In this document: positions 1 to 64,000 of the stretch, piece by piece
Layout of the letters: each line of letters begins with the position of its first letter
How positions within the stretch are numbered: the stretch's first letter is position 1
Assembly (NCBI RefSeq): GCF_039372665.1
Contig: NZ_CP134994.1
Coordinates: forward strand, 124,001 to 188,000
DNA length: 64,000 nt
Origin: Buchnera aphidicola (Ceratovacuna keduensis)
Lineage (GTDB): Bacteria > Pseudomonadota > Gammaproteobacteria > Enterobacterales > Enterobacteriaceae
Reading direction: 5' to 3'
Made by a program: the position numbers and the translations under genes
Notes under the pieces: model-generated
Seen by the model: the letters and a program-made list of their open reading frames with translations, nothing else
The model's database searches: none
Told to the model about the DNA's origin: nothing

Positions 1-1067
1 CTGATGAAATGGAACCTGGTACATATAAAGATAGATTTTTAATGGAAAAAATACCTCATTTACTTTTAGAAGGAATATTGTTAAGTGCTTATGCTATTCA
101 AGCATCTTGTAGTTATATATTTTTGAGAGAAGAATATTTTCTTTCAAAATTTTTATTAGAAAAATCTATATTAGAAGCAAAAGAAAAAAGATATATAGGT
201 AAAAATATATTAAATAGTGGTTTTAACATAGAAATTTTTATACATACAGGAGCTGGTAGATATATATGCGGAGAAGAAACTGCATTAATAAATTCTTTGG
301 AAGGCAAAAGACCTAATCCTAGATCAAAACCTCCATTTCCATCTCAGTCAGGATTGTGGAATAAACCTACATGTGTGAATAATGTAGAAACTTTGTCAAA
401 TGTTCCTGCAATAATACTTAATGGATATAAATGGTATAAAAATATTTCAAAAAATAATGATACCGGTACTAAATTAATGGGATTTTCTGGAAAAGTAAAA
501 AAACCTGGACTTTGGGAATTGCCATTTGGAACAACATCTAGAGAAATATTAGAAGATTATGCAGGAGGCATGAAAGATGGATATAATTTAAAAGCTTGGT
601 TTCCAGGAGGAGCTGGAACTGGAATATTAACTAAACATTATTTAGATATATCAATGGATTTTAATAGTTTAAATTTAGTAGGAAGTAGATTAGGAACTGG
701 AATTTGTATAGCTGTAGACAATAAGATTAATATAGTATCTTTATTATTAAATATAGAAATTTTTTTTTCTAGAGAATCTTGTGGATGGTGTACTCCATGT
801 AGAGAAGGTTTACCTTGGTCAGTAAAAATATTAAAAGATTTAAAAAATAAAAAAGGTAGAATCGGTGACATTGAAATATTAGAAGAAATATGTAAAAATT
901 TAAGTATAGGTAAAACTTTTTGTGCTTTTGCTCCTGGAGCTATAAGTCCTTTATATAATGCTATTAAATATTTTAGAAAAGAATTTGAAAATGGAATAGA
1001 TTTTAATTTACCTATTATTAAAAATAAAGTGTTTGGAATTCAGTCAAACAATTTAAATAATATATAA
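1..1067 (+). CDS. nuoF: NADH-quinone oxidoreductase subunit F (partial, 5' end outside window)
   Basis: This is the NADH- and FMN-binding subunit of respiratory complex I, which passes electrons from NADH to the chain of iron-sulfur clusters in NuoG. The frame is open through position 3 and reads [11 protein letters not shown], which is internal to NuoF, so the methionine at 9 is not the start and about 90 N-terminal residues, including the glycine-rich FMN loop, lie outside the window. The 4Fe-4S (N3) ligands are visible in [12 protein letters not shown] (around 771-810) and in KTFCAFAPG (around 913-940). The flavin-domain segment [14 protein letters not shown] is also present. It is the first visible gene of the nuo operon and is followed by nuoG after 35 bases. 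Confidence 0.97.
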
Positions 1068-1102
1068 GTTTAATTTTATTATTTTTTTGGATATAAAATA
1101 TA

Positions 1103-3820
1103 ATGGTTACAATATTAATAGATAGAAAAAGATATGAAGTAGACTCATCAAAAAATATATTGCAAAATTGTCTTGAAAATAATGTTAATGTTCCATATTT
1201 TTGTTGGCATCCTTCTTTAGGAAGTGTGGGTTCTTGTAGACAATGTGCTATAAAACATAAATTTATAGATTTTAATGGAATTGTTCAAACTAAAATAATA
1301 ATGTCATGTATGTCCAAACCTGAAAAAAATATGGAAATTTATGTACATGAAGATGATGAAGTAAATAAATTTAGAAAAAGTATTGTTGAAATGTTAATGT
1401 TACATCATCCTCATGATTGTCCTATATGTCCAGAAGGAGGAAATTGCCATTTACAAGATATTACAGTTGTTTCAAATCACAATATTAGAAGATATAGATA
1501 TAAAAAAAGAATATATAAAAATCAATATTTAGGAAGATTTATATCTCATGAAATGAATAGATGTATTTCTTGCTATAAATGCGTTAGATTTTATAAAGAT
1601 TATGCTGATGGAAAAGATTTTGATGTATATGGTTTATCTAATAATCTTTATTTTGGAAGAGTTAAAGATGGTGATTTAGAAAATGAGCATTCTGGAAATT
1701 TAATAGAAATTTGTCCTACTGGAGTTTTTACTGATAAATTACATAACAAAAATTATAGTAGAAAAATTGATATGAGTCATACACCTAGTATATGTAATTT
1801 TTGTAGTGTTGGATGTAACATAATAGGTAGTGAAAGACTAGGAATATTTAGAAAAGTAGAAAATAGATATCATGGTGATATAAATGGTCATTTTATTTGT
1901 GATTTAGGAAGATTTGGTCATCAATTTATTAATAAAAAAAATGTTCCATTATATCCATTTTTATTAAAAAAAAATAAAAGATTAAAATTAAGTAAAAAAC
2001 AAGCTATAAAAGAAGCTAAAAACATTTTAAAAAAATCAAAAATAATATTAGGTATAGGATCTTATAGGTCTAATATAGAAAATAATTTTGCTTTATTAAA
2101 TTTTGTAGGAAAAAAAAATTTTTCTAATGGAATGATTGAAAAAGAAAGTGAATGTAATAATATTATAGTAAATTTTTTAAAAAAAAATTGTACTAATATA
2201 CCTACATTAAAAGAAATAGAAAATTATGATGCTTCAATAATTATAGGTCAAGATATTACTATTACAGCTCCTAGAATGTCTTTGTCCATTAGACAATCTG
2301 CAAAAAATCAAATTAATAATAAAAATTTTGATTTTAAAAAAATATGCAATTTTTTAAAAATTTCTTCTAAAAATAAAATTTTTAATAAAATTAATAGCTC
2401 TATTTTTATATTAAGTAATGATTATACTAAATTAGATGATATTTCTAAAATAAATTATTATAGCGATTATGAAAATCAATCTAAATTTTTATTTTTTTTA
2501 GAAAAAGTTATTAGTAATAAAAAAATTGAAAAATGTGATTTTTTTACTTCTAAAAAAGAAAAAATTTTATATATTTCTGAAATATTAAAAAAATGTAAAA
2601 AACCTTTAATAATATTGAGTTTTCATGATAATAATTTAAATTTAATAAAATCTTGTATAAATTTAATAGATTCTTTAAAAAGAATAAATTCTAATTTAGG
2701 AAGTATTTTTTTAACTTCAGGACCTAATAGTATTAGTACTTCTATTATGAGTAATATTTCATTAGAAAAAATTTTAAAAAAAGCATATGAAGAAAAAAAT
2801 GTTTCTATAATTTTGATGGAAAATGATTTATATAGATTAATATCAAAAAATATTATAGAAAAAATTTTAAAAAAAGATAATAAAATAATAGTATTAGATC
2901 ATTTAAATACAGATAGTATGAAAAGTTTTAATTTGTCATTACCTGTTAACAGTTTTTTAGAAAGTACTGGTACTATAGTAAATTATGAAGCTAGATCACA
3001 AAGATATTTTAAAATACTTGATAAAAAACAATATAATAAATTATCTTTAAGAATGGATAGTTGGAAATGGATAAGCAAAATATATTATGAAATTAATAAA
3101 AAAAAATTTAAATGTAGTAGTTTAGAAAATATAATAAATTTATGTTTAAATAAAATTCCTGATTTTGAAGGAATACAAAATTCTTCTCCTAGATCTAATT
3201 TTAGAATAATTGGACAAAAAATACCAAGATATCCTAATAGAGCAAGTGGTAGAACAGTATTAAGAAATAGTAAAAAAGATTTTAAAAAAAATGTTATATA
3301 TGATTCAGAAACCATGTTTTCCATGTCTATGGAAGGACATCACAATTTTAATAATAAAATAAGTCATATACCTTTTGTTTGGAACCCTGGAATAAATTCT
3401 TCTCAAGCTTGGAATAATATTTCTAAAAAAAATTTTTTTTCTGGAAAAAAATTGTTTAAATTTATTAAAAAGAAAAATATTAAGAAAAATAAAATATCTT
3501 TTTATAAAAGTTTTAATAAAAATGAATTAATTGTAACTAGATATATTTCTTTGTTTTCATGTGATGAAATATCACAATTTTATAAAAATTTTGTAAAAGA
3601 AGATGAATTTATACCTGGTTTCGTAAATTTAAAATATGCAAATTTTTTAAAATTAAAAAAAGGTAGTATATTATTATTTAGGTTTAATTCTAAAAATTTT
3701 AAAATTATAATATATTTTTCAAAATTTTTAAAATATGGTTACATTTCTTTACCAATAGGATCATTTAAAATTCCATTGTTTTTAAATGGTTATAAGATAA
3801 AAAAATTCAAAATAATATAA
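1103..3820 (+). CDS. nuoG: NADH-quinone oxidoreductase subunit G
   Basis: This is the large iron-sulfur subunit of complex I, 905 residues against about 908 in E. coli. The N-terminal 2Fe-2S ligands are Cys34, Cys45, Cys48 and Cys69 (PYFCWHP, GSCRQC, MSCM). The HxxxC and CxxC set in HHPHDCPICPEGGNC, the RCISCYKC/EICPTG ligands and the extra cluster site ICNFCSVGCN...FICD are all kept, so every cluster site of the enterobacterial protein appears intact. The C-terminal molybdopterin-oxidoreductase-like half is heavily diverged into Lys/Asn/Ile-rich sequence but keeps full length. It is transcribed with nuoF upstream and nuoH downstream. Confidence 0.97.
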   Translation: MVTILIDRKRYEVDSSKNILQNCLENNVNVPYFCWHPSLGSVGSCRQCAIKHKFIDFNGIVQTKIIMSCMSKPEKNMEIYVHEDDEVNKFRKSIVEMLMLHHPHDCPICPEGGNCHLQDITVVSNHNIRRYRYKKRIYKNQYLGRFISHEMNRCISCYKCVRFYKDYADGKDFDVYGLSNNLYFGRVKDGDLENEHSGNLIEICPTGVFTDKLHNKNYSRKIDMSHTPSICNFCSVGCNIIGSERLGIFRKVENRYHGDINGHFICDLGRFGHQFINKKNVPLYPFLLKKNKRLKLSKKQAIKEAKNILKKSKIILGIGSYRSNIENNFALLNFVGKKNFSNGMIEKESECNNIIVNFLKKNCTNIPTLKEIENYDASIIIGQDITITAPRMSLSIRQSAKNQINNKNFDFKKICNFLKISSKNKIFNKINSSIFILSNDYTKLDDISKINYYSDYENQSKFLFFLEKVISNKKIEKCDFFTSKKEKILYISEILKKCKKPLIILSFHDNNLNLIKSCINLIDSLKRINSNLGSIFLTSGPNSISTSIMSNISLEKILKKAYEEKNVSIILMENDLYRLISKNIIEKILKKDNKIIVLDHLNTDSMKSFNLSLPVNSFLESTGTIVNYEARSQRYFKILDKKQYNKLSLRMDSWKWISKIYYEINKKKFKCSSLENIINLCLNKIPDFEGIQNSSPRSNFRIIGQKIPRYPNRASGRTVLRNSKKDFKKNVIYDSETMFSMSMEGHHNFNNKISHIPFVWNPGINSSQAWNNISKKNFFSGKKLFKFIKKKNIKKNKISFYKSFNKNELIVTRYISLFSCDEISQFYKNFVKEDEFIPGFVNLKYANFLKLKKGSILLFRFNSKNFKIIIYFSKFLKYGYISLPIGSFKIPLFLNGYKIKKFKII

Positions 3821-3850
3821 ATTTATTAATTAAGAAACAAAAAAAATATT

Positions 3851-4801
3851 ATGAATATTTTATTAAACTTTATAAGCGCTTTTTCTTTTGTTATTTTAAT
3901 AACTATGTTAGGAGCTTTTTTAAGTATATTAGAAAGAAAAGTTTTAGCTATATTACAGAATAGATGTGGTCCTAATAGAGTTGGTTGGTTTGGTAGTTTA
4001 CAAATTTTAGCTGATATGATAAAAATATTTTTCAAAGAAGATTGGATACCTCCATTTAGCAAAAAATTTATATTTTTCATATCTCCAATAATTGCATTTT
4101 GTATATCATTATTTATGTTTTTTATAATTCCTTTTTATAATAAATGTAATATATTAAATATAAACATAGGAATATTATTTTTTTTAATGTTAGTTAGTTT
4201 AACTATGTATTCTACTATTTTATCTGGAATATCTAGTGGTAATAAATATTCTTTATTAGGATCTATAAGATCTATTTCTCAAATTATAAGTTATGAAATT
4301 TTTTTAGGAATATCATTAATGTCTATAATTATAAAATCTAATTCTTACAACATTAATGATATTATAATAAGTCAAAAATATGTTTGGAACATTATTCCAC
4401 AATTTTTAAATTTTTTAGTTTTTTTTATAGCTAGTTTAGCGATCTGTCATAGACATCCTTTTGATCAACCAGAATCTGAACAAGAAATATCTGATGGATA
4501 TCGTATAGAATATTCTGGTATGAAATTTGGAATGTTTTTTATTTCTGAATATATATCAATTTTTTCTGTTTCAGCATTTATTGCATGTATATTTTTTGGA
4601 GGATATTTAGGAATTAATAATTTTCCTATATCTTGTATAATTTTAAAAACTTTCATCTTAGTATTTTTATTTATATTAGTTAGAGCATCTATTCCTAGAC
4701 CTCGATATGATAAAATAATTTCTTTTGGATGGAAATTTTGTTTTCCTGTTTCATTATTAAATTTATTTGGTACTACACTTTTTGTTTTAATATATAATTG
4801 A
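3851..4801 (+). CDS. nuoH: NADH-quinone oxidoreductase subunit H
   Basis: This membrane subunit of complex I forms the quinone-binding chamber at the junction with the peripheral arm. It has 316 residues (E. coli 325) with about eight hydrophobic segments. The family signatures ERKVLAILQNRCGPNRVG near residue 28 and DQPESEQEISDGYRIEYSG near residue 208 are clear, including the acidic cytoplasmic loop thought to couple quinone reduction to proton transfer. The start ATG follows nuoG by 30 bases and nuoI follows after 12 bases, which fits one operon. Confidence 0.97.
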   Translation: MNILLNFISAFSFVILITMLGAFLSILERKVLAILQNRCGPNRVGWFGSLQILADMIKIFFKEDWIPPFSKKFIFFISPIIAFCISLFMFFIIPFYNKCNILNINIGILFFLMLVSLTMYSTILSGISSGNKYSLLGSIRSISQIISYEIFLGISLMSIIIKSNSYNINDIIISQKYVWNIIPQFLNFLVFFIASLAICHRHPFDQPESEQEISDGYRIEYSGMKFGMFFISEYISIFSVSAFIACIFFGGYLGINNFPISCIILKTFILVFLFILVRASIPRPRYDKIISFGWKFCFPVSLLNLFGTTLFVLIYN

Positions 4802-4813
4802 AAAGGAATGTTT

Positions 4814-5359
4814 ATGTTATTTTTAAAAAATATTTTATATGGTTTTTTTTCTCAAATAAGAAGTATGTTTTTTACTTTTATAAATATTTTTTGTAAAAGT
4901 GAAACTGTTATGTACCCGGAAGAAAAAACAAAATTGTTTCCTAGATATAGAGGAAGAATAGTTTTAACAAAAGATAAAGATGGTTATGAAAGATGTGTTG
5001 CATGTAATCTTTGTGCTTCTGTATGTCCTTCTAGTTGCATAATTTTGCAACAAAAAAAAGATAAAAATGGAAGAAGTTATCCAAAATTTTTTAAAATAGA
5101 TTTTTCTAGATGTATTTTTTGTGGTTTATGTGAAGAAGCTTGCCCTACTGCAGCAATACAACTTTTACCAGATTTTGAATTATCTGATTACAAAAAAAAG
5201 GATTTGATATATGAAAAAGAAGATTTAATAATTTCTAATCAAGGAAAATATTTAGATTATGATTTTTATTCAGTTTCTGGTGTTAAAATAAAAAATAAAA
5301 ATTTTTCTAAAAATAATAATTCTATAAATCATGTAGATACAAAAAAAATATTACCTTAA
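4814..5359 (+). CDS. nuoI: NADH-quinone oxidoreductase subunit I
   Basis: This is the TYKY-type subunit of complex I carrying two 4Fe-4S clusters that deliver electrons to the quinone site. Both ferredoxin motifs are present: [15 protein letters not shown] and [15 protein letters not shown] chose the ATG at 4814 rather than 4808: the SD sequence AGGA at 4804-4807 touches the first ATG but lies six bases before the second. The resulting 181 residues also match the E. coli length of 180. An N-terminal amphipathic stretch precedes the conserved MYPEE segment. It sits between nuoH and nuoJ. Confidence 0.95.
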
Positions 5360-5379
5360 TAAAAATTAGGAACTTTAAT

Positions 5380-5880
5380 ATGCAATTTATATTTTTTTTA
5401 TCTAGTTTTACTTTATTAATTTCTATATTGTTTATAATTTTTGTAAATGATTTATTATATTCAACATTATTATTAATAATTTCATTTTTATCAACTTCTG
5501 TAATATTTTTTTTATTAGGTTCATATTTAGCTGGATTTTTTCAAGTTATTATTTATTCTGGAGCAATTTTATTATTATTTGTTTTTATAATAATGATGAT
5601 TGATAAAAAAGATAATTTTTTTATAATTAATTTAGATATTAAGAATTTTATTAATTTTTTTTTATTATTTTTAGTTTCAAGTATCTTTTTTATAGATATA
5701 ACATATTCAGTTTTAAAATATTTTAATATCACACAACTTTCTGAAATAGTTGATATGAAAAGAGTTGGAAAAATCTTATTTTCAGATTATTTTTTTGTGG
5801 TTGAATTGTCTTCTATGCTGTTATTAGAATCGTTAATTATATCTTTTTATCTCAATAAAAATTATAAAGATATTAAATAA
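5380..5880 (+). CDS. nuoJ: NADH-quinone oxidoreductase subunit J
   Basis: This is a small antiporter-module membrane subunit of complex I, 166 residues (E. coli 184), with about five transmembrane segments. The conserved third helix region GFFQVIIYSGAILLLFVFIIMM is readable around residues 47-70. The start follows the SD AGGAA. The C-terminus is somewhat shorter than in E. coli. The position between nuoI and nuoK and the helix pattern make the call secure. Confidence 0.94.
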   Translation: MQFIFFLSSFTLLISILFIIFVNDLLYSTLLLIISFLSTSVIFFLLGSYLAGFFQVIIYSGAILLLFVFIIMMIDKKDNFFIINLDIKNFINFFLLFLVSSIFFIDITYSVLKYFNITQLSEIVDMKRVGKILFSDYFFVVELSSMLLLESLIISFYLNKNYKDIK

Positions 5881-5905
5881 TATATTTTTAATATAAAGGA
5901 TAGTT

Positions 5906-6208
5906 ATGATACCTATATTTTATTGTTTTATTTTATCTGTTTTAATTTTTTCATTAGGAACTTTAATTTTTTTTATAAAAAATAATCTTTTTTTAATGAT
6001 GATAGGTTTAGAAATTATGATCAATGCATGTTTATTGCTTTTTATAATTTCTGGTAATTATTGGAATAATGAAAGTGGACAAATAATTTATATATTTATA
6101 ATTACATCTTCTGCAGCTGAAGTTTGTGTAAGTTTATCATTATTATTAAAATTTTATAAAATTAATAATACATTAAATGTAAATTTATTAAGTGAGTTAA
6201 AAAAATGA
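5906..6208 (+). CDS. nuoK: NADH-quinone oxidoreductase subunit K
   Basis: This small membrane subunit of complex I (MrpC-like) has 100 residues, the same as E. coli, and three transmembrane helices. The two buried glutamates used in proton translocation are present in MIGLEIMINACLL (about residue 36) and SSAAEVCVSLS (about residue 72). SD AAGGA lies at 5896-5900. Its last codons overlap the start of nuoL by four bases (6205-6208), an ATGA-type junction that suggests translational coupling. Confidence 0.96.
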   Translation: MIPIFYCFILSVLIFSLGTLIFFIKNNLFLMMIGLEIMINACLLLFIISGNYWNNESGQIIYIFIITSSAAEVCVSLSLLLKFYKINNTLNVNLLSELKK

Positions 6209-8043
6209 ATATTATTCTTTTTACAATTTTCTTTCCTATAATAGGATTTTTTTTATTAACTTTTTTAAAAGATTTTTTTAACAAAAAAATTTTATTTTTT
6301 ATAGGTTTTTTTACTTTGTTAATTTCATTTTTAACTAGTTTATTTAGTTTTTATTTTTTTTATAAGTTAAAAAAACAATTTTTTGTATTTAATTTATGGA
6401 ATTTAATATCAATAGATAAATTTAAATTTAATGTTAGTTTTTTGTTAGATGAACTTTCATTATCTATGTTAATTATGATAACAGGAATAGGATTATTGAT
6501 ATATTTTTTTTCTTATTGGTATATGTATTTAGAAGAAGAAATAATAAAATTTTTTTCTTATATAAATTTGTTTATATCTAGTATGTCAATTTTAGTTTTA
6601 TCTGATAATTTTTTATTAATTTATTTTGGTTGGGAAAGTGTAGGTATTTGTTCTTATTTATTAGTAAGTTTTTATAATGATAATATTAAAAATATTTTTT
6701 ATTCTATGAAATCTTTTTTAATATCTAAGATAAGTGATATATTTTTTTTAATATCTATATTATTAATATATTGTTGTTTTAATACTTTTAATATACATGA
6801 AATATCAAATTTGTTGATTTCAAAAAAAATATATGAGAATTTATTTTTAATAAAATTAATATGTATATTCTTATTATTATCATCTTTGTCAAAATCTGCT
6901 CAATTTCCATTTCACACATGGCTTCCATGTGCAATGGTTGGGCCAACTCCAGCTTCTGCTTTAATACATTCTGCCACTATGGTAACTTCTGGTATATATT
7001 TAATATCTAGATCTAAAGATATTTTTTTAGCATATGATCAAATATTTTATTTAATATGTTGTATAAGTTCTTTTTCTATTATTTTAGGTAGTATATCTTC
7101 TATATTTAACAAAAATATAAAAAAGATATTGGCATATTCTACTATTAGTCAAATAGGATATATGTTTTTATCTATAGGAGTAAAATCTTGGTCTTGTGCT
7201 ATATTTCATTTAATTAGTCATGCAATTTTTAAATCTTTAATATTTATTTCTACTTGTTATATAGTTTTATATAATAAAAATGAACATAATATATTTAAAA
7301 TAAATTTCATTAAAAAAAAAAATTCTTTAGTATATTTTTCTTTTTTAATAGGTTTATTATCTTTAATGTCGTTTCCAATAATAAGTTTAGGTTTTTATAG
7401 TAAAGGAGAAATTTTATTTAAAATAATAGAATCAAAAAATTATTTGTTCTTTTTTATAGCACTTTTAGGATCAATTTTTACTATTATTTATTCAGCTAGA
7501 TTAATGTTTTATATATTATTTTTTAAAAAAAATTATTTAAAAAAAGATTTATATGAAAATTTTTTTCATGATATTCCAACATTAATTTTAATGTTTTTTT
7601 CCACTTTTTTAGGAATTTTTATAATTCCAGATTTATCAAATTTTTTTTCTGATTATTTTAAAATAAACAATTTTTATATTATTTTAGAATTTTTATTTAG
7701 TATAATTAATATTTTTACATTGTTTGTATATTATTTATTAATTAAAAAAAAAAATTTTTTTAAAAATTTATATTTTTTTAAAATTTTATATAATTGTTTA
7801 AAAAACATTTTTAGACAAGATTTATATTTTAAAAATTTTTATTTAATATTAGAGAATTTATATAATTATTTTTCTTATTTTTTATATAAAGATATCTTTA
7901 AATATTTTATTAATTTTATTTTATATATTATAAAGACTACTAATAAATTAATTTTAAAATTCCATTCTGGAAATTTAAAAACATATATATTAATATTTTT
8001 TTTAGTATCTAACTTATTTTATACATTAATATTGTTTATATAA
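6205..8043 (+). CDS. nuoL: NADH-quinone oxidoreductase subunit L
   Basis: This is the distal antiporter-like proton-pumping subunit of complex I, 612 residues (E. coli 613). Key residues are kept: the glutamate in FGWESVGICSYL, the lysine in SLSKSAQFPFHTWLP, the histidine in LIHSATMV and the lysine in GFYSKGEIL. The C-terminal lateral-helix region (about residues 510-580) is low-complexity Lys/Phe/Tyr/Asn and much diverged, but the final transmembrane helix that anchors it is still there. It overlaps nuoK by four bases. A 111-base A/T spacer with no gene separates it from nuoM. Confidence 0.97.
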   Translation: MNIILFTIFFPIIGFFLLTFLKDFFNKKILFFIGFFTLLISFLTSLFSFYFFYKLKKQFFVFNLWNLISIDKFKFNVSFLLDELSLSMLIMITGIGLLIYFFSYWYMYLEEEIIKFFSYINLFISSMSILVLSDNFLLIYFGWESVGICSYLLVSFYNDNIKNIFYSMKSFLISKISDIFFLISILLIYCCFNTFNIHEISNLLISKKIYENLFLIKLICIFLLLSSLSKSAQFPFHTWLPCAMVGPTPASALIHSATMVTSGIYLISRSKDIFLAYDQIFYLICCISSFSIILGSISSIFNKNIKKILAYSTISQIGYMFLSIGVKSWSCAIFHLISHAIFKSLIFISTCYIVLYNKNEHNIFKINFIKKKNSLVYFSFLIGLLSLMSFPIISLGFYSKGEILFKIIESKNYLFFFIALLGSIFTIIYSARLMFYILFFKKNYLKKDLYENFFHDIPTLILMFFSTFLGIFIIPDLSNFFSDYFKINNFYIILEFLFSIINIFTLFVYYLLIKKKNFFKNLYFFKILYNCLKNIFRQDLYFKNFYLILENLYNYFSYFLYKDIFKYFINFILYIIKTTNKLILKFHSGNLKTYILIFFLVSNLFYTLILFI

Positions 8044-8154
8044 TTTTTTAGTTTATTGTTAAAATTAACATTTATTTTTTTTTGTTTTATTTTAATTTAT
8101 TAATAATTTTAAATTTTTTAAAATTTATTATTATTTTTTATAAGGTAAAAAAAT

Positions 8155-9633
8155 ATGCTTCCTTTTCTTGTTGTTATTCCATTATTTGGAGGAATAATTT
8201 CATGGTTTTCACAAAAATTTAGTAATAAATTACCTAGATTTTTTGCTATAGTTTCTATAATATTAATGCTTTTAATAAATATTTTATTTTTTTTTAATGA
8301 TATTTTTCAAAAATTATTTTTTTTTAATAAAAATTTGTTTAATAACAATTTTTCTATAGTATGTATACGAAAATTAGGTATTAATTTTAGTCTTTATAAT
8401 GATAGATTTTCTTTATATATGATATTTTTAACAATTTTTTTAGGAATGGTTGTATTAATATTTTCTTATAATGAAAATTACAAAAGTCCTGGAAAATTTT
8501 ATTTAAATATATTATTTTTAATTTCTAATATAATAGGATCTTTTTTATCTACAAATTTATTTTTTTTCTTTTTATTTATAGAAATAATGATTTTTCCAAT
8601 TTGTTTTTTAAATATTTTTTGGGGAGATAATAAAATTAGAAAGAAAAATAATATAAATTATATAAAAAATTTTTTTATACATAGTCAAATTTCTTCTATG
8701 ATTATGTTACTTTCAATTTTATTATTAGTAAATTATTATCATACTATTAATGGAGTATGGACATTTGAATTTAATTTATTAAAAACAGTTTTTTTAAATA
8801 AAGATATAATAGAAAATTTTATTTTATATGGATTTTTGTTATCTTTTATTATAAAAATGCCTGTAGTTCCTTTTCATACTTGGCTTCCTAATACAATTTT
8901 ATATTCTCCAAAAGGAAATTCTGTAGATTTAATAGGCTTTTTGTCTAAAGTAGGAGTATATGGATTATTAAGATTTTTTATTCCAATTTCAGAAAATATA
9001 TTTCATAAAATTCAAATTTTTATGATTTTATTAGGTATCATAAATGTTTTTTATGGAACTTTTATGGCTAGTATAAAAAATAATTTAAAACATATTTTAT
9101 CATATATTAATATTTCACATTCAGGAATAATATTATTATCTATTTTTAATCTTAATAGTTTATCTTATGAAGGATTATTATTATATATTATTTCTAGTAC
9201 TATTTCTTCTTCTATGCTTTTTATATTGTCTAATAAAATATATAGTAAACTTAATACTTATAATTTGAAAAAAATGGGTGGTTTATGGAAAGTTTTAAAT
9301 TTTATTCCTGGATTTTTTCTGTTTTTTTCTTTATCTAATTTTGGTCTTCCTGGTACTGGTAATTTTATAAGTGAAATATTAATTTTTATAGGATTTTTTT
9401 TATCTTATCCTAAGATGTCTATATTTTTTACATTTAGTTTAATATTTTTTGCATTTTGTTCTTTAAAAATGTTTCATAGAATTTTTTATGGAAATTTAAA
9501 AAATTGTTTAAAAAATTTTGATTTAAATATTTTTGAAATATTATTAATTTTATTTTTTGCATTTTTATTAATTTTAATAGGATTGTTTCCAAATTTTATA
9601 TTTTATAAGTTTAATTTTTTAAATATTTTTTAA
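8155..9633 (+). CDS. nuoM: NADH-quinone oxidoreductase subunit M
   Basis: This is the middle antiporter-like proton pump of complex I, 492 residues (E. coli 509). It has about fourteen hydrophobic helices. The conserved glutamate in FLFIEIMIFP (near residue 143), the lysine in IIKMPVVPFHTWLP (near residue 234) and the lysine in GFLSKVGVYGLL are present. The N-terminus MLPFLVVIPLFGG matches the usual start, and AAGG lies just before it. It is part of the nuo operon between nuoL and nuoN. Confidence 0.97.
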   Translation: MLPFLVVIPLFGGIISWFSQKFSNKLPRFFAIVSIILMLLINILFFFNDIFQKLFFFNKNLFNNNFSIVCIRKLGINFSLYNDRFSLYMIFLTIFLGMVVLIFSYNENYKSPGKFYLNILFLISNIIGSFLSTNLFFFFLFIEIMIFPICFLNIFWGDNKIRKKNNINYIKNFFIHSQISSMIMLLSILLLVNYYHTINGVWTFEFNLLKTVFLNKDIIENFILYGFLLSFIIKMPVVPFHTWLPNTILYSPKGNSVDLIGFLSKVGVYGLLRFFIPISENIFHKIQIFMILLGIINVFYGTFMASIKNNLKHILSYINISHSGIILLSIFNLNSLSYEGLLLYIISSTISSSMLFILSNKIYSKLNTYNLKKMGGLWKVLNFIPGFFLFFSLSNFGLPGTGNFISEILIFIGFFLSYPKMSIFFTFSLIFFAFCSLKMFHRIFYGNLKNCLKNFDLNIFEILLILFFAFLLILIGLFPNFIFYKFNFLNIF

Positions 9634-9675
9634 ATTTATATTTCTTAAATTTATTAGAAAATAAGGAATTTTTAT

Positions 9676-11109
9676 ATGTTATATATATTTCAAAAATATA
9701 TGGAGTTTTTTCCATTTATAATAATAATATGTAGTATTTCTTTTGGTATGTTTTTTATTATATTTAAAAGAAATAATTTAGTTATATTTTTAAATTCTAT
9801 TTTAGGAATATTGTTAACAATTTATTATTTATTGTTTTTTAAAGATAAACTTTTATATAAAAAAAACTTTTTTTTTCATTTTGATAAATTTTCTATTTTT
9901 TTTTCTTTATTAATATTAACTGTTATATTAATAACCTCTATATTTGCATATTTTTATTTAGATAAAAAAAAAATATATGTTGAAGAATATTACATATTAT
10001 TATTGTTATTTTTATTAGGAAGTGTTTCTTTAAGTTTTTCTAAACATGTTTCTGTTTTTTTTATAAGTATAGAAATTATTACATTATCTACAGTTGGATT
10101 AATTTATTTTTTTAATAATAATAAAAATTCTTTAGAAGCTTCTTTAAAATATATGATATTTTCCAGTTTTAGTTCTATTTTTATGTTGTTTGGAATAGGA
10201 ATTATTTATTTTATAACTGGTAATTTAGAATATGAAAATTTATATTTAATTATAAATAAATTTGATATTTATAAAAATATAGTAATTTTTTTAGGAATAT
10301 CAATAATATTATTTAGTATTTTTTTTAAAATGTCTTTATTTCCGTTTCATTTTATTTTTCCAGATGTATATCAAGCTTCTAGTCCTTTATATTTAATGTG
10401 TTTTTCTACTGTAAATAAACTTTCTTTTTTTAGTTTTTTAATATATTTTTTTTCTTCTACATTAATATTAAAAATAAATTTTTTTTATAATTTAGTTCAA
10501 ATTTTTTCATTATTATCAATTTTTTTTGGTAATTTATTAGCTTTGTTTCAAAATAATGTTAAAAGGTTATTAGGATATGCTTCTATAAGTCAAGTTGGAT
10601 ACTTAATAGTTGCAGTTTTAAGTTTAAATAGATTTGAACTTTCTGAAGAAAATGCATTTTTTTATTTTTTAAATTATGTTATTTGTAATATTTGTTTATT
10701 TGGTTCATTTTCTATATTAAAAAATGGTTATATTTATAGAGAAATAGATAATTCATTTTTTAAAAAAAATATTTTTTCTAATATTTTTTATACATATCCT
10801 CTATTATCAATTTCTTTATTTATAGTGTTTTTTTCTATAGCTGGAATTCCTCCTACTATTGGTTTTTTAAATAAATTTTATATACTTTCTTATGCAATAC
10901 ATAATAATTTTTGGATATTAACTTCTAGTATAATTTTTAGTAGTATATTTGGAACATATTTATATTTTAAAATAATAGTTAGTTTTTATAACAAAATAAA
11001 AGATGAAAAAATGTATAGATGTAGATTTTCTTTTTTTGAAAATATATTAGAAATATTTATTTTTATTATGTCAATTTCTTTAATATTATATAATTTTTTT
11101 ATTTTATAA
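9676..11109 (+). CDS. nuoN: NADH-quinone oxidoreductase subunit N
   Basis: This is the third antiporter-like pump of complex I, 477 residues (E. coli 485), and the last gene of the operon. Conserved lysines are visible in FFKMSLFPFHFIFPDVYQ, TVNKLSFFSFL and IGFLNKFYILSYA, the three positions expected along the hydrophilic axis. SD AAGGAA precedes the start. A perfect hairpin terminator follows at 11160-11187, between this gene and convergent prs. Confidence 0.96.
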   Translation: MLYIFQKYMEFFPFIIIICSISFGMFFIIFKRNNLVIFLNSILGILLTIYYLLFFKDKLLYKKNFFFHFDKFSIFFSLLILTVILITSIFAYFYLDKKKIYVEEYYILLLLFLLGSVSLSFSKHVSVFFISIEIITLSTVGLIYFFNNNKNSLEASLKYMIFSSFSSIFMLFGIGIIYFITGNLEYENLYLIINKFDIYKNIVIFLGISIILFSIFFKMSLFPFHFIFPDVYQASSPLYLMCFSTVNKLSFFSFLIYFFSSTLILKINFFYNLVQIFSLLSIFFGNLLALFQNNVKRLLGYASISQVGYLIVAVLSLNRFELSEENAFFYFLNYVICNICLFGSFSILKNGYIYREIDNSFFKKNIFSNIFYTYPLLSISLFIVFFSIAGIPPTIGFLNKFYILSYAIHNNFWILTSSIIFSSIFGTYLYFKIIVSFYNKIKDEKMYRCRFSFFENILEIFIFIMSISLILYNFFIL

Positions 11110-11159
11110 TTTTTTATAAAAACATTTTTAAATATAATTTATAAATATATTTTAAAAAA

Positions 11160-11187
11160 AAAGACAAAGAAAAAATACTTTGTCTTT
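11160..11187. terminator. Bidirectional hairpin terminator between nuoN and prs
   Basis: A perfect 10-bp inverted repeat (AAAGACAAAG at 11160-11169 and CTTTGTCTTT at 11178-11187) encloses an 8-base loop. It is flanked by an A-run on the left and a T-rich run on the right, so it can end transcription from either side. It lies between the convergent ends of the nuo operon and prs. Confidence 0.8.
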
Positions 11188-11230
11188 ATTATTTTTTATA
11201 AAATTTTGTTTTTTATAATTTTTATATTTT

Positions 11231-12169
11231 TTATGTTAAAAACATTTCAGAAATTGATTTTTCTTTATTTATTCTTTCTATAGCTTCAGATAACATTTTT
11301 GATAAATTTATTGTTCTTACTTTTTTTATTTTTTTTATTTTTTTAGATAAAGGAATAGTGTTACATACTATTATTTCATCTATATAAGATTTTTTTATAT
11401 TTTCTGCTGCATTACCAGAAAAAACTGGGTGTGTAGAATATGAAAAGATTTTTTTTGCTCCATGTTTTTTTAGCATTTTAGCTGAATTACAAAGAGTTCC
11501 AGCTGTGTCTATAATATCATCTATTAATATACAATTTCTTTTTTTTACATCACCTATTATGTTCATAACTTGAGATTCATTTTTTTTTGATCTTCTTTTA
11601 TCTATTATAGCAATATCTTTATAATTTAATAATTCAGCTACAGATCTAGTTCTAACTACGCCTCCAATATCTGGAGATACTAATACTGGATTATTTAAAT
11701 TTATTTTTGATATGTCTTTTGATATTACAGGACTAGTAAAAACATTGTCTATAGGTATATCAAAAAATCCTTGTATTTGTTCAGAATGTAAATCTACTGT
11801 TAATACTCTATTTACTCCTACATTAGATAAAAAATTTGCTATTACTTTTGCTGTAATTGGAACTCTATATGATTTTATTCTTCTATCTTGTCTTGCATAT
11901 CCAAAATATGGTATTACTGCTGTTATTCTTCTTGCTGATGCTCTTTTTAAAGCATCTATTATTATTACTAATTCCATCAAATTTTCATTAGCTGGGTAGC
12001 ATGTTGATTGAATTATAAAAACATCATGTCCTCTTACATTTTCTTTTATATTTACGCTTATTTCCCCATCACTAAATTTTGTAACTTCAGAAATTCCTAT
12101 ATTTTTATTTAAAAATTTTGCTATATCTTTAGATAATTCTTTTGTAGCATTTCCAGAAAATATTTTCAT
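11231..12169 (-). CDS. prs: Ribose-phosphate pyrophosphokinase (PRPP synthetase)
   Basis: This enzyme makes 5-phosphoribosyl-1-pyrophosphate from ribose-5-phosphate and ATP, the precursor for nucleotides, histidine and NAD. It has 312 residues (E. coli 315). The N-terminal [10 protein letters not shown] and [10 protein letters not shown] segments form the ATP site. The PRPP-binding loop [10 protein letters not shown] (about residues 218-227) and the flexible catalytic loop [13 protein letters not shown] are intact. It is transcribed alone on the minus strand, convergent with nuoN and divergent from prfA. The membrane protein gene cvpA and the isoprenoid gene ispE, which flank prs in larger relatives, are not present. 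Confidence 0.97.
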
Positions 12170-12497
12170 TTTTTTTTAAAATTCTCCTATCGTAAAATTT
12201 TTATAATGTTTTTTTAAAAGAAAGGTTTTTTTAAAAAAAAATTTAATTGTACATTTTTATTTTAAAAACATTTTATTTTTTTAATTTAGATTTTTTTTTG
12301 ATTTAATATTATTTTATAGTTAAAAATATTATTTTTATAACATAAAATTATTAGTTTTATTAAAATTATGTTTTTAATTTTTTACAATTTTAATATAAAC
12401 TATAATATATATTATATCAGTTAATTTTATTATTTTTTTTTAATAGTATAATTTATTTTAATATTATGTATTTGTATATTTTTTATGAGTAAAATGA
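12170..12497. other. 328-base intergenic region without a gene (prs/prfA divergent spacer)
   Basis: The spacer between divergent prs and prfA is almost pure A/T. I found no convincing coding frame, tRNA or hairpin in it. It must hold promoters for both genes, but with this base composition -10-like boxes are everywhere and I will not assign one. In larger relatives cvpA and ispE lie in this neighbourhood, so the stretch may be what remains of lost genes. Confidence 0.6.
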
Positions 12498-13568
12498 ATG
12501 AAAAAATTTATTTTGAAAAAGTTATGTTTATTTAAGTATAGAATTAAAAAAATAGAAAAGATGTTTTGTAACATAAATTATAAAAATAATGAAAAAAAAT
12601 TTAATGATTTATCTAAAGAACACCATAAATTAAAAAATATAGTTAATTTGTTCAATTCTTGGAAATATAATTTTAATAAAATAGAACAATGTATAGATTT
12701 AATGAAAGATAATGATTTATATAAATTAGCTAAAGAAGAATATAATTTTTTTAAAAAAAAAAATAATATTTTAGAAAAAAAGATATATAAATTTTTTACC
12801 ATAAAAAATGGTGGTAAAAATAGTTGTTTCATTGAAATAAGATCAGCTTCAGGAGGAGATGAAGCTTCTATATTTGCTGGAGATTTGTTTAGAATGTATA
12901 ATAAATATGCTGAAATAAAAAATTGGAAAACAAATATAATAAATATAAGTTATGGAGATAGAGGAGGATTTAAAGAAGCTATTATAAAAATAAATGGAAA
13001 AAATGTTTTTGAAAAATTAAAATTTGAATCAGGAGGACATAGAGTACAAAGAATACCTAAAACTGAAAATCAAGGAAGAACTCATACTTCTACTTGTACT
13101 GTAGCAGTTATACCAGAAATAAAAAATTCTAAAGAATTTGTAATAAAAAACTCTGATTTAAAAATAGATACTTTTAAATCTTCTGGTGCTGGAGGTCAAC
13201 ATGTAAATACTACTGATTCTGCTATTAGAATAACTCATATACCAACTGGAAATGTTGTAGAATGTCAAAATGAAAGATCTCAACATAAAAATAAATCACG
13301 AGCTATGGAAGTTTTATATTCTAGAATAAAAAATCAAGAAGAAAAAAAAATTAAAGAAAAAAATTCTAATATTAGAAAAAATTTGTTAGGAAGTGGAGAT
13401 AGATCAGATAGAAATAGAACATATAATTTTTCTCAAAATAGAATTACAGATCATAGATTAAATTTTAGTTTATATTGTTTAGATAAAGTATTAAATGGAA
13501 ATTTAGATTTAATAATAGATCCTATAATCAAAAAATATGAAATTAACAAATTTTTAAAAATAAAATAA
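12498..13568 (+). CDS. prfA: Peptide chain release factor 1
   Basis: RF1 ends translation at UAA and UAG. It has 356 residues (E. coli 360). The catalytic GGQ sits in SSGAGGQHVNTTDS near residue 234, and the codon-recognition tripeptide is PKT in IPKTENQGRTH, fitting the PxT motif of RF1 (RF2 has SPF). LLGSGDRSDRNRTYNF near the C-terminus is typical. The start is the ATG at 12498; overlapping ATGs just upstream are in other frames. The GGQ-methylating enzyme gene prmC/hemK, usually next downstream, is absent; the next gene is ackA. Confidence 0.97.
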   Translation: MKKFILKKLCLFKYRIKKIEKMFCNINYKNNEKKFNDLSKEHHKLKNIVNLFNSWKYNFNKIEQCIDLMKDNDLYKLAKEEYNFFKKKNNILEKKIYKFFTIKNGGKNSCFIEIRSASGGDEASIFAGDLFRMYNKYAEIKNWKTNIINISYGDRGGFKEAIIKINGKNVFEKLKFESGGHRVQRIPKTENQGRTHTSTCTVAVIPEIKNSKEFVIKNSDLKIDTFKSSGAGGQHVNTTDSAIRITHIPTGNVVECQNERSQHKNKSRAMEVLYSRIKNQEEKKIKEKNSNIRKNLLGSGDRSDRNRTYNFSQNRITDHRLNFSLYCLDKVLNGNLDLIIDPIIKKYEINKFLKIK

Positions 13569-13826
13569 TAATTTTAAAATGTTTTTATATAATTTAAATC
13601 ATATTAATTATTTTTTTTATTATAAAAAATATTTATATTTTTATTTAATAAAAAATTTAATAATATATAAAATATAAAATTTTAAAAATATGTTTTAAAA
13701 TATATTATATAAATTATTTTATAATTTATTTTTTAAAATAGTTATATTTTAATATAAAATATATAACAATATAATATATAATGTTTTATTTATATATTAT
13801 ATAAAAAGTTTTGGATATTTTAAATT

Positions 13827-15026
13827 ATGAAAGATCTAGTTTTAGTTTTAAATTTTGGAAGTTCTTCAATAAAATTTTCTATTATTGATCCCATAAAAGA
13901 AGTAGTATATTTAAATGGAGAAGCTAGTTCTTTAAATTTACATAGTTCTTTAATAAAGTGGTTTATAAAAAAAAAAAAATATAGTTTTAGTAATAAAAAA
14001 TTTATGTCTCATAATTATGCTGTGAATTATATATGTAAAAAAATTTTATTGAAATATAATTATGAAATGTTTTCTAAAGTAGTAGGAATAGGACATAGAG
14101 TAGTAAATGGTGGGATTTTGTTTAAAAAATCTGTATTAATAAATAAAAATGTTATAAAAAATATAGAAAAATGTTTTTATTTAGCACCAATACATAATCC
14201 TTTAAATTTGTTAGGAATAAAAACATTTATAGATATTTTTCCAAAACTTAATAATAAAAATGTAGCAGTTTTTGATACTAGTTTTCATAATAATTTACCA
14301 AAAATATCTTATTTATATGCTATACCAACAAAATTTTATGATAAATATCATATCAGAAAATATGGAGCTCATGGAATTAATTGTTCGTATATATTAAATA
14401 AAGTTTCAATAATATTTAATAGAAGTATAAAAAAATTAAATATTATAATTTGTCATTTAGGAAATGGTTCTTCTGTTTCTGTAGTAAAAAATGGAGTTTG
14501 TATAGATACTTCTATGGGATTTACTCCTTTATCTGGATTAATTATGGGAACTAGATCTGGAGATATAGATCCTTCTATAATATTTTATATGTATGAAAAT
14601 TTAAATATTAGTATTAAAAAAATAAAAAATATTTTAAATAATAAGTCAGGAATTTTAGGTTTAAATGGAAAAAGTAGTGATTTTAGATATTCTGAAAACA
14701 GATATAATACTTCTTTGATTGATAAAATTTCTATTGAAATGTTTTGTTATAGACTTGCTAAATACATTAGTTCATATTTTTTTTTAATAAAAAATAAAAT
14801 TGATGCTATAATTTTTACTGGAGGTATAGGAACAAATTCTAAATTAGTAAGAAAGATAACTATAAATCATTTAAATTCTTTAAATTTTTATATAGATGAA
14901 AAAAAAAATAATAAAATTTGTAAAGATTTTAATTTTATAAATAAATATAATACTATTCCTATATTAGTAATTTCAGCTAATGAAGAAATAGTAATTGCTA
15001 AAGATACTATTAATACAATTAATTAA
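13827..15026 (+). CDS. ackA: Acetate kinase
   Basis: This enzyme converts acetyl phosphate plus ADP into acetate plus ATP. It has 399 residues (E. coli 400). Motifs run in order: LNFGSSSIKFSI at the N-terminus, GHRVVNGG, FDTSFHNNLP with the catalytic aspartate, HLGNGSSVSVV, and GTRSGDIDPSI with the active-site arginine. The C-terminal metal-linked SANEEIVIAKDT is also present. The nucleotide-pocket motif reads FTGGIGTN where most relatives have GIGEN, a Glu-to-Thr change. It is followed closely by pta, its pathway partner. The 258-base region before it is pure A/T and holds no gene. Confidence 0.97.
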   Translation: MKDLVLVLNFGSSSIKFSIIDPIKEVVYLNGEASSLNLHSSLIKWFIKKKKYSFSNKKFMSHNYAVNYICKKILLKYNYEMFSKVVGIGHRVVNGGILFKKSVLINKNVIKNIEKCFYLAPIHNPLNLLGIKTFIDIFPKLNNKNVAVFDTSFHNNLPKISYLYAIPTKFYDKYHIRKYGAHGINCSYILNKVSIIFNRSIKKLNIIICHLGNGSSVSVVKNGVCIDTSMGFTPLSGLIMGTRSGDIDPSIIFYMYENLNISIKKIKNILNNKSGILGLNGKSSDFRYSENRYNTSLIDKISIEMFCYRLAKYISSYFFLIKNKIDAIIFTGGIGTNSKLVRKITINHLNSLNFYIDEKKNNKICKDFNFINKYNTIPILVISANEEIVIAKDTINTIN

Positions 15027-15072
15027 AATTTTTATTTTTTATTAATGTTAAACAAAATTATTTGAAAATTAT

Positions 15073-15076
15073 AGGT
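15073..15076 (+). promoter_or_regulatory. Shine-Dalgarno site deciding a GTG start for pta
   Basis: AGGT lies six bases before the GTG at 15083. Starting there gives VFSSIMLIPIG, which aligns without gaps with the E. coli Pta N-terminus (also a GTG start, reading VSRIIMLIPTG). The TTG at 15062 in the same frame has no SD. Confidence 0.6.
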
Positions 15077-15082
15077 GTTTTT

Positions 15083-17203
15083 GTGTTTAGTTCAATAATG
15101 TTAATTCCAATAGGAAAAAATATAAATTTAATTTCAATATCATTAAGTTTAATAAATTTAATTAAGAGTTATAATTTTAATATAGTTTTTTTTAAATTAA
15201 TTTTTGAAAAGTCAAAAAATAATTTTTTAGATGAAACTACTAAATTCATTTTTAGAAAAAAAATGTCTAATTTTATAAATCCTGTTTTTATAGATAATGT
15301 TATTTCTTTAGAAAATAAAAAAACTTATGATTTTTTTTTAGAAAAAACTATTAAAAAATATTATTCTATAAAAGGTTCAAAAAAAATAGTATTAATAGAA
15401 GGAATTAATACAAAATATAATAATTATATAGAAAGAAAATTTAATATAGATTTTTCAAAAAGTATAAATTCTAAGATTATATTTATTAATAATTATAATA
15501 AATTTTTTGACATAAATAGTTTAAAAATTATGAAAAATATTTTTTTTAAAAATTTTTCTTATTATAAAAATATAGTATTAGGATTTATAGTTCATAAATA
15601 TAAAAAAACAAAGTTCATAAAAAATTGTTTTAGTATGCAATTATATCAATGTAATAAAAATGAAAAAAATAAAATATTTTTTGAAAAAATATTGAAAAAG
15701 TATAAATTTAAAAAAATATTAAATTTATTACATACAATAATTTGGAATTTAAAAATTAATAAAGTGTGTGTTTCTTATATTTCTAAAATATTAAGATCTA
15801 AATATATATATAATAAAAAAACTTTTAAAAAAAAAGTAAAATTTTTTATTTTTGATAATATAGATATAAAAAATTATAAAAATTTTTATAAATATTATTT
15901 TTTAATAATAGACACTAATAATAAAAAAAATTTAAAAAATTTTTTATATATTTTGAATAAAAATTATAAAATAGGCGCTATTTTATTAATAATAAATAAT
16001 TTTAATATAAGAAATTTTATAAAGATATTTTTAAAATCTTATAAAAATAAAATACCAGTATTTTTTACAAAAAAAAATATATTTTGTTTATATAATATAT
16101 TAAATAATTTTTCTAAAAATATATTTAAAAAATATAATAAAAAAATAAATGTTTTAAAAGAAAATATATTTTTAAATAATTATAATAATTTTATTAAAAA
16201 TATTTTTTTAGAAAACAAAAAAAATTTTTTTACTTCACATTATTTTAAATATTATTTAAAGAAAGAATCAAAAAAACTTAATAATATTATAATATTTCCT
16301 GAAGGTTATGAAATTAGAATATTAAAAGCTGTTTCTTTTTGTTCAAAAGAAAAAATTTCTAGATGTATTTTATTAGGAAATAAAAAAAAAATAATTTATA
16401 TATCAAAAATTAATAATATTTTTTTAGATAAAAATATAAAAATTGTAGATCCTAAAAATATTAGAAATAATTATATAAAATTATTTATAAGAAGTAGATT
16501 ACCAAAAGTTTTAGATAAAGAATCTGCTAAAGAACTTTTAAAAGATAATTGTGTTTTAGCAACTTTGATGTTAAAAAATAATGAAGCTAATTGTTTAATT
16601 TCTGGTTCTATAAATACTACAGCAAATACTATAAGACCTGCTTTACAAATTATAAAAACTAAGAATTCTTCTTCTATAATTTCTTCATTTTTTTTTATGT
16701 TAATTAAAGATAAAGTTTTAATTTATGCAGATTGTGCTATTAATATTAATCCAAATGCAATGCAATTAGCAGAAATAGCTATAGAGACATCAAAATCTGC
16801 TATTAATTTTGGTATTTTGCCAAAAGTTGCTATGATTTCATATTCTACAAAAAGTTCTGGTTTTGGACCATCTGTAGATAAAGTAAGAGAAGCAACATTA
16901 ATAGTAAAAAAAAAATGTCCAAATTTATTAATAGATGGTCCTGTTCAATATGATGTTGCATCTAGTAAAAAAATATCAAAATTAAAAAATTATTTTACTA
17001 ATATTGCAGGAGAAGCTAATATATTTATTTTTCCAGATTTAAACTCAGGAAATGCTATTTATAAAGCTGTTCAAAATATAACTAATTCTATTTCAATAGG
17101 TCCAATTTTACAAGGTATAAACAAACCTGTAAATGACTTATCTAGAGGTTCTACTGTTGAGGACATAATATATACTTCTGCTGTTACTTCTATACAATGT
17201 TAA
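15083..17203 (+). CDS. pta: Phosphate acetyltransferase
   Basis: This enzyme interconverts acetyl-CoA and acetyl phosphate and works with AckA to make ATP from surplus acetyl-CoA. It has 706 residues from the GTG at 15083 (E. coli 714); a TTG at 15062 would add seven. It has the long enterobacterial architecture: an N-terminal AAA/DRTGG-like regulatory half (about residues 1-380) and a C-terminal PTA_PTB catalytic half. The catalytic half is well kept, with IIFPEGYEIRILKA, SGSINTTANTIRPALQ, MISYSTKSSGFGPSVDKVREAT and NDLSRGSTVEDIIYT. The N-terminal half is so diverged that its regulatory ability is doubtful. A strong hairpin follows at 17221. Confidence 0.95.
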   Translation: MFSSIMLIPIGKNINLISISLSLINLIKSYNFNIVFFKLIFEKSKNNFLDETTKFIFRKKMSNFINPVFIDNVISLENKKTYDFFLEKTIKKYYSIKGSKKIVLIEGINTKYNNYIERKFNIDFSKSINSKIIFINNYNKFFDINSLKIMKNIFFKNFSYYKNIVLGFIVHKYKKTKFIKNCFSMQLYQCNKNEKNKIFFEKILKKYKFKKILNLLHTIIWNLKINKVCVSYISKILRSKYIYNKKTFKKKVKFFIFDNIDIKNYKNFYKYYFLIIDTNNKKNLKNFLYILNKNYKIGAILLIINNFNIRNFIKIFLKSYKNKIPVFFTKKNIFCLYNILNNFSKNIFKKYNKKINVLKENIFLNNYNNFIKNIFLENKKNFFTSHYFKYYLKKESKKLNNIIIFPEGYEIRILKAVSFCSKEKISRCILLGNKKKIIYISKINNIFLDKNIKIVDPKNIRNNYIKLFIRSRLPKVLDKESAKELLKDNCVLATLMLKNNEANCLISGSINTTANTIRPALQIIKTKNSSSIISSFFFMLIKDKVLIYADCAININPNAMQLAEIAIETSKSAINFGILPKVAMISYSTKSSGFGPSVDKVREATLIVKKKCPNLLIDGPVQYDVASSKKISKLKNYFTNIAGEANIFIFPDLNSGNAIYKAVQNITNSISIGPILQGINKPVNDLSRGSTVEDIIYTSAVTSIQC

Positions 17204-17220
17204 AATTTTTATTTTTTAAA

Positions 17221-17269
17221 ATTTTTATAGAAATAAGAAAAATTTTATAAATCTTATTTCTATAAAAAT
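17221..17269. terminator. Bidirectional hairpin terminator between pta and gyrA
   Basis: This is an 18-bp perfect inverted repeat (17221-17238 with 17252-17269, arm core TATAGAAATAAGA) around a 13-base loop, the longest perfect hairpin I found in the window. The arms begin and end in A/T runs, so it can act for both convergent genes. Confidence 0.8.
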
Positions 17270-17439
17270 ATTTAATTTTATTTTTTGACAAAACAATTTT
17301 TTAAAAGTTTATAATATATAAAAATTAAAAAACAAAATTACATTGATATAAATAATTTTTTTAATAAAAAATTTTTATATATTTTATATAAAAAATATAT
17401 TTTTTTTACTATGTTTTAATTTAAAAATATATAAATATT

Positions 17440-19977
17440 TTATTTAGAAAATGGAATTGTAACTTTTTGCAAAGCTACTACTTTTTCTTTTTTATTAGTT
17501 CTTATTAAAATTACTCCTTGTGTGTTTCTACTTAATATTCCAATTTCTGAAACTCTAGTTCTCACTAAAATTCCTGAATTAGTAATTATAATTATTTCAT
17601 TTTTTTTTATAACTTGTATAGAAGCTATGACAACTCCATTTTTTTTGGTTATTTTTATAGAAATTATTCCTCTAGTGGCTCTAGATTTTATAGGAAATTC
17701 TGATATTTTTGTTCTTTTTCCATATCCATTTTTAGTAACTGTTAAAATTTCTCCATTTTTTTTTGGTATTATTAATGATACTACTTTATCGTTTTTATTT
17801 ATTTTTATTCCTTTTACACCTGTAGCTGTTCTACCCATTTTTCTAACATAATTTTCTGAAAAATGTACTACTTTTCCTTGTGATGTAAAAAGCATTACAG
17901 TATCGTTACCATTAGTTAAAGATACTCCAATTAATTCATCTCCTTTATTTAAATTTATTGCTATTATTCCTGAATTTCTTTGTTTTTTAAATTTAGTTAA
18001 AGATGTTTTTTTTACTATTCCTCTTGATGTAGCCATAAAAATATTAGTATTTTCACTATATTCTGAAACTGGTAAAATTGCTGTAATTCTTTCATTTATT
18101 TTTAAAGGAAGTAAATTTATAATAGGTTTTCCTCTAGTATTTCTATTAGAACTTGGAAGTTGATATACTTTTATCCAGTATATTATTCCTCTACTAGAAA
18201 AACATAATATTGTGTTATGAGTGTTAGTTACTAATAAACATTCTATAAAGTCTTTTTCTTTTATTTTTGCAGCAAGTTTTCCTCTACCACCTCTTTTTTG
18301 TGCATTATAATCTGATAGTGGTTGATATTTTACATATCCTAAATTTGATAAAGTTACAACTACATCTTTTTTTGTTATTATATCTTCTATATTTATTTTT
18401 GAAATTCTATTTTTTATTTTTGTTCTTCTATTATCTCCGAACCTATTTTTTATTTCTTTTAATTCATTTTTTACAACTTCAGTTAATTTTTTTTTATAAT
18501 TTATTATATTAGTAAGTTTTTTTATATTTTTTAATATTTTTTTATATTCTAAATATATTTTTTTACTTTCTAAATTAGTTATATTATGTAATTTTAAATC
18601 TAATATTGCTTTTGATTGTTTTTTTGTTAAATTATATTTTTTATTTAACATATTTTTACTATTTTTTTTATACTTATAAAGTATTTTATTTTTTTTTAAA
18701 AATATTTTATAAAAATTATTTTTTTTAATTTTCCATTTTTTATTTAATAAATTTTTTTTTGCATGTGATATATTTTTAGATTTTTTTATTATTTTTAATA
18801 TGTTATCTATATTATTTATTGCAATTTCAAATCCTTCTAATAAATTAGATCTTTCACAATTTTTTTTTAATTCAAATATACTTCTTCTTATAATTATTTC
18901 TTTTCTATGATATAAAAAAGCTTTTAAAATTTTTTTTAAAGATAAAATTTTTGGTTTTCCATTATACAATGCAACCATGTTTATACCAAAAGAAATTTGT
19001 AATTTGCTTAGAAGATATAATTTATTTAATATTATTTCTGCAATGGAATCTTTTTTAACTTCTATTATTATTCTCATTCCTTCTTTATCTGATTCATCTC
19101 TTAATGTACTTATTCCTTCTATTTTTTTTTCTTTTACTAATTCTGAAATTTTTTCTATTAATTTAGATTTATTTACTTGATATGGTATTTCTTTAATTAT
19201 TATTGTTTCTCTTTTAGTTTTCTTATTTCTTTTTATAAAACTTTTTGCTCTAATGTATATTTTTCCTTTTCCTGTTTCGTATGCTTTTTTTATTCCTTCA
19301 GAACCATATATTATACCACGAGTAGGAAAATCAGGACCTGGTATTGATTTCATTAATTTTTTTAAAGAAATTTTTTTATTTTTTAAATATTTTAAACATC
19401 CATTTATTACTTCTTTAATATTATGAGGAGGTATATTAGTTGCCATTCCTACTGCAATTCCTGATGAACCATTTATAAGAATATTTGGTATTTTTGTTGG
19501 TAAGATTTCCGGTATTTTTTCTGTATCATCATAATTAGAAACAAATTTTACAGTATTTTTATTTAAATCATTCATAAATTCATGTGAAATTTTTGACATT
19601 TTTATTTCTGTATATCTCATAGCTGCTGCGGAGTCTCCATCTATAGATCCAAAATTTCCTTGACCTTTTATTAACATATATCTTAAAGAAAATGGTTGAG
19701 CCATTCTTACTATAGCTTCATAAACAGCAGAATCTCCATGAGGGTGATATTTACCTATAACATCTCCTACTATTCTAGCTGATTTTTTATATGGTTTATT
19801 ATAATAATTTTTTAATATGTTCATTGCAAATAGTATTCTTCTATGTACAGGTTTTAATCCATCTCTAACATCAGGAAGAGCTCTACCTATTATTACAGAC
19901 ATAGCATAATCTAAATATGAATTTTTAAGTTCTTTTTCTATATAAACTTTTTCTACATTTTTTAAAACATTTTCCAT
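17440..19977 (-). CDS. gyrA: DNA gyrase subunit A
   Basis: This is the breakage-reunion subunit of the type II topoisomerase that introduces negative supercoils. It has 845 residues (E. coli 875). The catalytic tyrosine lies in [11 protein letters not shown] near residue 122. The quinolone-determining segment reads [13 protein letters not shown]: Ser83 is kept and position 87 is Glu instead of Asp, as in many other bacteria. The GyrA-box is present as QKRGGRG at the start of the C-terminal beta-pinwheel, so wrapping activity is expected. The coiled-coil gate (about residues 370-500) is Lys/Asn-rich. It is convergent with pta. nrdAB, next to gyrA in larger relatives, are absent. Confidence 0.97.
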
Positions 19978-20222
19978 ATTTTTTCTCTTTTTATATAATT
20001 TTTATATATGATAAAAATATAATATGATTTTTATTTATTTAATTAAATATTAATAATAATTATTTATTATATTTGTATTTTTGTATAAAATATTTAGTTA
20101 ATATAATTGTATCTTTTTAAATATTTTTATCAATAAAGTTATTTATAATTTTATTATTATATTTATATTTTTAATTTTATGTTTTAAATTTTAATTTTTT
20201 AACAAAAAGTTGGTAAAATATT

Positions 20223-20966
20223 ATGAATTCTGAAGAGAGAACTCTTATCAAAAATTTATTTAAAAAAATAGATAATATAGAAAAAAAATTTTCAAAAAAA
20301 GATAATGAGGCTAATGATTTAATTTTAAATTTGATAAAAAAAAATCCTAATTCTCATTATTATATGGTTCAATCTTTGTTAGTACAAGACGAAGTAATAT
20401 TAAGATTAAATAATAATATTATTGATTTAAAAAATAAAATTGAAGAATTAAAAAGTTTTAAAAAAAAAACTAAAAGAAGTTTTTTATCAAATTTTTTTAA
20501 TTTTAATAAAAACGATAGTATAGATAAAAAAAATGTTAATGATAAGTCTGAATATATAAGTAATAAAAATAATAATTCAAATAATGACGTTAATTATAAA
20601 GAAAGTTGTTTTTCAGGACATCAGAATAATGGTAGTTTTTTAGGTAATGCATTACAAACTGCAGCAGGTGTTGCTGGTGGTATAGCTTTTGGTAATTTAT
20701 TAACTAGTTTATTTCATTCTAATAGATATGATCAACCTATAATAAATGATATTCATAATACAAATTTTTTTAATTTAGAAGAAAATTCTAAAAACAGTTT
20801 AGAAAATAATAGTATAAATGAAGAAGATCATTTATTAGAAAATTCTGATATTTCTAAATTTAATAATGTAGATAAAAATAACTTTGAAAAAAATAATTTT
20901 GATGTTACAAACAATGATTCAATAGAAGAATCTGAAGAAAATTTTATAGAAAATGATTTTATTTAA
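20223..20966 (+). CDS. DUF2076 family protein of unknown function
   Basis: The 247-residue protein starts MNSEERTLIKNLFKKI, has HYYMVQSLLVQDEVILRLN near residue 40 and a glycine-rich LGNALQTAAGVAGGIAFGN segment near residue 140. These are the recognisable parts of the DUF2076 family, sometimes called periplasmic ligand-binding sensor proteins, though no function is established. There is a predicted coiled coil at about residues 55-80 and a polar Asn/Glu/Asp-rich tail that is unlike its lysine-rich neighbours. No signal peptide is visible. It stands alone between gyrA (divergent) and the peroxiredoxin gene (convergent), with a hairpin terminator at 21004. Confidence 0.8.
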   Translation: MNSEERTLIKNLFKKIDNIEKKFSKKDNEANDLILNLIKKNPNSHYYMVQSLLVQDEVILRLNNNIIDLKNKIEELKSFKKKTKRSFLSNFFNFNKNDSIDKKNVNDKSEYISNKNNNSNNDVNYKESCFSGHQNNGSFLGNALQTAAGVAGGIAFGNLLTSLFHSNRYDQPIINDIHNTNFFNLEENSKNSLENNSINEEDHLLENSDISKFNNVDKNNFEKNNFDVTNNDSIEESEENFIENDFI

Positions 20967-21003
20967 TTTTGTTTTGTAAAATTAAAATTAATTAAAAATG
21001 GTT

Positions 21004-21031
21004 AAACCAGCAAATATTTTTATGCTGGTTT
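21004..21031. terminator. Bidirectional hairpin terminator between the DUF2076 gene and the peroxiredoxin gene
   Basis: AAACCAGCA (21004-21012) pairs perfectly with TGCTGGTTT (21023-21031) around a 10-base loop and is followed by a T-rich run. The G/C-containing core stands out sharply from its A/T surroundings. It sits between convergent genes. Confidence 0.85.
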
Positions 21032-21040
21032 TATTTTTTA

Positions 21041-21634
21041 TTATTTTTTCTTTTTTAAATATTTTTTTAAACCTTCTATAGATGGTTTTATTCCTATTTT
21101 TTTATTATTCCAATTTGATGGACATACTTCACCATATTTTTCATGAAATTTTATTGCATCTATCATTCTTATAACTTCTTTTATATTTCTACCATAAGGT
21201 AAATCATTTATAATTTCATGTCTTATTATTCTATTAGAATCTATTAAGAATGTTGCTCTTAAAGAAACTCCAATTTTTGGATGTTCAACTTCATATAATT
21301 TTTGTATTTCTTTTTTTATATCAGAAACTATTGTATATTTTAATTCTCCAATTCCTCCATTTTTTATAGAAATTTTTTTCCATGTATAATGTGAATAAAT
21401 AGAATCACAGGATACACCTATTATTTTAGTGTTTCTTTTTTTAAATTCTTCATATAAATTATTAAATTCTAATATTTCTGTTGGGCATACAAATGTAAAA
21501 TCCATAGGCCAAAAGAATAAAACAGACATTTTATTTTTTACATATTTTTTAAAATTAAAATTTTCTATTATTTTATTATTTTTTAATATAGCAGAAGCTA
21601 AAAATGTAGGTGCTTTTTTTGTAACTAATGTCAT
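21041..21634 (-). CDS. ahpC: 2-Cys peroxiredoxin (AhpC/TSA family)
   Basis: This thiol peroxidase reduces hydrogen peroxide and organic hydroperoxides. It has 197 residues. The peroxidatic cysteine is in DFTFVCPTEI near residue 50, with the catalytic Thr/Pro context intact. The resolving cysteine is in GEVCPSNW near residue 170, followed by a C-terminal tail, the typical 2-Cys arrangement. It is called tsa in some annotations of related symbionts. AhpF is not nearby, so the reductant is probably thioredoxin. It is divergent from ung. Confidence 0.94.
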   Translation of the reverse strand: MTLVTKKAPTFLASAILKNNKIIENFNFKKYVKNKMSVLFFWPMDFTFVCPTEILEFNNLYEEFKKRNTKIIGVSCDSIYSHYTWKKISIKNGGIGELKYTIVSDIKKEIQKLYEVEHPKIGVSLRATFLIDSNRIIRHEIINDLPYGRNIKEVIRMIDAIKFHEKYGEVCPSNWNNKKIGIKPSIEGLKKYLKKKK

Positions 21635-21726
21635 ATTTTTCCTATAATTTTGTATTGATTAATTATCATAAAAATTATTATTATTAATTATAATAATATA
21701 TTTTAAATAAAAAAAAAATTTTAAAT

Positions 21727-22389
21727 ATGAAAAAAATTATAACATGGAAAAATATTTTAGATAAAAAAAAAAAAAAATATTTATATGAAATATTAAATTT
21801 TATAAGATTAGAAAGATTAAATAAAGTTATATATCCTTCTGACAAAAATATATTTTCTGCATTTAAATATACTAGTTTCAAAAATATAAAAATAGTTATG
21901 TTAGGACAAGATCCTTATTATAAAAATGGTCAAGCAAATGGATTATCTTTTTCAGTAAATTATGGAATAAAAATACCTCCTTCATTAAATAATATATTTA
22001 AAGAACTAAAAAGTAGTATAAAATATTTTAATATTCCTAAACATGGAAATTTATTAAAATGGGCTAATCAAGGTATTTTATTATTAAATACTATTTTAAC
22101 AGTTGAAGAAAATAAACCAAATTCTCATAAAGACATTGGTTGGACACATTTTACTGATACTATAATAGAAAAAATAAGTTTTTATAAAAAAAATGTAATT
22201 TTTTTGTTATTAGGTAAAAATGCTCAAAAAAAAATTGATTTAATAAATTTTAAAAAACATTTTATATTAATTTCATCTCATCCATCTCCATATTCATCAA
22301 ATAATGGTTTTTTAGGATGTAATCATTTTCTTAAAATAAATAGTATTTTATCTTATATTAAAAAAGATAAAATAGATTGGAATTTATAA
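21727..22389 (+). CDS. ung: Uracil-DNA glycosylase
   Basis: This family 1 enzyme removes uracil from DNA in base excision repair, which matters in a genome drifting to A/T by cytosine deamination. It has 220 residues (E. coli 229). Motif A is GQDPYYKNGQANGLSF near residue 60 with the catalytic aspartate. LLLNTILTVEENKPNSH is the central motif, and HPSPYSSNNGF near residue 180 holds the catalytic histidine and the minor-groove loop. It is convergent with the truncated grpE; only 22 bases separate them. Confidence 0.97.
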   Translation: MKKIITWKNILDKKKKKYLYEILNFIRLERLNKVIYPSDKNIFSAFKYTSFKNIKIVMLGQDPYYKNGQANGLSFSVNYGIKIPPSLNNIFKELKSSIKYFNIPKHGNLLKWANQGILLLNTILTVEENKPNSHKDIGWTHFTDTIIEKISFYKKNVIFLLLGKNAQKKIDLINFKKHFILISSHPSPYSSNNGFLGCNHFLKINSILSYIKKDKIDWNL

Positions 22390-22411
22390 AAAATAATATT
22401 TTATTTTTAAA

Positions 22412-22819
22412 TTAAATAATTTTGTTTTTTTTTATTATTTTTTTTTTTATGTTTAAAATAGATTTTAATATTAAAGGTATTCCATTAATAATAGGATTGT
22501 TTTCAATTTTTTTTTCTTTTATTTTTTTATTTATTTTTTTTATATTTTTAATTATTTTAGTAATTTTTTTAATAAATAATTTAATATTTTCTATTTTTAT
22601 ATTTTTTATTTTTTTTTTATTTTCTTTTTCCATATTTTCTATATTAGCTATTTCTCTAAGATACATATCATTTTTAGTTTTTTTTAAAAATATTATTTTT
22701 TTAAGATTTTTTTTTATTTTTAAATTAATTTTTTTATTTTTTTCTATATATATTTTTATTTTTTCTTTATTTTTTATTTTTTCTTTTATATTTTTATTTT
22801 TTTTTATTTCTTTTTTCAT
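22412..22819 (-). CDS. grpE: Truncated GrpE nucleotide exchange factor
   Basis: The 135 residues (E. coli 197) align with the GrpE long-helix and four-helix-bundle region: DMYLREIANIENMEKE matches the conserved helix (E. coli RDGILRVKAEMENLRR), and the last part, INGIPLILKSILNIKKK, matches EGIELTLKSMLDVVRK. The frame then stops, so the C-terminal beta-domain that contacts DnaK is missing. Only 22 bases remain before ung, so it is not hidden in another frame. The protein is extremely Lys/Ile/Asn-rich. The position between ung and ssrA is the expected grpE position. It may be a reduced dimerisation/thermosensor remnant or a gene in decay. An open frame on the plus strand is its mirror. Confidence 0.75.
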   Translation of the reverse strand: MKKEIKKNKNIKEKIKNKEKIKIYIEKNKKINLKIKKNLKKIIFLKKTKNDMYLREIANIENMEKENKKKIKNIKIENIKLFIKKITKIIKNIKKINKKIKEKKIENNPIINGIPLILKSILNIKKKIIKKNKII

Positions 22820-22878
22820 AGTTTTTATATTATTTTAAATATTTTTTAACAAAAATGTTTAAAATATTAATGTTATAT

Positions 22879-23238
22879 TGGAGCTGGCGGGATTCGAACC
22901 CGCGTCCAAATAACGTTTTATAATATAGGTATTACATGTTTATTCTATTTTTTTATTTAAATTTTTGAATAAATAGACATATTACAAAAATTATAGTTCA
23001 TATAAAATATTTTTAATAAAAAAAATGAACATTTTTTATTAATATCTCTTTTTTGTGACCTTTTGTAATCTAATTTAAAGAGAATAAATTAGATAAAAGG
23101 GCTTTATTAGTTTTTAAGCCGCTAAAGCGTATTTTGTTCTTTTTGCAAGTATTTTTTTTGGTTTTTTTACAAGATTTTTCCTATTCTTGACATGAACCTA
23201 AAATTTTAAAGTTATTTGTCAAATCCTAAAACAGCCCC
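22879..23238 (-). ncRNA. ssrA: Transfer-messenger RNA (tmRNA)
   Basis: tmRNA rescues stalled ribosomes with SmpB. The 5' end GGGGCTG (complement of 23232-23238) pairs with CAGCTCC near the 3' end, including the G-U wobble typical of tmRNA, and the T-arm with GGTTCGAAT lies just before the 3' end. The CCA is not encoded. The tag frame is on the minus strand at 23114-23146: GCA as resume codon, then AKRTKYALAA and TAA. YALAA matches the usual proteolysis tag end, but the N-terminal half is basic (K, R, K) where E. coli has ANDEN. It lies upstream of grpE on the same strand. Confidence 0.95.
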
Positions 23239-23378
23239 ATGATAAAATTATTATATTTTTATTATTGCAAAAAAAAATATTTATGTCTATATCTTATTTT
23301 TAATTTTTTATATATAATTATCAAAAAAAATATTATTGATATTATAATAATTTTTATTATAAAAATAATTAAACAAAA

Positions 23379-23687
23379 ATGAATACATTAGAAGAAATAA
23401 AAGAACAAATAAAAAATAATTCTATATTATTATATATGAAAGGAAATTTAAATTATCCAAGATGTGGTTTTTCTGATCAAGCATCTAAAATAATATTAAA
23501 ATATACTAAAAAATGTAAATATATAGATGTTTTAAAACATTCTAACATTAGAAGAGAATTGCCTAAATTTTCAAATTGGCCTACTTTTCCTCAGTTGTGG
23601 GTACATGGAAAGTTAATTGGCGGTTGTAGTATTATAATAAAAATGTCTGAAACAGGTGAATTAAAAAAAATTTTGGAAAAAATATAA
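23379..23687 (+). CDS. grxD: Monothiol glutaredoxin, Grx4 family
   Basis: This small CGFS glutaredoxin binds and transfers 2Fe-2S clusters, often with BolA proteins. It has 102 residues (E. coli 115). The active site reads PRCGFSDQASKI near residue 29. FSNWPTFPQLWVHGKLIGG is the conserved glutathione-binding region (cis-proline TFPQ and GG). The start ATG at 23379 gives the usual MNTLEEIKEQI start. Together with erpA elsewhere in the window it indicates active iron-sulfur assembly, which complex I needs. Confidence 0.96.
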   Translation: MNTLEEIKEQIKNNSILLYMKGNLNYPRCGFSDQASKIILKYTKKCKYIDVLKHSNIRRELPKFSNWPTFPQLWVHGKLIGGCSIIIKMSETGELKKILEKI

Positions 23688-23696
23688 TAACATAAT

Positions 23697-23725
23697 AATT
23701 TTTATTATTATAAATAATAAAAATT
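23697..23725 (+). terminator. Hairpin terminator after grxD
   Basis: A 12-bp perfect A/T stem (23697-23708 with 23714-23725) and a 5-base loop lie ten bases after the grxD stop codon. Because it is A/T-only, chance is harder to exclude than for the G/C-containing hairpins. Confidence 0.5.
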
Positions 23726-23742
23726 TTTAAATTATTTTTTGA

Positions 23743-23787
23743 AGATATAACATTAAATTTTATATTTTAAAATTTATTGTTATATCT
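23743..23787 (-). terminator. Hairpin terminator after rnt
   Basis: AGATATAACA (23743-23752) pairs with TGTTATATCT (23778-23787). After one mismatch a further seven pairs extend inward, giving a long stem. It lies just past the rnt stop on the minus strand and may serve both convergent genes. Confidence 0.6.
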
Positions 23788-23794
23788 ATTATTT

Positions 23795-24436
23795 TTATTT
23801 ATTTTTTTTTATAGGCCAACCTCCTAATTTTTTCCATTTATTTACTATTTTACAAAATAAATTAGCTGTTTTTAATGCATCGTATAATGCAGAATGTGCT
23901 TTTTTGTTATCAAAATATATTCCTATTTTTTTGCAAGCTTTCGAAAGCACTGTTTGACCAATAGCTAGACCACTTAAAGTTGCTGTATCAAAAGTTACAA
24001 ATGTATGAAATGGATTTTTTTTAATACTATTTCTTTTTATTGCAGACATAAAAAAATTTAAATCAAATATTGAATTATGTGCAACTATTATTCCTTTTTT
24101 GCATTTTTCTAATTTTATTTTTTTTTTAACTTCTTTCAAAATATTTATTAAAGCATTTTTTTCACTTATAGCACCTCTTAATGGATTAAATGGATCTATT
24201 TTATTAAATTTTATTGAAGTTTCATTTAATACGGATCCTATAAAAGGTTTTATATGATAATGAAATGTTTTTTCTTTTTTTAACCATCCTGATTCATCCA
24301 TTTTTAAAGTTATTGCTGCAATTTCTAATAAAGCATCTGTATTATAATTAAATCCTGCTGTTTCTATGTCTATTACTACTGGATAGAAACTTCTAAATCT
24401 TTTATTTAATAAATATTTTATTTTTTTTGGTTCCAT
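23795..24436 (-). CDS. rnt: Ribonuclease T
   Basis: This DEDDh 3'-5' exonuclease trims the 3' ends of tRNA and other stable RNAs. It has 213 residues (E. coli 215). The three Exo motifs are present: DIETAGFN near residue 22, [11 protein letters not shown] near residue 120, and [14 protein letters not shown] near residue 180 with the catalytic histidine and aspartate. It is convergent with grxD and divergent from sodA. Confidence 0.96.
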
Positions 24437-24562
24437 TTTAATTATCTTTTTTATTTTATTTATTTTTATTTTATATTAAATAAAAATATTTATTAAAAAA
24501 TTGTTTATATTTTATCATTTTTATTTATAATAAAAATATATTATTTTTTTTTAGGATTTTTT

Positions 24563-25198
24563 ATGTTTAAATTACCTATTTTAAATTATTCATATAAAGA
24601 ATTTGAACCATATATAGATGAAGAAACAATGTTTATACATTATAATAAACATCATAGAAATTATTTGGAAAATTTAAATAATATTATTAAAAATAATAAT
24701 ATTTCTTATAGTTCTTTAGAATATTTAGTAAGTTCTATTAATAAATTAGATATAGAAGATATAAACAAATTTAAAAATAATGTTGGTGGTCATTATAATC
24801 ATTTATTGTTTTGGGAAAATATAAAAGTAGGAACTGAAATAAATATTAAATTTAAAAAAATTATAGAAAAAAATTTTATAAATTTTAATAATTTTAAGAT
24901 AAAATTTGAAAATATTGCATCTTCTCATTTTGGTTCTGGATGGGTATGGTTAATAATTAAAAAAAATAATTTATTAGAAATAGTTTCTACTAATAATCAA
25001 GACAATCCTTTAATGGGAAATTTTGTTTCTAATGTGTTTGGTTTTCCAATTATTGGATTAGATTTATGGGAACATTCTTATTATTTAAAATATAAAAATG
25101 ATCGTATGAGTTATATAAAGAATTTTTGGAAAATTTTAAATTGGGATATAGTATTTAAAAGATACAAAAAATTTATTAAAAATGATTTAATTTTATAA
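24563..25198 (+). CDS. sodA: Superoxide dismutase [Mn]
   Basis: This enzyme dismutates superoxide in the cytoplasm. It has 211 residues (E. coli SodA 206). Metal ligands are recognisable: His in FIHYNKHHRNYL near residue 27, His in GGHYNHLLFW, and Asp and His in LDLWEHSYYLKY near residue 165. GGHYNHLLFW and the surrounding sequence are closer to SodA than to Fe-SodB, but metal preference cannot be proven from sequence alone. SD AGGA precedes the start. Together with the peroxiredoxin it covers most of the oxidative defence seen here. Confidence 0.94.
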   Translation: MFKLPILNYSYKEFEPYIDEETMFIHYNKHHRNYLENLNNIIKNNNISYSSLEYLVSSINKLDIEDINKFKNNVGGHYNHLLFWENIKVGTEINIKFKKIIEKNFINFNNFKIKFENIASSHFGSGWVWLIIKKNNLLEIVSTNNQDNPLMGNFVSNVFGFPIIGLDLWEHSYYLKYKNDRMSYIKNFWKILNWDIVFKRYKKFIKNDLIL

Positions 25199-25238
25199 AT
25201 TTTAAAAATATTTGTTTTTATTTTTAAAAATTTTTAAT

Positions 25239-25244
25239 AAGGAA
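25239..25244 (+). promoter_or_regulatory. Shine-Dalgarno site deciding a TTG start for pth
   Basis: AAGGAA ends eight bases before TTG at 25253. The next in-frame ATG at 25268 would be 23 bases away and would cut off residues that align with the Pth N-terminus. Confidence 0.75.
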
Positions 25245-25252
25245 TTTTATTT

Positions 25253-25795
25253 TTGCAAAATGTAAAAATGATAGTTGGATTATCTAATCCTTTAAAAAAA
25301 TATTATAATACTAGACATAATGTTGGATCATGGTTTATTAGACATTTATCAAAAAAATTTAAAATTAATTTAAATATTAAAAAAAAATTTTATGGATATG
25401 TTGGTTTATGGAAATATTTTAATAGTTTTATTTATTTATTAATACCAAATATATATATGAATTTAAATGGAATTTCAGTTTATTCTATTTCTTCTTTTTA
25501 TAAAATAAAAAGTAATAATATATTAATAGTACAAGATGATTTAAACACATCTATTGGAAAAACAAAATTTATAATTTCTTACAATAGTTATGGTCATAAT
25601 GGAATTAAAAATATAATAAGTAAGTTCAAAAAAAATACTTTATTTAAAAGAATTTGTATTGGAATAGGAAGACCTTGTGAAAATAATATTAGTTTGTCAT
25701 CTTATGTATTATCTAGTCCTTCTAAAGAAGAAAAAAAATCTATTATAACATCTATAAATGATTCTACATATATTATAGAAAAATTTATAAAATAA
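25253..25795 (+). CDS. pth: Peptidyl-tRNA hydrolase
   Basis: This enzyme cleaves peptidyl-tRNA released from stalled ribosomes and so works downstream of the same stalling events that call tmRNA. It has 180 residues from the TTG start (E. coli 194; mainly the C-terminus is shorter). Active-site residues are all present: Asn in GLSNP, His in TRHNVGSWF, Asn in YMNLNG, Asp in QDDLN and Asn in GHNGIK. The TTG is preferred because of the SD at 25239 and because the N-terminus then matches the family. ychF follows in the same direction, a pth-ychF pairing common in Enterobacterales. Confidence 0.95.
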   Translation: MQNVKMIVGLSNPLKKYYNTRHNVGSWFIRHLSKKFKINLNIKKKFYGYVGLWKYFNSFIYLLIPNIYMNLNGISVYSISSFYKIKSNNILIVQDDLNTSIGKTKFIISYNSYGHNGIKNIISKFKKNTLFKRICIGIGRPCENNISLSSYVLSSPSKEEKKSIITSINDSTYIIEKFIK

Positions 25796-25876
25796 TAAAT
25801 TTTAATAATAGATATAAACGTATTTTAATAAATTTTATTATTTTTTTATAATTTTAAAACTAGAGAAATATTAATT

Positions 25877-26971
25877 ATGTCATTAAAATGTGGTATAGTT
25901 GGATTACCTAATGTTGGAAAATCTATGTTTTTTAATGTATTAACTAAATTAAATGTACCTTCAAAAAATTTTCCATTTTGTACTATATCTCCTAATATAG
26001 GTATTTCTATTGTTGAAGATGAAAGAATAGAAAATATTTTAAAAATTATAAAAGCAAAAAATGTTGTAAAAACTTTTATAAAATTTGTAGATATAGCTGG
26101 ATTAGTTAAAAATTCTTATTTAGGAGATGGATTAGGAAACAAATTTTTATCACATATAAAAAATGTTGATTCTATATTGCATGTAGTAAGATTTTTTAAA
26201 AAAAAAGAAATTATACATGTAAATAATAAAATAGATCCTATATATGATGTAAATTTAGTAAATATAGAATTAGTATTATCTGATTATTCAGAATGTAAAA
26301 AATATATAAAATATTATGAAAAAAAAAAAAATGAGAAAAATATTGATACAAATAATTATTTTTTAGAAATTTTAAATATATTAAAAATTTGTTTAAAAAA
26401 ATTAAAAAAAAATATTAATATAAGAGATATAAAATTTAATAATAAACAAAAAAATATTTTAAAAATTTTTAATTTTATAACTAATAAACCAGTTTTATAT
26501 ATAGCTAATATAGATATAAAAGATTTTATTTATTTAAAAATAAAAAATAAAATTTTATTTGAAATAAAAAAATTTCCTTACAAAATTTTTCCAATTTGTA
26601 TAAATTTTTATAATTTAAAATTTAGTGAAATAAATATAAAATATAATATTTTATTAGATTTTTTTTTAAAAGATATAAATAATATAATTTATTTTACATA
26701 TAATTTATTAAATTTACAAACTTTTTTTACTGTAGGTATAAAAGAAATAAGATCTTGGACAATAAAAAAAGGTTCTACAGCTATTGAAGCAGCTAATATT
26801 ATTCATACAGATTTTAAAAAAGGTTTTATAAGAGCAGAAGTAATTTCTTACAAAGATTTTATTTTATATAAAGGAACAAAATTAGCAAGAAAACATGGAA
26901 AATATAGATTAGAAAGTAAAAATTATATATTGTCTGATGGTGATATTGTTAATTTTTTATTTAATGTTTAA
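25877..26971 (+). CDS. ychF: Ribosome-binding ATPase YchF (OLA1 family)
   Basis: This is an Obg-related P-loop ATPase linked to ribosomes and stress. It has 364 residues (E. coli 363). The P-loop is GLPNVGKSMFFN: the usual Thr after GKS is Met here. Switch II is DIAGLVKNSYLGDGLGN and the base-specificity segment is YIANIDIKD, in the place where YchF proteins prefer ATP. The C-terminal TGS domain is well kept, with WTIKKGSTAIEAANIIHTDF and the end DGDIVNFLFNV. It is in tandem with pth. A long hairpin follows before thrC. Confidence 0.96.
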   Translation: MSLKCGIVGLPNVGKSMFFNVLTKLNVPSKNFPFCTISPNIGISIVEDERIENILKIIKAKNVVKTFIKFVDIAGLVKNSYLGDGLGNKFLSHIKNVDSILHVVRFFKKKEIIHVNNKIDPIYDVNLVNIELVLSDYSECKKYIKYYEKKKNEKNIDTNNYFLEILNILKICLKKLKKNINIRDIKFNNKQKNILKIFNFITNKPVLYIANIDIKDFIYLKIKNKILFEIKKFPYKIFPICINFYNLKFSEINIKYNILLDFFLKDINNIIYFTYNLLNLQTFFTVGIKEIRSWTIKKGSTAIEAANIIHTDFKKGFIRAEVISYKDFILYKGTKLARKHGKYRLESKNYILSDGDIVNFLFNV

Positions 26972-26988
26972 AATATTTTATGTTTTTA

Positions 26989-27030
26989 AAAGTTTCCTAT
27001 CAAGTTTATATATTCCTTGTAGGAAACTTT
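26989..27030. terminator. Bidirectional hairpin terminator between ychF and thrC
   Basis: AAAGTTTCCTA (26989-26999) pairs perfectly with TAGGAAACTTT (27020-27030). An inner CAAG/CTTG helix continues after a one-base bulge. A/T runs flank both sides. It serves the convergent ends of ychF and the thr operon. Confidence 0.85.
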
Positions 27031-27037
27031 AAAATTT

Positions 27038-28333
27038 TTATATTAAAAATTTTTTTAATAAAGAAAATTTAGGATCTATAGAAAACGAAAAAGATTTAAT
27101 ATTTTTTTGTTTTTTAACATTTTTAGATAATTTTATTTTTACTGGAATAATTTTTTCTATTGTACTTTTGAATTTTAAAGGATGAGCTGTTCCTAAAAAT
27201 AATCCATATTCTCCATTTTTTATTTCTTTTTTTAAAACGTTATATGCTACTGCTGCATGTGGTTCAGAAATATATTTTAATTTATATAATTTTTTTATAC
27301 TTTTTTTAGTTTGTTTTTCAGATACTTTTCCAAATTTTAAATATTTTGGATCTTTTATGTTCCATTTATTTTGATTAAATAATTCTATTATTCTATCCCA
27401 ATTGTTAGGAACACTTATGTCCATTGCATTTGAAATAGTAGAAATAGTTTTTTTTGGTTTCCATTTGTTATATTTTAAAAATCTAGGAACTGTATCATTA
27501 GAATTTGTAGAAGCTATAAAATTTTTTATTGGAAGACCTATTGATTTAGCTATTAATCCTGCTGTTATATTACCAAAATTTCCACATGGAACTGATATTA
27601 TTAAATTTTTTCTATTTTTTTTTTCTAAAAGAGAAAATGCTTCAAAGTAATAACAAATTTGTGCTAATAATCTACTTATATTTATAGAATTTCCTGAATT
27701 TAATCCTATATTTTTTTTTAATTTTTTATCATTAAATGCTTTTTTAACTAGTTTTTGACATTCATCAAAACTTCCATTTACAGATATAGTTTTTATATTT
27801 TTTCCAAGTGTACAAAACATTTTTTCTTGTATTTTACTAATTTTTCCTTTTGGATATAGTATTACTACATTAATATTTTTCATTTTATAAAAAGCATTTG
27901 CTACAGCTGCTCCTGTATCTCCTGAAGTAGCTGTTAGAATAGTAACTTTATTTTTATTTTTTTTTTTTAAAAAATATATTATTTGTGACATGAATCTTGC
28001 GCCAAAATCTTTAAAAGCTAATGTTGGTCCATGAAATAATTCTAAACAAGAAATATTTTTTTCTATTTTTTTTATTTTAGGAAAAGTTATTCCAAATGAT
28101 TTTTTTATTATTTTTTTTAATATTTTTTTTGGTATTTCTTTTCCTATAAAAGAATTTAATATTTTATAACTTTTTTCAAAAAAATTCATTTTTAATATTT
28201 TTTTTATTTCTTTTTTTTTAAAATATGGTAATTTTTTTGGAAAAAATAAACCTTGTTTTTCACATAATCCAAGTTTAACTGCTTCTAAAAATTTTACTTT
28301 TTTAGAAATATTTTTTAAACTATATAATTTCAT
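27038..28333 (-). CDS. thrC: Threonine synthase
   Basis: This enzyme converts O-phosphohomoserine to threonine, the last step of the pathway. It has 431 residues (E. coli 428). The pyridoxal-phosphate lysine is in GPTLAFKDFGARF near residue 107. TATSGDTGAAVANAF is the phosphate-loop region, and SVPCGNFGNITAGLIAKS is the second cofactor-binding segment. It is the last gene of thrABC, seven bases after thrB, with the terminator at 26989-27030. Threonine is an essential amino acid for aphids, so this operon is part of the nutritional role. Confidence 0.97.
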   Translation of the reverse strand: MKLYSLKNISKKVKFLEAVKLGLCEKQGLFFPKKLPYFKKKEIKKILKMNFFEKSYKILNSFIGKEIPKKILKKIIKKSFGITFPKIKKIEKNISCLELFHGPTLAFKDFGARFMSQIIYFLKKKNKNKVTILTATSGDTGAAVANAFYKMKNINVVILYPKGKISKIQEKMFCTLGKNIKTISVNGSFDECQKLVKKAFNDKKLKKNIGLNSGNSINISRLLAQICYYFEAFSLLEKKNRKNLIISVPCGNFGNITAGLIAKSIGLPIKNFIASTNSNDTVPRFLKYNKWKPKKTISTISNAMDISVPNNWDRIIELFNQNKWNIKDPKYLKFGKVSEKQTKKSIKKLYKLKYISEPHAAVAYNVLKKEIKNGEYGLFLGTAHPLKFKSTIEKIIPVKIKLSKNVKKQKNIKSFSFSIDPKFSLLKKFLI

Positions 28334-28340
28334 ATTATTT

Positions 28341-29270
28341 TTACCTAATTATTATTGTTCCTTTATTATTTACTTTACATATTTTTACAAATCCTTTATC
28401 ATTTTTTAAATAATTTTTTTTTAACCATGTTGATATTTTTTTAGCTTTATACATATTATTACATATAGAAAAGACTGTGGGGCCAGATCCAGATATTCCA
28501 AATCCAATTGCACCTATTTTTTTTATATTTTTTTTAATTTCTAAAAATTTTGGAATATATTTCATTCTATATGGTTCAGCTATTAAATCTTTTATAAATT
28601 TTGTAGCTAATTTTTGTTGATAAGAATATGAAGAATGAATGAATCCAGATAAATTTCTGCTATGTTCTATACAAGTTTTTAATTTATATTTTTTTGGAAG
28701 TATTTTTCTAGCTTGCAATGTAGATGTTTTTGTTCCAGGCCATGCTACTATCCATATCCAATTTTTAAAAAATGGAATTGATTGACTTATTACATTTTTT
28801 TTATTTAATATTATTTGCAATCCTCCTAAAAAACATGGAGCTACATTATCATAATGTACATTTCCTGATATTTTTCCTTCTAATTTTCCCATAAGTTTTA
28901 AAAGTTCTATTTTTGATAATGGATTTTTGCAAAATTCATTCATTGCTACTAAACTAGCAGAAATTGAACATGCACTAGATCCTAAACCTGAACCTATAGG
29001 CATGTTTTTTTCTAATGTTATTAATACCGATATATTTTTTTTTATTTTTTTACAAAAATATTTCCAACATTTCCATATAATATTTTCATTATTTTTTTTA
29101 GGTAATTTTTTTGAAAATTTTCCAATATTTTTTATATCAAATTTTTTATATTTTTTTATTTCTATAGTATCTCCAAAATTTGATTTATCTATTGGAGAAA
29201 TTGCTAATCCTAATGTATCAAATCCTACACTTATGTTTCCTATAGTAGCTGGTGAATAAATTTTTATCAT
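28341..29270 (-). CDS. thrB: Homoserine kinase
   Basis: This GHMP-family kinase phosphorylates homoserine. It has 309 residues (E. coli 310). The ATP loop is [18 protein letters not shown] near residue 93. The N-terminal [16 protein letters not shown] and the C-terminal [14 protein letters not shown] motif complete the three GHMP signatures. It lies 17 bases after thrA and seven bases before thrC, which fits co-transcription. Confidence 0.97.
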
Positions 29271-29287
29271 TATTATTTTCCATTTTA

Positions 29288-31738
29288 TTATGATGCTATT
29301 CGTAATAAATCTGAAAATACTCCAGCTGAAGTAACTTTATTTCCAGCACCATATCCTCTAATTATTAGTGGTGTTGGGCTATAATATTTACTATAAAATA
29401 TAAAAGCATTCTCACCATTTTTTATATTATATAAAGGATCTGATTTTTTTATACTTTCTATTTTTACTTTACATTTTCCATTTTTTGATATTGATCCAAC
29501 TAGTCTTAAAACTCTTTTTTTGTTTTTTGCTTTTATAACTTTTTTATTATAAAAATTTTTTAAACTATTTAACTTAGAAAATATATTTTCTTTTTTAATA
29601 TTTTTTATATTAATTTTTTTTGGTAATATTTTTTCTATTTTTATATCTTTTAATTCTAGATTATAACCTGTTTCTCTTGATATTATTAATAATTTTCTTG
29701 CTACATCTATTCCTGATAAATCATCTATTGGATTTGGTTCTGTAAAACCTAATTTTTTTGCTTGTTTTACTGCTTCTACTATAGAACAATTTTCTTCTAA
29801 TTTTCCAAAAATATATGATAATGATCCTGATAAAATTCCTCTAAATTTTATAATTTTATCTCCTGTAGAAATCAAATTTTTTATATTTTCTATTATTGGT
29901 AATCCAGCTCCTACGTTAGTTTCATATAAAAACTTTTTTCTATATTTTTTTAAATAATTTCTAATTTTTAAATAATAATTTGTTTTATAAGTATTTGCTT
30001 TTTTATTAGAAGATATTATATTTAAACCATTTTTTATAAAATAAACATATTTTTTAGATATTTTTTTACTTGAAGTACAATCTATTATTACAGGATTTAT
30101 CAAATTATTTTTTTTTATTTTTTTTATAAATTTTATTATATTTATTTTTTTATTTTTTTTATTTATTAATTTTTTATATTGTTCTTTTTTTATATTTTTT
30201 TTTCTTATTATATAATTTTTTGAATTTGCTATTCCTAATATTTTTATTTTTATTTTTTTTTTTTTTAATTTATTTCTTTGATTGTAAATTTGATTTAATA
30301 AACTTTTTCCAACACCTCCTATTCCTATTAAAAATATTTCTGTTATTTTTTTATAATTAAAAATTTCATTATGTATAGATTTAATAGTTTTTTTTAAAAA
30401 TAAATTTTTTATTATTATTGATATAGAGTTTTTAGAATTTTCTAAAATTATTGAAATTATTTTTACATTAATTTTTTTTATGGAATTAATTATTTTACTT
30501 AATATTTCTATTTTTGAATTTATATTTTTTCCTATAATAGATATTATAGATAAATTTTTTTTTATTTTTATTTTATATTTTTTTTTACTATTAAAATAAT
30601 TTTTTAGTACATTTTTTATTTTTTTTTTTTCTTTATTATTTTCATTAATAGATTTTAATATTGTAATTTTTTTTTCATTTATTATTTTAGTATTAAAAAT
30701 TTTATATTGATTTTCTTCTTTTAATGATTTTAATATTTTTTCTAATATGATGTTATTTACATTTTTTTTAAAAATTATTTTTAATATAGAAAATTTTTTT
30801 AAATAAGTTATACTTTTTACTGAAATTTTTGATGTATTTTTTTTACATTTTTTTTTAATAGTTGTTCCTATAAAATTTGGAAAATATGAATTTTTTATTA
30901 TACATGGTATGTTTTTTTTATATAAAGGATTTATTGTTTCAGGATGAATTATTTTAGCACCGCATTTTGAAAGTTCTATTGCTTCTTCATATGAAATTTT
31001 TTTTATATTTTTTGCATTTTTTATAATTTTAGGATCTGCTGTATAAATTCCATTTACATCCTTCCAAATCTCACAACATTTTGCATCTAAACAGTTTGAC
31101 AATATTGAAGCAGAATAATCTGATCCATTTCTTCCTAATAATGTTATTTCTTTTTTTTTATTTCCAGATATAAATCCAGGAACAAGTATAATATTTTCTT
31201 CATATTTTTTTATGCATTCTAGTTTTTTTTTAGTTTTTTTTATATTTATTTTAGCATTTAAATAATTGTTATTAGATATAATTTTATAAGATGGATTTAT
31301 TATTTTAGAATTAATGTTTCTACTATTTAGAATATAATTCATTATTTCTACTGAAATTATTTCTCCTTTACTTATTATTATAGCTTTTTCTTTTTTATTT
31401 ATGTTTTTTATATATTTTTGTTTATTTAAAATTTTATTTATTTCTTCTATATGATTATTTATTTTTTTTTTTATTTTTTTTAATTTAAATTTTTTTTCTA
31501 TTATTGAAATATTTTTTATTATTTTTATGATTTTTTTTTTTATTTTTTTAAAAGTACTGTTATTTTTATTAATTATATAATCTTTTATAGAATTAATTAA
31601 GTAATCAGTAATTTTATATGGTGCTGATAAAACTACACAAATTTTTTCTTTTTTACTTTTTTTTTTTAATATTTTTGAAACATTAATAAATTTTTTTGCA
31701 TTGGATAAAGAAGATCCACCAAATTTTAGTACTTTCAC
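29288..31738 (-). CDS. thrA: Bifunctional aspartokinase I / homoserine dehydrogenase I
   Basis: This fused enzyme catalyses the first and third steps from aspartate to threonine. It has 816 residues (E. coli 820). The start is GTG (complement of 31736-31738), giving [10 protein letters not shown] as in E. coli, with AGGA about nine bases upstream. Aspartokinase motifs KFGGSS and [14 protein letters not shown] are intact. The middle ACT regulatory region (about residues 300-460) is strongly diverged. The dehydrogenase part has the Rossmann start [15 protein letters not shown] and the catalytic region [19 protein letters not shown]. No threonine/isoleucine-rich leader peptide or attenuator is visible upstream. 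Confidence 0.97.
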
Positions 31739-31960
31739 AATTTTGTTTTTCCTATATTTTATAATTATATTAATTATATATTTTTTTTATATTATTATAA
31801 AAATAATATTATAAAATTTTATTATAGTGATATTTTAAATATTTTTTTTAAAAATATATTTTTTAAATTTTAACAATATATATTATTAAAATTTTTCTAT
31901 TTTTATTATAATAATTTTAATATTATATATTTTTGTAAAAAATTGTATTAAAAATTTTTA

Positions 31961-32413
31961 TTATTTTATAATTTGTTTTTCTCTAATTTCTGATAATGTT
32001 TTACAATCTATACATAAGTTTGCAGTGGGTCTAGCTTCTAATCTTTTTATTCCAATTTTTATATCACATGATGAACAATATCCAAAATCATTTAATTCAA
32101 TTTTTTTTAATGTATTATTTATTTTTTTTATTATTTTAATATTTCTAGCATTATTTTGTAATTTTAAGTTAAATTCTTCTTCTTGAACTGCTCTATCTAT
32201 TGGATCTGGAAAATTTATTTGTTCTTTTGATATATTTTTTTTTTCATAATTTATTTTTTTTTCTATTTGATTTTTCCAAGCTTCTAATATTTTTTTAAAG
32301 TGATTTATTTGTTTTTTATTCATATATTTTTCATTTTTTTTATTTTTATATGGTTTTACTTTAGCTATTGATAATATGCTTAAAGAAGAAATTTTTTTTT
32401 TCTTAAATTTCAT
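31961..32413 (-). CDS. dksA: RNA polymerase-binding transcription factor DksA
   Basis: DksA enters the RNA polymerase secondary channel and tunes initiation with ppGpp. It has 150 residues (E. coli 151). The coiled-coil tip keeps the essential acidic residues in [14 protein letters not shown], equivalent to Asp71, Asp74 and Ala76. The zinc finger [17 protein letters not shown]...CIDC is complete. It is one of very few transcription regulators visible here, which suggests global rather than gene-specific control. A 222-base A/T spacer without a gene separates it from thrA. Confidence 0.97.
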
Positions 32414-32581
32414 TTGTTAAATCCTAAATAAATATTTTATATTAAAAAATTATTATAGTAATTTTTAATATAAAATATTTTTTACAAAAATTGTATATAA
32501 ATATATACAAAAAATTATTAATAAAAATATAATACTTATATATTAATATTTTTCAACTTTTATTTTAGGTAAATTTATATT

Positions 32582-33370
32582 ATGAGAATTGCATTAGGAA
32601 TAGAATATAAAGGAACAAGATATCATGGATGGCAAAATCAAAAAAATTTAAAAACTATTCAAAAAATTTTAGAAAAATCTTTATCAATAATAGCTAATGA
32701 AAAAATAACAGTATATTGCGCTGGTAGAACAGATGCTAAAGTTCATAGTACTGGTCAAGTAGTACATTTTGATACTAGATCAGTAAGAAAAGAAATATCT
32801 TGGATTTTAGGAACTAATTTTTATTTACCTAAAGATATATCTGTTATATGGGCTAAAATCGTTCCATATAATTTTCATGCTAGATATAGCGCAATATATA
32901 GACATTATAGATATATAATAAATAATAGTAATTATAAATCTGTATTTTTTATAAATAATTTTTATAATTTTAAAAAAAAAAAATTAGATGAAGAAAAAAT
33001 GAATGAATCCGTTAAATGTTTAATAGGAAATCATGATTTTTCTTCTTTTAGATCTAAAAATTGTCAATCTAAAGTATCAGTTAGATATGTATTCAATACT
33101 AAAGTATATAGAATAAAATCTTTTGTAATATTTGATATAATAGCAAATTCTTTTTTATATAATATGGTTAGAAATATAGCTAGTGCTATTATAAAAGTTG
33201 GATCCAAAGAAAAAAAAATATTTTGGATACAAAAATTATTAATTACTAAAAAAAAAAATTTTTTGTATGGATCATTAGATCCATCTGGATTGTATTTAAT
33301 TTATGTAAAATATCCTAGATTTTTTAAATTTCCAAAATTTGTTTCAAAAAATATTTTAAATATTTTTTGA
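32582..33370 (+). CDS. truA: tRNA pseudouridine(38-40) synthase
   Basis: This enzyme makes pseudouridine at positions 38-40 of tRNA anticodon stems. It has 262 residues (E. coli 270). The catalytic aspartate lies in CAGRTDAKVHSTGQVVHF near residue 52. ARYSAIYRHYRYII and FLYNMVRNIASAI are further conserved blocks. It is divergent from dksA and upstream of secA in the same direction. Confidence 0.97.
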   Translation: MRIALGIEYKGTRYHGWQNQKNLKTIQKILEKSLSIIANEKITVYCAGRTDAKVHSTGQVVHFDTRSVRKEISWILGTNFYLPKDISVIWAKIVPYNFHARYSAIYRHYRYIINNSNYKSVFFINNFYNFKKKKLDEEKMNESVKCLIGNHDFSSFRSKNCQSKVSVRYVFNTKVYRIKSFVIFDIIANSFLYNMVRNIASAIIKVGSKEKKIFWIQKLLITKKKNFLYGSLDPSGLYLIYVKYPRFFKFPKFVSKNILNIF

Positions 33371-33529
33371 AATATATTTATTTTAATATAATTTTTTATT
33401 TTTTTTATAAAAATAAAAAATTTTATATTTTTTTAAAAAAAATTATATAATTTTATTATATAAATTTTAAAATATTATAATGCAAAAAAAATATTTGTGT
33501 TATTTATTTAAAATAATATTTTTTGTTTT

Positions 33530-33533
33530 GAGA
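33530..33533 (+). promoter_or_regulatory. Shine-Dalgarno site deciding the secA start
   Basis: GAGA lies nine bases before ATG 33543. Starting there gives MLIKFFKNLF, which matches the E. coli SecA start MLIKLLTKVF. An in-frame ATG at 33480 would add 21 hydrophobic residues that no SecA has. Confidence 0.7.
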
Positions 33534-33542
33534 ATTTTAATT

Positions 33543-36149
33543 ATGTTAATAAAATTTTTTAAAAATTTATTTAAGAATAATAATGAAAAAATTTTAGAAG
33601 AAGTAAATATTATATTAAATTTAATAAATGATATGGAAAAAAAATTTTCTAAGTTTAGTGATAAAAAATTGAGAGAAAATACTAATAAATATAGAAATAA
33701 GATTTTCAATAAAAATACTTTAAATAGTATATTACCTGAAGCTTATTCTACAGTAAGAGAAGCTAGCAAAAGAGTTTTAGGTATGAGACATTTTGATGTA
33801 CAAATTATTGGAGGAATAGTTTTAAATAATAGATGTATTGCAGAGATGAAAACTGGTGAAGGAAAAACTTTAACATCTACTCTTCCTATATATTTAAATT
33901 CATTATCAGGAAATGGCGTTCATGTAGTTACTATGAATGATTATTTAGCAAATAGAGATTATAATCAAAATAAAAAATTATTTGAATTTTTAGGAGTTAG
34001 TTCTAGTTTAAATTTACAAGGAATGAGCATTAAAATGAAAAAAAATGCTTATTCATCTGATATAACATATGGAACAAACAATGAATTTTGTTTTGATTAT
34101 TTAAGAGATAATATGATTTTTTGTAATAGTAATAGAGTGCAAAAAAAATTAAATTATGCAATTATAGATGAAGTAGATTCTATTTTAATAGATGAAGCTA
34201 GAACTCCTTTAGTAATATCTGGATTTTCATATTCTAATAAAAATTTATATAATAAGATAAACAATTTAGTATATAATTTTATATTAAAAAAAGAAAAATA
34301 TAATAAAAATGATTGTAAAAATGATAATTTTTATATAGATAAAAAAAGAAAACAAATTTATTTAACTGAAAATGGATTTTTAAATATAGAAAATATTTTT
34401 GTTAAAAATAATGTTTTAAATAAAAATTCTTCTTTATATTGTTCTGAAAATATTATGTTTTTTCAATATATAATAAATTCTTTAAAAGCTCATAAACTAT
34501 TTTTTAAAAATATAGATTATATAGTTAAAGATAATAAAATATTAATAGTAGATGAACATACAGGAAGAATTTCTAATAATAGAAGATGGTCTGATGGATT
34601 ACACCAAGCTATAGAAGCAAAAGAAAAAATTAAAATTAATGATGAAAGTTATACTTTAGCTTCTATAACTTTTCAAAATTATTTTCGTTTATATAAAAAA
34701 CTTTCTGGAATGTCAGGAACAGCAGAAACTGAATCTGAAGAATTTAAATCTATATATAATTTAAATACTGTTGTTATACCTACTAATAAACCTATTTGTA
34801 GAAAAGATTTTAATGATTTAATTTATATGACAGAAAAAGAAAAAATTAAATCTATTATAAAAGACATAAAAAATTGTATAAAAAATAAACAACCTGTTTT
34901 AGTTGGTACATCTTCTATAGAAAAATCAGAACTTATATCAAACAAATTAAATAAATTAAAAATAAAACATAATATTTTAAATGCTAAATTTCATAGTAAG
35001 GAAGCAGAAATAATTAAAAATGCAGGAATGTTAAGTTCTGTTACAATAGCTACTAATATGGCTGGAAGAGGTACAGATATAATGTTAGGTGGAAGTTTTA
35101 ATTATTTCTTAAAAAAAAATAAAAAAAAATATAAATTTTTTAGTAAAAAAAAAATTTTTAGTATTTGGGAAAACAATAAAAATGTTGTTTTATCTTTAGG
35201 AGGTTTACATATAATAGGTGCTGAAAGACATGAATCTAGAAGAATAGATAATCAACTTATAGGAAGGTCTGGAAGACAAGGAGATGTAGGATCTTCAAGA
35301 TTTTATGTGTCTATGGAAGATTCTTTAATTAAAATTTTTGTTTCTAATAAAATAATTAATATTATAAAAAAACTTGGAATTAAAAATAATGAACCAATAA
35401 ATAATATTTTTATAAATAAAGCTATATATAATTCTCAAAAAAAATTAGAAAATTATAATTATGAAATTAGAGCTAAATTGTTAGAATATGATGATATTGT
35501 AAATGAACAAAGATTAATATTTTATTATAAAAGGAATAAAATATTAAAAAGTAAAAATATAACAAAAATAATTTTTAAAATTTCTATAGAAGTTTTTAAT
35601 TCATTGGTAAATTTTTATTTTAAAGAAAAAAACAAAAATTTTTGTGAAAATATAAAAATATTAAAAAGATATTTAAAAAAAGTTTTTAATATATTATTTT
35701 TAAAAAAAAATATATTTATAGAAAAAAATATGTTTTATAATAATATTATTATTAAAAATATTTTTAAAATTTTTAAAAAAAATTATTTAAAAAAAAAAAT
35801 AAATTTTAGTGAAAAAGAATTTAATAAATTTGAAAAAATAATAGTATTAAAAGTATTAGATAAATTTTGGAGAGAACATTTATATGATTTAGAACATTTA
35901 CGAAGTAGTATTCATTTAAGAGGATATGCAGATAAAGATCCAAAACAAGAATATAAAAAAGAATCTTTTTTGATGTTTATGAAAATGATTAGTTCTATAA
36001 AAAATGAAATTATATCTATGATGAGTTTTTTTTCTTCTAAAAAATATTCTTTTGATTTTTTTATATTAAAAATGAATGATTTTTATAATAAAAAATTATT
36101 TTTAGAAACTTCATTTCAAGAATTTATTAAAAATAAAAATTTTTATTAA
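33543..36149 (+). CDS. secA: Protein translocase ATPase subunit SecA
   Basis: SecA is the motor that drives preproteins through SecYEG. It has 868 residues from the ATG at 33543 (E. coli 901). Walker A is MKTGEGKTLTSTL, Walker B/DEAD is IIDEVDSILIDEARTP, and the second nucleotide domain has TNMAGRGTDIMLGG and GRSGRQGD. The helical-scaffold end EYKKESFLMFMKMISS is kept. The C-terminal linker and the zinc-binding CPCGSGKKYKQCH domain that contacts SecB and lipids are absent, so SecB-independent targeting is likely. The preceding spacer (33371-33542) is A/T with no gene. Confidence 0.96.
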   Translation: MLIKFFKNLFKNNNEKILEEVNIILNLINDMEKKFSKFSDKKLRENTNKYRNKIFNKNTLNSILPEAYSTVREASKRVLGMRHFDVQIIGGIVLNNRCIAEMKTGEGKTLTSTLPIYLNSLSGNGVHVVTMNDYLANRDYNQNKKLFEFLGVSSSLNLQGMSIKMKKNAYSSDITYGTNNEFCFDYLRDNMIFCNSNRVQKKLNYAIIDEVDSILIDEARTPLVISGFSYSNKNLYNKINNLVYNFILKKEKYNKNDCKNDNFYIDKKRKQIYLTENGFLNIENIFVKNNVLNKNSSLYCSENIMFFQYIINSLKAHKLFFKNIDYIVKDNKILIVDEHTGRISNNRRWSDGLHQAIEAKEKIKINDESYTLASITFQNYFRLYKKLSGMSGTAETESEEFKSIYNLNTVVIPTNKPICRKDFNDLIYMTEKEKIKSIIKDIKNCIKNKQPVLVGTSSIEKSELISNKLNKLKIKHNILNAKFHSKEAEIIKNAGMLSSVTIATNMAGRGTDIMLGGSFNYFLKKNKKKYKFFSKKKIFSIWENNKNVVLSLGGLHIIGAERHESRRIDNQLIGRSGRQGDVGSSRFYVSMEDSLIKIFVSNKIINIIKKLGIKNNEPINNIFINKAIYNSQKKLENYNYEIRAKLLEYDDIVNEQRLIFYYKRNKILKSKNITKIIFKISIEVFNSLVNFYFKEKNKNFCENIKILKRYLKKVFNILFLKKNIFIEKNMFYNNIIIKNIFKIFKKNYLKKKINFSEKEFNKFEKIIVLKVLDKFWREHLYDLEHLRSSIHLRGYADKDPKQEYKKESFLMFMKMISSIKNEIISMMSFFSSKKYSFDFFILKMNDFYNKKLFLETSFQEFIKNKNFY

Positions 36150-36469
36150 ATATAAAAAATATTTTTATTTTTATTTTATATATTATTATATATTTTTAAA
36201 ATTTTTAAAAATAATTATTTTAATTAAAATATATATATTTAAAATTTTTATTATTTTTAAATAAATTATATTATATATTTTTTTAAAATAAAATGTATTA
36301 AAATTTATATAAAATATTTTTTTATATAATAATATATATTTAACAAAAATTTTATTTAATATAAAAAATTTATAAAAATATTATATTTATTATATTTATA
36401 ATTATTTTAAAATTATATAATTAATTTTTTTTAAAATATAAAAATTATAAATAAAGTTAGGATTTTTTT
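36150..36469. other. 320-base intergenic region without a gene (secA/aceE)
   Basis: This stretch is almost pure A/T with many short A/T palindromes. I see no coding frame, RNA gene or G/C-containing hairpin. It should contain the promoter of the aceEF-lpd operon and the end of the secA transcript. In larger relatives mutT, coaE and guaC-type genes lie near here, and none is recognisable. Confidence 0.6.
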
Positions 36470-39136
36470 ATGTCAAAAAATTGTAAAAATAGTATTGATA
36501 AATTAGAATTAGATGAATGGATTTTATCTATAAAATCTTTTGTAAAAAGAAGAGGTTTTTTAAAATCTAAATTTTTATTAAAAAAGATTTTTAATACTTT
36601 TTTAAATCTTGGAATAAAACATAACAATAAAAGTTTTTTTTTAACAAATTATTTAAATTCTATATCTAAATATGATGAAAAAAAATATCCTGGAAATTTA
36701 AAAATTGAAAAAAAAATTAGATCAGCAATGAGATGGAATGCTATTGTTATGGTTGTTAAATCATATAAGAAAAAATTAGAATTGGGAGGACATATTTCAT
36801 CTTTTCAATCTTCTGCTAATATATATGATGTATTTTTTAATCATTTTTTTAAAGCTAATAATAAAAAATTTTCTGGAGATATGATATATTTTCAAGGTCA
36901 TATTTCTCCAGGAATATATTCTAGAGCTTTTTTAGAAGATAGAATTACAGAAGAACAGATGAACAATTTTAGACAAGAAGTTAACAATAATGGATTGTCT
37001 TCATATCCTCATCCTAAATTAATGCCAAACTTTTGGCAATTTCCTACAGTATCTATGGGTTTAACTTCATCTTTTGCTATATATCAAGCTAAATTTTTAA
37101 AATATATAAATAATAGAAAAATAAAAGATACAAGTTCTCAAAAGGTATATGCTTTTTTAGGAGATGGAGAAATGGATGAACCTGAATCTAAAGGATTAAT
37201 TAATATAGCATCTAGAGAAAAATTAGATAATTTAATATTTATAATAAATTGTAATTTACAGAGATTAGATGGACCTGTATATGGAAATGGTAAAATTATA
37301 AATGAATTAGAATCTTTTTTTTTAGGATCTGGATGGAAAGTAATAAAAGTTATTTGGGGTAGTGATTGGGATAAATTATTAGAAAAAGATAGTTCTAACA
37401 AATTAATTAAGTTGATGAATGAAACTTTAGATGGAGATTATCAAAATTTTAGATCTAAAAATGGTTATTTTATAAGAAAATTTTTTTTTGGAAAATATGT
37501 AGAAACAGAAAAATTAGTAAAAAATATGACAGATGATGAAATTTTTAATTTGAGAAGAGGTGGTCATGATTCTATAAAAATTTTTAATGCTATTTATAAA
37601 GCAAATTTAACTAAAAATAAACCTGTTGTTATTTTATTTCATACAATTAAAGGATATGGATTAGGCTCAATAGGAGAAAGTAAAAATATATCTCATCAAA
37701 TAAAAAATGTTGATTTAAAAACTTTTATAAAAATAAGAGATAAGCTTTCATTATCTATAGATGATAATGAAATTAAAAATTTACCTTATATAAAATTTAA
37801 AAAAGGTTCTGAAGAATATAATTATATTCATGAAAAAAGAAAAAAATTAGGAGGATATGTACCTTTTAGATTAAAAAATTTTACCGAAAAATTTGTTTTA
37901 CCAAATATTTTAGATTTTAAATCATTGTTTATTAAACAAAAAAAAAAAGTTTCTACAACTATTTCTTTTTTAAAAATTTTAAATATTTTGTTACAAAACA
38001 AATTTATAAAAGATAGAATTGTTCCAATTGTTGCTGATGAAGCTAGAACTTTTGGAATGGAAAGTTTATTTAGAAAAATAGGTATATATAATTCTTTAGG
38101 TCAAAAATATAATTCTCAAGATAAAAATGAATTTTTATATTATAAAGAAGATAAAAAAGGTCAAATTTTACAAGAAGGTATAAACGAATTGGGAGCAGGA
38201 TCTTCTTGGTTAGCTGCTGCAACTTCTTATAGTAATAATAATTTACCTATGATTCCATTTTATATATATTATTCTATTTTTGGATTTCAAAGAATTGGTG
38301 ATTTATTTTGGGCTGCTGGTGATCAACAAGCAAGAGGTTTTTTAATAGGAGCTGTTTCAGGAAGAACTACATTAAATGGAGAGGGTCTTCAACATGGAGA
38401 TGGTCATAGTCATATTCAATCTTTAACAATACCTAATTGTATATCTTTTGATCCTGCATATTCTTATGAGCTGGCTACAATTATTAATAATGGAATTAGT
38501 AGAATGTATGGATCTAAACAAGAAAATATTTATTATTATATAACTGTTACTAATGAAAAATATAATATGCCTAAAATGCCTAAAAATTCTGAATACGGAA
38601 TTTGTAAAGGAATTTATAAATTAAAAAGATATAAAGGAAATTTAGGAAATGTTCAATTGTTAGGTTCAGGATCGATATTAAACAAAGTATGTATTGCAGG
38701 AAAAATTTTATATAAAGAATATAATATATCTTCTGATATTTATAGTGTTACTTCTTTTACTGAATTAGCGAGAGATGGTCAGGATTGTGATAGATGGAAT
38801 ATGTTAAATTTAAATAGTTCAAAAAAGAAAAGATCATATGTTTCAAAAATTATGAATGATAGTCCAGCTATTGCTTCTACAGATTATATGAAATTATTTG
38901 CAGAGCAAATAAGAAAATATATTCCATCTAAAAAATATATTGTTTTAGGTACAGATGGATTTGCTAAATCTGATAGTAGAAAAAATTTAAGACATTATTT
39001 TGAAATTGATGAATTTTATATAGTTATATCTGCATTAATAGAATTATATGAAATTAATGTAATAAACAAAAATGTTGTTTTAGATGCAATTAAAAAATTT
39101 AAAATTAATCCAAATAAAATTAATCCGCGTTTATAA
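36470..39136 (+). CDS. aceE: Pyruvate dehydrogenase E1 component
   Basis: This thiamine-diphosphate enzyme decarboxylates pyruvate and acetylates the lipoyl group of AceF. It has 888 residues (E. coli 887). The cofactor/Mg motif is GDGEMDEPESKG...IINCN around residues 230-260. HTIKGYGLG carries the active-site loop histidine, and the C-terminal half contains GEGLQHGDGHSH. SD AGGA with a short T-run precedes the ATG. It heads the operon aceE-aceF-lpd and supplies acetyl-CoA. Confidence 0.97.
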   Translation: MSKNCKNSIDKLELDEWILSIKSFVKRRGFLKSKFLLKKIFNTFLNLGIKHNNKSFFLTNYLNSISKYDEKKYPGNLKIEKKIRSAMRWNAIVMVVKSYKKKLELGGHISSFQSSANIYDVFFNHFFKANNKKFSGDMIYFQGHISPGIYSRAFLEDRITEEQMNNFRQEVNNNGLSSYPHPKLMPNFWQFPTVSMGLTSSFAIYQAKFLKYINNRKIKDTSSQKVYAFLGDGEMDEPESKGLINIASREKLDNLIFIINCNLQRLDGPVYGNGKIINELESFFLGSGWKVIKVIWGSDWDKLLEKDSSNKLIKLMNETLDGDYQNFRSKNGYFIRKFFFGKYVETEKLVKNMTDDEIFNLRRGGHDSIKIFNAIYKANLTKNKPVVILFHTIKGYGLGSIGESKNISHQIKNVDLKTFIKIRDKLSLSIDDNEIKNLPYIKFKKGSEEYNYIHEKRKKLGGYVPFRLKNFTEKFVLPNILDFKSLFIKQKKKVSTTISFLKILNILLQNKFIKDRIVPIVADEARTFGMESLFRKIGIYNSLGQKYNSQDKNEFLYYKEDKKGQILQEGINELGAGSSWLAAATSYSNNNLPMIPFYIYYSIFGFQRIGDLFWAAGDQQARGFLIGAVSGRTTLNGEGLQHGDGHSHIQSLTIPNCISFDPAYSYELATIINNGISRMYGSKQENIYYYITVTNEKYNMPKMPKNSEYGICKGIYKLKRYKGNLGNVQLLGSGSILNKVCIAGKILYKEYNISSDIYSVTSFTELARDGQDCDRWNMLNLNSSKKKRSYVSKIMNDSPAIASTDYMKLFAEQIRKYIPSKKYIVLGTDGFAKSDSRKNLRHYFEIDEFYIVISALIELYEINVINKNVVLDAIKKFKINPNKINPRL

Positions 39137-39137
39137 T

Positions 39138-39143
39138 AAGAGG
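39138..39143 (+). promoter_or_regulatory. Shine-Dalgarno site deciding a GTG start for aceF
   Basis: AAGAGG, seven bases before GTG at 39151, gives MYKTVRIPDIG, the expected start of the lipoyl domain. It directly follows the aceE stop codon. Confidence 0.8.
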
Positions 39144-39150
39144 TTTATAA

Positions 39151-40365
39151 GTGTATAAAACAGTTAGAATTCCAGATATAGGAAAAGAAAAGTTAGAAGT
39201 TATAGAAATATTAGTAAAAATAGGAGATTTTGTAAAAAATGATCAAAATTTATTAATAGTAGAAGGTGAAAAAACTTCTATAGAAATACCTTCAAAAGAA
39301 ACAGGAAAAATAAAAAAAATTTTTATTAAAATTGGAGATTTAGTTAAAACTAATTCAAAAATATTTTTATTAAAAAAAAAAGAAATAAAAAAAGAAAAAA
39401 AAATAAATAAAAATAATATTTTAAAAATAGATAAAAGAAATGATATACCTTATAAAGATTATGAAATTTATGCTAGTCCTATGATAAGAAGATTAGCTAG
39501 AAAAAATAGTATAAGTTTGTCTAAAATAAAAGGTACTGGTAATAAAGGAAGAATATCTAAAGAAGACTTTTTTGCATATTTAGAAAAAAAAGACAATAAT
39601 TATAATAAAAATAATTTAAATAATATTTTTAAAAAAAATTTTTGTTTTGAAAAATTTGGAAAAATAAAAAAGATTTCTTTAAATAAAATTCAAAAAGTTA
39701 TTTCTAAAAATTTATTAAAAAGTTGGTTAACTATACCTCATGTAACACAATTTGACGAAATAAACATTACAAAATTAGAAAAGTTTAGAAAAAATGTAAA
39801 TTTAGATATTTTAAATAATAAAAATAATTCTATTAAAATAACATTGTTGCCTTTTGTTGTAAAAGCAATAGCAAATGCATTAAAAAATTTTCCTAATTTT
39901 AATAGTTCATATTCTGAAGAAAGTAATACTTTATTTTTAAAAAAATATATTAATATAGGAATAGTTATAAACTGTGATAGAGGAATATTTATTCCTGTAA
40001 TAAAAGATGTTTTTAATAAAAGTATATTTGAAATTTCTATAGAAATATCTTATTTTTCTGAAAAAGTTAGATCTAATTCTTTAAAAAAAGAAGATATGGA
40101 AGGTGGAAATTTTACTATATCTAATTTAGGTGGATACGGAGGAGGATATTTTACTCCAATAATTAATTTTCCAGAAGTTGCAATTTTAGGTATTTCAAAA
40201 TATATAAACAAAAATGTTTTTATTAATAAAAAAAGTTTTAATATAATTACTCTTCCAATTTCATTAAGTTATGATCATAGAGTAATAAATGGTGTAGAAG
40301 CTGTAGAATTTATAAATTTTATAAAAAATAAATTAGAAAAATTTCATAGTTTTATAATAAAATAA
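39151..40365 (+). CDS. aceF: Pyruvate dehydrogenase E2, dihydrolipoamide acetyltransferase
   Basis: This is the core subunit that accepts the acetyl group on lipoyl-lysine and passes it to CoA. It has 404 residues and starts with GTG 14 bases after aceE. It has one lipoyl domain (about residues 1-75, lysine in VEGEKTSIEI) where E. coli has three in 630 residues. Next come a lysine-rich linker, a peripheral subunit-binding domain (YASPMIRRLARKNSISLSKI, about 108-145) and the acetyltransferase domain. The active site reads YDHRVING: the His is kept and the usual Asp of HxxxDG is Asn, a change also known from Azotobacter E2p. Confidence 0.95.
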   Translation: MYKTVRIPDIGKEKLEVIEILVKIGDFVKNDQNLLIVEGEKTSIEIPSKETGKIKKIFIKIGDLVKTNSKIFLLKKKEIKKEKKINKNNILKIDKRNDIPYKDYEIYASPMIRRLARKNSISLSKIKGTGNKGRISKEDFFAYLEKKDNNYNKNNLNNIFKKNFCFEKFGKIKKISLNKIQKVISKNLLKSWLTIPHVTQFDEINITKLEKFRKNVNLDILNNKNNSIKITLLPFVVKAIANALKNFPNFNSSYSEESNTLFLKKYINIGIVINCDRGIFIPVIKDVFNKSIFEISIEISYFSEKVRSNSLKKEDMEGGNFTISNLGGYGGGYFTPIINFPEVAILGISKYINKNVFINKKSFNIITLPISLSYDHRVINGVEAVEFINFIKNKLEKFHSFIIK

Positions 40366-40439
40366 TTTTTTCAATAAAAATATTTTTAATTTGTCTAAAA
40401 TATATTTTTTAAAATATTTAAATTAAGAGAAAAAATATT

Positions 40440-41849
40440 ATGAAAGATTTAAATGTTAATACAGTTGTAATAGGTGGTGGCCCTTCTGGATATTCTGCTG
40501 CATTTAGATTATCAGATTTAGGAATAAATACTGTTTTAATAGAAAAAAATAATTTTCTTGGTGGTGTTTGTTTAAATAAAGGTTGTATTCCATCTAAATA
40601 TTTATTGCATATTTCTAAAATTATTGAAGAAGCAAAAAATTTAAAAAAATTTGATATTAATATAAATATTAAAAATATAAATTTATTAAATATAATGTTA
40701 GAAAAAAAAAAAATAATAAAATCTTTAAGAAATGGTATAAAAACTATATCAAAAAAAAAAAATATTAGTATATTAAATGGAGAAGCTTATTTTGAAAACA
40801 AAAACAGTATTTTAATAAATTGTTTTAATAAAAACAAAAAATTTGTTAAAAGAATAAATTTTAAAAATGCTATTATATCATCTGGATCTAAACCTATTAC
40901 ATTGCCTAATATTCCTTATTCTAATGTTAGAGTGTGGAATTCTACTGATGCATTAAATTTTTTAACAATTCCAAAAAATATGTTAATAATAGGTTCAGGT
41001 ATTATAGGAATGGAAATGGCAACTATTTATAGTTCATTAGGTTCTAAAATAGATGTTATAGAAAGATCTGAAAACTTTTTTCCTTATTTAGATAAAGATA
41101 TAACTAAAATATTTAAAAAATCTATATTAAATAAATTTAATTTATTATTAGGAACAAAAATTATTAAAATTTCTGAAAAAAAAGAAGGATTATTAGTAAG
41201 TTTAAGTAATTTTAAAAATTTTAATAAAAAAAAATTATATGATGTCATTTTAGTTTCTGTTGGAAGAGAACCTAATATAAAAAAATTAAAATTGAAAAAT
41301 GTTCCAATAAAAATTAATAAGTTTGGATATATAAATGTAAATGAAAAATTGCAAACTAATTTAAAAAATATTTATGCAATAGGCGATGTTATTGGTTTTC
41401 CAATGTTAGCCCATAAAGGTTCTTATCAAGGAAAAATTGTAGCTGAAATAATATATGGTAGAAACATTTATTATCAACCTAAAATAATACCTTACATAAT
41501 TTATTCTAATCCAGAAGTAGCTTGGACTGGTATTTTAGAAAATGAAGCTATAAAAAAAAATATAAATTATAAAATTGCTAAATTTCCTTGGAAATTTTCT
41601 GGAAGAGCAATTTCTTCTGGATATAATTTAGGTTTAACTAAATTAATTTTTAATTCTGACACTAATAGAATTATAGGTGGAATTGTAATAGGATCTGGTG
41701 CTAGTGAAATGTTAGGAGAAATAAGTTTAGCTATAGAAATGTGTTGTGATGCTGAAGATATATCTTTAACTATGCATGCTCATCCTACTTTATATGAAAC
41801 TATATGTTTGTCCTCAGAAATTTTTCAAAAAAAATGTATAGATATTTAA
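40440..41849 (+). CDS. lpd: Dihydrolipoamide dehydrogenase (E3)
   Basis: This flavoprotein re-oxidises dihydrolipoamide and makes NADH for complex I. It has 469 residues (E. coli 474). The FAD fold starts VVIGGGPSGYSAA, the redox disulfide is GGVCLNKGCIPSK, the NAD fold is IIGSGIIGMEMAT, and the C-terminal active-site pair is HAHPTLYE. It is the third gene of the pyruvate dehydrogenase operon, 74 bases after aceF. It is convergent with erpA; the spacer holds a nested palindrome. Confidence 0.97.
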   Translation: MKDLNVNTVVIGGGPSGYSAAFRLSDLGINTVLIEKNNFLGGVCLNKGCIPSKYLLHISKIIEEAKNLKKFDININIKNINLLNIMLEKKKIIKSLRNGIKTISKKKNISILNGEAYFENKNSILINCFNKNKKFVKRINFKNAIISSGSKPITLPNIPYSNVRVWNSTDALNFLTIPKNMLIIGSGIIGMEMATIYSSLGSKIDVIERSENFFPYLDKDITKIFKKSILNKFNLLLGTKIIKISEKKEGLLVSLSNFKNFNKKKLYDVILVSVGREPNIKKLKLKNVPIKINKFGYINVNEKLQTNLKNIYAIGDVIGFPMLAHKGSYQGKIVAEIIYGRNIYYQPKIIPYIIYSNPEVAWTGILENEAIKKNINYKIAKFPWKFSGRAISSGYNLGLTKLIFNSDTNRIIGGIVIGSGASEMLGEISLAIEMCCDAEDISLTMHAHPTLYETICLSSEIFQKKCIDI

Positions 41850-41960
41850 TATATTTTTTTTTAATTTAAAAAAAAATAAAATTTATATTTTTTAATTTTT
41901 ATGTAAATTTAAAAAAAATTATTAATTTTTAATAAAAAAAATAATAGTATTATAAAAAGT

Positions 41961-42043
41961 TACATGCATATTATTTTTTGTTAAAATTTTATATTTTACA
42001 AATAATATATTTTAATTTTTGTATATAAATTAATATGCATGTA
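41961..42043. repeat. Nested palindrome between lpd and erpA
   Basis: TACATGCATATTA (41961-41973) and TAATATGCATGTA (42031-42043) form a perfect 13-bp inverted repeat. Inside, TTAAAATTTTATATT (41981-41995) can pair with AATATATTTTAA (42004-42015) with a three-base bulge around an 8-base loop. The two helices are separated by an unequal internal loop (7 and 15 bases). It lies between convergent lpd and erpA and may be their terminator, but the shape is unlike the compact hairpins used elsewhere in the window. Confidence 0.6.
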
Positions 42044-42072
42044 TTTTATATTTAAAAAAATGTTATATATTT

Positions 42073-42390
42073 TTATGTACTGAATGAAATTCCACAACTA
42101 CATGTAGTTTTAGCATTAGGATTATTTACAACAAATTTTGATCCTTCTAAATTTTCTAAATAATCTATTTTTCCATTTTTTATATATTTAATACTTATAT
42201 GATCTATTAACATTTTAATATTATTTTTTTTTATGATAATATCATTTTTTTTAATTTTTTTTTCTATTTTGAAGTTATATTTAAATCCATTACATCCTCC
42301 TCCTATTATATATATTCTAAAATATAATTTCTTATTAGTAATTTTTAAAATTTTTTTTATTGAATTTTTTGTTAATTTTATATTATACAT
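42073..42390 (-). CDS. erpA: Iron-sulfur cluster insertion protein ErpA
   Basis: This A-type carrier delivers Fe-S clusters to apoproteins. It has 105 residues (E. coli 114). The three conserved cysteines are in GGGCNGFKY near residue 35 and TTCSCGISF near residues 97-99. It is called yadR in older annotations. It probably matures enzymes with Fe-S centres such as complex I. It reads away from ftsZ on the same strand, separated by 161 bases that contain a short frame (42431-42529). Confidence 0.94.
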   Translation of the reverse strand: MYNIKLTKNSIKKILKITNKKLYFRIYIIGGGCNGFKYNFKIEKKIKKNDIIIKKNNIKMLIDHISIKYIKNGKIDYLENLEGSKFVVNNPNAKTTCSCGISFST

Positions 42391-42430
42391 TTTTGTATTT
42401 TTTTTTGAATTTTATTTAAATAAAAAAAAA

Positions 42431-42529
42431 TTATAAAAAATTTATTATTTTTATATATAAAAAAGTTTTTGATAAAATATTTGTTATCATTTCATGATAA
42501 TTTGTTATATATTCTATTTTTTCAAACAT
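42431..42529 (-). CDS. Putative 32-residue small ORF downstream of ftsZ
   Basis: On the minus strand, AAGGA lies eight A bases before an ATG (complement of 42527-42529), an SD as good as that of ftsZ. The frame runs 32 codons (MFEKIEYITNYHEMITNILS...) to TAA. The stretch from the SD to the fifth codon is nearly identical to the ftsZ start (AGGAAAAAAAATGTTYGAAAA), so it may be a partial duplication. YHEMIT faintly resembles a segment of spermidine synthase SpeE, whose gene lies near here in larger relatives, but this is too short to trust. It could also be chance. Confidence 0.25.
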   Translation of the reverse strand: MFEKIEYITNYHEMITNILSKTFLYIKIINFL

Positions 42530-42551
42530 TTTTTTTCCTTTTTTTTATTTT

Positions 42552-43712
42552 TTATATTTTGTTTTTACTATGATTTCTTAAAAAAGTTGGTATATCTAAA
42601 TAATCCATTTTTTTATTTTTTTTTATATAATTTTTATTACTGATATTGTTTTTTTCTATTTTTTTATTTTTATTTTTTTTATTAAAATATTGATTTTGAT
42701 ATTTTAATAACATTTTATCAGAATTTTTTTTTTTTGTATTATTAACATTATAAATTTTTTCAGGTGATATTCCTGTTGCTACTATAGTTACTCTTAATTC
42801 TTCTTTCATATCATCATCTAAAGATGTACCTATAACTACTGTAGCATTTTCTGAAGAAAAATTTCTAATTGTATTTCCTACTATTTCAAATTCTTCTAAT
42901 TTTAAATCTAATCCAGCTGTTATATTTACTAGAACTCCTCTAGCTCCAGATAAATCTATATCTTCTAATAATGGACTTGAAACTGCCATTTCTGCTGCTT
43001 CTTCTGCTCTATTTTCACCTGAAGAAACACCAGTTCCCATAATAGCATAACCCATTTCTGACATTACTGTTCTGACATCTGCAAAATCTACATTCATTAA
43101 ACCAGGTTTAGTTATTAGTTCGGCTATTCCTTGAACAGCACCATTTAATACATTATTTGCAGCTCTAAATGCATCTAATAATGAAATTCCTCTATTTAAA
43201 ACTTTTAATAATTTATCATTTGGTATTGTTATTAACGAATCAACATTTTTTGATAATTCTGTTATTCCTTGTTCTGCATATAACATCTTTTTCTTACCTT
43301 CAAAGCTGAATGGTTTTGTTACTACAGCTACTGTCAATATTCCCATATTTTTTGATATTTCTGCAATTACAGGTGCAGCTCCTGTTCCTGTTCCTCCTCC
43401 CATTCCTGCTGCTATAAACACCATATCAGCTCCTTCCATAGATGTTTTTAATGATTCTTTATCTTCTTTTGCTGAATTTTTTCCTATTTCTGGATTAGAA
43501 CCAGCTCCTAGACCTCGTGTAATATTTTTTCCTATTTGTATTGTTTGTTCGACTTCTATTTTTTTTAAAGCTTGAGAATCTGTATTTACAGCATAAAATT
43601 CTACTCCAGCAATTTTTTCTTTTATCATATGTTCTATAGCGTTACCTCCACCTCCTCCAACTCCAATAACTTTTATAACTGCTTCTTTTATAGAATCTAA
43701 ATTTTCGAACAT
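42552..43712 (-). CDS. ftsZ: Cell division protein FtsZ
   Basis: This tubulin-like GTPase forms the division ring. It has 386 residues (E. coli 383). The tubulin signature [13 protein letters not shown] is near residue 104, and the T7 loop [15 protein letters not shown] is present. A Lys/Asn-rich linker leads to the C-terminal peptide [11 protein letters not shown], which binds FtsA, so the FtsZ-FtsA contact is probably functional. It follows ftsA by 24 bases. The sequence is notably better conserved than its neighbours. Confidence 0.98.
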
Positions 43713-43736
43713 TTTTTTTCCTTATTTTTATTTTTT

Positions 43737-44972
43737 TTATTTAATTATCCATTTATTTATTTTTTCAAAAATATTTTTTATAAAATTATTATTTTTTTTC
43801 TTTTTTTTAAATTTATTATTTTTTTTAACATATTTTAATATTCCTACAGATGTAGAATATATAGGATCATAAATTTTTTTATTTTTATCTTTTATATTTT
43901 TTGGAATTGCAATTCTAACTTTTGTTAAAAAAATTTTTTTTGCACAATTTTTTAAAAATTTTATTTTAGATCCACCACCAGTAATTACTATTCCTCTTTT
44001 TATTTCTATTTCTTTTCCAGTATATTTATATATTTTTTTTTGTATTTTTATTATTTTTTGTTTTACTATATTTAATAATTCTATATATCTTGGTTCTATT
44101 ACATCTATTAGTCTTTGTATAGTAATATTTTTTATTATTTTTCCATTTGAATCTAATATATTATTATTTTTTATTTTTTCTAATATTGGAACTGTAGTAC
44201 ATCCATGATTTATTTTTATTTTTTCTGCTTTTTTATATGATATAGAAAATGCATATGCTATGTCATTTGTTACTAATTCACTTGCATACGGTATTACATG
44301 ATTATATATAGTATATCCATTATAATATATACTTAAATCAATAGAGTTACTTCCTATATCTATCATACATACACCAAATTTTTTTTCTTCTTTTGTTAAA
44401 ACAGCTTCACTAGAAGCAATTCCTGAAAATATAAGTTTTTTTACTTTTATTTTACATTTTTCTATAGATTTTTTTATATTTTTATATATTTCTTTATGAC
44501 AAGTAATTAGATGAACTTTACCTTTCATTCTCATTCCAGATAATCCTATTGGATTTTTTATACCAGATCTTTTATCTATAGAATATTCTTGAGGTATTAC
44601 ATGTAACATTATATGTTCATCATTTATTTTTATAGATTTAGCAGAATATATAACATTTTTTATGTCTTGTTTTTGAATTTCTTTACCAGATACCGGTATA
44701 ATACCTATTTCATTATGACATTTTATTTTTTCATGTGATATAGATAAATATGCTGATTTTATTTTTTTTTTAGACATTATTTCTGCTTTATTTATAGATT
44801 TTTCTATACAATGTTTTATAGATTCTAAATCATATATTCCTGTTTTATTAATTCCTTTAGATTCATTTTTTCCTATTCCTATTATTTTTATATTATTATT
44901 ATAAATTTCTCCTATTAATGTAACTATTTTGTTGTGTCCTATTTCTATACTTGTAACTAATTTTTTTTCCAT
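43737..44972 (-). CDS. ftsA: Cell division protein FtsA
   Basis: This actin-like ATPase tethers FtsZ to the membrane. It has 411 residues (E. coli 420). ATPase-core motifs include IGHNKIVTLIGE at the N-terminus, CMIDIGSNSIDLSIY near residue 205 and VITGGGSKIKFL near residue 335. The C-terminal amphipathic membrane helix is kept as IKNIFEKINKWIIK. ftsQ, which normally precedes it, is missing; a 178-base A/T spacer leads to rsmH. Confidence 0.96.
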   Translation of the reverse strand: MEKKLVTSIEIGHNKIVTLIGEIYNNNIKIIGIGKNESKGINKTGIYDLESIKHCIEKSINKAEIMSKKKIKSAYLSISHEKIKCHNEIGIIPVSGKEIQKQDIKNVIYSAKSIKINDEHIMLHVIPQEYSIDKRSGIKNPIGLSGMRMKGKVHLITCHKEIYKNIKKSIEKCKIKVKKLIFSGIASSEAVLTKEEKKFGVCMIDIGSNSIDLSIYYNGYTIYNHVIPYASELVTNDIAYAFSISYKKAEKIKINHGCTTVPILEKIKNNNILDSNGKIIKNITIQRLIDVIEPRYIELLNIVKQKIIKIQKKIYKYTGKEIEIKRGIVITGGGSKIKFLKNCAKKIFLTKVRIAIPKNIKDKNKKIYDPIYSTSVGILKYVKKNNKFKKKKKNNNFIKNIFEKINKWIIK

Positions 44973-45150
44973 ATTTTATGTCACTTTTATACTTTATTTA
45001 CAATTTTAAAATTTTTTTATAGTTCTATTTTAAAAATATTTATATTTTTAAAATTACTAATTAATAACATATTATTTATATTTATTTTTATTAAACAAAA
45101 ATATTTTATAAAAATTTTATATTTTTATTTAAATTTAATTTTTATAATTA

Positions 45151-46095
45151 TTATATTTTTTTTAGTTCTGCTACTCTTAATATAGCACTTCTAGATCTTA
45201 TATTTTTTTTAATTTCCTTTTTGCTAGGAAATATTTTTTTTAATATTTTTAATTTTTTTTTTGAGTTTATTTTTTTTAGTTCCTCATTAGTTATAGGTAA
45301 TTTATTTGGTATTTTTATATCTTTACTATTACATTTCATAAAATATTTTATTATTTTGTCTTCTAAGGAATTAAAACTTATTACTAATAATTTTCCTTTA
45401 TAAGATAAAATTTTAAGTGAATCTTTTAATATTTTTTTTATACATTTTAATTCTTTATTTATATAAATTCTTATTGCTTGAAAAGTTTTAGTAGATGGAT
45501 TTATTTTTTTATTTTTTTTATAAACAATTTTGTTTATTATATTAGATAATTCTACAGTTTTTTCTATTTTTTTTTTTTTTCTATATTCTACTATAGATTT
45601 AGATATTTTTGATGCAAATTTTTCTTGACCAAATTTTTTTATTACTTCAAAAATATTTTTTTTATTACTATTATTTATCCATTCTTTTGCTGAAATTCCA
45701 TATTTTTGATTATATCTCATATCTAAAGGTCCATTTAAAACAAATGAAAAACCTCTTTTTTTATTTTTTATTTGATTAGTAGAAAAACCTAAATCTAATA
45801 TAATCCCATCAATCTTTTTTATAATATTAAATTTTTTAGCATATTTTATAAAATTTTCAAAAGAATCATTTATAAACTTAAAATTTTTGTTTTTTATTTT
45901 TTTTGAAAAATTTATACTATATGGATCTTTGTCTAAAGAATATAAAAATCCATGTTTTCCAATTTTTTTTAAAATATTTTTTGAATGTCCTCCTGACCCA
46001 AATGTACAATCTACATATATTCCATTTTTTTTAATTTTTAAATATTTTATTACTTCTTTTAATAAAACAGGTATATGATAATTTTTTTTAGACAT
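45151..46095 (-). CDS. rsmH: 16S rRNA (cytosine(1402)-N4)-methyltransferase
   Basis: This enzyme methylates C1402 in the ribosomal decoding centre (older names mraW, yabC). It has 314 residues (E. coli 313). The S-adenosylmethionine site is YVDCTFGSGGHSKNIL near residue 30. DGIILDLGFSTNQI near residue 98 and the C-terminal RSRSAILRVAEL are typical. In most bacteria it opens the cell-wall/division cluster; here every gene from ftsL to ftsQ between it and ftsA is gone. ilvH lies upstream on the same strand. Confidence 0.97.
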   Translation of the reverse strand: MSKKNYHIPVLLKEVIKYLKIKKNGIYVDCTFGSGGHSKNILKKIGKHGFLYSLDKDPYSINFSKKIKNKNFKFINDSFENFIKYAKKFNIIKKIDGIILDLGFSTNQIKNKKRGFSFVLNGPLDMRYNQKYGISAKEWINNSNKKNIFEVIKKFGQEKFASKISKSIVEYRKKKKIEKTVELSNIINKIVYKKNKKINPSTKTFQAIRIYINKELKCIKKILKDSLKILSYKGKLLVISFNSLEDKIIKYFMKCNSKDIKIPNKLPITNEELKKINSKKKLKILKKIFPSKKEIKKNIRSRSAILRVAELKKI

Positions 46096-46179
46096 ATATT
46101 TTTATTTTTTTTTTTTTTTTAAATTTTTTTTTAAAAAAAAATTTAATAAATTTTATATATTTTATTTATTTTTATAAAA

Positions 46180-46419
46180 TTATTTATTTATTATTTTTAC
46201 TTTTAAAACATTTATTAATTTTAATATTTGTTTTTTTATTTTATTATTTATATTTATATCTTTATATATTTCTATTAAAATTTTTGATATTTTTTTATTA
46301 TTTTTTAAAGGTTTAGCTATAATTTTTTTTATATTATATCCTCTTTGTGAAAATAGACCTATTACTCTAGATAAAACTCCTGATTTATTTTCTAATAATA
46401 TATATAAAATTTTTTTCAT
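46180..46419 (-). CDS. ilvH: Acetolactate synthase small subunit, truncated to the first ACT domain
   Basis: This is the regulatory partner of IlvI. It has only 79 residues; E. coli IlvH has 163. The kept part MKKILYILLENKSGVLSRVIGLFSQRGYNI aligns closely with the E. coli start, covering the whole N-terminal ACT domain, and ends at the domain boundary. The frame closes with TAA and only an 84-base A/T spacer remains before rsmH, so the C-terminal domain is deleted. From what I recall of E. coli truncation work, such short subunits can still activate the catalytic subunit but lose valine feedback. It lies nine bases after ilvI. Confidence 0.9.
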   Translation of the reverse strand: MKKILYILLENKSGVLSRVIGLFSQRGYNIKKIIAKPLKNNKKISKILIEIYKDININNKIKKQILKLINVLKVKIINK

Positions 46420-46428
46420 AAAATTTTC

Positions 46429-48120
46429 CTAACATTTTTTTAATATCATATTTTTCATACCTAATCCTTTTATTTGCATAGGATATACATGTTCTGAAGA
46501 ATCTATTTTTATGTCTAAAAATACTAATTTTTTTTTAGTTTTTTTTAATGCATATTTCATTTTATTATATAGTTCTTTTTTTTTATATACTCTTATTCCT
46601 ATATGACCATATGATTTAACTAATTTAGAAAAATTTGGTAGTGATTTCATATATGATTGTGAATATCTACCAGAATAATTTATATCTTGCCATTGTTTTA
46701 CCATACCTAATACATTATTATTTAAATTTATTATTAAAATAGGTATTTTATATTGCTTTGCTGTAGATAATTCTTGTATATTCATTTGAATGCTCCCATC
46801 TCCTGTTATACATATAACATTTTTTTTAGGAAATGCTAATTTTACACCTAAAGCAGCTGGTAATCCAAATCCCATAGTTCCTAATCCTCCAGAATTTATC
46901 CAATGTCTAGGTTTTTTAAAAGAATAATATAAAGCTGTAAACATTTGATGTTGACCTACATCAGATGTAATATATGCATTTCCTTTTGTTATTTTCCATA
47001 TAGTTTCTATAACATATTGTGGTTTTATTTTTTTTGAAGTTTTTTCATATTTCAAACTATTTTTTTTTCTCCATAGTTGTATTTTTTCCCACCATTTTTT
47101 TATATTATTATTATATTTTTTTATTTCTAATATTTTTATAATTTCTTTTATAATATTTTTTGCATCTCCTACAATAGATATTTTAGATTTTATAGTTTTA
47201 GATATTGATGTAGGATCTATATCTATATGTATAATTTCTGAATTAGGACAATATTTATAAATATTATTTGTTGTTCTATCATCAAATCTGACTCCTATTG
47301 CTAATATTATATCAGAATAGTGCATTGCCATATTAGCTTCATAAGTTCCATGCATTCCTAACATTCCTAAGCACTGTTCGTGTCTTCCTGATATAGCTCC
47401 TAATCCCATTAATGATGTAGTTATAGGAAAATTTAATTTTTCTAATAATAATAACAAATATTTACTACATCCAGAAGATATTACACCACCGCCAATATAT
47501 ATAACTGGTTTTTTTGATTTTTTTAGTTTTTTAAATATCTTTTTTATTTTTTTTTTTTCTATTAATGTTTTTTCATTTAATTTTTTATATTTTTTTTTTA
47601 TAAAAATATATTTTTTTTTAATATTGTTAGATAATACATTTTTTGGAATGTCTATTACTACTGGACCTTTTCTTCCTGAAGATGCTATATAAAAAGATTT
47701 TTTAAATATTTTATATATTTCTGAAGTATTTTTTATTAAAAAACTATGTTTAACTATTGGTCTTGATATACCTATCATATCACATTCTTGAAAAGCATCA
47801 TTTCCTATTAAAGAATAATCTACCTGACCTGATATTATTATTATTGGTATAGAATCCATATAAGCTGTTGCTATACCTGTTATTGCATTTGTAGCCCCAG
47901 GTCCTGATGTTACTAAAGCTACTCCTACTTTTCCTGTAGATCTAGCATATCCATCAGCCATATGCGTTGCTGCTTGTTCATGTCTTACTAATATATGTTT
48001 TATTTTTCCTATTCTTTTTATAGAATCATATATATCAAGAACCGATCCTCCTGGATATCCAAATATATATTTGGTTTTTTGTTTTATTAAAGATTTTACT
48101 ACTATATCTGCTCCTAACAT
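46429..48120 (-). CDS. ilvI: Acetolactate synthase III large subunit
   Basis: This enzyme condenses pyruvate to acetolactate or acetohydroxybutyrate, the first common step of valine, leucine and isoleucine synthesis. It has 563 residues (E. coli 574). The thiamine-activating glutamate is in [16 protein letters not shown] near residue 47. The cofactor motif is [17 protein letters not shown]...NLNN near residue 440. SD AGGA precedes the ATG. It forms an operon with the truncated ilvH and is divergent from degP; the 271-base A/T spacer upstream shows no gene. Confidence 0.97.
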
Positions 48121-48395
48121 TTTTTTTCCTTTATAATATATATTTTATATTTTTATAACAATATTTTATTTTACAGATATTTTTATATTTAGTAAAAATT
48201 TTAATAATATTTTTTTTAACAAATTTGTTTTTTAATCTTTTTTAAAAAAAAAGTATTTTATAACTTTTATTTAATTGTTATTTATATAATAATTTTTATT
48301 AATATTTTATTGTTTTTTTAAATTTTTTTTTAAAAAAAATATTTATTGTAAAATATTATAATATAATTTTATAAAGTTCTTTTAAAATATTTTGC

Positions 48396-48400
48396 AGGAG
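48396..48400 (+). promoter_or_regulatory. Shine-Dalgarno site deciding the degP start
   Basis: AGGAG is six bases before ATG 48407. An in-frame TTG at 48392 lies before the SD and is ruled out as a start. Confidence 0.85.
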
Positions 48401-48406
48401 ATAATT

Positions 48407-49801
48407 ATGATAAAAATTTTTAATAATATTAAATCATATATTTTATCTATATTTTTATTTTTTTTAATTGTTTTGTTTAATTTTTCTATATGTTGTGAAA
48501 ATAAAAAAAATGATATATGTAATGAACATATTCCTAGTTTATCTAAAATTATTGATAAAGCAATGCCATCTATAGTAAGTATAGATGCTGAAGGATCGAA
48601 ATATTTTCATAAAAAGAAGAATAAAAAAGTAAATAATTATAATTTTAATAATATATATAATTATAATATTAATGAAAAATTTGAAAAAAAATATTTTAGT
48701 TCTTTAGGTTCAGGAGTCATAATAGACTCAAAAAATGGTTATGTAGTTACTAATAGTCATGTTATTAAAGATACATATAATATAGAAGTAAAATTGAATG
48801 ATGGAAGAATATTTAATTCAGAAGTAGTTGGAATGGATAATAATTCTGATATAGCATTAATAAAGTTAAAAAAAGCAAAAAATTTAGTAGCAATAAAATT
48901 TTTTGATTCAGATAAGGTTAAAGTTGGAGATTATTCAATAGCTATAGGAAACCCATATGGTTTAGGAAATACAGTAACTTATGGAATTGTTTCTGCTGTT
49001 GGAAGAAATGGTTTAAATATTGAAAATTATGAAAATTTTATTCAAACCGATGCATCTATTAATAAAGGTAGTTCAGGAGGTGCTTTAATAAATTTAAAAG
49101 GAGAATTAATTGGGTTAAATACTGCTATTTTATCACCAAAAGAAGGAAATATAGGAATAGGTTTTTCTATACCTTCTAATATGGTAAAAAATTTAACAGA
49201 ACAAATAGAAAAATATGGAAAAGTACAAAAAAGAGAATTAGGTATAATAGGAATTGAAATAGATGAAGAAATATCAAAATCTATGCATTTAAAAGTAAAT
49301 AAAGGAATTTTTATAAGTAAAGTAATTCCTTATTCAGTTGCTGAAAAAGTTGGTATAAATATAGGAGATATCATTATTTCTATAAATAATAAATTAGTAA
49401 AAAATTTTTTTTCTTTTAAATCAGACATATATTCTTTTCCTATAGATAAAAAAATAGAATTAAAATTAATAAGAAATGGAAAAACAAAAATTTTTTTTAT
49501 AGAAAAAAAAGATTTTAAATTATTTAATGTTAATAGTAAAAATATATATAGAAAAATACCAGGATTATTAATATCTATGATAAAAATAAATGGAAACAAT
49601 ATTATTAAAGTAAAATATGTAAAATTAAATAGTTATGCATATAAAGCTGGATTTAGAAATAATGATGTTATACTTAACATAAATAATATTCATGTAAATA
49701 ATTTTTCTAAATTAGATAATTTTGTTTCTAAAAAAAAAATGATATCATCTTTTTATATAAAGAGAGGAAATAATAATATATATCTTTTCATGCAATCTTA
49801 A
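48407..49801 (+). CDS. degP: Periplasmic serine protease/chaperone DegP (HtrA)
   Basis: This envelope protease-chaperone removes misfolded proteins. It has 464 residues (E. coli 474). A signal peptide is clear: MIKIFNNIKSY, then a hydrophobic run ending near residue 29 (NFSICCENK). The catalytic triad is His in VVTNSHVIKD, Asp in NNSDIALIKL and Ser in INKGSSGGALIN (the usual GNSGG is GSSGG). Two PDZ domains follow (about 255-350 and 370-460); the second is strongly diverged. A terminator follows at 49803. Its retention implies an envelope with exported proteins even though wall genes are missing here. Confidence 0.96.
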   Translation: MIKIFNNIKSYILSIFLFFLIVLFNFSICCENKKNDICNEHIPSLSKIIDKAMPSIVSIDAEGSKYFHKKKNKKVNNYNFNNIYNYNINEKFEKKYFSSLGSGVIIDSKNGYVVTNSHVIKDTYNIEVKLNDGRIFNSEVVGMDNNSDIALIKLKKAKNLVAIKFFDSDKVKVGDYSIAIGNPYGLGNTVTYGIVSAVGRNGLNIENYENFIQTDASINKGSSGGALINLKGELIGLNTAILSPKEGNIGIGFSIPSNMVKNLTEQIEKYGKVQKRELGIIGIEIDEEISKSMHLKVNKGIFISKVIPYSVAEKVGINIGDIIISINNKLVKNFFSFKSDIYSFPIDKKIELKLIRNGKTKIFFIEKKDFKLFNVNSKNIYRKIPGLLISMIKINGNNIIKVKYVKLNSYAYKAGFRNNDVILNINNIHVNNFSKLDNFVSKKKMISSFYIKRGNNNIYLFMQS

Positions 49802-49802
49802 A

Positions 49803-49845
49803 TTTTTTGTTCTTCCGATAAAGTTTTTGTCAGAAGAACAAAAAA
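49803..49845. terminator. Bidirectional hairpin terminator between degP and dapD
   Basis: TTTTTTGTTCTTC (49803-49815) pairs perfectly with GAAGAACAAAAAA (49833-49845), with partial pairing continuing inside. The stem base itself supplies T-runs and A-runs for both directions. It lies between convergent degP and dapD. Confidence 0.85.
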
Positions 49846-49866
49846 AAATATTTTTGAAATATTTAT

Positions 49867-50688
49867 TTAAAATTTTCTTAAAATGCTATTTATTTTTGTT
49901 TTATTTAATGTTTTATAATCTACATTTTTTACTATTACAGCACAATATAAATTATGTGTTTTGTCTTTAGAAGGAATTGATCCTGGAACTACTACAGAAC
50001 CTCTTGGAACTTTACCATAACTTATTTTTCCTGTTTTTCTATTATATATTTTTGTACTTTGTCCTATATATACACCCATTGAAATTACTGATCCTTTTTC
50101 TATTATTACTCCTTCTACTATTTCTGATCTAGCTCCTATAAAACAATTATCTTCTATAATAGTTGGATTAGATTGTAATGGTTCTAAAACTCCACCTATT
50201 CCAACTCCTCCTGATATATGTACATTATTTCCTATTTGAGCACAAGATCCTATAGTAGACCATGTGTCTATCATAGTATTTTTTCCTATATGTGCTCCTG
50301 TATTTATATAACAAGGCATAAGAACACTTTTTTTATTTATAAAAGCACCATATCTTACAGTAGCTTGAGGAACTACTCTTACTTTTTCTTTTTCAAATTG
50401 TTCATCATGATAATCAGTATATTTTAATTTTATTTTATCATAATATGTAGTTTCTAAACTATGCACTATTTTGTTTTTTGAAACAATAAATTTTAGTAAT
50501 ATTGCTTTTTTTATCCATTCGTTAGTTTTCCATAAATCTTTTACTTTTTCTGACACTTTTATAGAACCATTATCTAACATTTTCATTACTTTATTAATAG
50601 AATTTATTAGATCTTTATTTTTATCTTTTATTTTTATTTCTTTTCTTTTTTCAAAAGCATTTTCTATAATTTCTATTATTTTTTGCAT
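49867..50688 (-). CDS. dapD: Tetrahydrodipicolinate N-succinyltransferase
   Basis: This trimeric left-handed beta-helix enzyme catalyses a step of the succinylase route to diaminopimelate and lysine. It has 273 residues (E. coli 274). Hexapeptide repeats are visible around residues 110-230, such as [19 protein letters not shown] and [19 protein letters not shown]. As the local wall genes are gone, its main role is probably lysine for the host. It is transcribed from the map side, 68 bases from map on the same strand. Confidence 0.97.
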
Positions 50689-50756
50689 AATTTACTCTTA
50701 TTATATTGTTTTTTTTAATAAAAAAAATTATAAATTTATTTTTTATTATAACATTT

Positions 50757-51551
50757 TTATTTTTTGTTTATTAATATTTTACTTATTTTTTCATCTTTTT
50801 GAAAAGTTAAAATATTGCATCCTAAATTTGTAACTAATACAGTATGTTCATATTGAGCAGAATAACTATTATCCATTGTTTTTACAGTCCATCCATCTTT
50901 ACAACAATACACTTCTTTATTACCAAAATTTATCATTGGTTCTATAGTAAATACCATACCTTTTTTTATAATTGTTTTTTCTCTATTATCATAATAGTGT
51001 AATATTTGAGGATTTTCATGAAACTTTTTTCCTATGCCATGACCACAATATTCTTCTACTATAGAAAAATTTTTTTTTGATATATATTTTTGTATATTTT
51101 TTCCTAATTTTGAAATTTTTATGCCTGGTTTTATTGATTTTAATGCTATATATAAACTTTTTCTTGTATGTTTACATAATTTTTTATATTTTTTATTTAC
51201 TTTTCCAACCATAAACATTTTAGATGCATCTCCATGATATCCATTTTTTATTACAGATACATCTATATTTACTATATCTCCATTTTTTAATTTATATTTG
51301 TTTGGTATTCCATGACAAACTACATCATTAACAGATATACAAGTAGATTTTGGAAATCCTTTATATCCTAGACATGCTGGTATAGCTTTTTGTTTATTTA
51401 TTATATAATCATGACATATTTTGTCTATTTCTTCAGTAGTAATTCCTATATTTACATATTTTTTTATCATTTCCAATACTTTTGCTGTTAATTTTCCAGA
51501 TATTTCCATTTTTTCTATTTCTTGTTTATTTTTTATTTTTATTTTTTTCAT
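50757..51551 (-). CDS. map: Methionine aminopeptidase
   Basis: This enzyme removes the initiator methionine from nascent proteins. It has 264 residues, the same as E. coli. The five metal ligands are present: Asp in VNIDVSV, Asp in YHGDASKMF, His in CGHGIGKKFH, Glu in TIEPMINFG and Glu in QYEHTVLVT. It is divergent from rpsB, as in E. coli, where map and rpsB also face away from each other. Confidence 0.97.
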   Translation of the reverse strand: MKKIKIKNKQEIEKMEISGKLTAKVLEMIKKYVNIGITTEEIDKICHDYIINKQKAIPACLGYKGFPKSTCISVNDVVCHGIPNKYKLKNGDIVNIDVSVIKNGYHGDASKMFMVGKVNKKYKKLCKHTRKSLYIALKSIKPGIKISKLGKNIQKYISKKNFSIVEEYCGHGIGKKFHENPQILHYYDNREKTIIKKGMVFTIEPMINFGNKEVYCCKDGWTVKTMDNSYSAQYEHTVLVTNLGCNILTFQKDEKISKILINKK

Positions 51552-51669
51552 ATTATAATTTTATTTTATTTAATATTTCATTTTAATTTATAATATAATA
51601 TAAAATTAGTTTTATAAAAATTTTTTAAATATATTATATTTTATATAAAAAATTAGGAGAATACATTTT

Positions 51670-52368
51670 ATGAAAATTATATCTATGAAAGATATGATAA
51701 ATTCCGGAGTACATTTTGGTCATCAAACTAGATATTGGAATCCTAAAATGAAACCATTCATTTTTGGATCTCAAAACAAAGTTCATATTATAAATTTAGA
51801 AAAAACTTTAATATTATTTAATAATGCTATTTTAGAATTAAGAAAAATGTGTATTAAAGGTAATAAAATTTTATTTGTTGGAACTAAAAAAGTAGCTTCT
51901 AAAATAATAAAGGAAACAGCTATTTTATGTAAACAATTTTATGTAAATAATAGATGGTTAGGTGGTATGTTAACAAATTGGAAAACAGTTAGACAATCTA
52001 TTAAAAAACTTAAAGATTTAGAAACAGAATCTTTAGATGGAACTTTTAAAAAACTTACAAAAAAAGAAGTATTATTAAAAGTTAGAAAATTAAAAAAATT
52101 AGAAAGAAGTTTAGGTGGAATTAAAAATATGGGAGGTCTTCCTGATGCATTATTTGTTATAGATGCTAATTATGAAAAAATTGCTATTTCTGAAGCTAAA
52201 AATTTAGGTATTACAGTATTTTCTATAGTAGATACAAATTCTAGTCCTGATGGAATAGATTTCATAATTCCTGGAAATGATGATTCAATAAAATCTATAA
52301 AATTATATTTAAATATTATTAAAGAAGCGATATGTATAGAAGAAAAAGAAATTATAAAAAAAATATAA
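51670..52368 (+). CDS. rpsB: 30S ribosomal protein S2
   Basis: This small-subunit protein bridges the head and body of the 30S. It has 232 residues (E. coli 241). Conserved blocks include [38 protein letters not shown] and [26 protein letters not shown] precedes it. It forms the classical rpsB-tsf operon, followed by a terminator after tsf. Confidence 0.98.
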
Positions 52369-52415
52369 AATTTTTTTATTTAAATAAAAATGTATAATTT
52401 AATTTTATATGTTTT

Positions 52416-52420
52416 AGGAA
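52416..52420 (+). promoter_or_regulatory. Shine-Dalgarno site deciding the tsf start
   Basis: AGGAA is eight bases before ATG 52429, which gives MKNISYSTIKKLR, matching the EF-Ts start. An in-frame ATG at 52390 has no SD and adds 13 unrelated residues. Confidence 0.8.
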
Positions 52421-52428
52421 ATAAATTT

Positions 52429-53238
52429 ATGAAAAATATTTCTTATAGTACAATTAAAAAATTAAGAAAAATAACTGGAATAGGAATTTTGGAATGCAAA
52501 AATGAAATAATAAATACTAAAGGTAATATAGAAGAAGCAATTTTTAATTTAAGAAAAAAAGGTGCTATAAAAGCAGAAGAAAAAAAAATAAATAAAACTT
52601 ATAACGGAATTATACTTTCTCATTCAAAAAATAATTTTGGCGTAATTTTAGAAATAAAATGTCAAACAGATTTTGTTTCTAAAGGAAAATATTTTAAAAA
52701 ATTTGGAAAAAAAATATTGAAATATTCTATACAAAATTGTTGTAAAGATATAAATGAAATAAAAAAAAAATTTGAAAAAGATAGAATTGAACTTTTAAAT
52801 AAAGTTAATGAAAATATTTTAATTAATAAATTTTATTATATTTCAGGAGAAACTGTATATAGTTATGTTCATTCTGATAGAATAGGAGTTTTAATATCTA
52901 CATATAACAAAAATAATTATAAAAGTTTAAATATAGATAAAAATGTTTTAAAAAAAATTTCTATGCATATAGTAGCAAAAAAACCTAAATATTTAAAATT
53001 TGAAGATATTCCAAAAGAAATTGTTAAAAAAGAAATTATAATTCATTCAGAACTAACTAAAAAGTTACAAAAACCTACAAAATATTTTAATAAAATAGTA
53101 AAAGGAAAAGTTAGAAAATTTTTTTCAAAAATAATTTTAATGGAACAAGATTTTGCTATAGATGAAAAAAAAAATGTAGAACAGTTTACAAAAGAAAATA
53201 ATATTATATTAAAAAATTTTGTAAGATTAGAGATTTAA
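52429..53238 (+). CDS. tsf: Elongation factor Ts
   Basis: This is the guanine nucleotide exchange factor of EF-Tu. It has 269 residues (E. coli 283). The N-terminal domain KKLRKITGIGILECKNEI and the core motif ILEIKCQTDFVSKG (the TDFV that contacts EF-Tu) are clear. SMHIVAKKPKYLKFEDIP lies in the core C-subdomain, and the EQDFAIDEKKNVEQF segment is near the end. It is the second gene of rpsB-tsf. pyrH, which normally follows, is absent; frr is next. Confidence 0.96.
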   Translation: MKNISYSTIKKLRKITGIGILECKNEIINTKGNIEEAIFNLRKKGAIKAEEKKINKTYNGIILSHSKNNFGVILEIKCQTDFVSKGKYFKKFGKKILKYSIQNCCKDINEIKKKFEKDRIELLNKVNENILINKFYYISGETVYSYVHSDRIGVLISTYNKNNYKSLNIDKNVLKKISMHIVAKKPKYLKFEDIPKEIVKKEIIIHSELTKKLQKPTKYFNKIVKGKVRKFFSKIILMEQDFAIDEKKNVEQFTKENNIILKNFVRLEI

Positions 53239-53267
53239 AAAATATTAATTTTTTTTAATTTTTTTTT

Positions 53268-53290
53268 AGAAGCTGTTTAATACAGCTTCT
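53268..53290 (+). terminator. Hairpin terminator after tsf
   Basis: AGAAGCTGT (53268-53276) pairs perfectly with ACAGCTTCT (53282-53290) around a 5-base loop, followed by a T-rich run. It closes the rpsB-tsf operon ahead of co-directional frr. Confidence 0.85.
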
Positions 53291-53398
53291 ATATTACTTT
53301 TTATAACAAATTAATATTTTATATATTTAATTTAAAAAAAAGTATATAATATTAATATTTATAATATATTTAAATATTTTTTTAAAAAATATTTTGTT

Positions 53399-53403
53399 GA
53401 GGT
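53399..53403 (+). promoter_or_regulatory. Shine-Dalgarno site deciding a TTG start for frr
   Basis: GAGGT is five bases before TTG 53409. That start gives exactly 185 residues, the E. coli RRF length, while the in-frame TTGs at 53394 and 53397 lie before the SD. Confidence 0.75.
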
Positions 53404-53408
53404 ATATT

Positions 53409-53966
53409 TTGATTAATTATGCTAAAAATTATACTGAAAAAAAAATGATTATTTGTATTAATTCTTTTAAAAAAAAAATAGATTCTATAAGAGCTGGTTT
53501 AGCTAGTGCTTCTCTTGTAGAAAATATTTTAATAGAATATTATGGTAAAAAAATTTTTTTAAACAAAATTTCTAGAATTATTGTTCATAATAATAGAACT
53601 TTAAAAATAAGTTTATTTGATAAATTTTTAAATAATAATGTAGTAAAATCAATTTTAAAATCTAATATTGGTTTAAGTACTTATATAAAAAATGATAATA
53701 TATTTGTTTCTGTCCCTTTTTTAACAAAAGAAAAAAGAATAAAATTAATAAAATTTGTGTATAAAGAAGGAGAAAATGCAAAAATTAATATTAGAATTGT
53801 TAGAAGAGATATTAATACAAAATTCAATAATATGTATTTAGATAAACAAATTGATAAAGATAGTAAATATAGAATAGAAAAAATTATACAAAATTTAACA
53901 AATGATTTTGTAAAAAAAATTGATAATATATTAACCTATAAAAAAATTGATTTAGAGAACACTTAA
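53409..53966 (+). CDS. frr: Ribosome recycling factor
   Basis: RRF splits post-termination ribosomes together with EF-G. It has 185 residues from the TTG at 53409, equal to E. coli. The conserved arm IDSIRAGLASASLVENILIE, followed by YYGKKIFL, and the RTLKISLFDK segment of domain II are clear, as is INIRIVRRDINTKFNN. Sequence drift is marked in the second half. In larger relatives pyrH precedes and dxr follows; both are missing at this locus. Confidence 0.94.
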   Translation: MINYAKNYTEKKMIICINSFKKKIDSIRAGLASASLVENILIEYYGKKIFLNKISRIIVHNNRTLKISLFDKFLNNNVVKSILKSNIGLSTYIKNDNIFVSVPFLTKEKRIKLIKFVYKEGENAKINIRIVRRDINTKFNNMYLDKQIDKDSKYRIEKIIQNLTNDFVKKIDNILTYKKIDLENT

Positions 53967-54101
53967 GAACTTTTCATTAAATAATGTATTTAAAAATATA
54001 TTAATATTTTTTTTTGTAAAAATTTTGTTTTATTAAAATGTTAAATAATATATTATTTATATATTTTATATATTTTTTTTTATATATTTTAGATTATAAA
54101 A

Positions 54102-54533
54102 ATGACAAATTATAATAATTTTTTAAGTTTTTCTCCATATAAAAATCCAATGCTATTGATAGATAAAATAATATATATTAAAAAAAATGTTTTTATAAAA
54201 TCTTTTAAAACTATTAAAAAAAATGATTTTTTTTTAAAAAGACATTTTTTTAGAAATATAAATTTAGTTTATCCTGGTGTTTTAATTTTAGAATTTTTGC
54301 ATCAATCTTCTTTAATGTTAATTTATAAAAGTGAAAAATTTAATAGTTGTAAAATGTTCTACTTAGCTAAAATAAAATATGCAAAATTTTTTTTTCCTAT
54401 TGTTTATAAAGATAATTTATTTGGAAAAGTAAATATTATAAAAAAAATTTTAAATATGTATATATTTGATGGTAAAATAATTGTTAGAAATAAAATTGCT
54501 TGTCATTCAATATTTTCATGTATTATAAAATAA
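54102..54533 (+). CDS. fabZ: 3-hydroxyacyl-[acyl-carrier-protein] dehydratase FabZ-like
   Basis: This hot-dog-fold dehydratase of fatty acid elongation has 143 residues (E. coli 151). PYKNPMLLIDKI corresponds to the usual PHRFPFLLVDR. The catalytic histidine is in LKRHFFRNINLVYPGVLILEF and the catalytic Glu and Gln are in LILEFLHQSS. The classical GHFPG is reduced to RHFFR, so the loop is altered, and the C-terminal half is diverged. The gene stands between frr and dnaE, where the lpxD-fabZ-lpxA-lpxB-rnhB-dnaE cluster lies in E. coli; only fabZ and dnaE remain. Confidence 0.78.
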   Translation: MTNYNNFLSFSPYKNPMLLIDKIIYIKKNVFIKSFKTIKKNDFFLKRHFFRNINLVYPGVLILEFLHQSSLMLIYKSEKFNSCKMFYLAKIKYAKFFFPIVYKDNLFGKVNIIKKILNMYIFDGKIIVRNKIACHSIFSCIIK

Positions 54534-54562
54534 TTTTTTAAAATATTTTTATTAGAGATTTT

Positions 54563-57500
54563 ATGAAAAATTTTAAATTTGTTCATTTAAATTTAAGATC
54601 ATATTATTCTATTATAGATGGATTTAATAAACCAAAAAGTTTATTAAAAAAAGCTTTTGATAATAATATGACTTGTTTAGGAATAAATGATTTCGGAAAT
54701 ATGTTTGGAATATTAAAATTTTATAATATTGCTCATTATTATGGAATAAAACCAATATTAGGTATTAGTTTAAAAGTAAAATTTTTAAAAAAATATATAA
54801 AAATAATTTTATTAGCTAAAAATTACTTTGGATATAATAATTTAATTATAATATCTTCAAAATTGCAAAATAATAATTTATATAAAAAAAAGAATTTAAA
54901 TTATGTTGATTCAAATTTTTTAAAAAATAATGCAGAAGGTTTATTATTAATAATAAATTTTGATTTTTTTTATAATTTTAATAATTTTTCAGAAGAAAAA
55001 AACATTTATATTTTAAGAAAATATTTAAATTTTTGTAAAAAATATTTTTATGACTCTTTTTATTTAGAAATAATTAGAATAAATATGTTTAATGAAGAAT
55101 TTTTAATACAAAAAATATTAGAAACTTCTTATATATATAATGTTCCAGTTTTAGCAACTAATAAAGTTCTTTTTATTAATAAAAATGATTTTTATATTCA
55201 TAAAATAAGAGTATGTATAAGTAAAGGTATATCTATATCTAGTATAGATAAAAATTATATTTATACTAAAAATCAATATTTAAAATCTGAAAATGATATG
55301 TTAAATTTATTTTCAGATATACCTGATTCTATTAAAAATAGTGTTGAAATATCAAAACGTTGTAATGTAATTTTATCTTATAAAAAATATTTTTTACCAA
55401 AATTTTTAAAAAATGATATATCTTCTGAAAAATTTTTAATAAAAAAAGCATATTCTGGAATTAAAAAAAGATTAAAAACTATTTATTTTAAAAAGAAAAT
55501 AAAAAAAAATATTTTAAAAAAATATTATGAAAGATTATCTTATGAGTTAAAAATAATAAATAAAATGGGGTTTCCTGGTTATTTTTTAATAGTAATGGAA
55601 TTTGTATTATGGGCTAAAAAAAAAAATATTCCTGTTGGTCCAGGAAGAGGATCAGGAGCTGGATCTTTAGTAGCTTATGCATTATTTATAACAGAAATAA
55701 ATCCTATAGATTTTAATTTATTATTTGAAAGATTTTTAAATCCAGAAAGATTATCTATGCCTGATTTTGACATAGATTTTTGTATGGATAGAAGAGATGA
55801 AGTAATTTTTCATATTTCTAAAATATATGGAAAAGATTATATTTCTCAAATAATCACTTTTGGAACTATGTCAGCTAAATCTGTAATAAGAGATGTTGGA
55901 AGAGTGTTAGGTTATCCTTATGGATTTATAAATTATATTTCAAAGTTAGTTCCAACTAATTTTAGAATTACTATTGATAAAGCATTTAAAAATCAAAAAG
56001 ATTTAAAAAAATTATATGAAAAAGATGTAGACATAAAAAATATAGTTAATATATCTAGAAAATTAGAAGGAGTTGTAAAAAATGTAGGAAAACATTCAGG
56101 AGGAATAATAATATCTCCTAATAAAATTATAAATTGCGTTCCTTTATATTTTGATAAAGATTGTAAAAATTCTATAACTCAATTTGATAAAAACGATTTA
56201 GAAAAAATTGGATTGATAAAGTTTGATTTATTAGGATTAAGAACTTTAACATTAATACAAAATGCTTTATTAATGATAAAAAAATATAATTTTAATAAAT
56301 TTATAAAAATAGATATGAATAGAATAGATTTAAACGATAAAAAAGTTTTTAAATTATTTAAAAATGCTAATACAATAGCTATATTTCAGTTAGAATCTAA
56401 AGGAATGCAAAGTTTAATAAGAAAAATGAATCCTAATTCTTTTGAAGATATAATTGCTTTAGTTGCATTGTTTAGACCAGGTCCATTACAGTCTGGAATG
56501 GTTAAAAATTTTATTGATAGAAAAAATGGAATAGAAAAAATATATTATCCTGACAAAAATTGGCAAGACATTTCATTAAAACCTATTTTAAAATCAACTT
56601 ATGGGATAATTTTATATCAAGAACAAGTTATGCAAATAGCTCAACTTTTGTCTGGATATAGTTTAGGTAATGCAGATATTTTTAGAAGATCTATTTCTAA
56701 AAAAGATCCAAAAGAAATGAAAAAACAAAGAATTTTTTTTAATAATGGAGCTATTAAAAAAGGAATAGATAAAAATTTTTCTTCAAAAATTTTTGATTTA
56801 TTAGAAAAATTTGCTGGATATGGATTTAATAAATCTCATTCTACTGCTTATGCAATGATAACATATCAAACAATGTGGTTAAAAACATATTATCCATCAG
56901 AATTTATGGCATCAGTTATGAATGTAGAAATAGATAAAATAAATAGATTAGTTATTCTTATAGATGAATGTAGAAGAATAAAAATAAATATTATTCCTCC
57001 TAATATAAATTTTAGTTCTTATAATTTTGATGTATATAAAAATGATATAATATATGCTTTAGGAGCTATAAAAGGAATAGGAATATCTTCTATAAAAGTT
57101 ATATTAAAAGAAAGAAAAAAAAATGGTGTCTTTAGTAATATATTAGATTTATGTATAAGAACTTCTTGTAAAAAAATTACTTTTTCTGTATTAAAAAAAT
57201 TAGTGTTTTCTGGAGCTTTTGATTGTTTTAATTTAGATAGATATGTTTTAAAAGAATCTCTAAAAGATATAATGAAATTATCTATTCAATATCTTAAAAA
57301 TAAAGATTTTGTTAATAATAATTTGTTTGGTAATGTATACGAAGATTATAATAATATAATAAAATTTAAAAAAAAAAATTGTTTAAATTTTACTTTAGAA
57401 GAAAAAATTAAAAAAGAATATTCATCTATTGGTTTATATTTAAATTTTCATCCTGTTACTAAATATTTAAAAGAAATAAAAAAATATAAAAAAATTATAA

Positions 57501-58045
57501 GAATAAAAAAATTATATAAAAAATATTTTTTGAATAAAGTAGTATTAATATTTGGAATAATAAGTTCTATTAGAAAAATTATATCTAAAAATAATAATAA
57601 AATAATATCAATAATTTTAGATGATTGTTTCTATAAAATAGAAGTTATATTTTTTGATTCTTTTAAAAAAAAAGTTAGTTCATTTATAAAAAAACAAAAA
57701 TTTATATTTATAAAAGGTAAAGTAGTATTTGATAAATTTTTAAATAAAATTAGAATTATAGCTATTAAATATAATAATTTAGAAGAATTAAGAAATAAAT
57801 ATTTAGAAAAAATTATAATATTTATAGATGTAAATGTTATAAAAAAAAAAATTAAAAAAAATATTTTTTCAATAATTAAAAAATATAATTATGGAAATCT
57901 TTGTATTAAAATATATGAAAATAATTTAAATAATATAAAAAAATATTTTTTAGTAAAAAAATATTTTGTTTTTCCTAAAAATGAACTTTTTAATAAATTA
58001 GAATTATTTTTAGGAAAAAATTTATTTAAAATTTTAAAAAAATAA
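54563..58045 (+). CDS. dnaE: DNA polymerase III subunit alpha
   Basis: This is the replicative polymerase. It has 1160 residues, the same as E. coli. The N-terminal PHP domain starts FVHLNLRSYYSIIDGF. Catalytic aspartates are in MPDFDIDFCMDRRDEV (near residue 402) and IKFDLLGLRTL (near residue 556). GPGRGSGAGSLVAYAL and ALFRPGPLQSGM are further palm/finger motifs. The OB-fold and C-terminal tau-binding part (from about residue 960) is Lys/Ile-rich and weakly conserved. Its stop codon overlaps the end of convergent proS by 12 bases. Confidence 0.97.
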   Translation: MKNFKFVHLNLRSYYSIIDGFNKPKSLLKKAFDNNMTCLGINDFGNMFGILKFYNIAHYYGIKPILGISLKVKFLKKYIKIILLAKNYFGYNNLIIISSKLQNNNLYKKKNLNYVDSNFLKNNAEGLLLIINFDFFYNFNNFSEEKNIYILRKYLNFCKKYFYDSFYLEIIRINMFNEEFLIQKILETSYIYNVPVLATNKVLFINKNDFYIHKIRVCISKGISISSIDKNYIYTKNQYLKSENDMLNLFSDIPDSIKNSVEISKRCNVILSYKKYFLPKFLKNDISSEKFLIKKAYSGIKKRLKTIYFKKKIKKNILKKYYERLSYELKIINKMGFPGYFLIVMEFVLWAKKKNIPVGPGRGSGAGSLVAYALFITEINPIDFNLLFERFLNPERLSMPDFDIDFCMDRRDEVIFHISKIYGKDYISQIITFGTMSAKSVIRDVGRVLGYPYGFINYISKLVPTNFRITIDKAFKNQKDLKKLYEKDVDIKNIVNISRKLEGVVKNVGKHSGGIIISPNKIINCVPLYFDKDCKNSITQFDKNDLEKIGLIKFDLLGLRTLTLIQNALLMIKKYNFNKFIKIDMNRIDLNDKKVFKLFKNANTIAIFQLESKGMQSLIRKMNPNSFEDIIALVALFRPGPLQSGMVKNFIDRKNGIEKIYYPDKNWQDISLKPILKSTYGIILYQEQVMQIAQLLSGYSLGNADIFRRSISKKDPKEMKKQRIFFNNGAIKKGIDKNFSSKIFDLLEKFAGYGFNKSHSTAYAMITYQTMWLKTYYPSEFMASVMNVEIDKINRLVILIDECRRIKINIIPPNINFSSYNFDVYKNDIIYALGAIKGIGISSIKVILKERKKNGVFSNILDLCIRTSCKKITFSVLKKLVFSGAFDCFNLDRYVLKESLKDIMKLSIQYLKNKDFVNNNLFGNVYEDYNNIIKFKKKNCLNFTLEEKIKKEYSSIGLYLNFHPVTKYLKEIKKYKKIIRIKKLYKKYFLNKVVLIFGIISSIRKIISKNNNKIISIILDDCFYKIEVIFFDSFKKKVSSFIKKQKFIFIKGKVVFDKFLNKIRIIAIKYNNLEELRNKYLEKIIIFIDVNVIKKKIKKNIFSIIKKYNYGNLCIKIYENNLNNIKKYFLVKKYFVFPKNELFNKLELFLGKNLFKILKK

Positions 58046-59593
58046 TTTTTTTTTTATCATTTTTTTAATTTTTTTTATAGATATTAATTTTTTTATATTA
58101 GATATTCTATTTTTATATTCTATACATTTGTTTTTTAAATTTTTTTTATTAATAATAATAATATGAGTTATACCAATTAATTCTGATTCAAAAAACATTT
58201 TTCCTGGAGAAATTACTCTATCTTCTATTATTACTTCTATATTATTTTTTTTTAATTTTTTGTAAATTTTTTCTGAAACTTTATTTACTTTTGTTTCTTT
58301 ATATTTATTTATTGGTAATATAATTACTTTAAATGGAGATATTTTTGACGGCCATATAATTCCGTTTTTATCATAATTTTGTTCTATTATTGATGGTATT
58401 AATCTACTTATTCCTATTCCATAACATCCCATTTTTATAATTTTTTTATTTTTTTTTTTATCTTCTACAAAAAAATTAATTTTATTAGAATATTTTTTTC
58501 CAATTTGAAATATATGAGCTATTTCTATACTTTTTTTTATTTTATATTTTTCTCTTAATAATATATTTTTATCATTTTTATGGATTTTTATTTTTTTTGT
58601 TTTATTTACTTTTTTATATATATAAAAACTTTTCATTTTTAATATTTGTGAATCTATTATAATACTATTTTTTTTTTTAAATATATTTTTTAATTTTTTT
58701 TTTTTTTTTAATTTTATTGTATTATCTTTATAATAATTTTTTATTTTTTTAATATCTAAAATACAATTTTTATGTATTATTGCTAATATATAATTTTTGT
58801 TTTTATATGATTTTATTAAAAATATTTTTACAAAATTATTTTTTTTTTTTGTTTTTATATTTATGTTTTTATTTTTTTTTATTATTTTTTTTATATATAT
58901 TTTTTTAGCAATATTATTTTTATTTGATATTAATATATAATTTTCTCCACTATTAGAAATTGAATGAAATTCATGAGATATATTTCCTCCCATTTTTTTT
59001 GATTCTGTTTTTATTATATAAAACTTTATTTTTAAAGAATTAAAAATGTTTATATATGAATTATAAATTTTTAAATATGTTTTTTTCATAGATTTATTTT
59101 TTATATGAAATGAATAGGCATCTTTCATAATAAATTCTTTGCATCTTATAGTTCCTGATTTTGGTCTTATTTCATCTCTATATTTTGTTTGTATTTGATA
59201 AAATATTATTGGTAATTTTTTATATGATTTTATTTCTTTTGAAAATATATATGTTGAAATTTCTTCGTGTGTTGGAGAAAGTATGAAAAATTTTTTTTTT
59301 CTATCTAATACTTTAAATAATTCATTACCAAAAATTTTTTCTCTTCCACTTTTTTTCCATAATGATAAAGGTTGTAAAATAGGCATTATTATTTCTATTG
59401 CATTATTTTTTTCCATTTCTTTTCTAACTATTTTTTCTATTTTTCTTATTATTCTTACTCCTAAAGGTAAAAAAACATATATACCTGATGATATTTTTCT
59501 TATTAATCCTGATTGTAACATCAACTCGTTTATATTAGTTTTTTTTTCATTTTTTTTTCTTCTTACAAAAAATAAATATTTACTAGTTCTCAT
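58034..59593 (-). CDS. proS: Prolyl-tRNA synthetase with degenerate editing domain
   Basis: This class II synthetase charges tRNA-Pro. It has 519 residues (E. coli 572). Motif 1 region (LPLGVRIIRKIEKIVRKEM), motif 2 (YRDEIRPKSGTIRCKEFIMKDAYSF), motif 3 (MGCYGIGISRLIPSIIEQ) and the anticodon-binding domain are intact. The inserted editing (INS) domain between motifs 2 and 3, about residues 225-370, has become Lys/Asn/Ile low complexity and lacks the conserved GAN-DG-H segment, so hydrolysis of Ala-tRNA-Pro is probably lost. It is convergent with dnaE (12-base overlap) and divergent from flhB. Confidence 0.95.
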   Translation of the reverse strand: MRTSKYLFFVRRKKNEKKTNINELMLQSGLIRKISSGIYVFLPLGVRIIRKIEKIVRKEMEKNNAIEIIMPILQPLSLWKKSGREKIFGNELFKVLDRKKKFFILSPTHEEISTYIFSKEIKSYKKLPIIFYQIQTKYRDEIRPKSGTIRCKEFIMKDAYSFHIKNKSMKKTYLKIYNSYINIFNSLKIKFYIIKTESKKMGGNISHEFHSISNSGENYILISNKNNIAKKIYIKKIIKKNKNINIKTKKKNNFVKIFLIKSYKNKNYILAIIHKNCILDIKKIKNYYKDNTIKLKKKKKLKNIFKKKNSIIIDSQILKMKSFYIYKKVNKTKKIKIHKNDKNILLREKYKIKKSIEIAHIFQIGKKYSNKINFFVEDKKKNKKIIKMGCYGIGISRLIPSIIEQNYDKNGIIWPSKISPFKVIILPINKYKETKVNKVSEKIYKKLKKNNIEVIIEDRVISPGKMFFESELIGITHIIIINKKNLKNKCIEYKNRISNIKKLISIKKIKKMIKKKLFF

Positions 59594-59740
59594 TTTTTTC
59601 CTATAAAAATTATTTTATAAATTTTTTTATAATATAAATTATATAAAAATTTTTATATATATTTTAAAATATTTTAATTATATAATATTTTTTATATAAT
59701 ATAAGTTTTAAATTTATTATAATATAATTTTAGGTTAATT

Positions 59741-60850
59741 ATGTCTGAAAATAACTTTGATGAAGATAAAACTGAAGATCCTACTGAACATAAATTAAAA
59801 AAAGCTGAATTAGAAGGTAAAAGAATAAATTCTAAAGAACTAAATTTTTTATTATTTTTGTGTATAAGTTTTTATTTTGTATATATATTTAAAAATGATA
59901 TTTATTATAATTCTATAAATTTTTTTATAAAAAGTTTTAAATTTGATATTTTTTCTATTAATAGAGATATTTTTTTTAATTTAATATGTTTAATAAAAGA
60001 AAAAATTTTATATTTTTTGTTTTATTTATTTTTCCCTTATTTAGTAAATATATTAATATTATTTTTGTTTGGGAAAATAAGATTTAATATAAAAAATATA
60101 AAATTTGATTTTAAAAAGTTAAACATATTAAATGGAATTAAAAAAAATTTTTCTTATAATATATTTTTAGAAATAATTAAAATATTAATAAAAATTTTTT
60201 TTATAATATTAACGTTTTCATTTTTTATTTATAAAAAAATTTTTGAAATATTAAATATTTTTTTTATTGATGATTTTTATATAAATATTTTGTATTTTTT
60301 AAAAATGTTTGTTTTCTTTTGTTTAATAGGAATTTTTTCTTTTATACCAATATCTATTATAGATTTTTATTTGGAATATAATAGTTATTATAAAAATTTA
60401 AAAATGTCTAAACATGAAATTTTAGAAGAGTTTAAAGAAATAGAAGGAAATCCAAATGTTAAAAATATTTTAAATAGAAGAATAAAAGAAAAATTTAATA
60501 TTTTAAAAAATTCTAATATTTCTAAATCAGATGTTATTTTAATAGATTATTCAGAAAATTTTTGTATTGCTATAAAATATGATAAAAATACTATGCATGT
60601 TCCTAAAATATTAAGAAAGATTTCTAATAAAGAAATACATAATATAAAAAAAATTGCAATTTTAAATATGATACCTATTCTTAAAAATGATGATATCACT
60701 ATAAAATTATATAAATATGGAAAATCAGGAAAATATATTCCAGAAAAATTATATATGTTAGTTGCAGAAGTTATAAATTGGTCATGGAAAATGAAAAAAT
60801 GGATGTTATCAGGTGGTAAAAAACCAATATTTAATAAAAAAAATTTATAA
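59741..60850 (+). CDS. flhB: Flagellar biosynthesis protein FlhB, without the NPTH motif
   Basis: This export-gate protein of the flagellar type III system switches substrate class after self-cleavage. It has 369 residues (E. coli 382). The N-terminus EDKTEDPTEHKLKKAELEGK matches the family, followed by four membrane segments (about residues 35-215). The cytoplasmic domain keeps VAEVINWSWKMKKWMLSGGKKP. At residues 269-272, where other FlhB proteins have Asn-Pro-Thr-His, it reads Asp-Tyr-Ser-Glu (ILIDYSENFCIAIKYD), so autocleavage should not occur. flhA follows after 31 bases. Confidence 0.94.
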   Translation: MSENNFDEDKTEDPTEHKLKKAELEGKRINSKELNFLLFLCISFYFVYIFKNDIYYNSINFFIKSFKFDIFSINRDIFFNLICLIKEKILYFLFYLFFPYLVNILILFLFGKIRFNIKNIKFDFKKLNILNGIKKNFSYNIFLEIIKILIKIFFIILTFSFFIYKKIFEILNIFFIDDFYINILYFLKMFVFFCLIGIFSFIPISIIDFYLEYNSYYKNLKMSKHEILEEFKEIEGNPNVKNILNRRIKEKFNILKNSNISKSDVILIDYSENFCIAIKYDKNTMHVPKILRKISNKEIHNIKKIAILNMIPILKNDDITIKLYKYGKSGKYIPEKLYMLVAEVINWSWKMKKWMLSGGKKPIFNKKNL

Positions 60851-60881
60851 ATTAATTTTAAAAATTTAGAGATAATAAAAT

Positions 60882-62969
60882 ATGATATTAAATTTTTCAA
60901 TATTTAAAAATGTATTAAAAGATATTAAAAAAATTAGTTGGAATTTGTTTTATGCTCCAGCAACATTATTAATGTTATTATCTATGATGATATTACCATT
61001 ACCTACATTTTTATTAGATATATTTTTTACTTTTAATATAGTTCTTTCTATTATGATTCTGTTATCTTCTATGTTTACTAGAAATATTATTGAATTTATT
61101 TCCTTTCCTACTATATTATTATTTTCAACTTTACTTAGATTGTCGTTAAATATAGCTTCTACTAGAATAATTTTAATAAATGGTCATACAGGATCTTCAT
61201 CTGCTGGTAATGTTATAGAATCTTTTGGTCATTTTTTAGTAGGAAATAATTTTTATGCAGGAATAGTAATATTCATAATATTAATAATAATAAATTTTAT
61301 AGTTATAACAAAAGGTTCTGGAAGAATTGCTGAAGTAGGAGCTAGATTTGCATTAGATGGTATGCCTGGAAAACAAATGTCTATAGATGCAGATTTAAGC
61401 TCAGGAATTATAGAAGAAAAAGAAGCTATAAAAAGAAGAAAACAAGTTTCTCAAGAAGCTGATTTTTATGGTTCTATGGATGGAGCAAATAAATTTGTTA
61501 GAGGAGATGCAATAGCTGGTATATTAATTATGTTTATAAACATAATTGGAGGTATATTAGTAGGTATTATACAACATAATATGGATTTTTATAAAGCTAT
61601 TGAAACTTATTCTCTTTTAACTATAGGTGATGGATTAGTAGCTCAAATTCCATCTTTATTGATATCTACTTCTGCTGGAGTAATGGTTACTAGAATAAGT
61701 ACTAATAAAGATATAAGTGAACAAATTGTTAATCAATTATTTAATAGTTTTAAAATATTTTTTTTTAGTAGTATTGTATTGTTAATTTTTGGATTAATAC
61801 CTGGAATGCCTCATATAATTTTTTTATTTGCTTCATTAATTTTATTTATGTTTGGAACAATTTTATATTTTAAAGATTGTTCATCTAATAAATTAAATAT
61901 TGAAAAAATTAATAAATTTAAAAAAAAATTGAAAGATGTTTCATGGAAAGATGTTATAATAGAAGATACTATAAGAATAGAATTAGGTAAAAAAATATGT
62001 ATTTATTTAAATGAAAAAGAAAAAAATAATTTAATTAATAAAATTCAATCTGTTAGAAAAAATTTTGCTAGTAAAATTGGTTTTTTACCTTCTTTTGTAA
62101 ACATAAAAAATAATTTTTTACTAAAAAAAAATGAATATAGAATATTTATAAAAGGAGTAGAATTTTATAGAGGAGAATTATTTTATAATTTGATTATGAT
62201 AATTAATAATGATCAAAAAAGTAAAATTTCTTTTCCTTATGTAAAAAAATGTATAGATCCTATATATAATATGAAATCTTTTTGGATAAATAAAAATTAT
62301 GAAAAAAAAGCTAAGAAAAATGGTTTTACTATTATAGATTCTACTTCTTTATTAGTTGCAAACTTAAATAATATTTTAAAACAAAATTTAGATGAATTAT
62401 TAGGTTGTTATGAAACACAAAAATTATTAGAAAATTTAAATTTAAAAATGCCAAAATTAGTAGATGAATTTATTCCAAATGTTATTAGTTTATCTGTTTT
62501 TAATCAAATATTAAAAAATTTGTTACATGAAAATATATATATAAGAGATATAAAAACTATAATAGAAACTTTAATACATAATTCTTCTATTACAAAAAAT
62601 CCTAATGAATTAACTAGTATAGTTAGAATTTCATTAGGAAAATTTATTTCTCAACAAATTTTTAATAATAAATGTAAAGTAAAAATAATAAGTTTAGATG
62701 ATAAATTAGAAAAAATATTAGAAAGTTCTATAAACAATAAAGATATTTTTGAACCTGATCTTGCTAGTAACATATTATTACAAACTAAATTAGCTATAGA
62801 AAATCAAATAAAAATTAATGGTTTTTTAGTTCTTTTAGTTAATCATTCATTAAGATTTATTTTATCAAAATTTTTAAGACAAAAATTTACTATGTTACAT
62901 GTATTATCTTTTTTAGAAATACCTAATAAATTAGTTATAAAATCTACTAGTATAATAGGAAAAATGTAA
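60882..62969 (+). CDS. flhA: Flagellar biosynthesis protein FlhA
   Basis: This is the proton-driven export-gate subunit of the flagellar type III system. It has 695 residues (E. coli 692). About eight membrane segments in the first 330 residues include the FHIPEP signature region GRIAEVGARFALDGMPGKQMS and ADLSSGIIEEKEAIKRR. The cytoplasmic domain (from about 345) is diverged but full length. With flhB it forms a two-gene unit. In related symbionts flagellar export machinery is kept without motility, so a transport role is plausible. Confidence 0.97.
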   Translation: MILNFSIFKNVLKDIKKISWNLFYAPATLLMLLSMMILPLPTFLLDIFFTFNIVLSIMILLSSMFTRNIIEFISFPTILLFSTLLRLSLNIASTRIILINGHTGSSSAGNVIESFGHFLVGNNFYAGIVIFIILIIINFIVITKGSGRIAEVGARFALDGMPGKQMSIDADLSSGIIEEKEAIKRRKQVSQEADFYGSMDGANKFVRGDAIAGILIMFINIIGGILVGIIQHNMDFYKAIETYSLLTIGDGLVAQIPSLLISTSAGVMVTRISTNKDISEQIVNQLFNSFKIFFFSSIVLLIFGLIPGMPHIIFLFASLILFMFGTILYFKDCSSNKLNIEKINKFKKKLKDVSWKDVIIEDTIRIELGKKICIYLNEKEKNNLINKIQSVRKNFASKIGFLPSFVNIKNNFLLKKNEYRIFIKGVEFYRGELFYNLIMIINNDQKSKISFPYVKKCIDPIYNMKSFWINKNYEKKAKKNGFTIIDSTSLLVANLNNILKQNLDELLGCYETQKLLENLNLKMPKLVDEFIPNVISLSVFNQILKNLLHENIYIRDIKTIIETLIHNSSITKNPNELTSIVRISLGKFISQQIFNNKCKVKIISLDDKLEKILESSINNKDIFEPDLASNILLQTKLAIENQIKINGFLVLLVNHSLRFILSKFLRQKFTMLHVLSFLEIPNKLVIKSTSIIGKM

Positions 62970-63004
62970 CATTTTTATATTTTAAATAAAAAATTAATTA
63001 AATT

Positions 63005-64000
63005 TTATATTTTTTTAATAGTTTTTATTCCTAATAAACTTAATCCTATTTTTATTATTTTAGAAATTATTAATATTAATTTTATTCTACTTATTTTAAT
63101 TTTTTTATTTTTTTCGGACAAAATATAGTATTTTTCATAAAATTTTGAAAAGTTTGAAGATAAATTATATAAATAATTACATAATATATGAGGATAACTA
63201 TTTTTTGATATATCATTTATTATTTCTTCAAACTGTAAAATTTTTATAGAGATTTTTTTTTCTTCTGAATTTGTAATAATAATTTTATCTTTTATTTTTT
63301 TTATATTAATTTTAGATTTTTTTATTATAGAAAAAATTCTAGAATATGCATATTGTATATATATAGAAGTATTTCCATATAATTTTAAAATTTTTTTCCA
63401 ATTAAAAATATAATTTTTTTTTCTATTTTTAGAAAGTTCAAAATATTTTATTGCACCTACACCAATTATTTTTGATGTTTTATTTAATATTTTTTTGTTT
63501 ATTTTATTATTTTTTTTTAAAATTATTTTTTTAGATTTTTTTATTGATTTTTTTATTAAATCATATAATTTTATTGTTTTTCCTTTTCTTGTCATAAATG
63601 GTTTATTTTTTTTATTTAATATTGTTCCAAATTCATAATGATGTATAGATAAATTTTTATTTATATATTTTGCTTTTTTAGATATTTCTATAATTTGTTT
63701 TAAATATCTTTTTTGTCTATAATCTATATAATATATTATTTTATTTGCTTTAATAATTTTTGATCTGTGTTTTATGCATGCAATATCTATTGTAGAATAT
63801 AAAAATGTTTTATCTTCATTTTGTATTATTACTCCCATTTTTTTTCCTAATTTATTTTTAAATTTTTTTAAATAAACTATTATTTTTCCATTTTTTTTTT
63901 TTGCAATTTTTTTTTTTATTAAATCTGAAATTACATCTTTCAACATATTTTTATAAAAACTTTCTCCTTTTATATGTTTAGATTTTAATGTAATATTTAA
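63005..64000 (-). CDS. argS: Arginyl-tRNA synthetase (partial, 5' end outside window)
   Basis: This class I synthetase charges tRNA-Arg. The frame is open to the last base of the window, where it reads HIKGESFYKNMLKDVI, internal to ArgS, so the methionine at 63946 is not the start. About 330 C-terminal residues of roughly 577 are visible: LYSTIDIACIKHRSKI, YYIDYRQKRYLKQ, the KMSKS-equivalent KPFMTRKGKT, the anticodon-binding domain from about VGAIKYFELSKNRKKNYIF, and the terminal LGIKTIKKI, which matches E. coli LGIETVERM. It is convergent with flhA, 35 bases apart. Confidence 0.96.
   Translation of the reverse strand, partial: LNITLKSKHIKGESFYKNMLKDVISDLIKKKIAKKKNGKIIVYLKKFKNKLGKKMGVIIQNEDKTFLYSTIDIACIKHRSKIIKANKIIYYIDYRQKRYLKQIIEISKKAKYINKNLSIHHYEFGTILNKKNKPFMTRKGKTIKLYDLIKKSIKKSKKIILKKNNKINKKILNKTSKIIGVGAIKYFELSKNRKKNYIFNWKKILKLYGNTSIYIQYAYSRIFSIIKKSKINIKKIKDKIIITNSEEKKISIKILQFEEIINDISKNSYPHILCNYLYNLSSNFSKFYEKYYILSEKNKKIKISRIKLILIISKIIKIGLSLLGIKTIKKI

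Follow-up and report, generated by a model that had tools for sequence, protein, structure and literature searches.

The window, the 64,000-nucleotide stretch of DNA analysed here, encodes an FlhB (59741..60850, forward strand, 369 aa) that lacks the NPTH cleavage motif, and this export gate and switch protein is, judging by its sequence, most likely a natural FlhB unable to cut itself. Our preferred reading is that the uncleaved protein was probably fixed in early export after loss of the ruler protein FliK had removed the need to cut. The first-pass annotation had placed the loss of the motif at 60545..60556, and this was borne out: these bases read GAT TAT TCA GAA, giving D269 followed by Y, S and E, where large-genome relatives read NPTH. 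It was right in the letters it gave (Asp-Tyr-Ser-Glu for Asn-Pro-Thr-His) but missed an inserted residue, for when aligned with E. coli K-12 FlhB and 25 large-genome FlhBs the five residues DYSEN (269-273, 60545..60559, forward strand) stand in place of the four of NPTH. Its numbering of the site as 269-272 in both E. coli and Salmonella holds for Salmonella (N269) but not for E. coli K-12, where the motif is at 268-271.

PF01312 matched the window FlhB over profile positions 1-334 of 335 (E 9.7e-66, 222.7 bits against a cut-off of 24.4), and this was its sole match in the 422,862-base assembly. The best NCBIfam match was the FlhB equivalog TIGR00328, with 211.4 bits, below the cut-off of 349.25, a score indicating that the protein is strongly diverged. 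Profile comparison matched its whole length to the solved FlhB chain 36hu (E 7e-59); single-sequence structure models were poor (mean pLDDT 39.4 and 46.4), and the full-length protein is estimated from its length at ~43 kDa. The setting is flagellar and not that of an injectisome: flhA, the export-gate neighbour (60882..62969, forward strand, 695 aa, E. coli FlhA match at E 2.6e-214), adjoins flhB, and fli and flg clusters lie elsewhere in the genome. The window FlhB shares with those of E. coli K-12 and Salmonella the family, the length range, the four-helix membrane part, the C-terminal domain and the adjoining flhA, and differs from them in DYSEN, in a loop longer by one residue, and in that FliK and the late substrates were not found in its genome.

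The whole protein sequence was searched for an intact NPTH elsewhere, a finding that would have overturned the claim, and none is present. The only other N-P is that of EGNPN (237-238), a place occupied by GDP in E. coli-type FlhB, and a motif moved within the protein was therefore rejected. The C-terminal FlhB domain (residues 275-369, 60563..60847, forward strand) is retained in frame, and across the six genus genomes 33 of its 86 aligned columns (275-360) do not vary. In Salmonella FlhB the pocket in which early substrates dock is formed by A286, P287, A341 and L344, according to the available text of PMC13344023. By alignment, its counterparts in the window are V287 P288 (60599..60604, forward strand) and A342 to I345 (60764..60775, forward strand), so that the pocket reads V, P, A, I; across the genus it reads A or V, P, A or S, and I in the alignment stretches.

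The motif is absent in all six genomes of the window genus, and in each the loop is one residue longer than in E. coli FlhB. The loop letters are DYSEN in the window and DSSNS, DPLNN, DNNNY, DLSNN and DYSNH in the other five. A sequencing error, which the first-pass annotation had named as a possible source of the change, was ruled out because five further genomes share the loss with differing letters. Compensating frameshifts were not supported either, as in all six genomes the codons align without a break of frame on either side of the loop. NG86 dN was lower than dS in 45/45 comparisons (15 pairs by three regions, six genus genomes), although dS can be estimated only roughly at so high an AT content.

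The flagellar inventory covers the 413,541-base main contig, and two small contigs were covered by whole-genome searches. Found were fliE, F, G, H, I and J, a fused fliM-fliN ORF, fliP, Q and R, flhA, flhB, flgB, C, F, G, H and I, a 91-aa flgJ and a 351-aa FlgE-like ORF. E. coli queries and iterated profiles detected no fliK, fliC, fliD, fliS, fliT, fliL, fliO, motA or motB on the main contig, and no flgA, flgD, flgK, flgL, flgM or flgN. The absence of fliK and fliC, proposed earlier as a check, was thus confirmed at this scope. The FlgE-like ORF (C1:244775-245827, L090:4775-5827) lies between flgC and flgF and matches the middle of FlgE (FlgE_D2), with both ends of FlgE left unmatched; all six genus genomes have an ORF of 343-367 aa in this place. 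The fliM-fliN ORF (463 aa, C1:62321-63709, L081:2321-3709) is likewise single in all six (462-482 aa), and also in G015 (464 aa) and G332 (435 aa). Outside the window, an exact 470-nt copy of the fliG start precedes the full fliG (C1:57958-58815, L080:17958-18815). The copy is joined to fliG by a short-period DNA repeat and is absent in five genus mates; it is either a recent tandem duplication or an assembly artefact.

NPTH was kept in all 25 FlhBs checked from large-genome family members (L033-L037, L058-L077), which came first in a ranked match list and are therefore not a random sample; their genomes are ~3.7-5.4 Mb, and they are termed free-living from size alone. The alignment across strains and relatives that had been suggested thus gave the motif in 0/6 genomes of the window genus and 25/25 large-genome members, which indicates that its loss from the window FlhB is not a matter of chance. 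The family search examined 392 genomes, of which 299 had a match at E 1e-10; a peptide-pattern scan of genome contigs gave one distant FlhB only, the patterns being too specific. The reduced set comprised every match from a genome no larger than ~700 kb, 45 in total, under 14 genus codes, most of which we take to be Buchnera and one (g101) Wigglesworthia.

Among these 45 reduced genomes, 24 keep the motif and 21 have lost it, one of the latter (G163, NAKN) being scored as motif-less. N269 is present in 24/24 of the motif-keeping FlhBs, P270 in 23/24 and H272 in 21/24; T271 is present in only 6/24 and otherwise replaced by I, V, S, M or L. These proteins resemble the window FlhB in their reduced genomes and similar fli cluster order, and differ from it in retaining those residues. 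They belong to g31, g45, g73, g91, g92, g101, g120 and g154, and the motif was lost in the window genus plus five other sampled symbiont genera (g1 6 genomes, g11 5, g59 4, g100 1, g110 3, g127 2). In four of the 21 motif-less genomes FlhB is cut off and no ORF reaches the motif (G063 and G188 of g59, G114 and G220 of g110), and stops occur in others. These four resemble the window FlhB in motif loss and in having no FliK found; unlike it, they have also lost the C-terminal domain, and their genomes gave no FlgG match. Joint loss of the C-terminal domain and the rods is a tendency only, as g127, which likewise gave no FlgG match, keeps the domain. In G182 FlhB (L018, L252) reads NATH with P270 gone, possibly an early stage of motif loss; the genome has a 315-aa FliK ORF. 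Its flg cluster lies outside the fetched stretches, and the whole genome gave no FlgG match. Six further genomes of its genus, g45, were added to make 11, all six keeping NP[TV]H, so that of 51 reduced genomes 30 keep the motif (N-P, or NATH) and in 21 it is lost or cut off.

The residues at the altered site bear on two alternative explanations. Of the 17 motif-less FlhBs that reach position 269, 11, from four genera, have D there, five N and one F. Within the window genus D269 is encoded by GAT in 6/6 members, as against none of the five columns 270-274 being invariant. Both patterns would be expected had D269 and the longer loop been selected to hold FlhB in one piece, as part of a rod-only structure with its own cargo. 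However, 55 of 145 columns (38%) in the C-terminal half (residues 216-360) are invariant across the six genomes anyway, so the invariance of one D is a weak sign of selection; the loop letters drift freely and the proposed cargo is putative. We therefore regard such selection as quite improbable. The second alternative, that cleavage of FlhB continues at a different bond or through a protease of host or symbiont, could draw on the five motif-less genomes that retain N269, all of which have neither P270 nor H272. Against it, the window genus has D at this position, no conserved alternative cleavage site was seen in the loop among the six genus genomes, and the Asn-to-Asp form of the FlhB homologue Spa40 gave uncleaved protein only, as given in the available text of PMC2615192. 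Continued cutting is accordingly a reading to which we attach very little weight.

The presence of FliK was compared with that of the motif. PF02120 matched in 16 of the 45 reduced genomes and in 0/21 motif-less ones. Iterated FliK profiles, run on the fetched fli clusters, matched in 21/24 motif-keeping genomes and again in 0/21. Among the motif-keeping genomes, FliK of G190 was recognised by profile comparison (E 6.8e-6, probability 85%) and that of G208 weakly (E 0.0094, probability 4%), and G096 has an ORF in the place of fliK that is supported by position alone. A profile built from 16 of the motif-keeping FliKs (A2) and run on whole genomes matched 21/24 motif-keeping genomes, 16 of which had built it, together with 3/3 large-genome controls. 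Because its independent recovery is 5/8, a diverged FliK could escape it. Weak A2 matches occurred in two of the 21 motif-less genomes (G114, E 0.005; G291, E 0.019), in ORFs of ~1,090 aa elsewhere in the genome.

Gene order gave a further view of the same interval. Both fliJ and fliM were found in 12/21 motif-less genomes and leave no space for fliK: the gap is -29 to 143 nt in 11 of them, and the 822 nt in G163 hold the first half of fliM. In the other nine, the fetched stretch yielded no fliJ or no fliM. The window assembly as a whole gave no PF02120 or A2 match, and its fliJ-fliM gap is 42 nt. In seven of the 24 motif-keeping genomes (G095, G124, G271, G281, G328, G336, G343) fliK may itself be broken, because the interval holds two ORFs on the strand of the gene.

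A perfect match between FliK and the motif, seen in the 45 genomes, did not hold when the six g45 genomes were added. Four of these had a FliK match (G392, G393, G395, G397). In G394 and G396, whose motif stretches are the same, NPVH is kept and the adjoining evidence for fliK is an interval of ~1.1 kb, with no match in G394 and a stop-ridden remnant of 59 aa in G396. Over the 51 genomes, 28 have the motif and a FliK gene or ORF (two by position only), 21 have neither, two have the motif without FliK, and none has FliK without the motif. The decayed fliK beside an intact NPVH in G394 and G396 is the order expected if FliK goes first. Taken together, these sequence comparisons suggest that the cut may be kept only to serve FliK, its loss having been sampled only where FliK is gone.

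Hook and filament genes do not follow the motif in this way. An FlgE ORF is missing in 7/24 motif-keeping genomes and an FlgE-like ORF is present in 6/21 motif-less ones, all in the window genus; hook loss was rejected as an explanation, since flgE presence does not track the motif. An FlgK match is missing in 14/24 motif-keeping genomes. The earlier suggestion that the loss fits a symbiont without filaments was upheld in that no filament genes were found, but motif loss tracks the absence of FliK and not simply that of filament genes. Four g45 genomes (G049, G262, G328, G383) keep fliK, with neither flgE nor flgD found between flgC and flgF (fli clusters L131, L133, L127, L136; flg clusters L166, L169, L170, L172). 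In G316 (L189, L194) flgB, C, F, G and flhB are kept, with no FliP found in the genome and no fli gene in the fetched 17.5-kb stretch.

The association of FliK with the motif is suggestive, not proven. A quick tree of 48 rows was built from DnaE, FliP, FliQ and FliR (1716 columns). The DnaE match ends before the C-terminus or has stops there in G049, G182, G197, G262, G328, G336, G383 and G104, and DnaE is full length in the window genus. The window genus groups with the motif-keeping g154, g31 and g92 (SH-aLRT 99), which requires two changes, and a single clade of all 21 motif-less genomes was not rejected (p-AU 0.42). Only two contrasts are independent, too few for significance. Genome size is a confounder that nearly separates the two groups too, with main contigs of ~395-543 kb in motif-less genomes versus 509-698 kb in single-contig motif-keeping ones.

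It is thus conceivable, though we doubt it, that drift during genome shrinkage, eroding the whole flagellar set, took away both fliK and the motif with no functional link between them. The smaller main contigs, the truncated and stop-bearing FlhBs, the absence of most other flagellar genes from the motif-less genomes and the single loss allowed by the AU test all agree with plain decay. It accounts less well for the window genus, where the motif is gone although the genes for gate, ATPase, rod and ring persist and FlhB is full length, with dN below dS. It also sits poorly with G182, which still has FliK and NATH despite its lack of an FlgG match, and with the motif being retained in genomes that have lost flgE or flgK.

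We return to the preferred reading, an FlhB fixed in early export. In Salmonella, according to the available text of PMC13344023, the self-cut of FlhB needs no FliK, removal of the severed piece does need it and turns export over to late substrates, and deletion of the C-terminal piece blocks early secretion. Loss of FliK would not itself stop the cut, because Salmonella FlhB cuts itself without it. The first step would have been the disappearance from the lineage of FliK and of the late substrates of the filament class. With them would have gone the known use of the cut, in which FliK removes the C-terminal piece of FlhB and export passes from rod and hook to filament proteins. Selection on NPTH would then have ended, and the site would have eroded here to DYSEN with its extra residue. 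Since early substrates dock on the C-terminal domain and rod proteins are still encoded in the genome, that domain would have been retained. With no FliK and no late substrates the cut would therefore be useless, and the piece, joined or not, would still be needed for rod proteins. We infer from this an uncleaved FlhB that does not switch and a gate fixed in early mode that still exports rod proteins. The earlier proposal of a permanently rod/hook-type exporter fits this picture: rod genes and an FlgE-like ORF were found, FliK, FlgD, FlgK, FlgL, FlgM, FliC and FliD were not, and the pocket is kept. The other proposal made there, a gate repurposed for different cargo, is hypothetical. A stronger form, in which a one-piece early-mode gate is held by selection through D269 and the longer loop, the rod-only export structure has a role in the symbiosis, and self-cleavage is in general maintained solely for FliK, appears unlikely.

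Functional divergence of symbiont flagellar genes was reportedly described by Toft and Fares in 2008. As far as the accessible parts of these papers go, hook genes and fliI are frequent losses in Buchnera, with good retention of flhB and other genes of the gate throughout (PMC8109811, where the motif is not taken up), flhB sequence divergence is greater in host-associated bacteria (PMC13063649), and 15 flagellar proteins were counted in the Cinara cedri symbiont (PMC3246468). The closest laboratory parallels are the Asn mutants of FlhB, Spa40 and EscU, which like the window FlhB have no cleavable Asn-Pro; Salmonella FlhB N269A is locked in early export, according to the available text of PMC3708937. 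In contrast to these, the window change is natural, fixed in the genus and alters the whole loop. Titles and abstract starts, searched for Buchnera with FlhB, FliK or NPTH and for FlhB with NPTH and autocleavage, held no report of a natural loss of the FlhB cleavage site, and in the library searched NPTH and Buchnera occurred jointly in a single paper, in a context other than Buchnera FlhB. The FlhB family itself is known, and the natural genus-wide loss of its cleavage site appears to be new.

The reason why the switch protein of type III export cuts itself is debated, and symbionts with different flagellar losses provide a natural experiment on this question. Among the genomes sampled, the site survives the loss of hook or filament genes as long as fliK is present, and its absence is confined to genomes that lack fliK. 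This pattern favours the recent Salmonella model set out in the available text of PMC13344023, which sees the purpose of the cut in allowing FliK to remove the C-terminal piece. On this view one would expect basal bodies in these symbionts to be fixed in early export.
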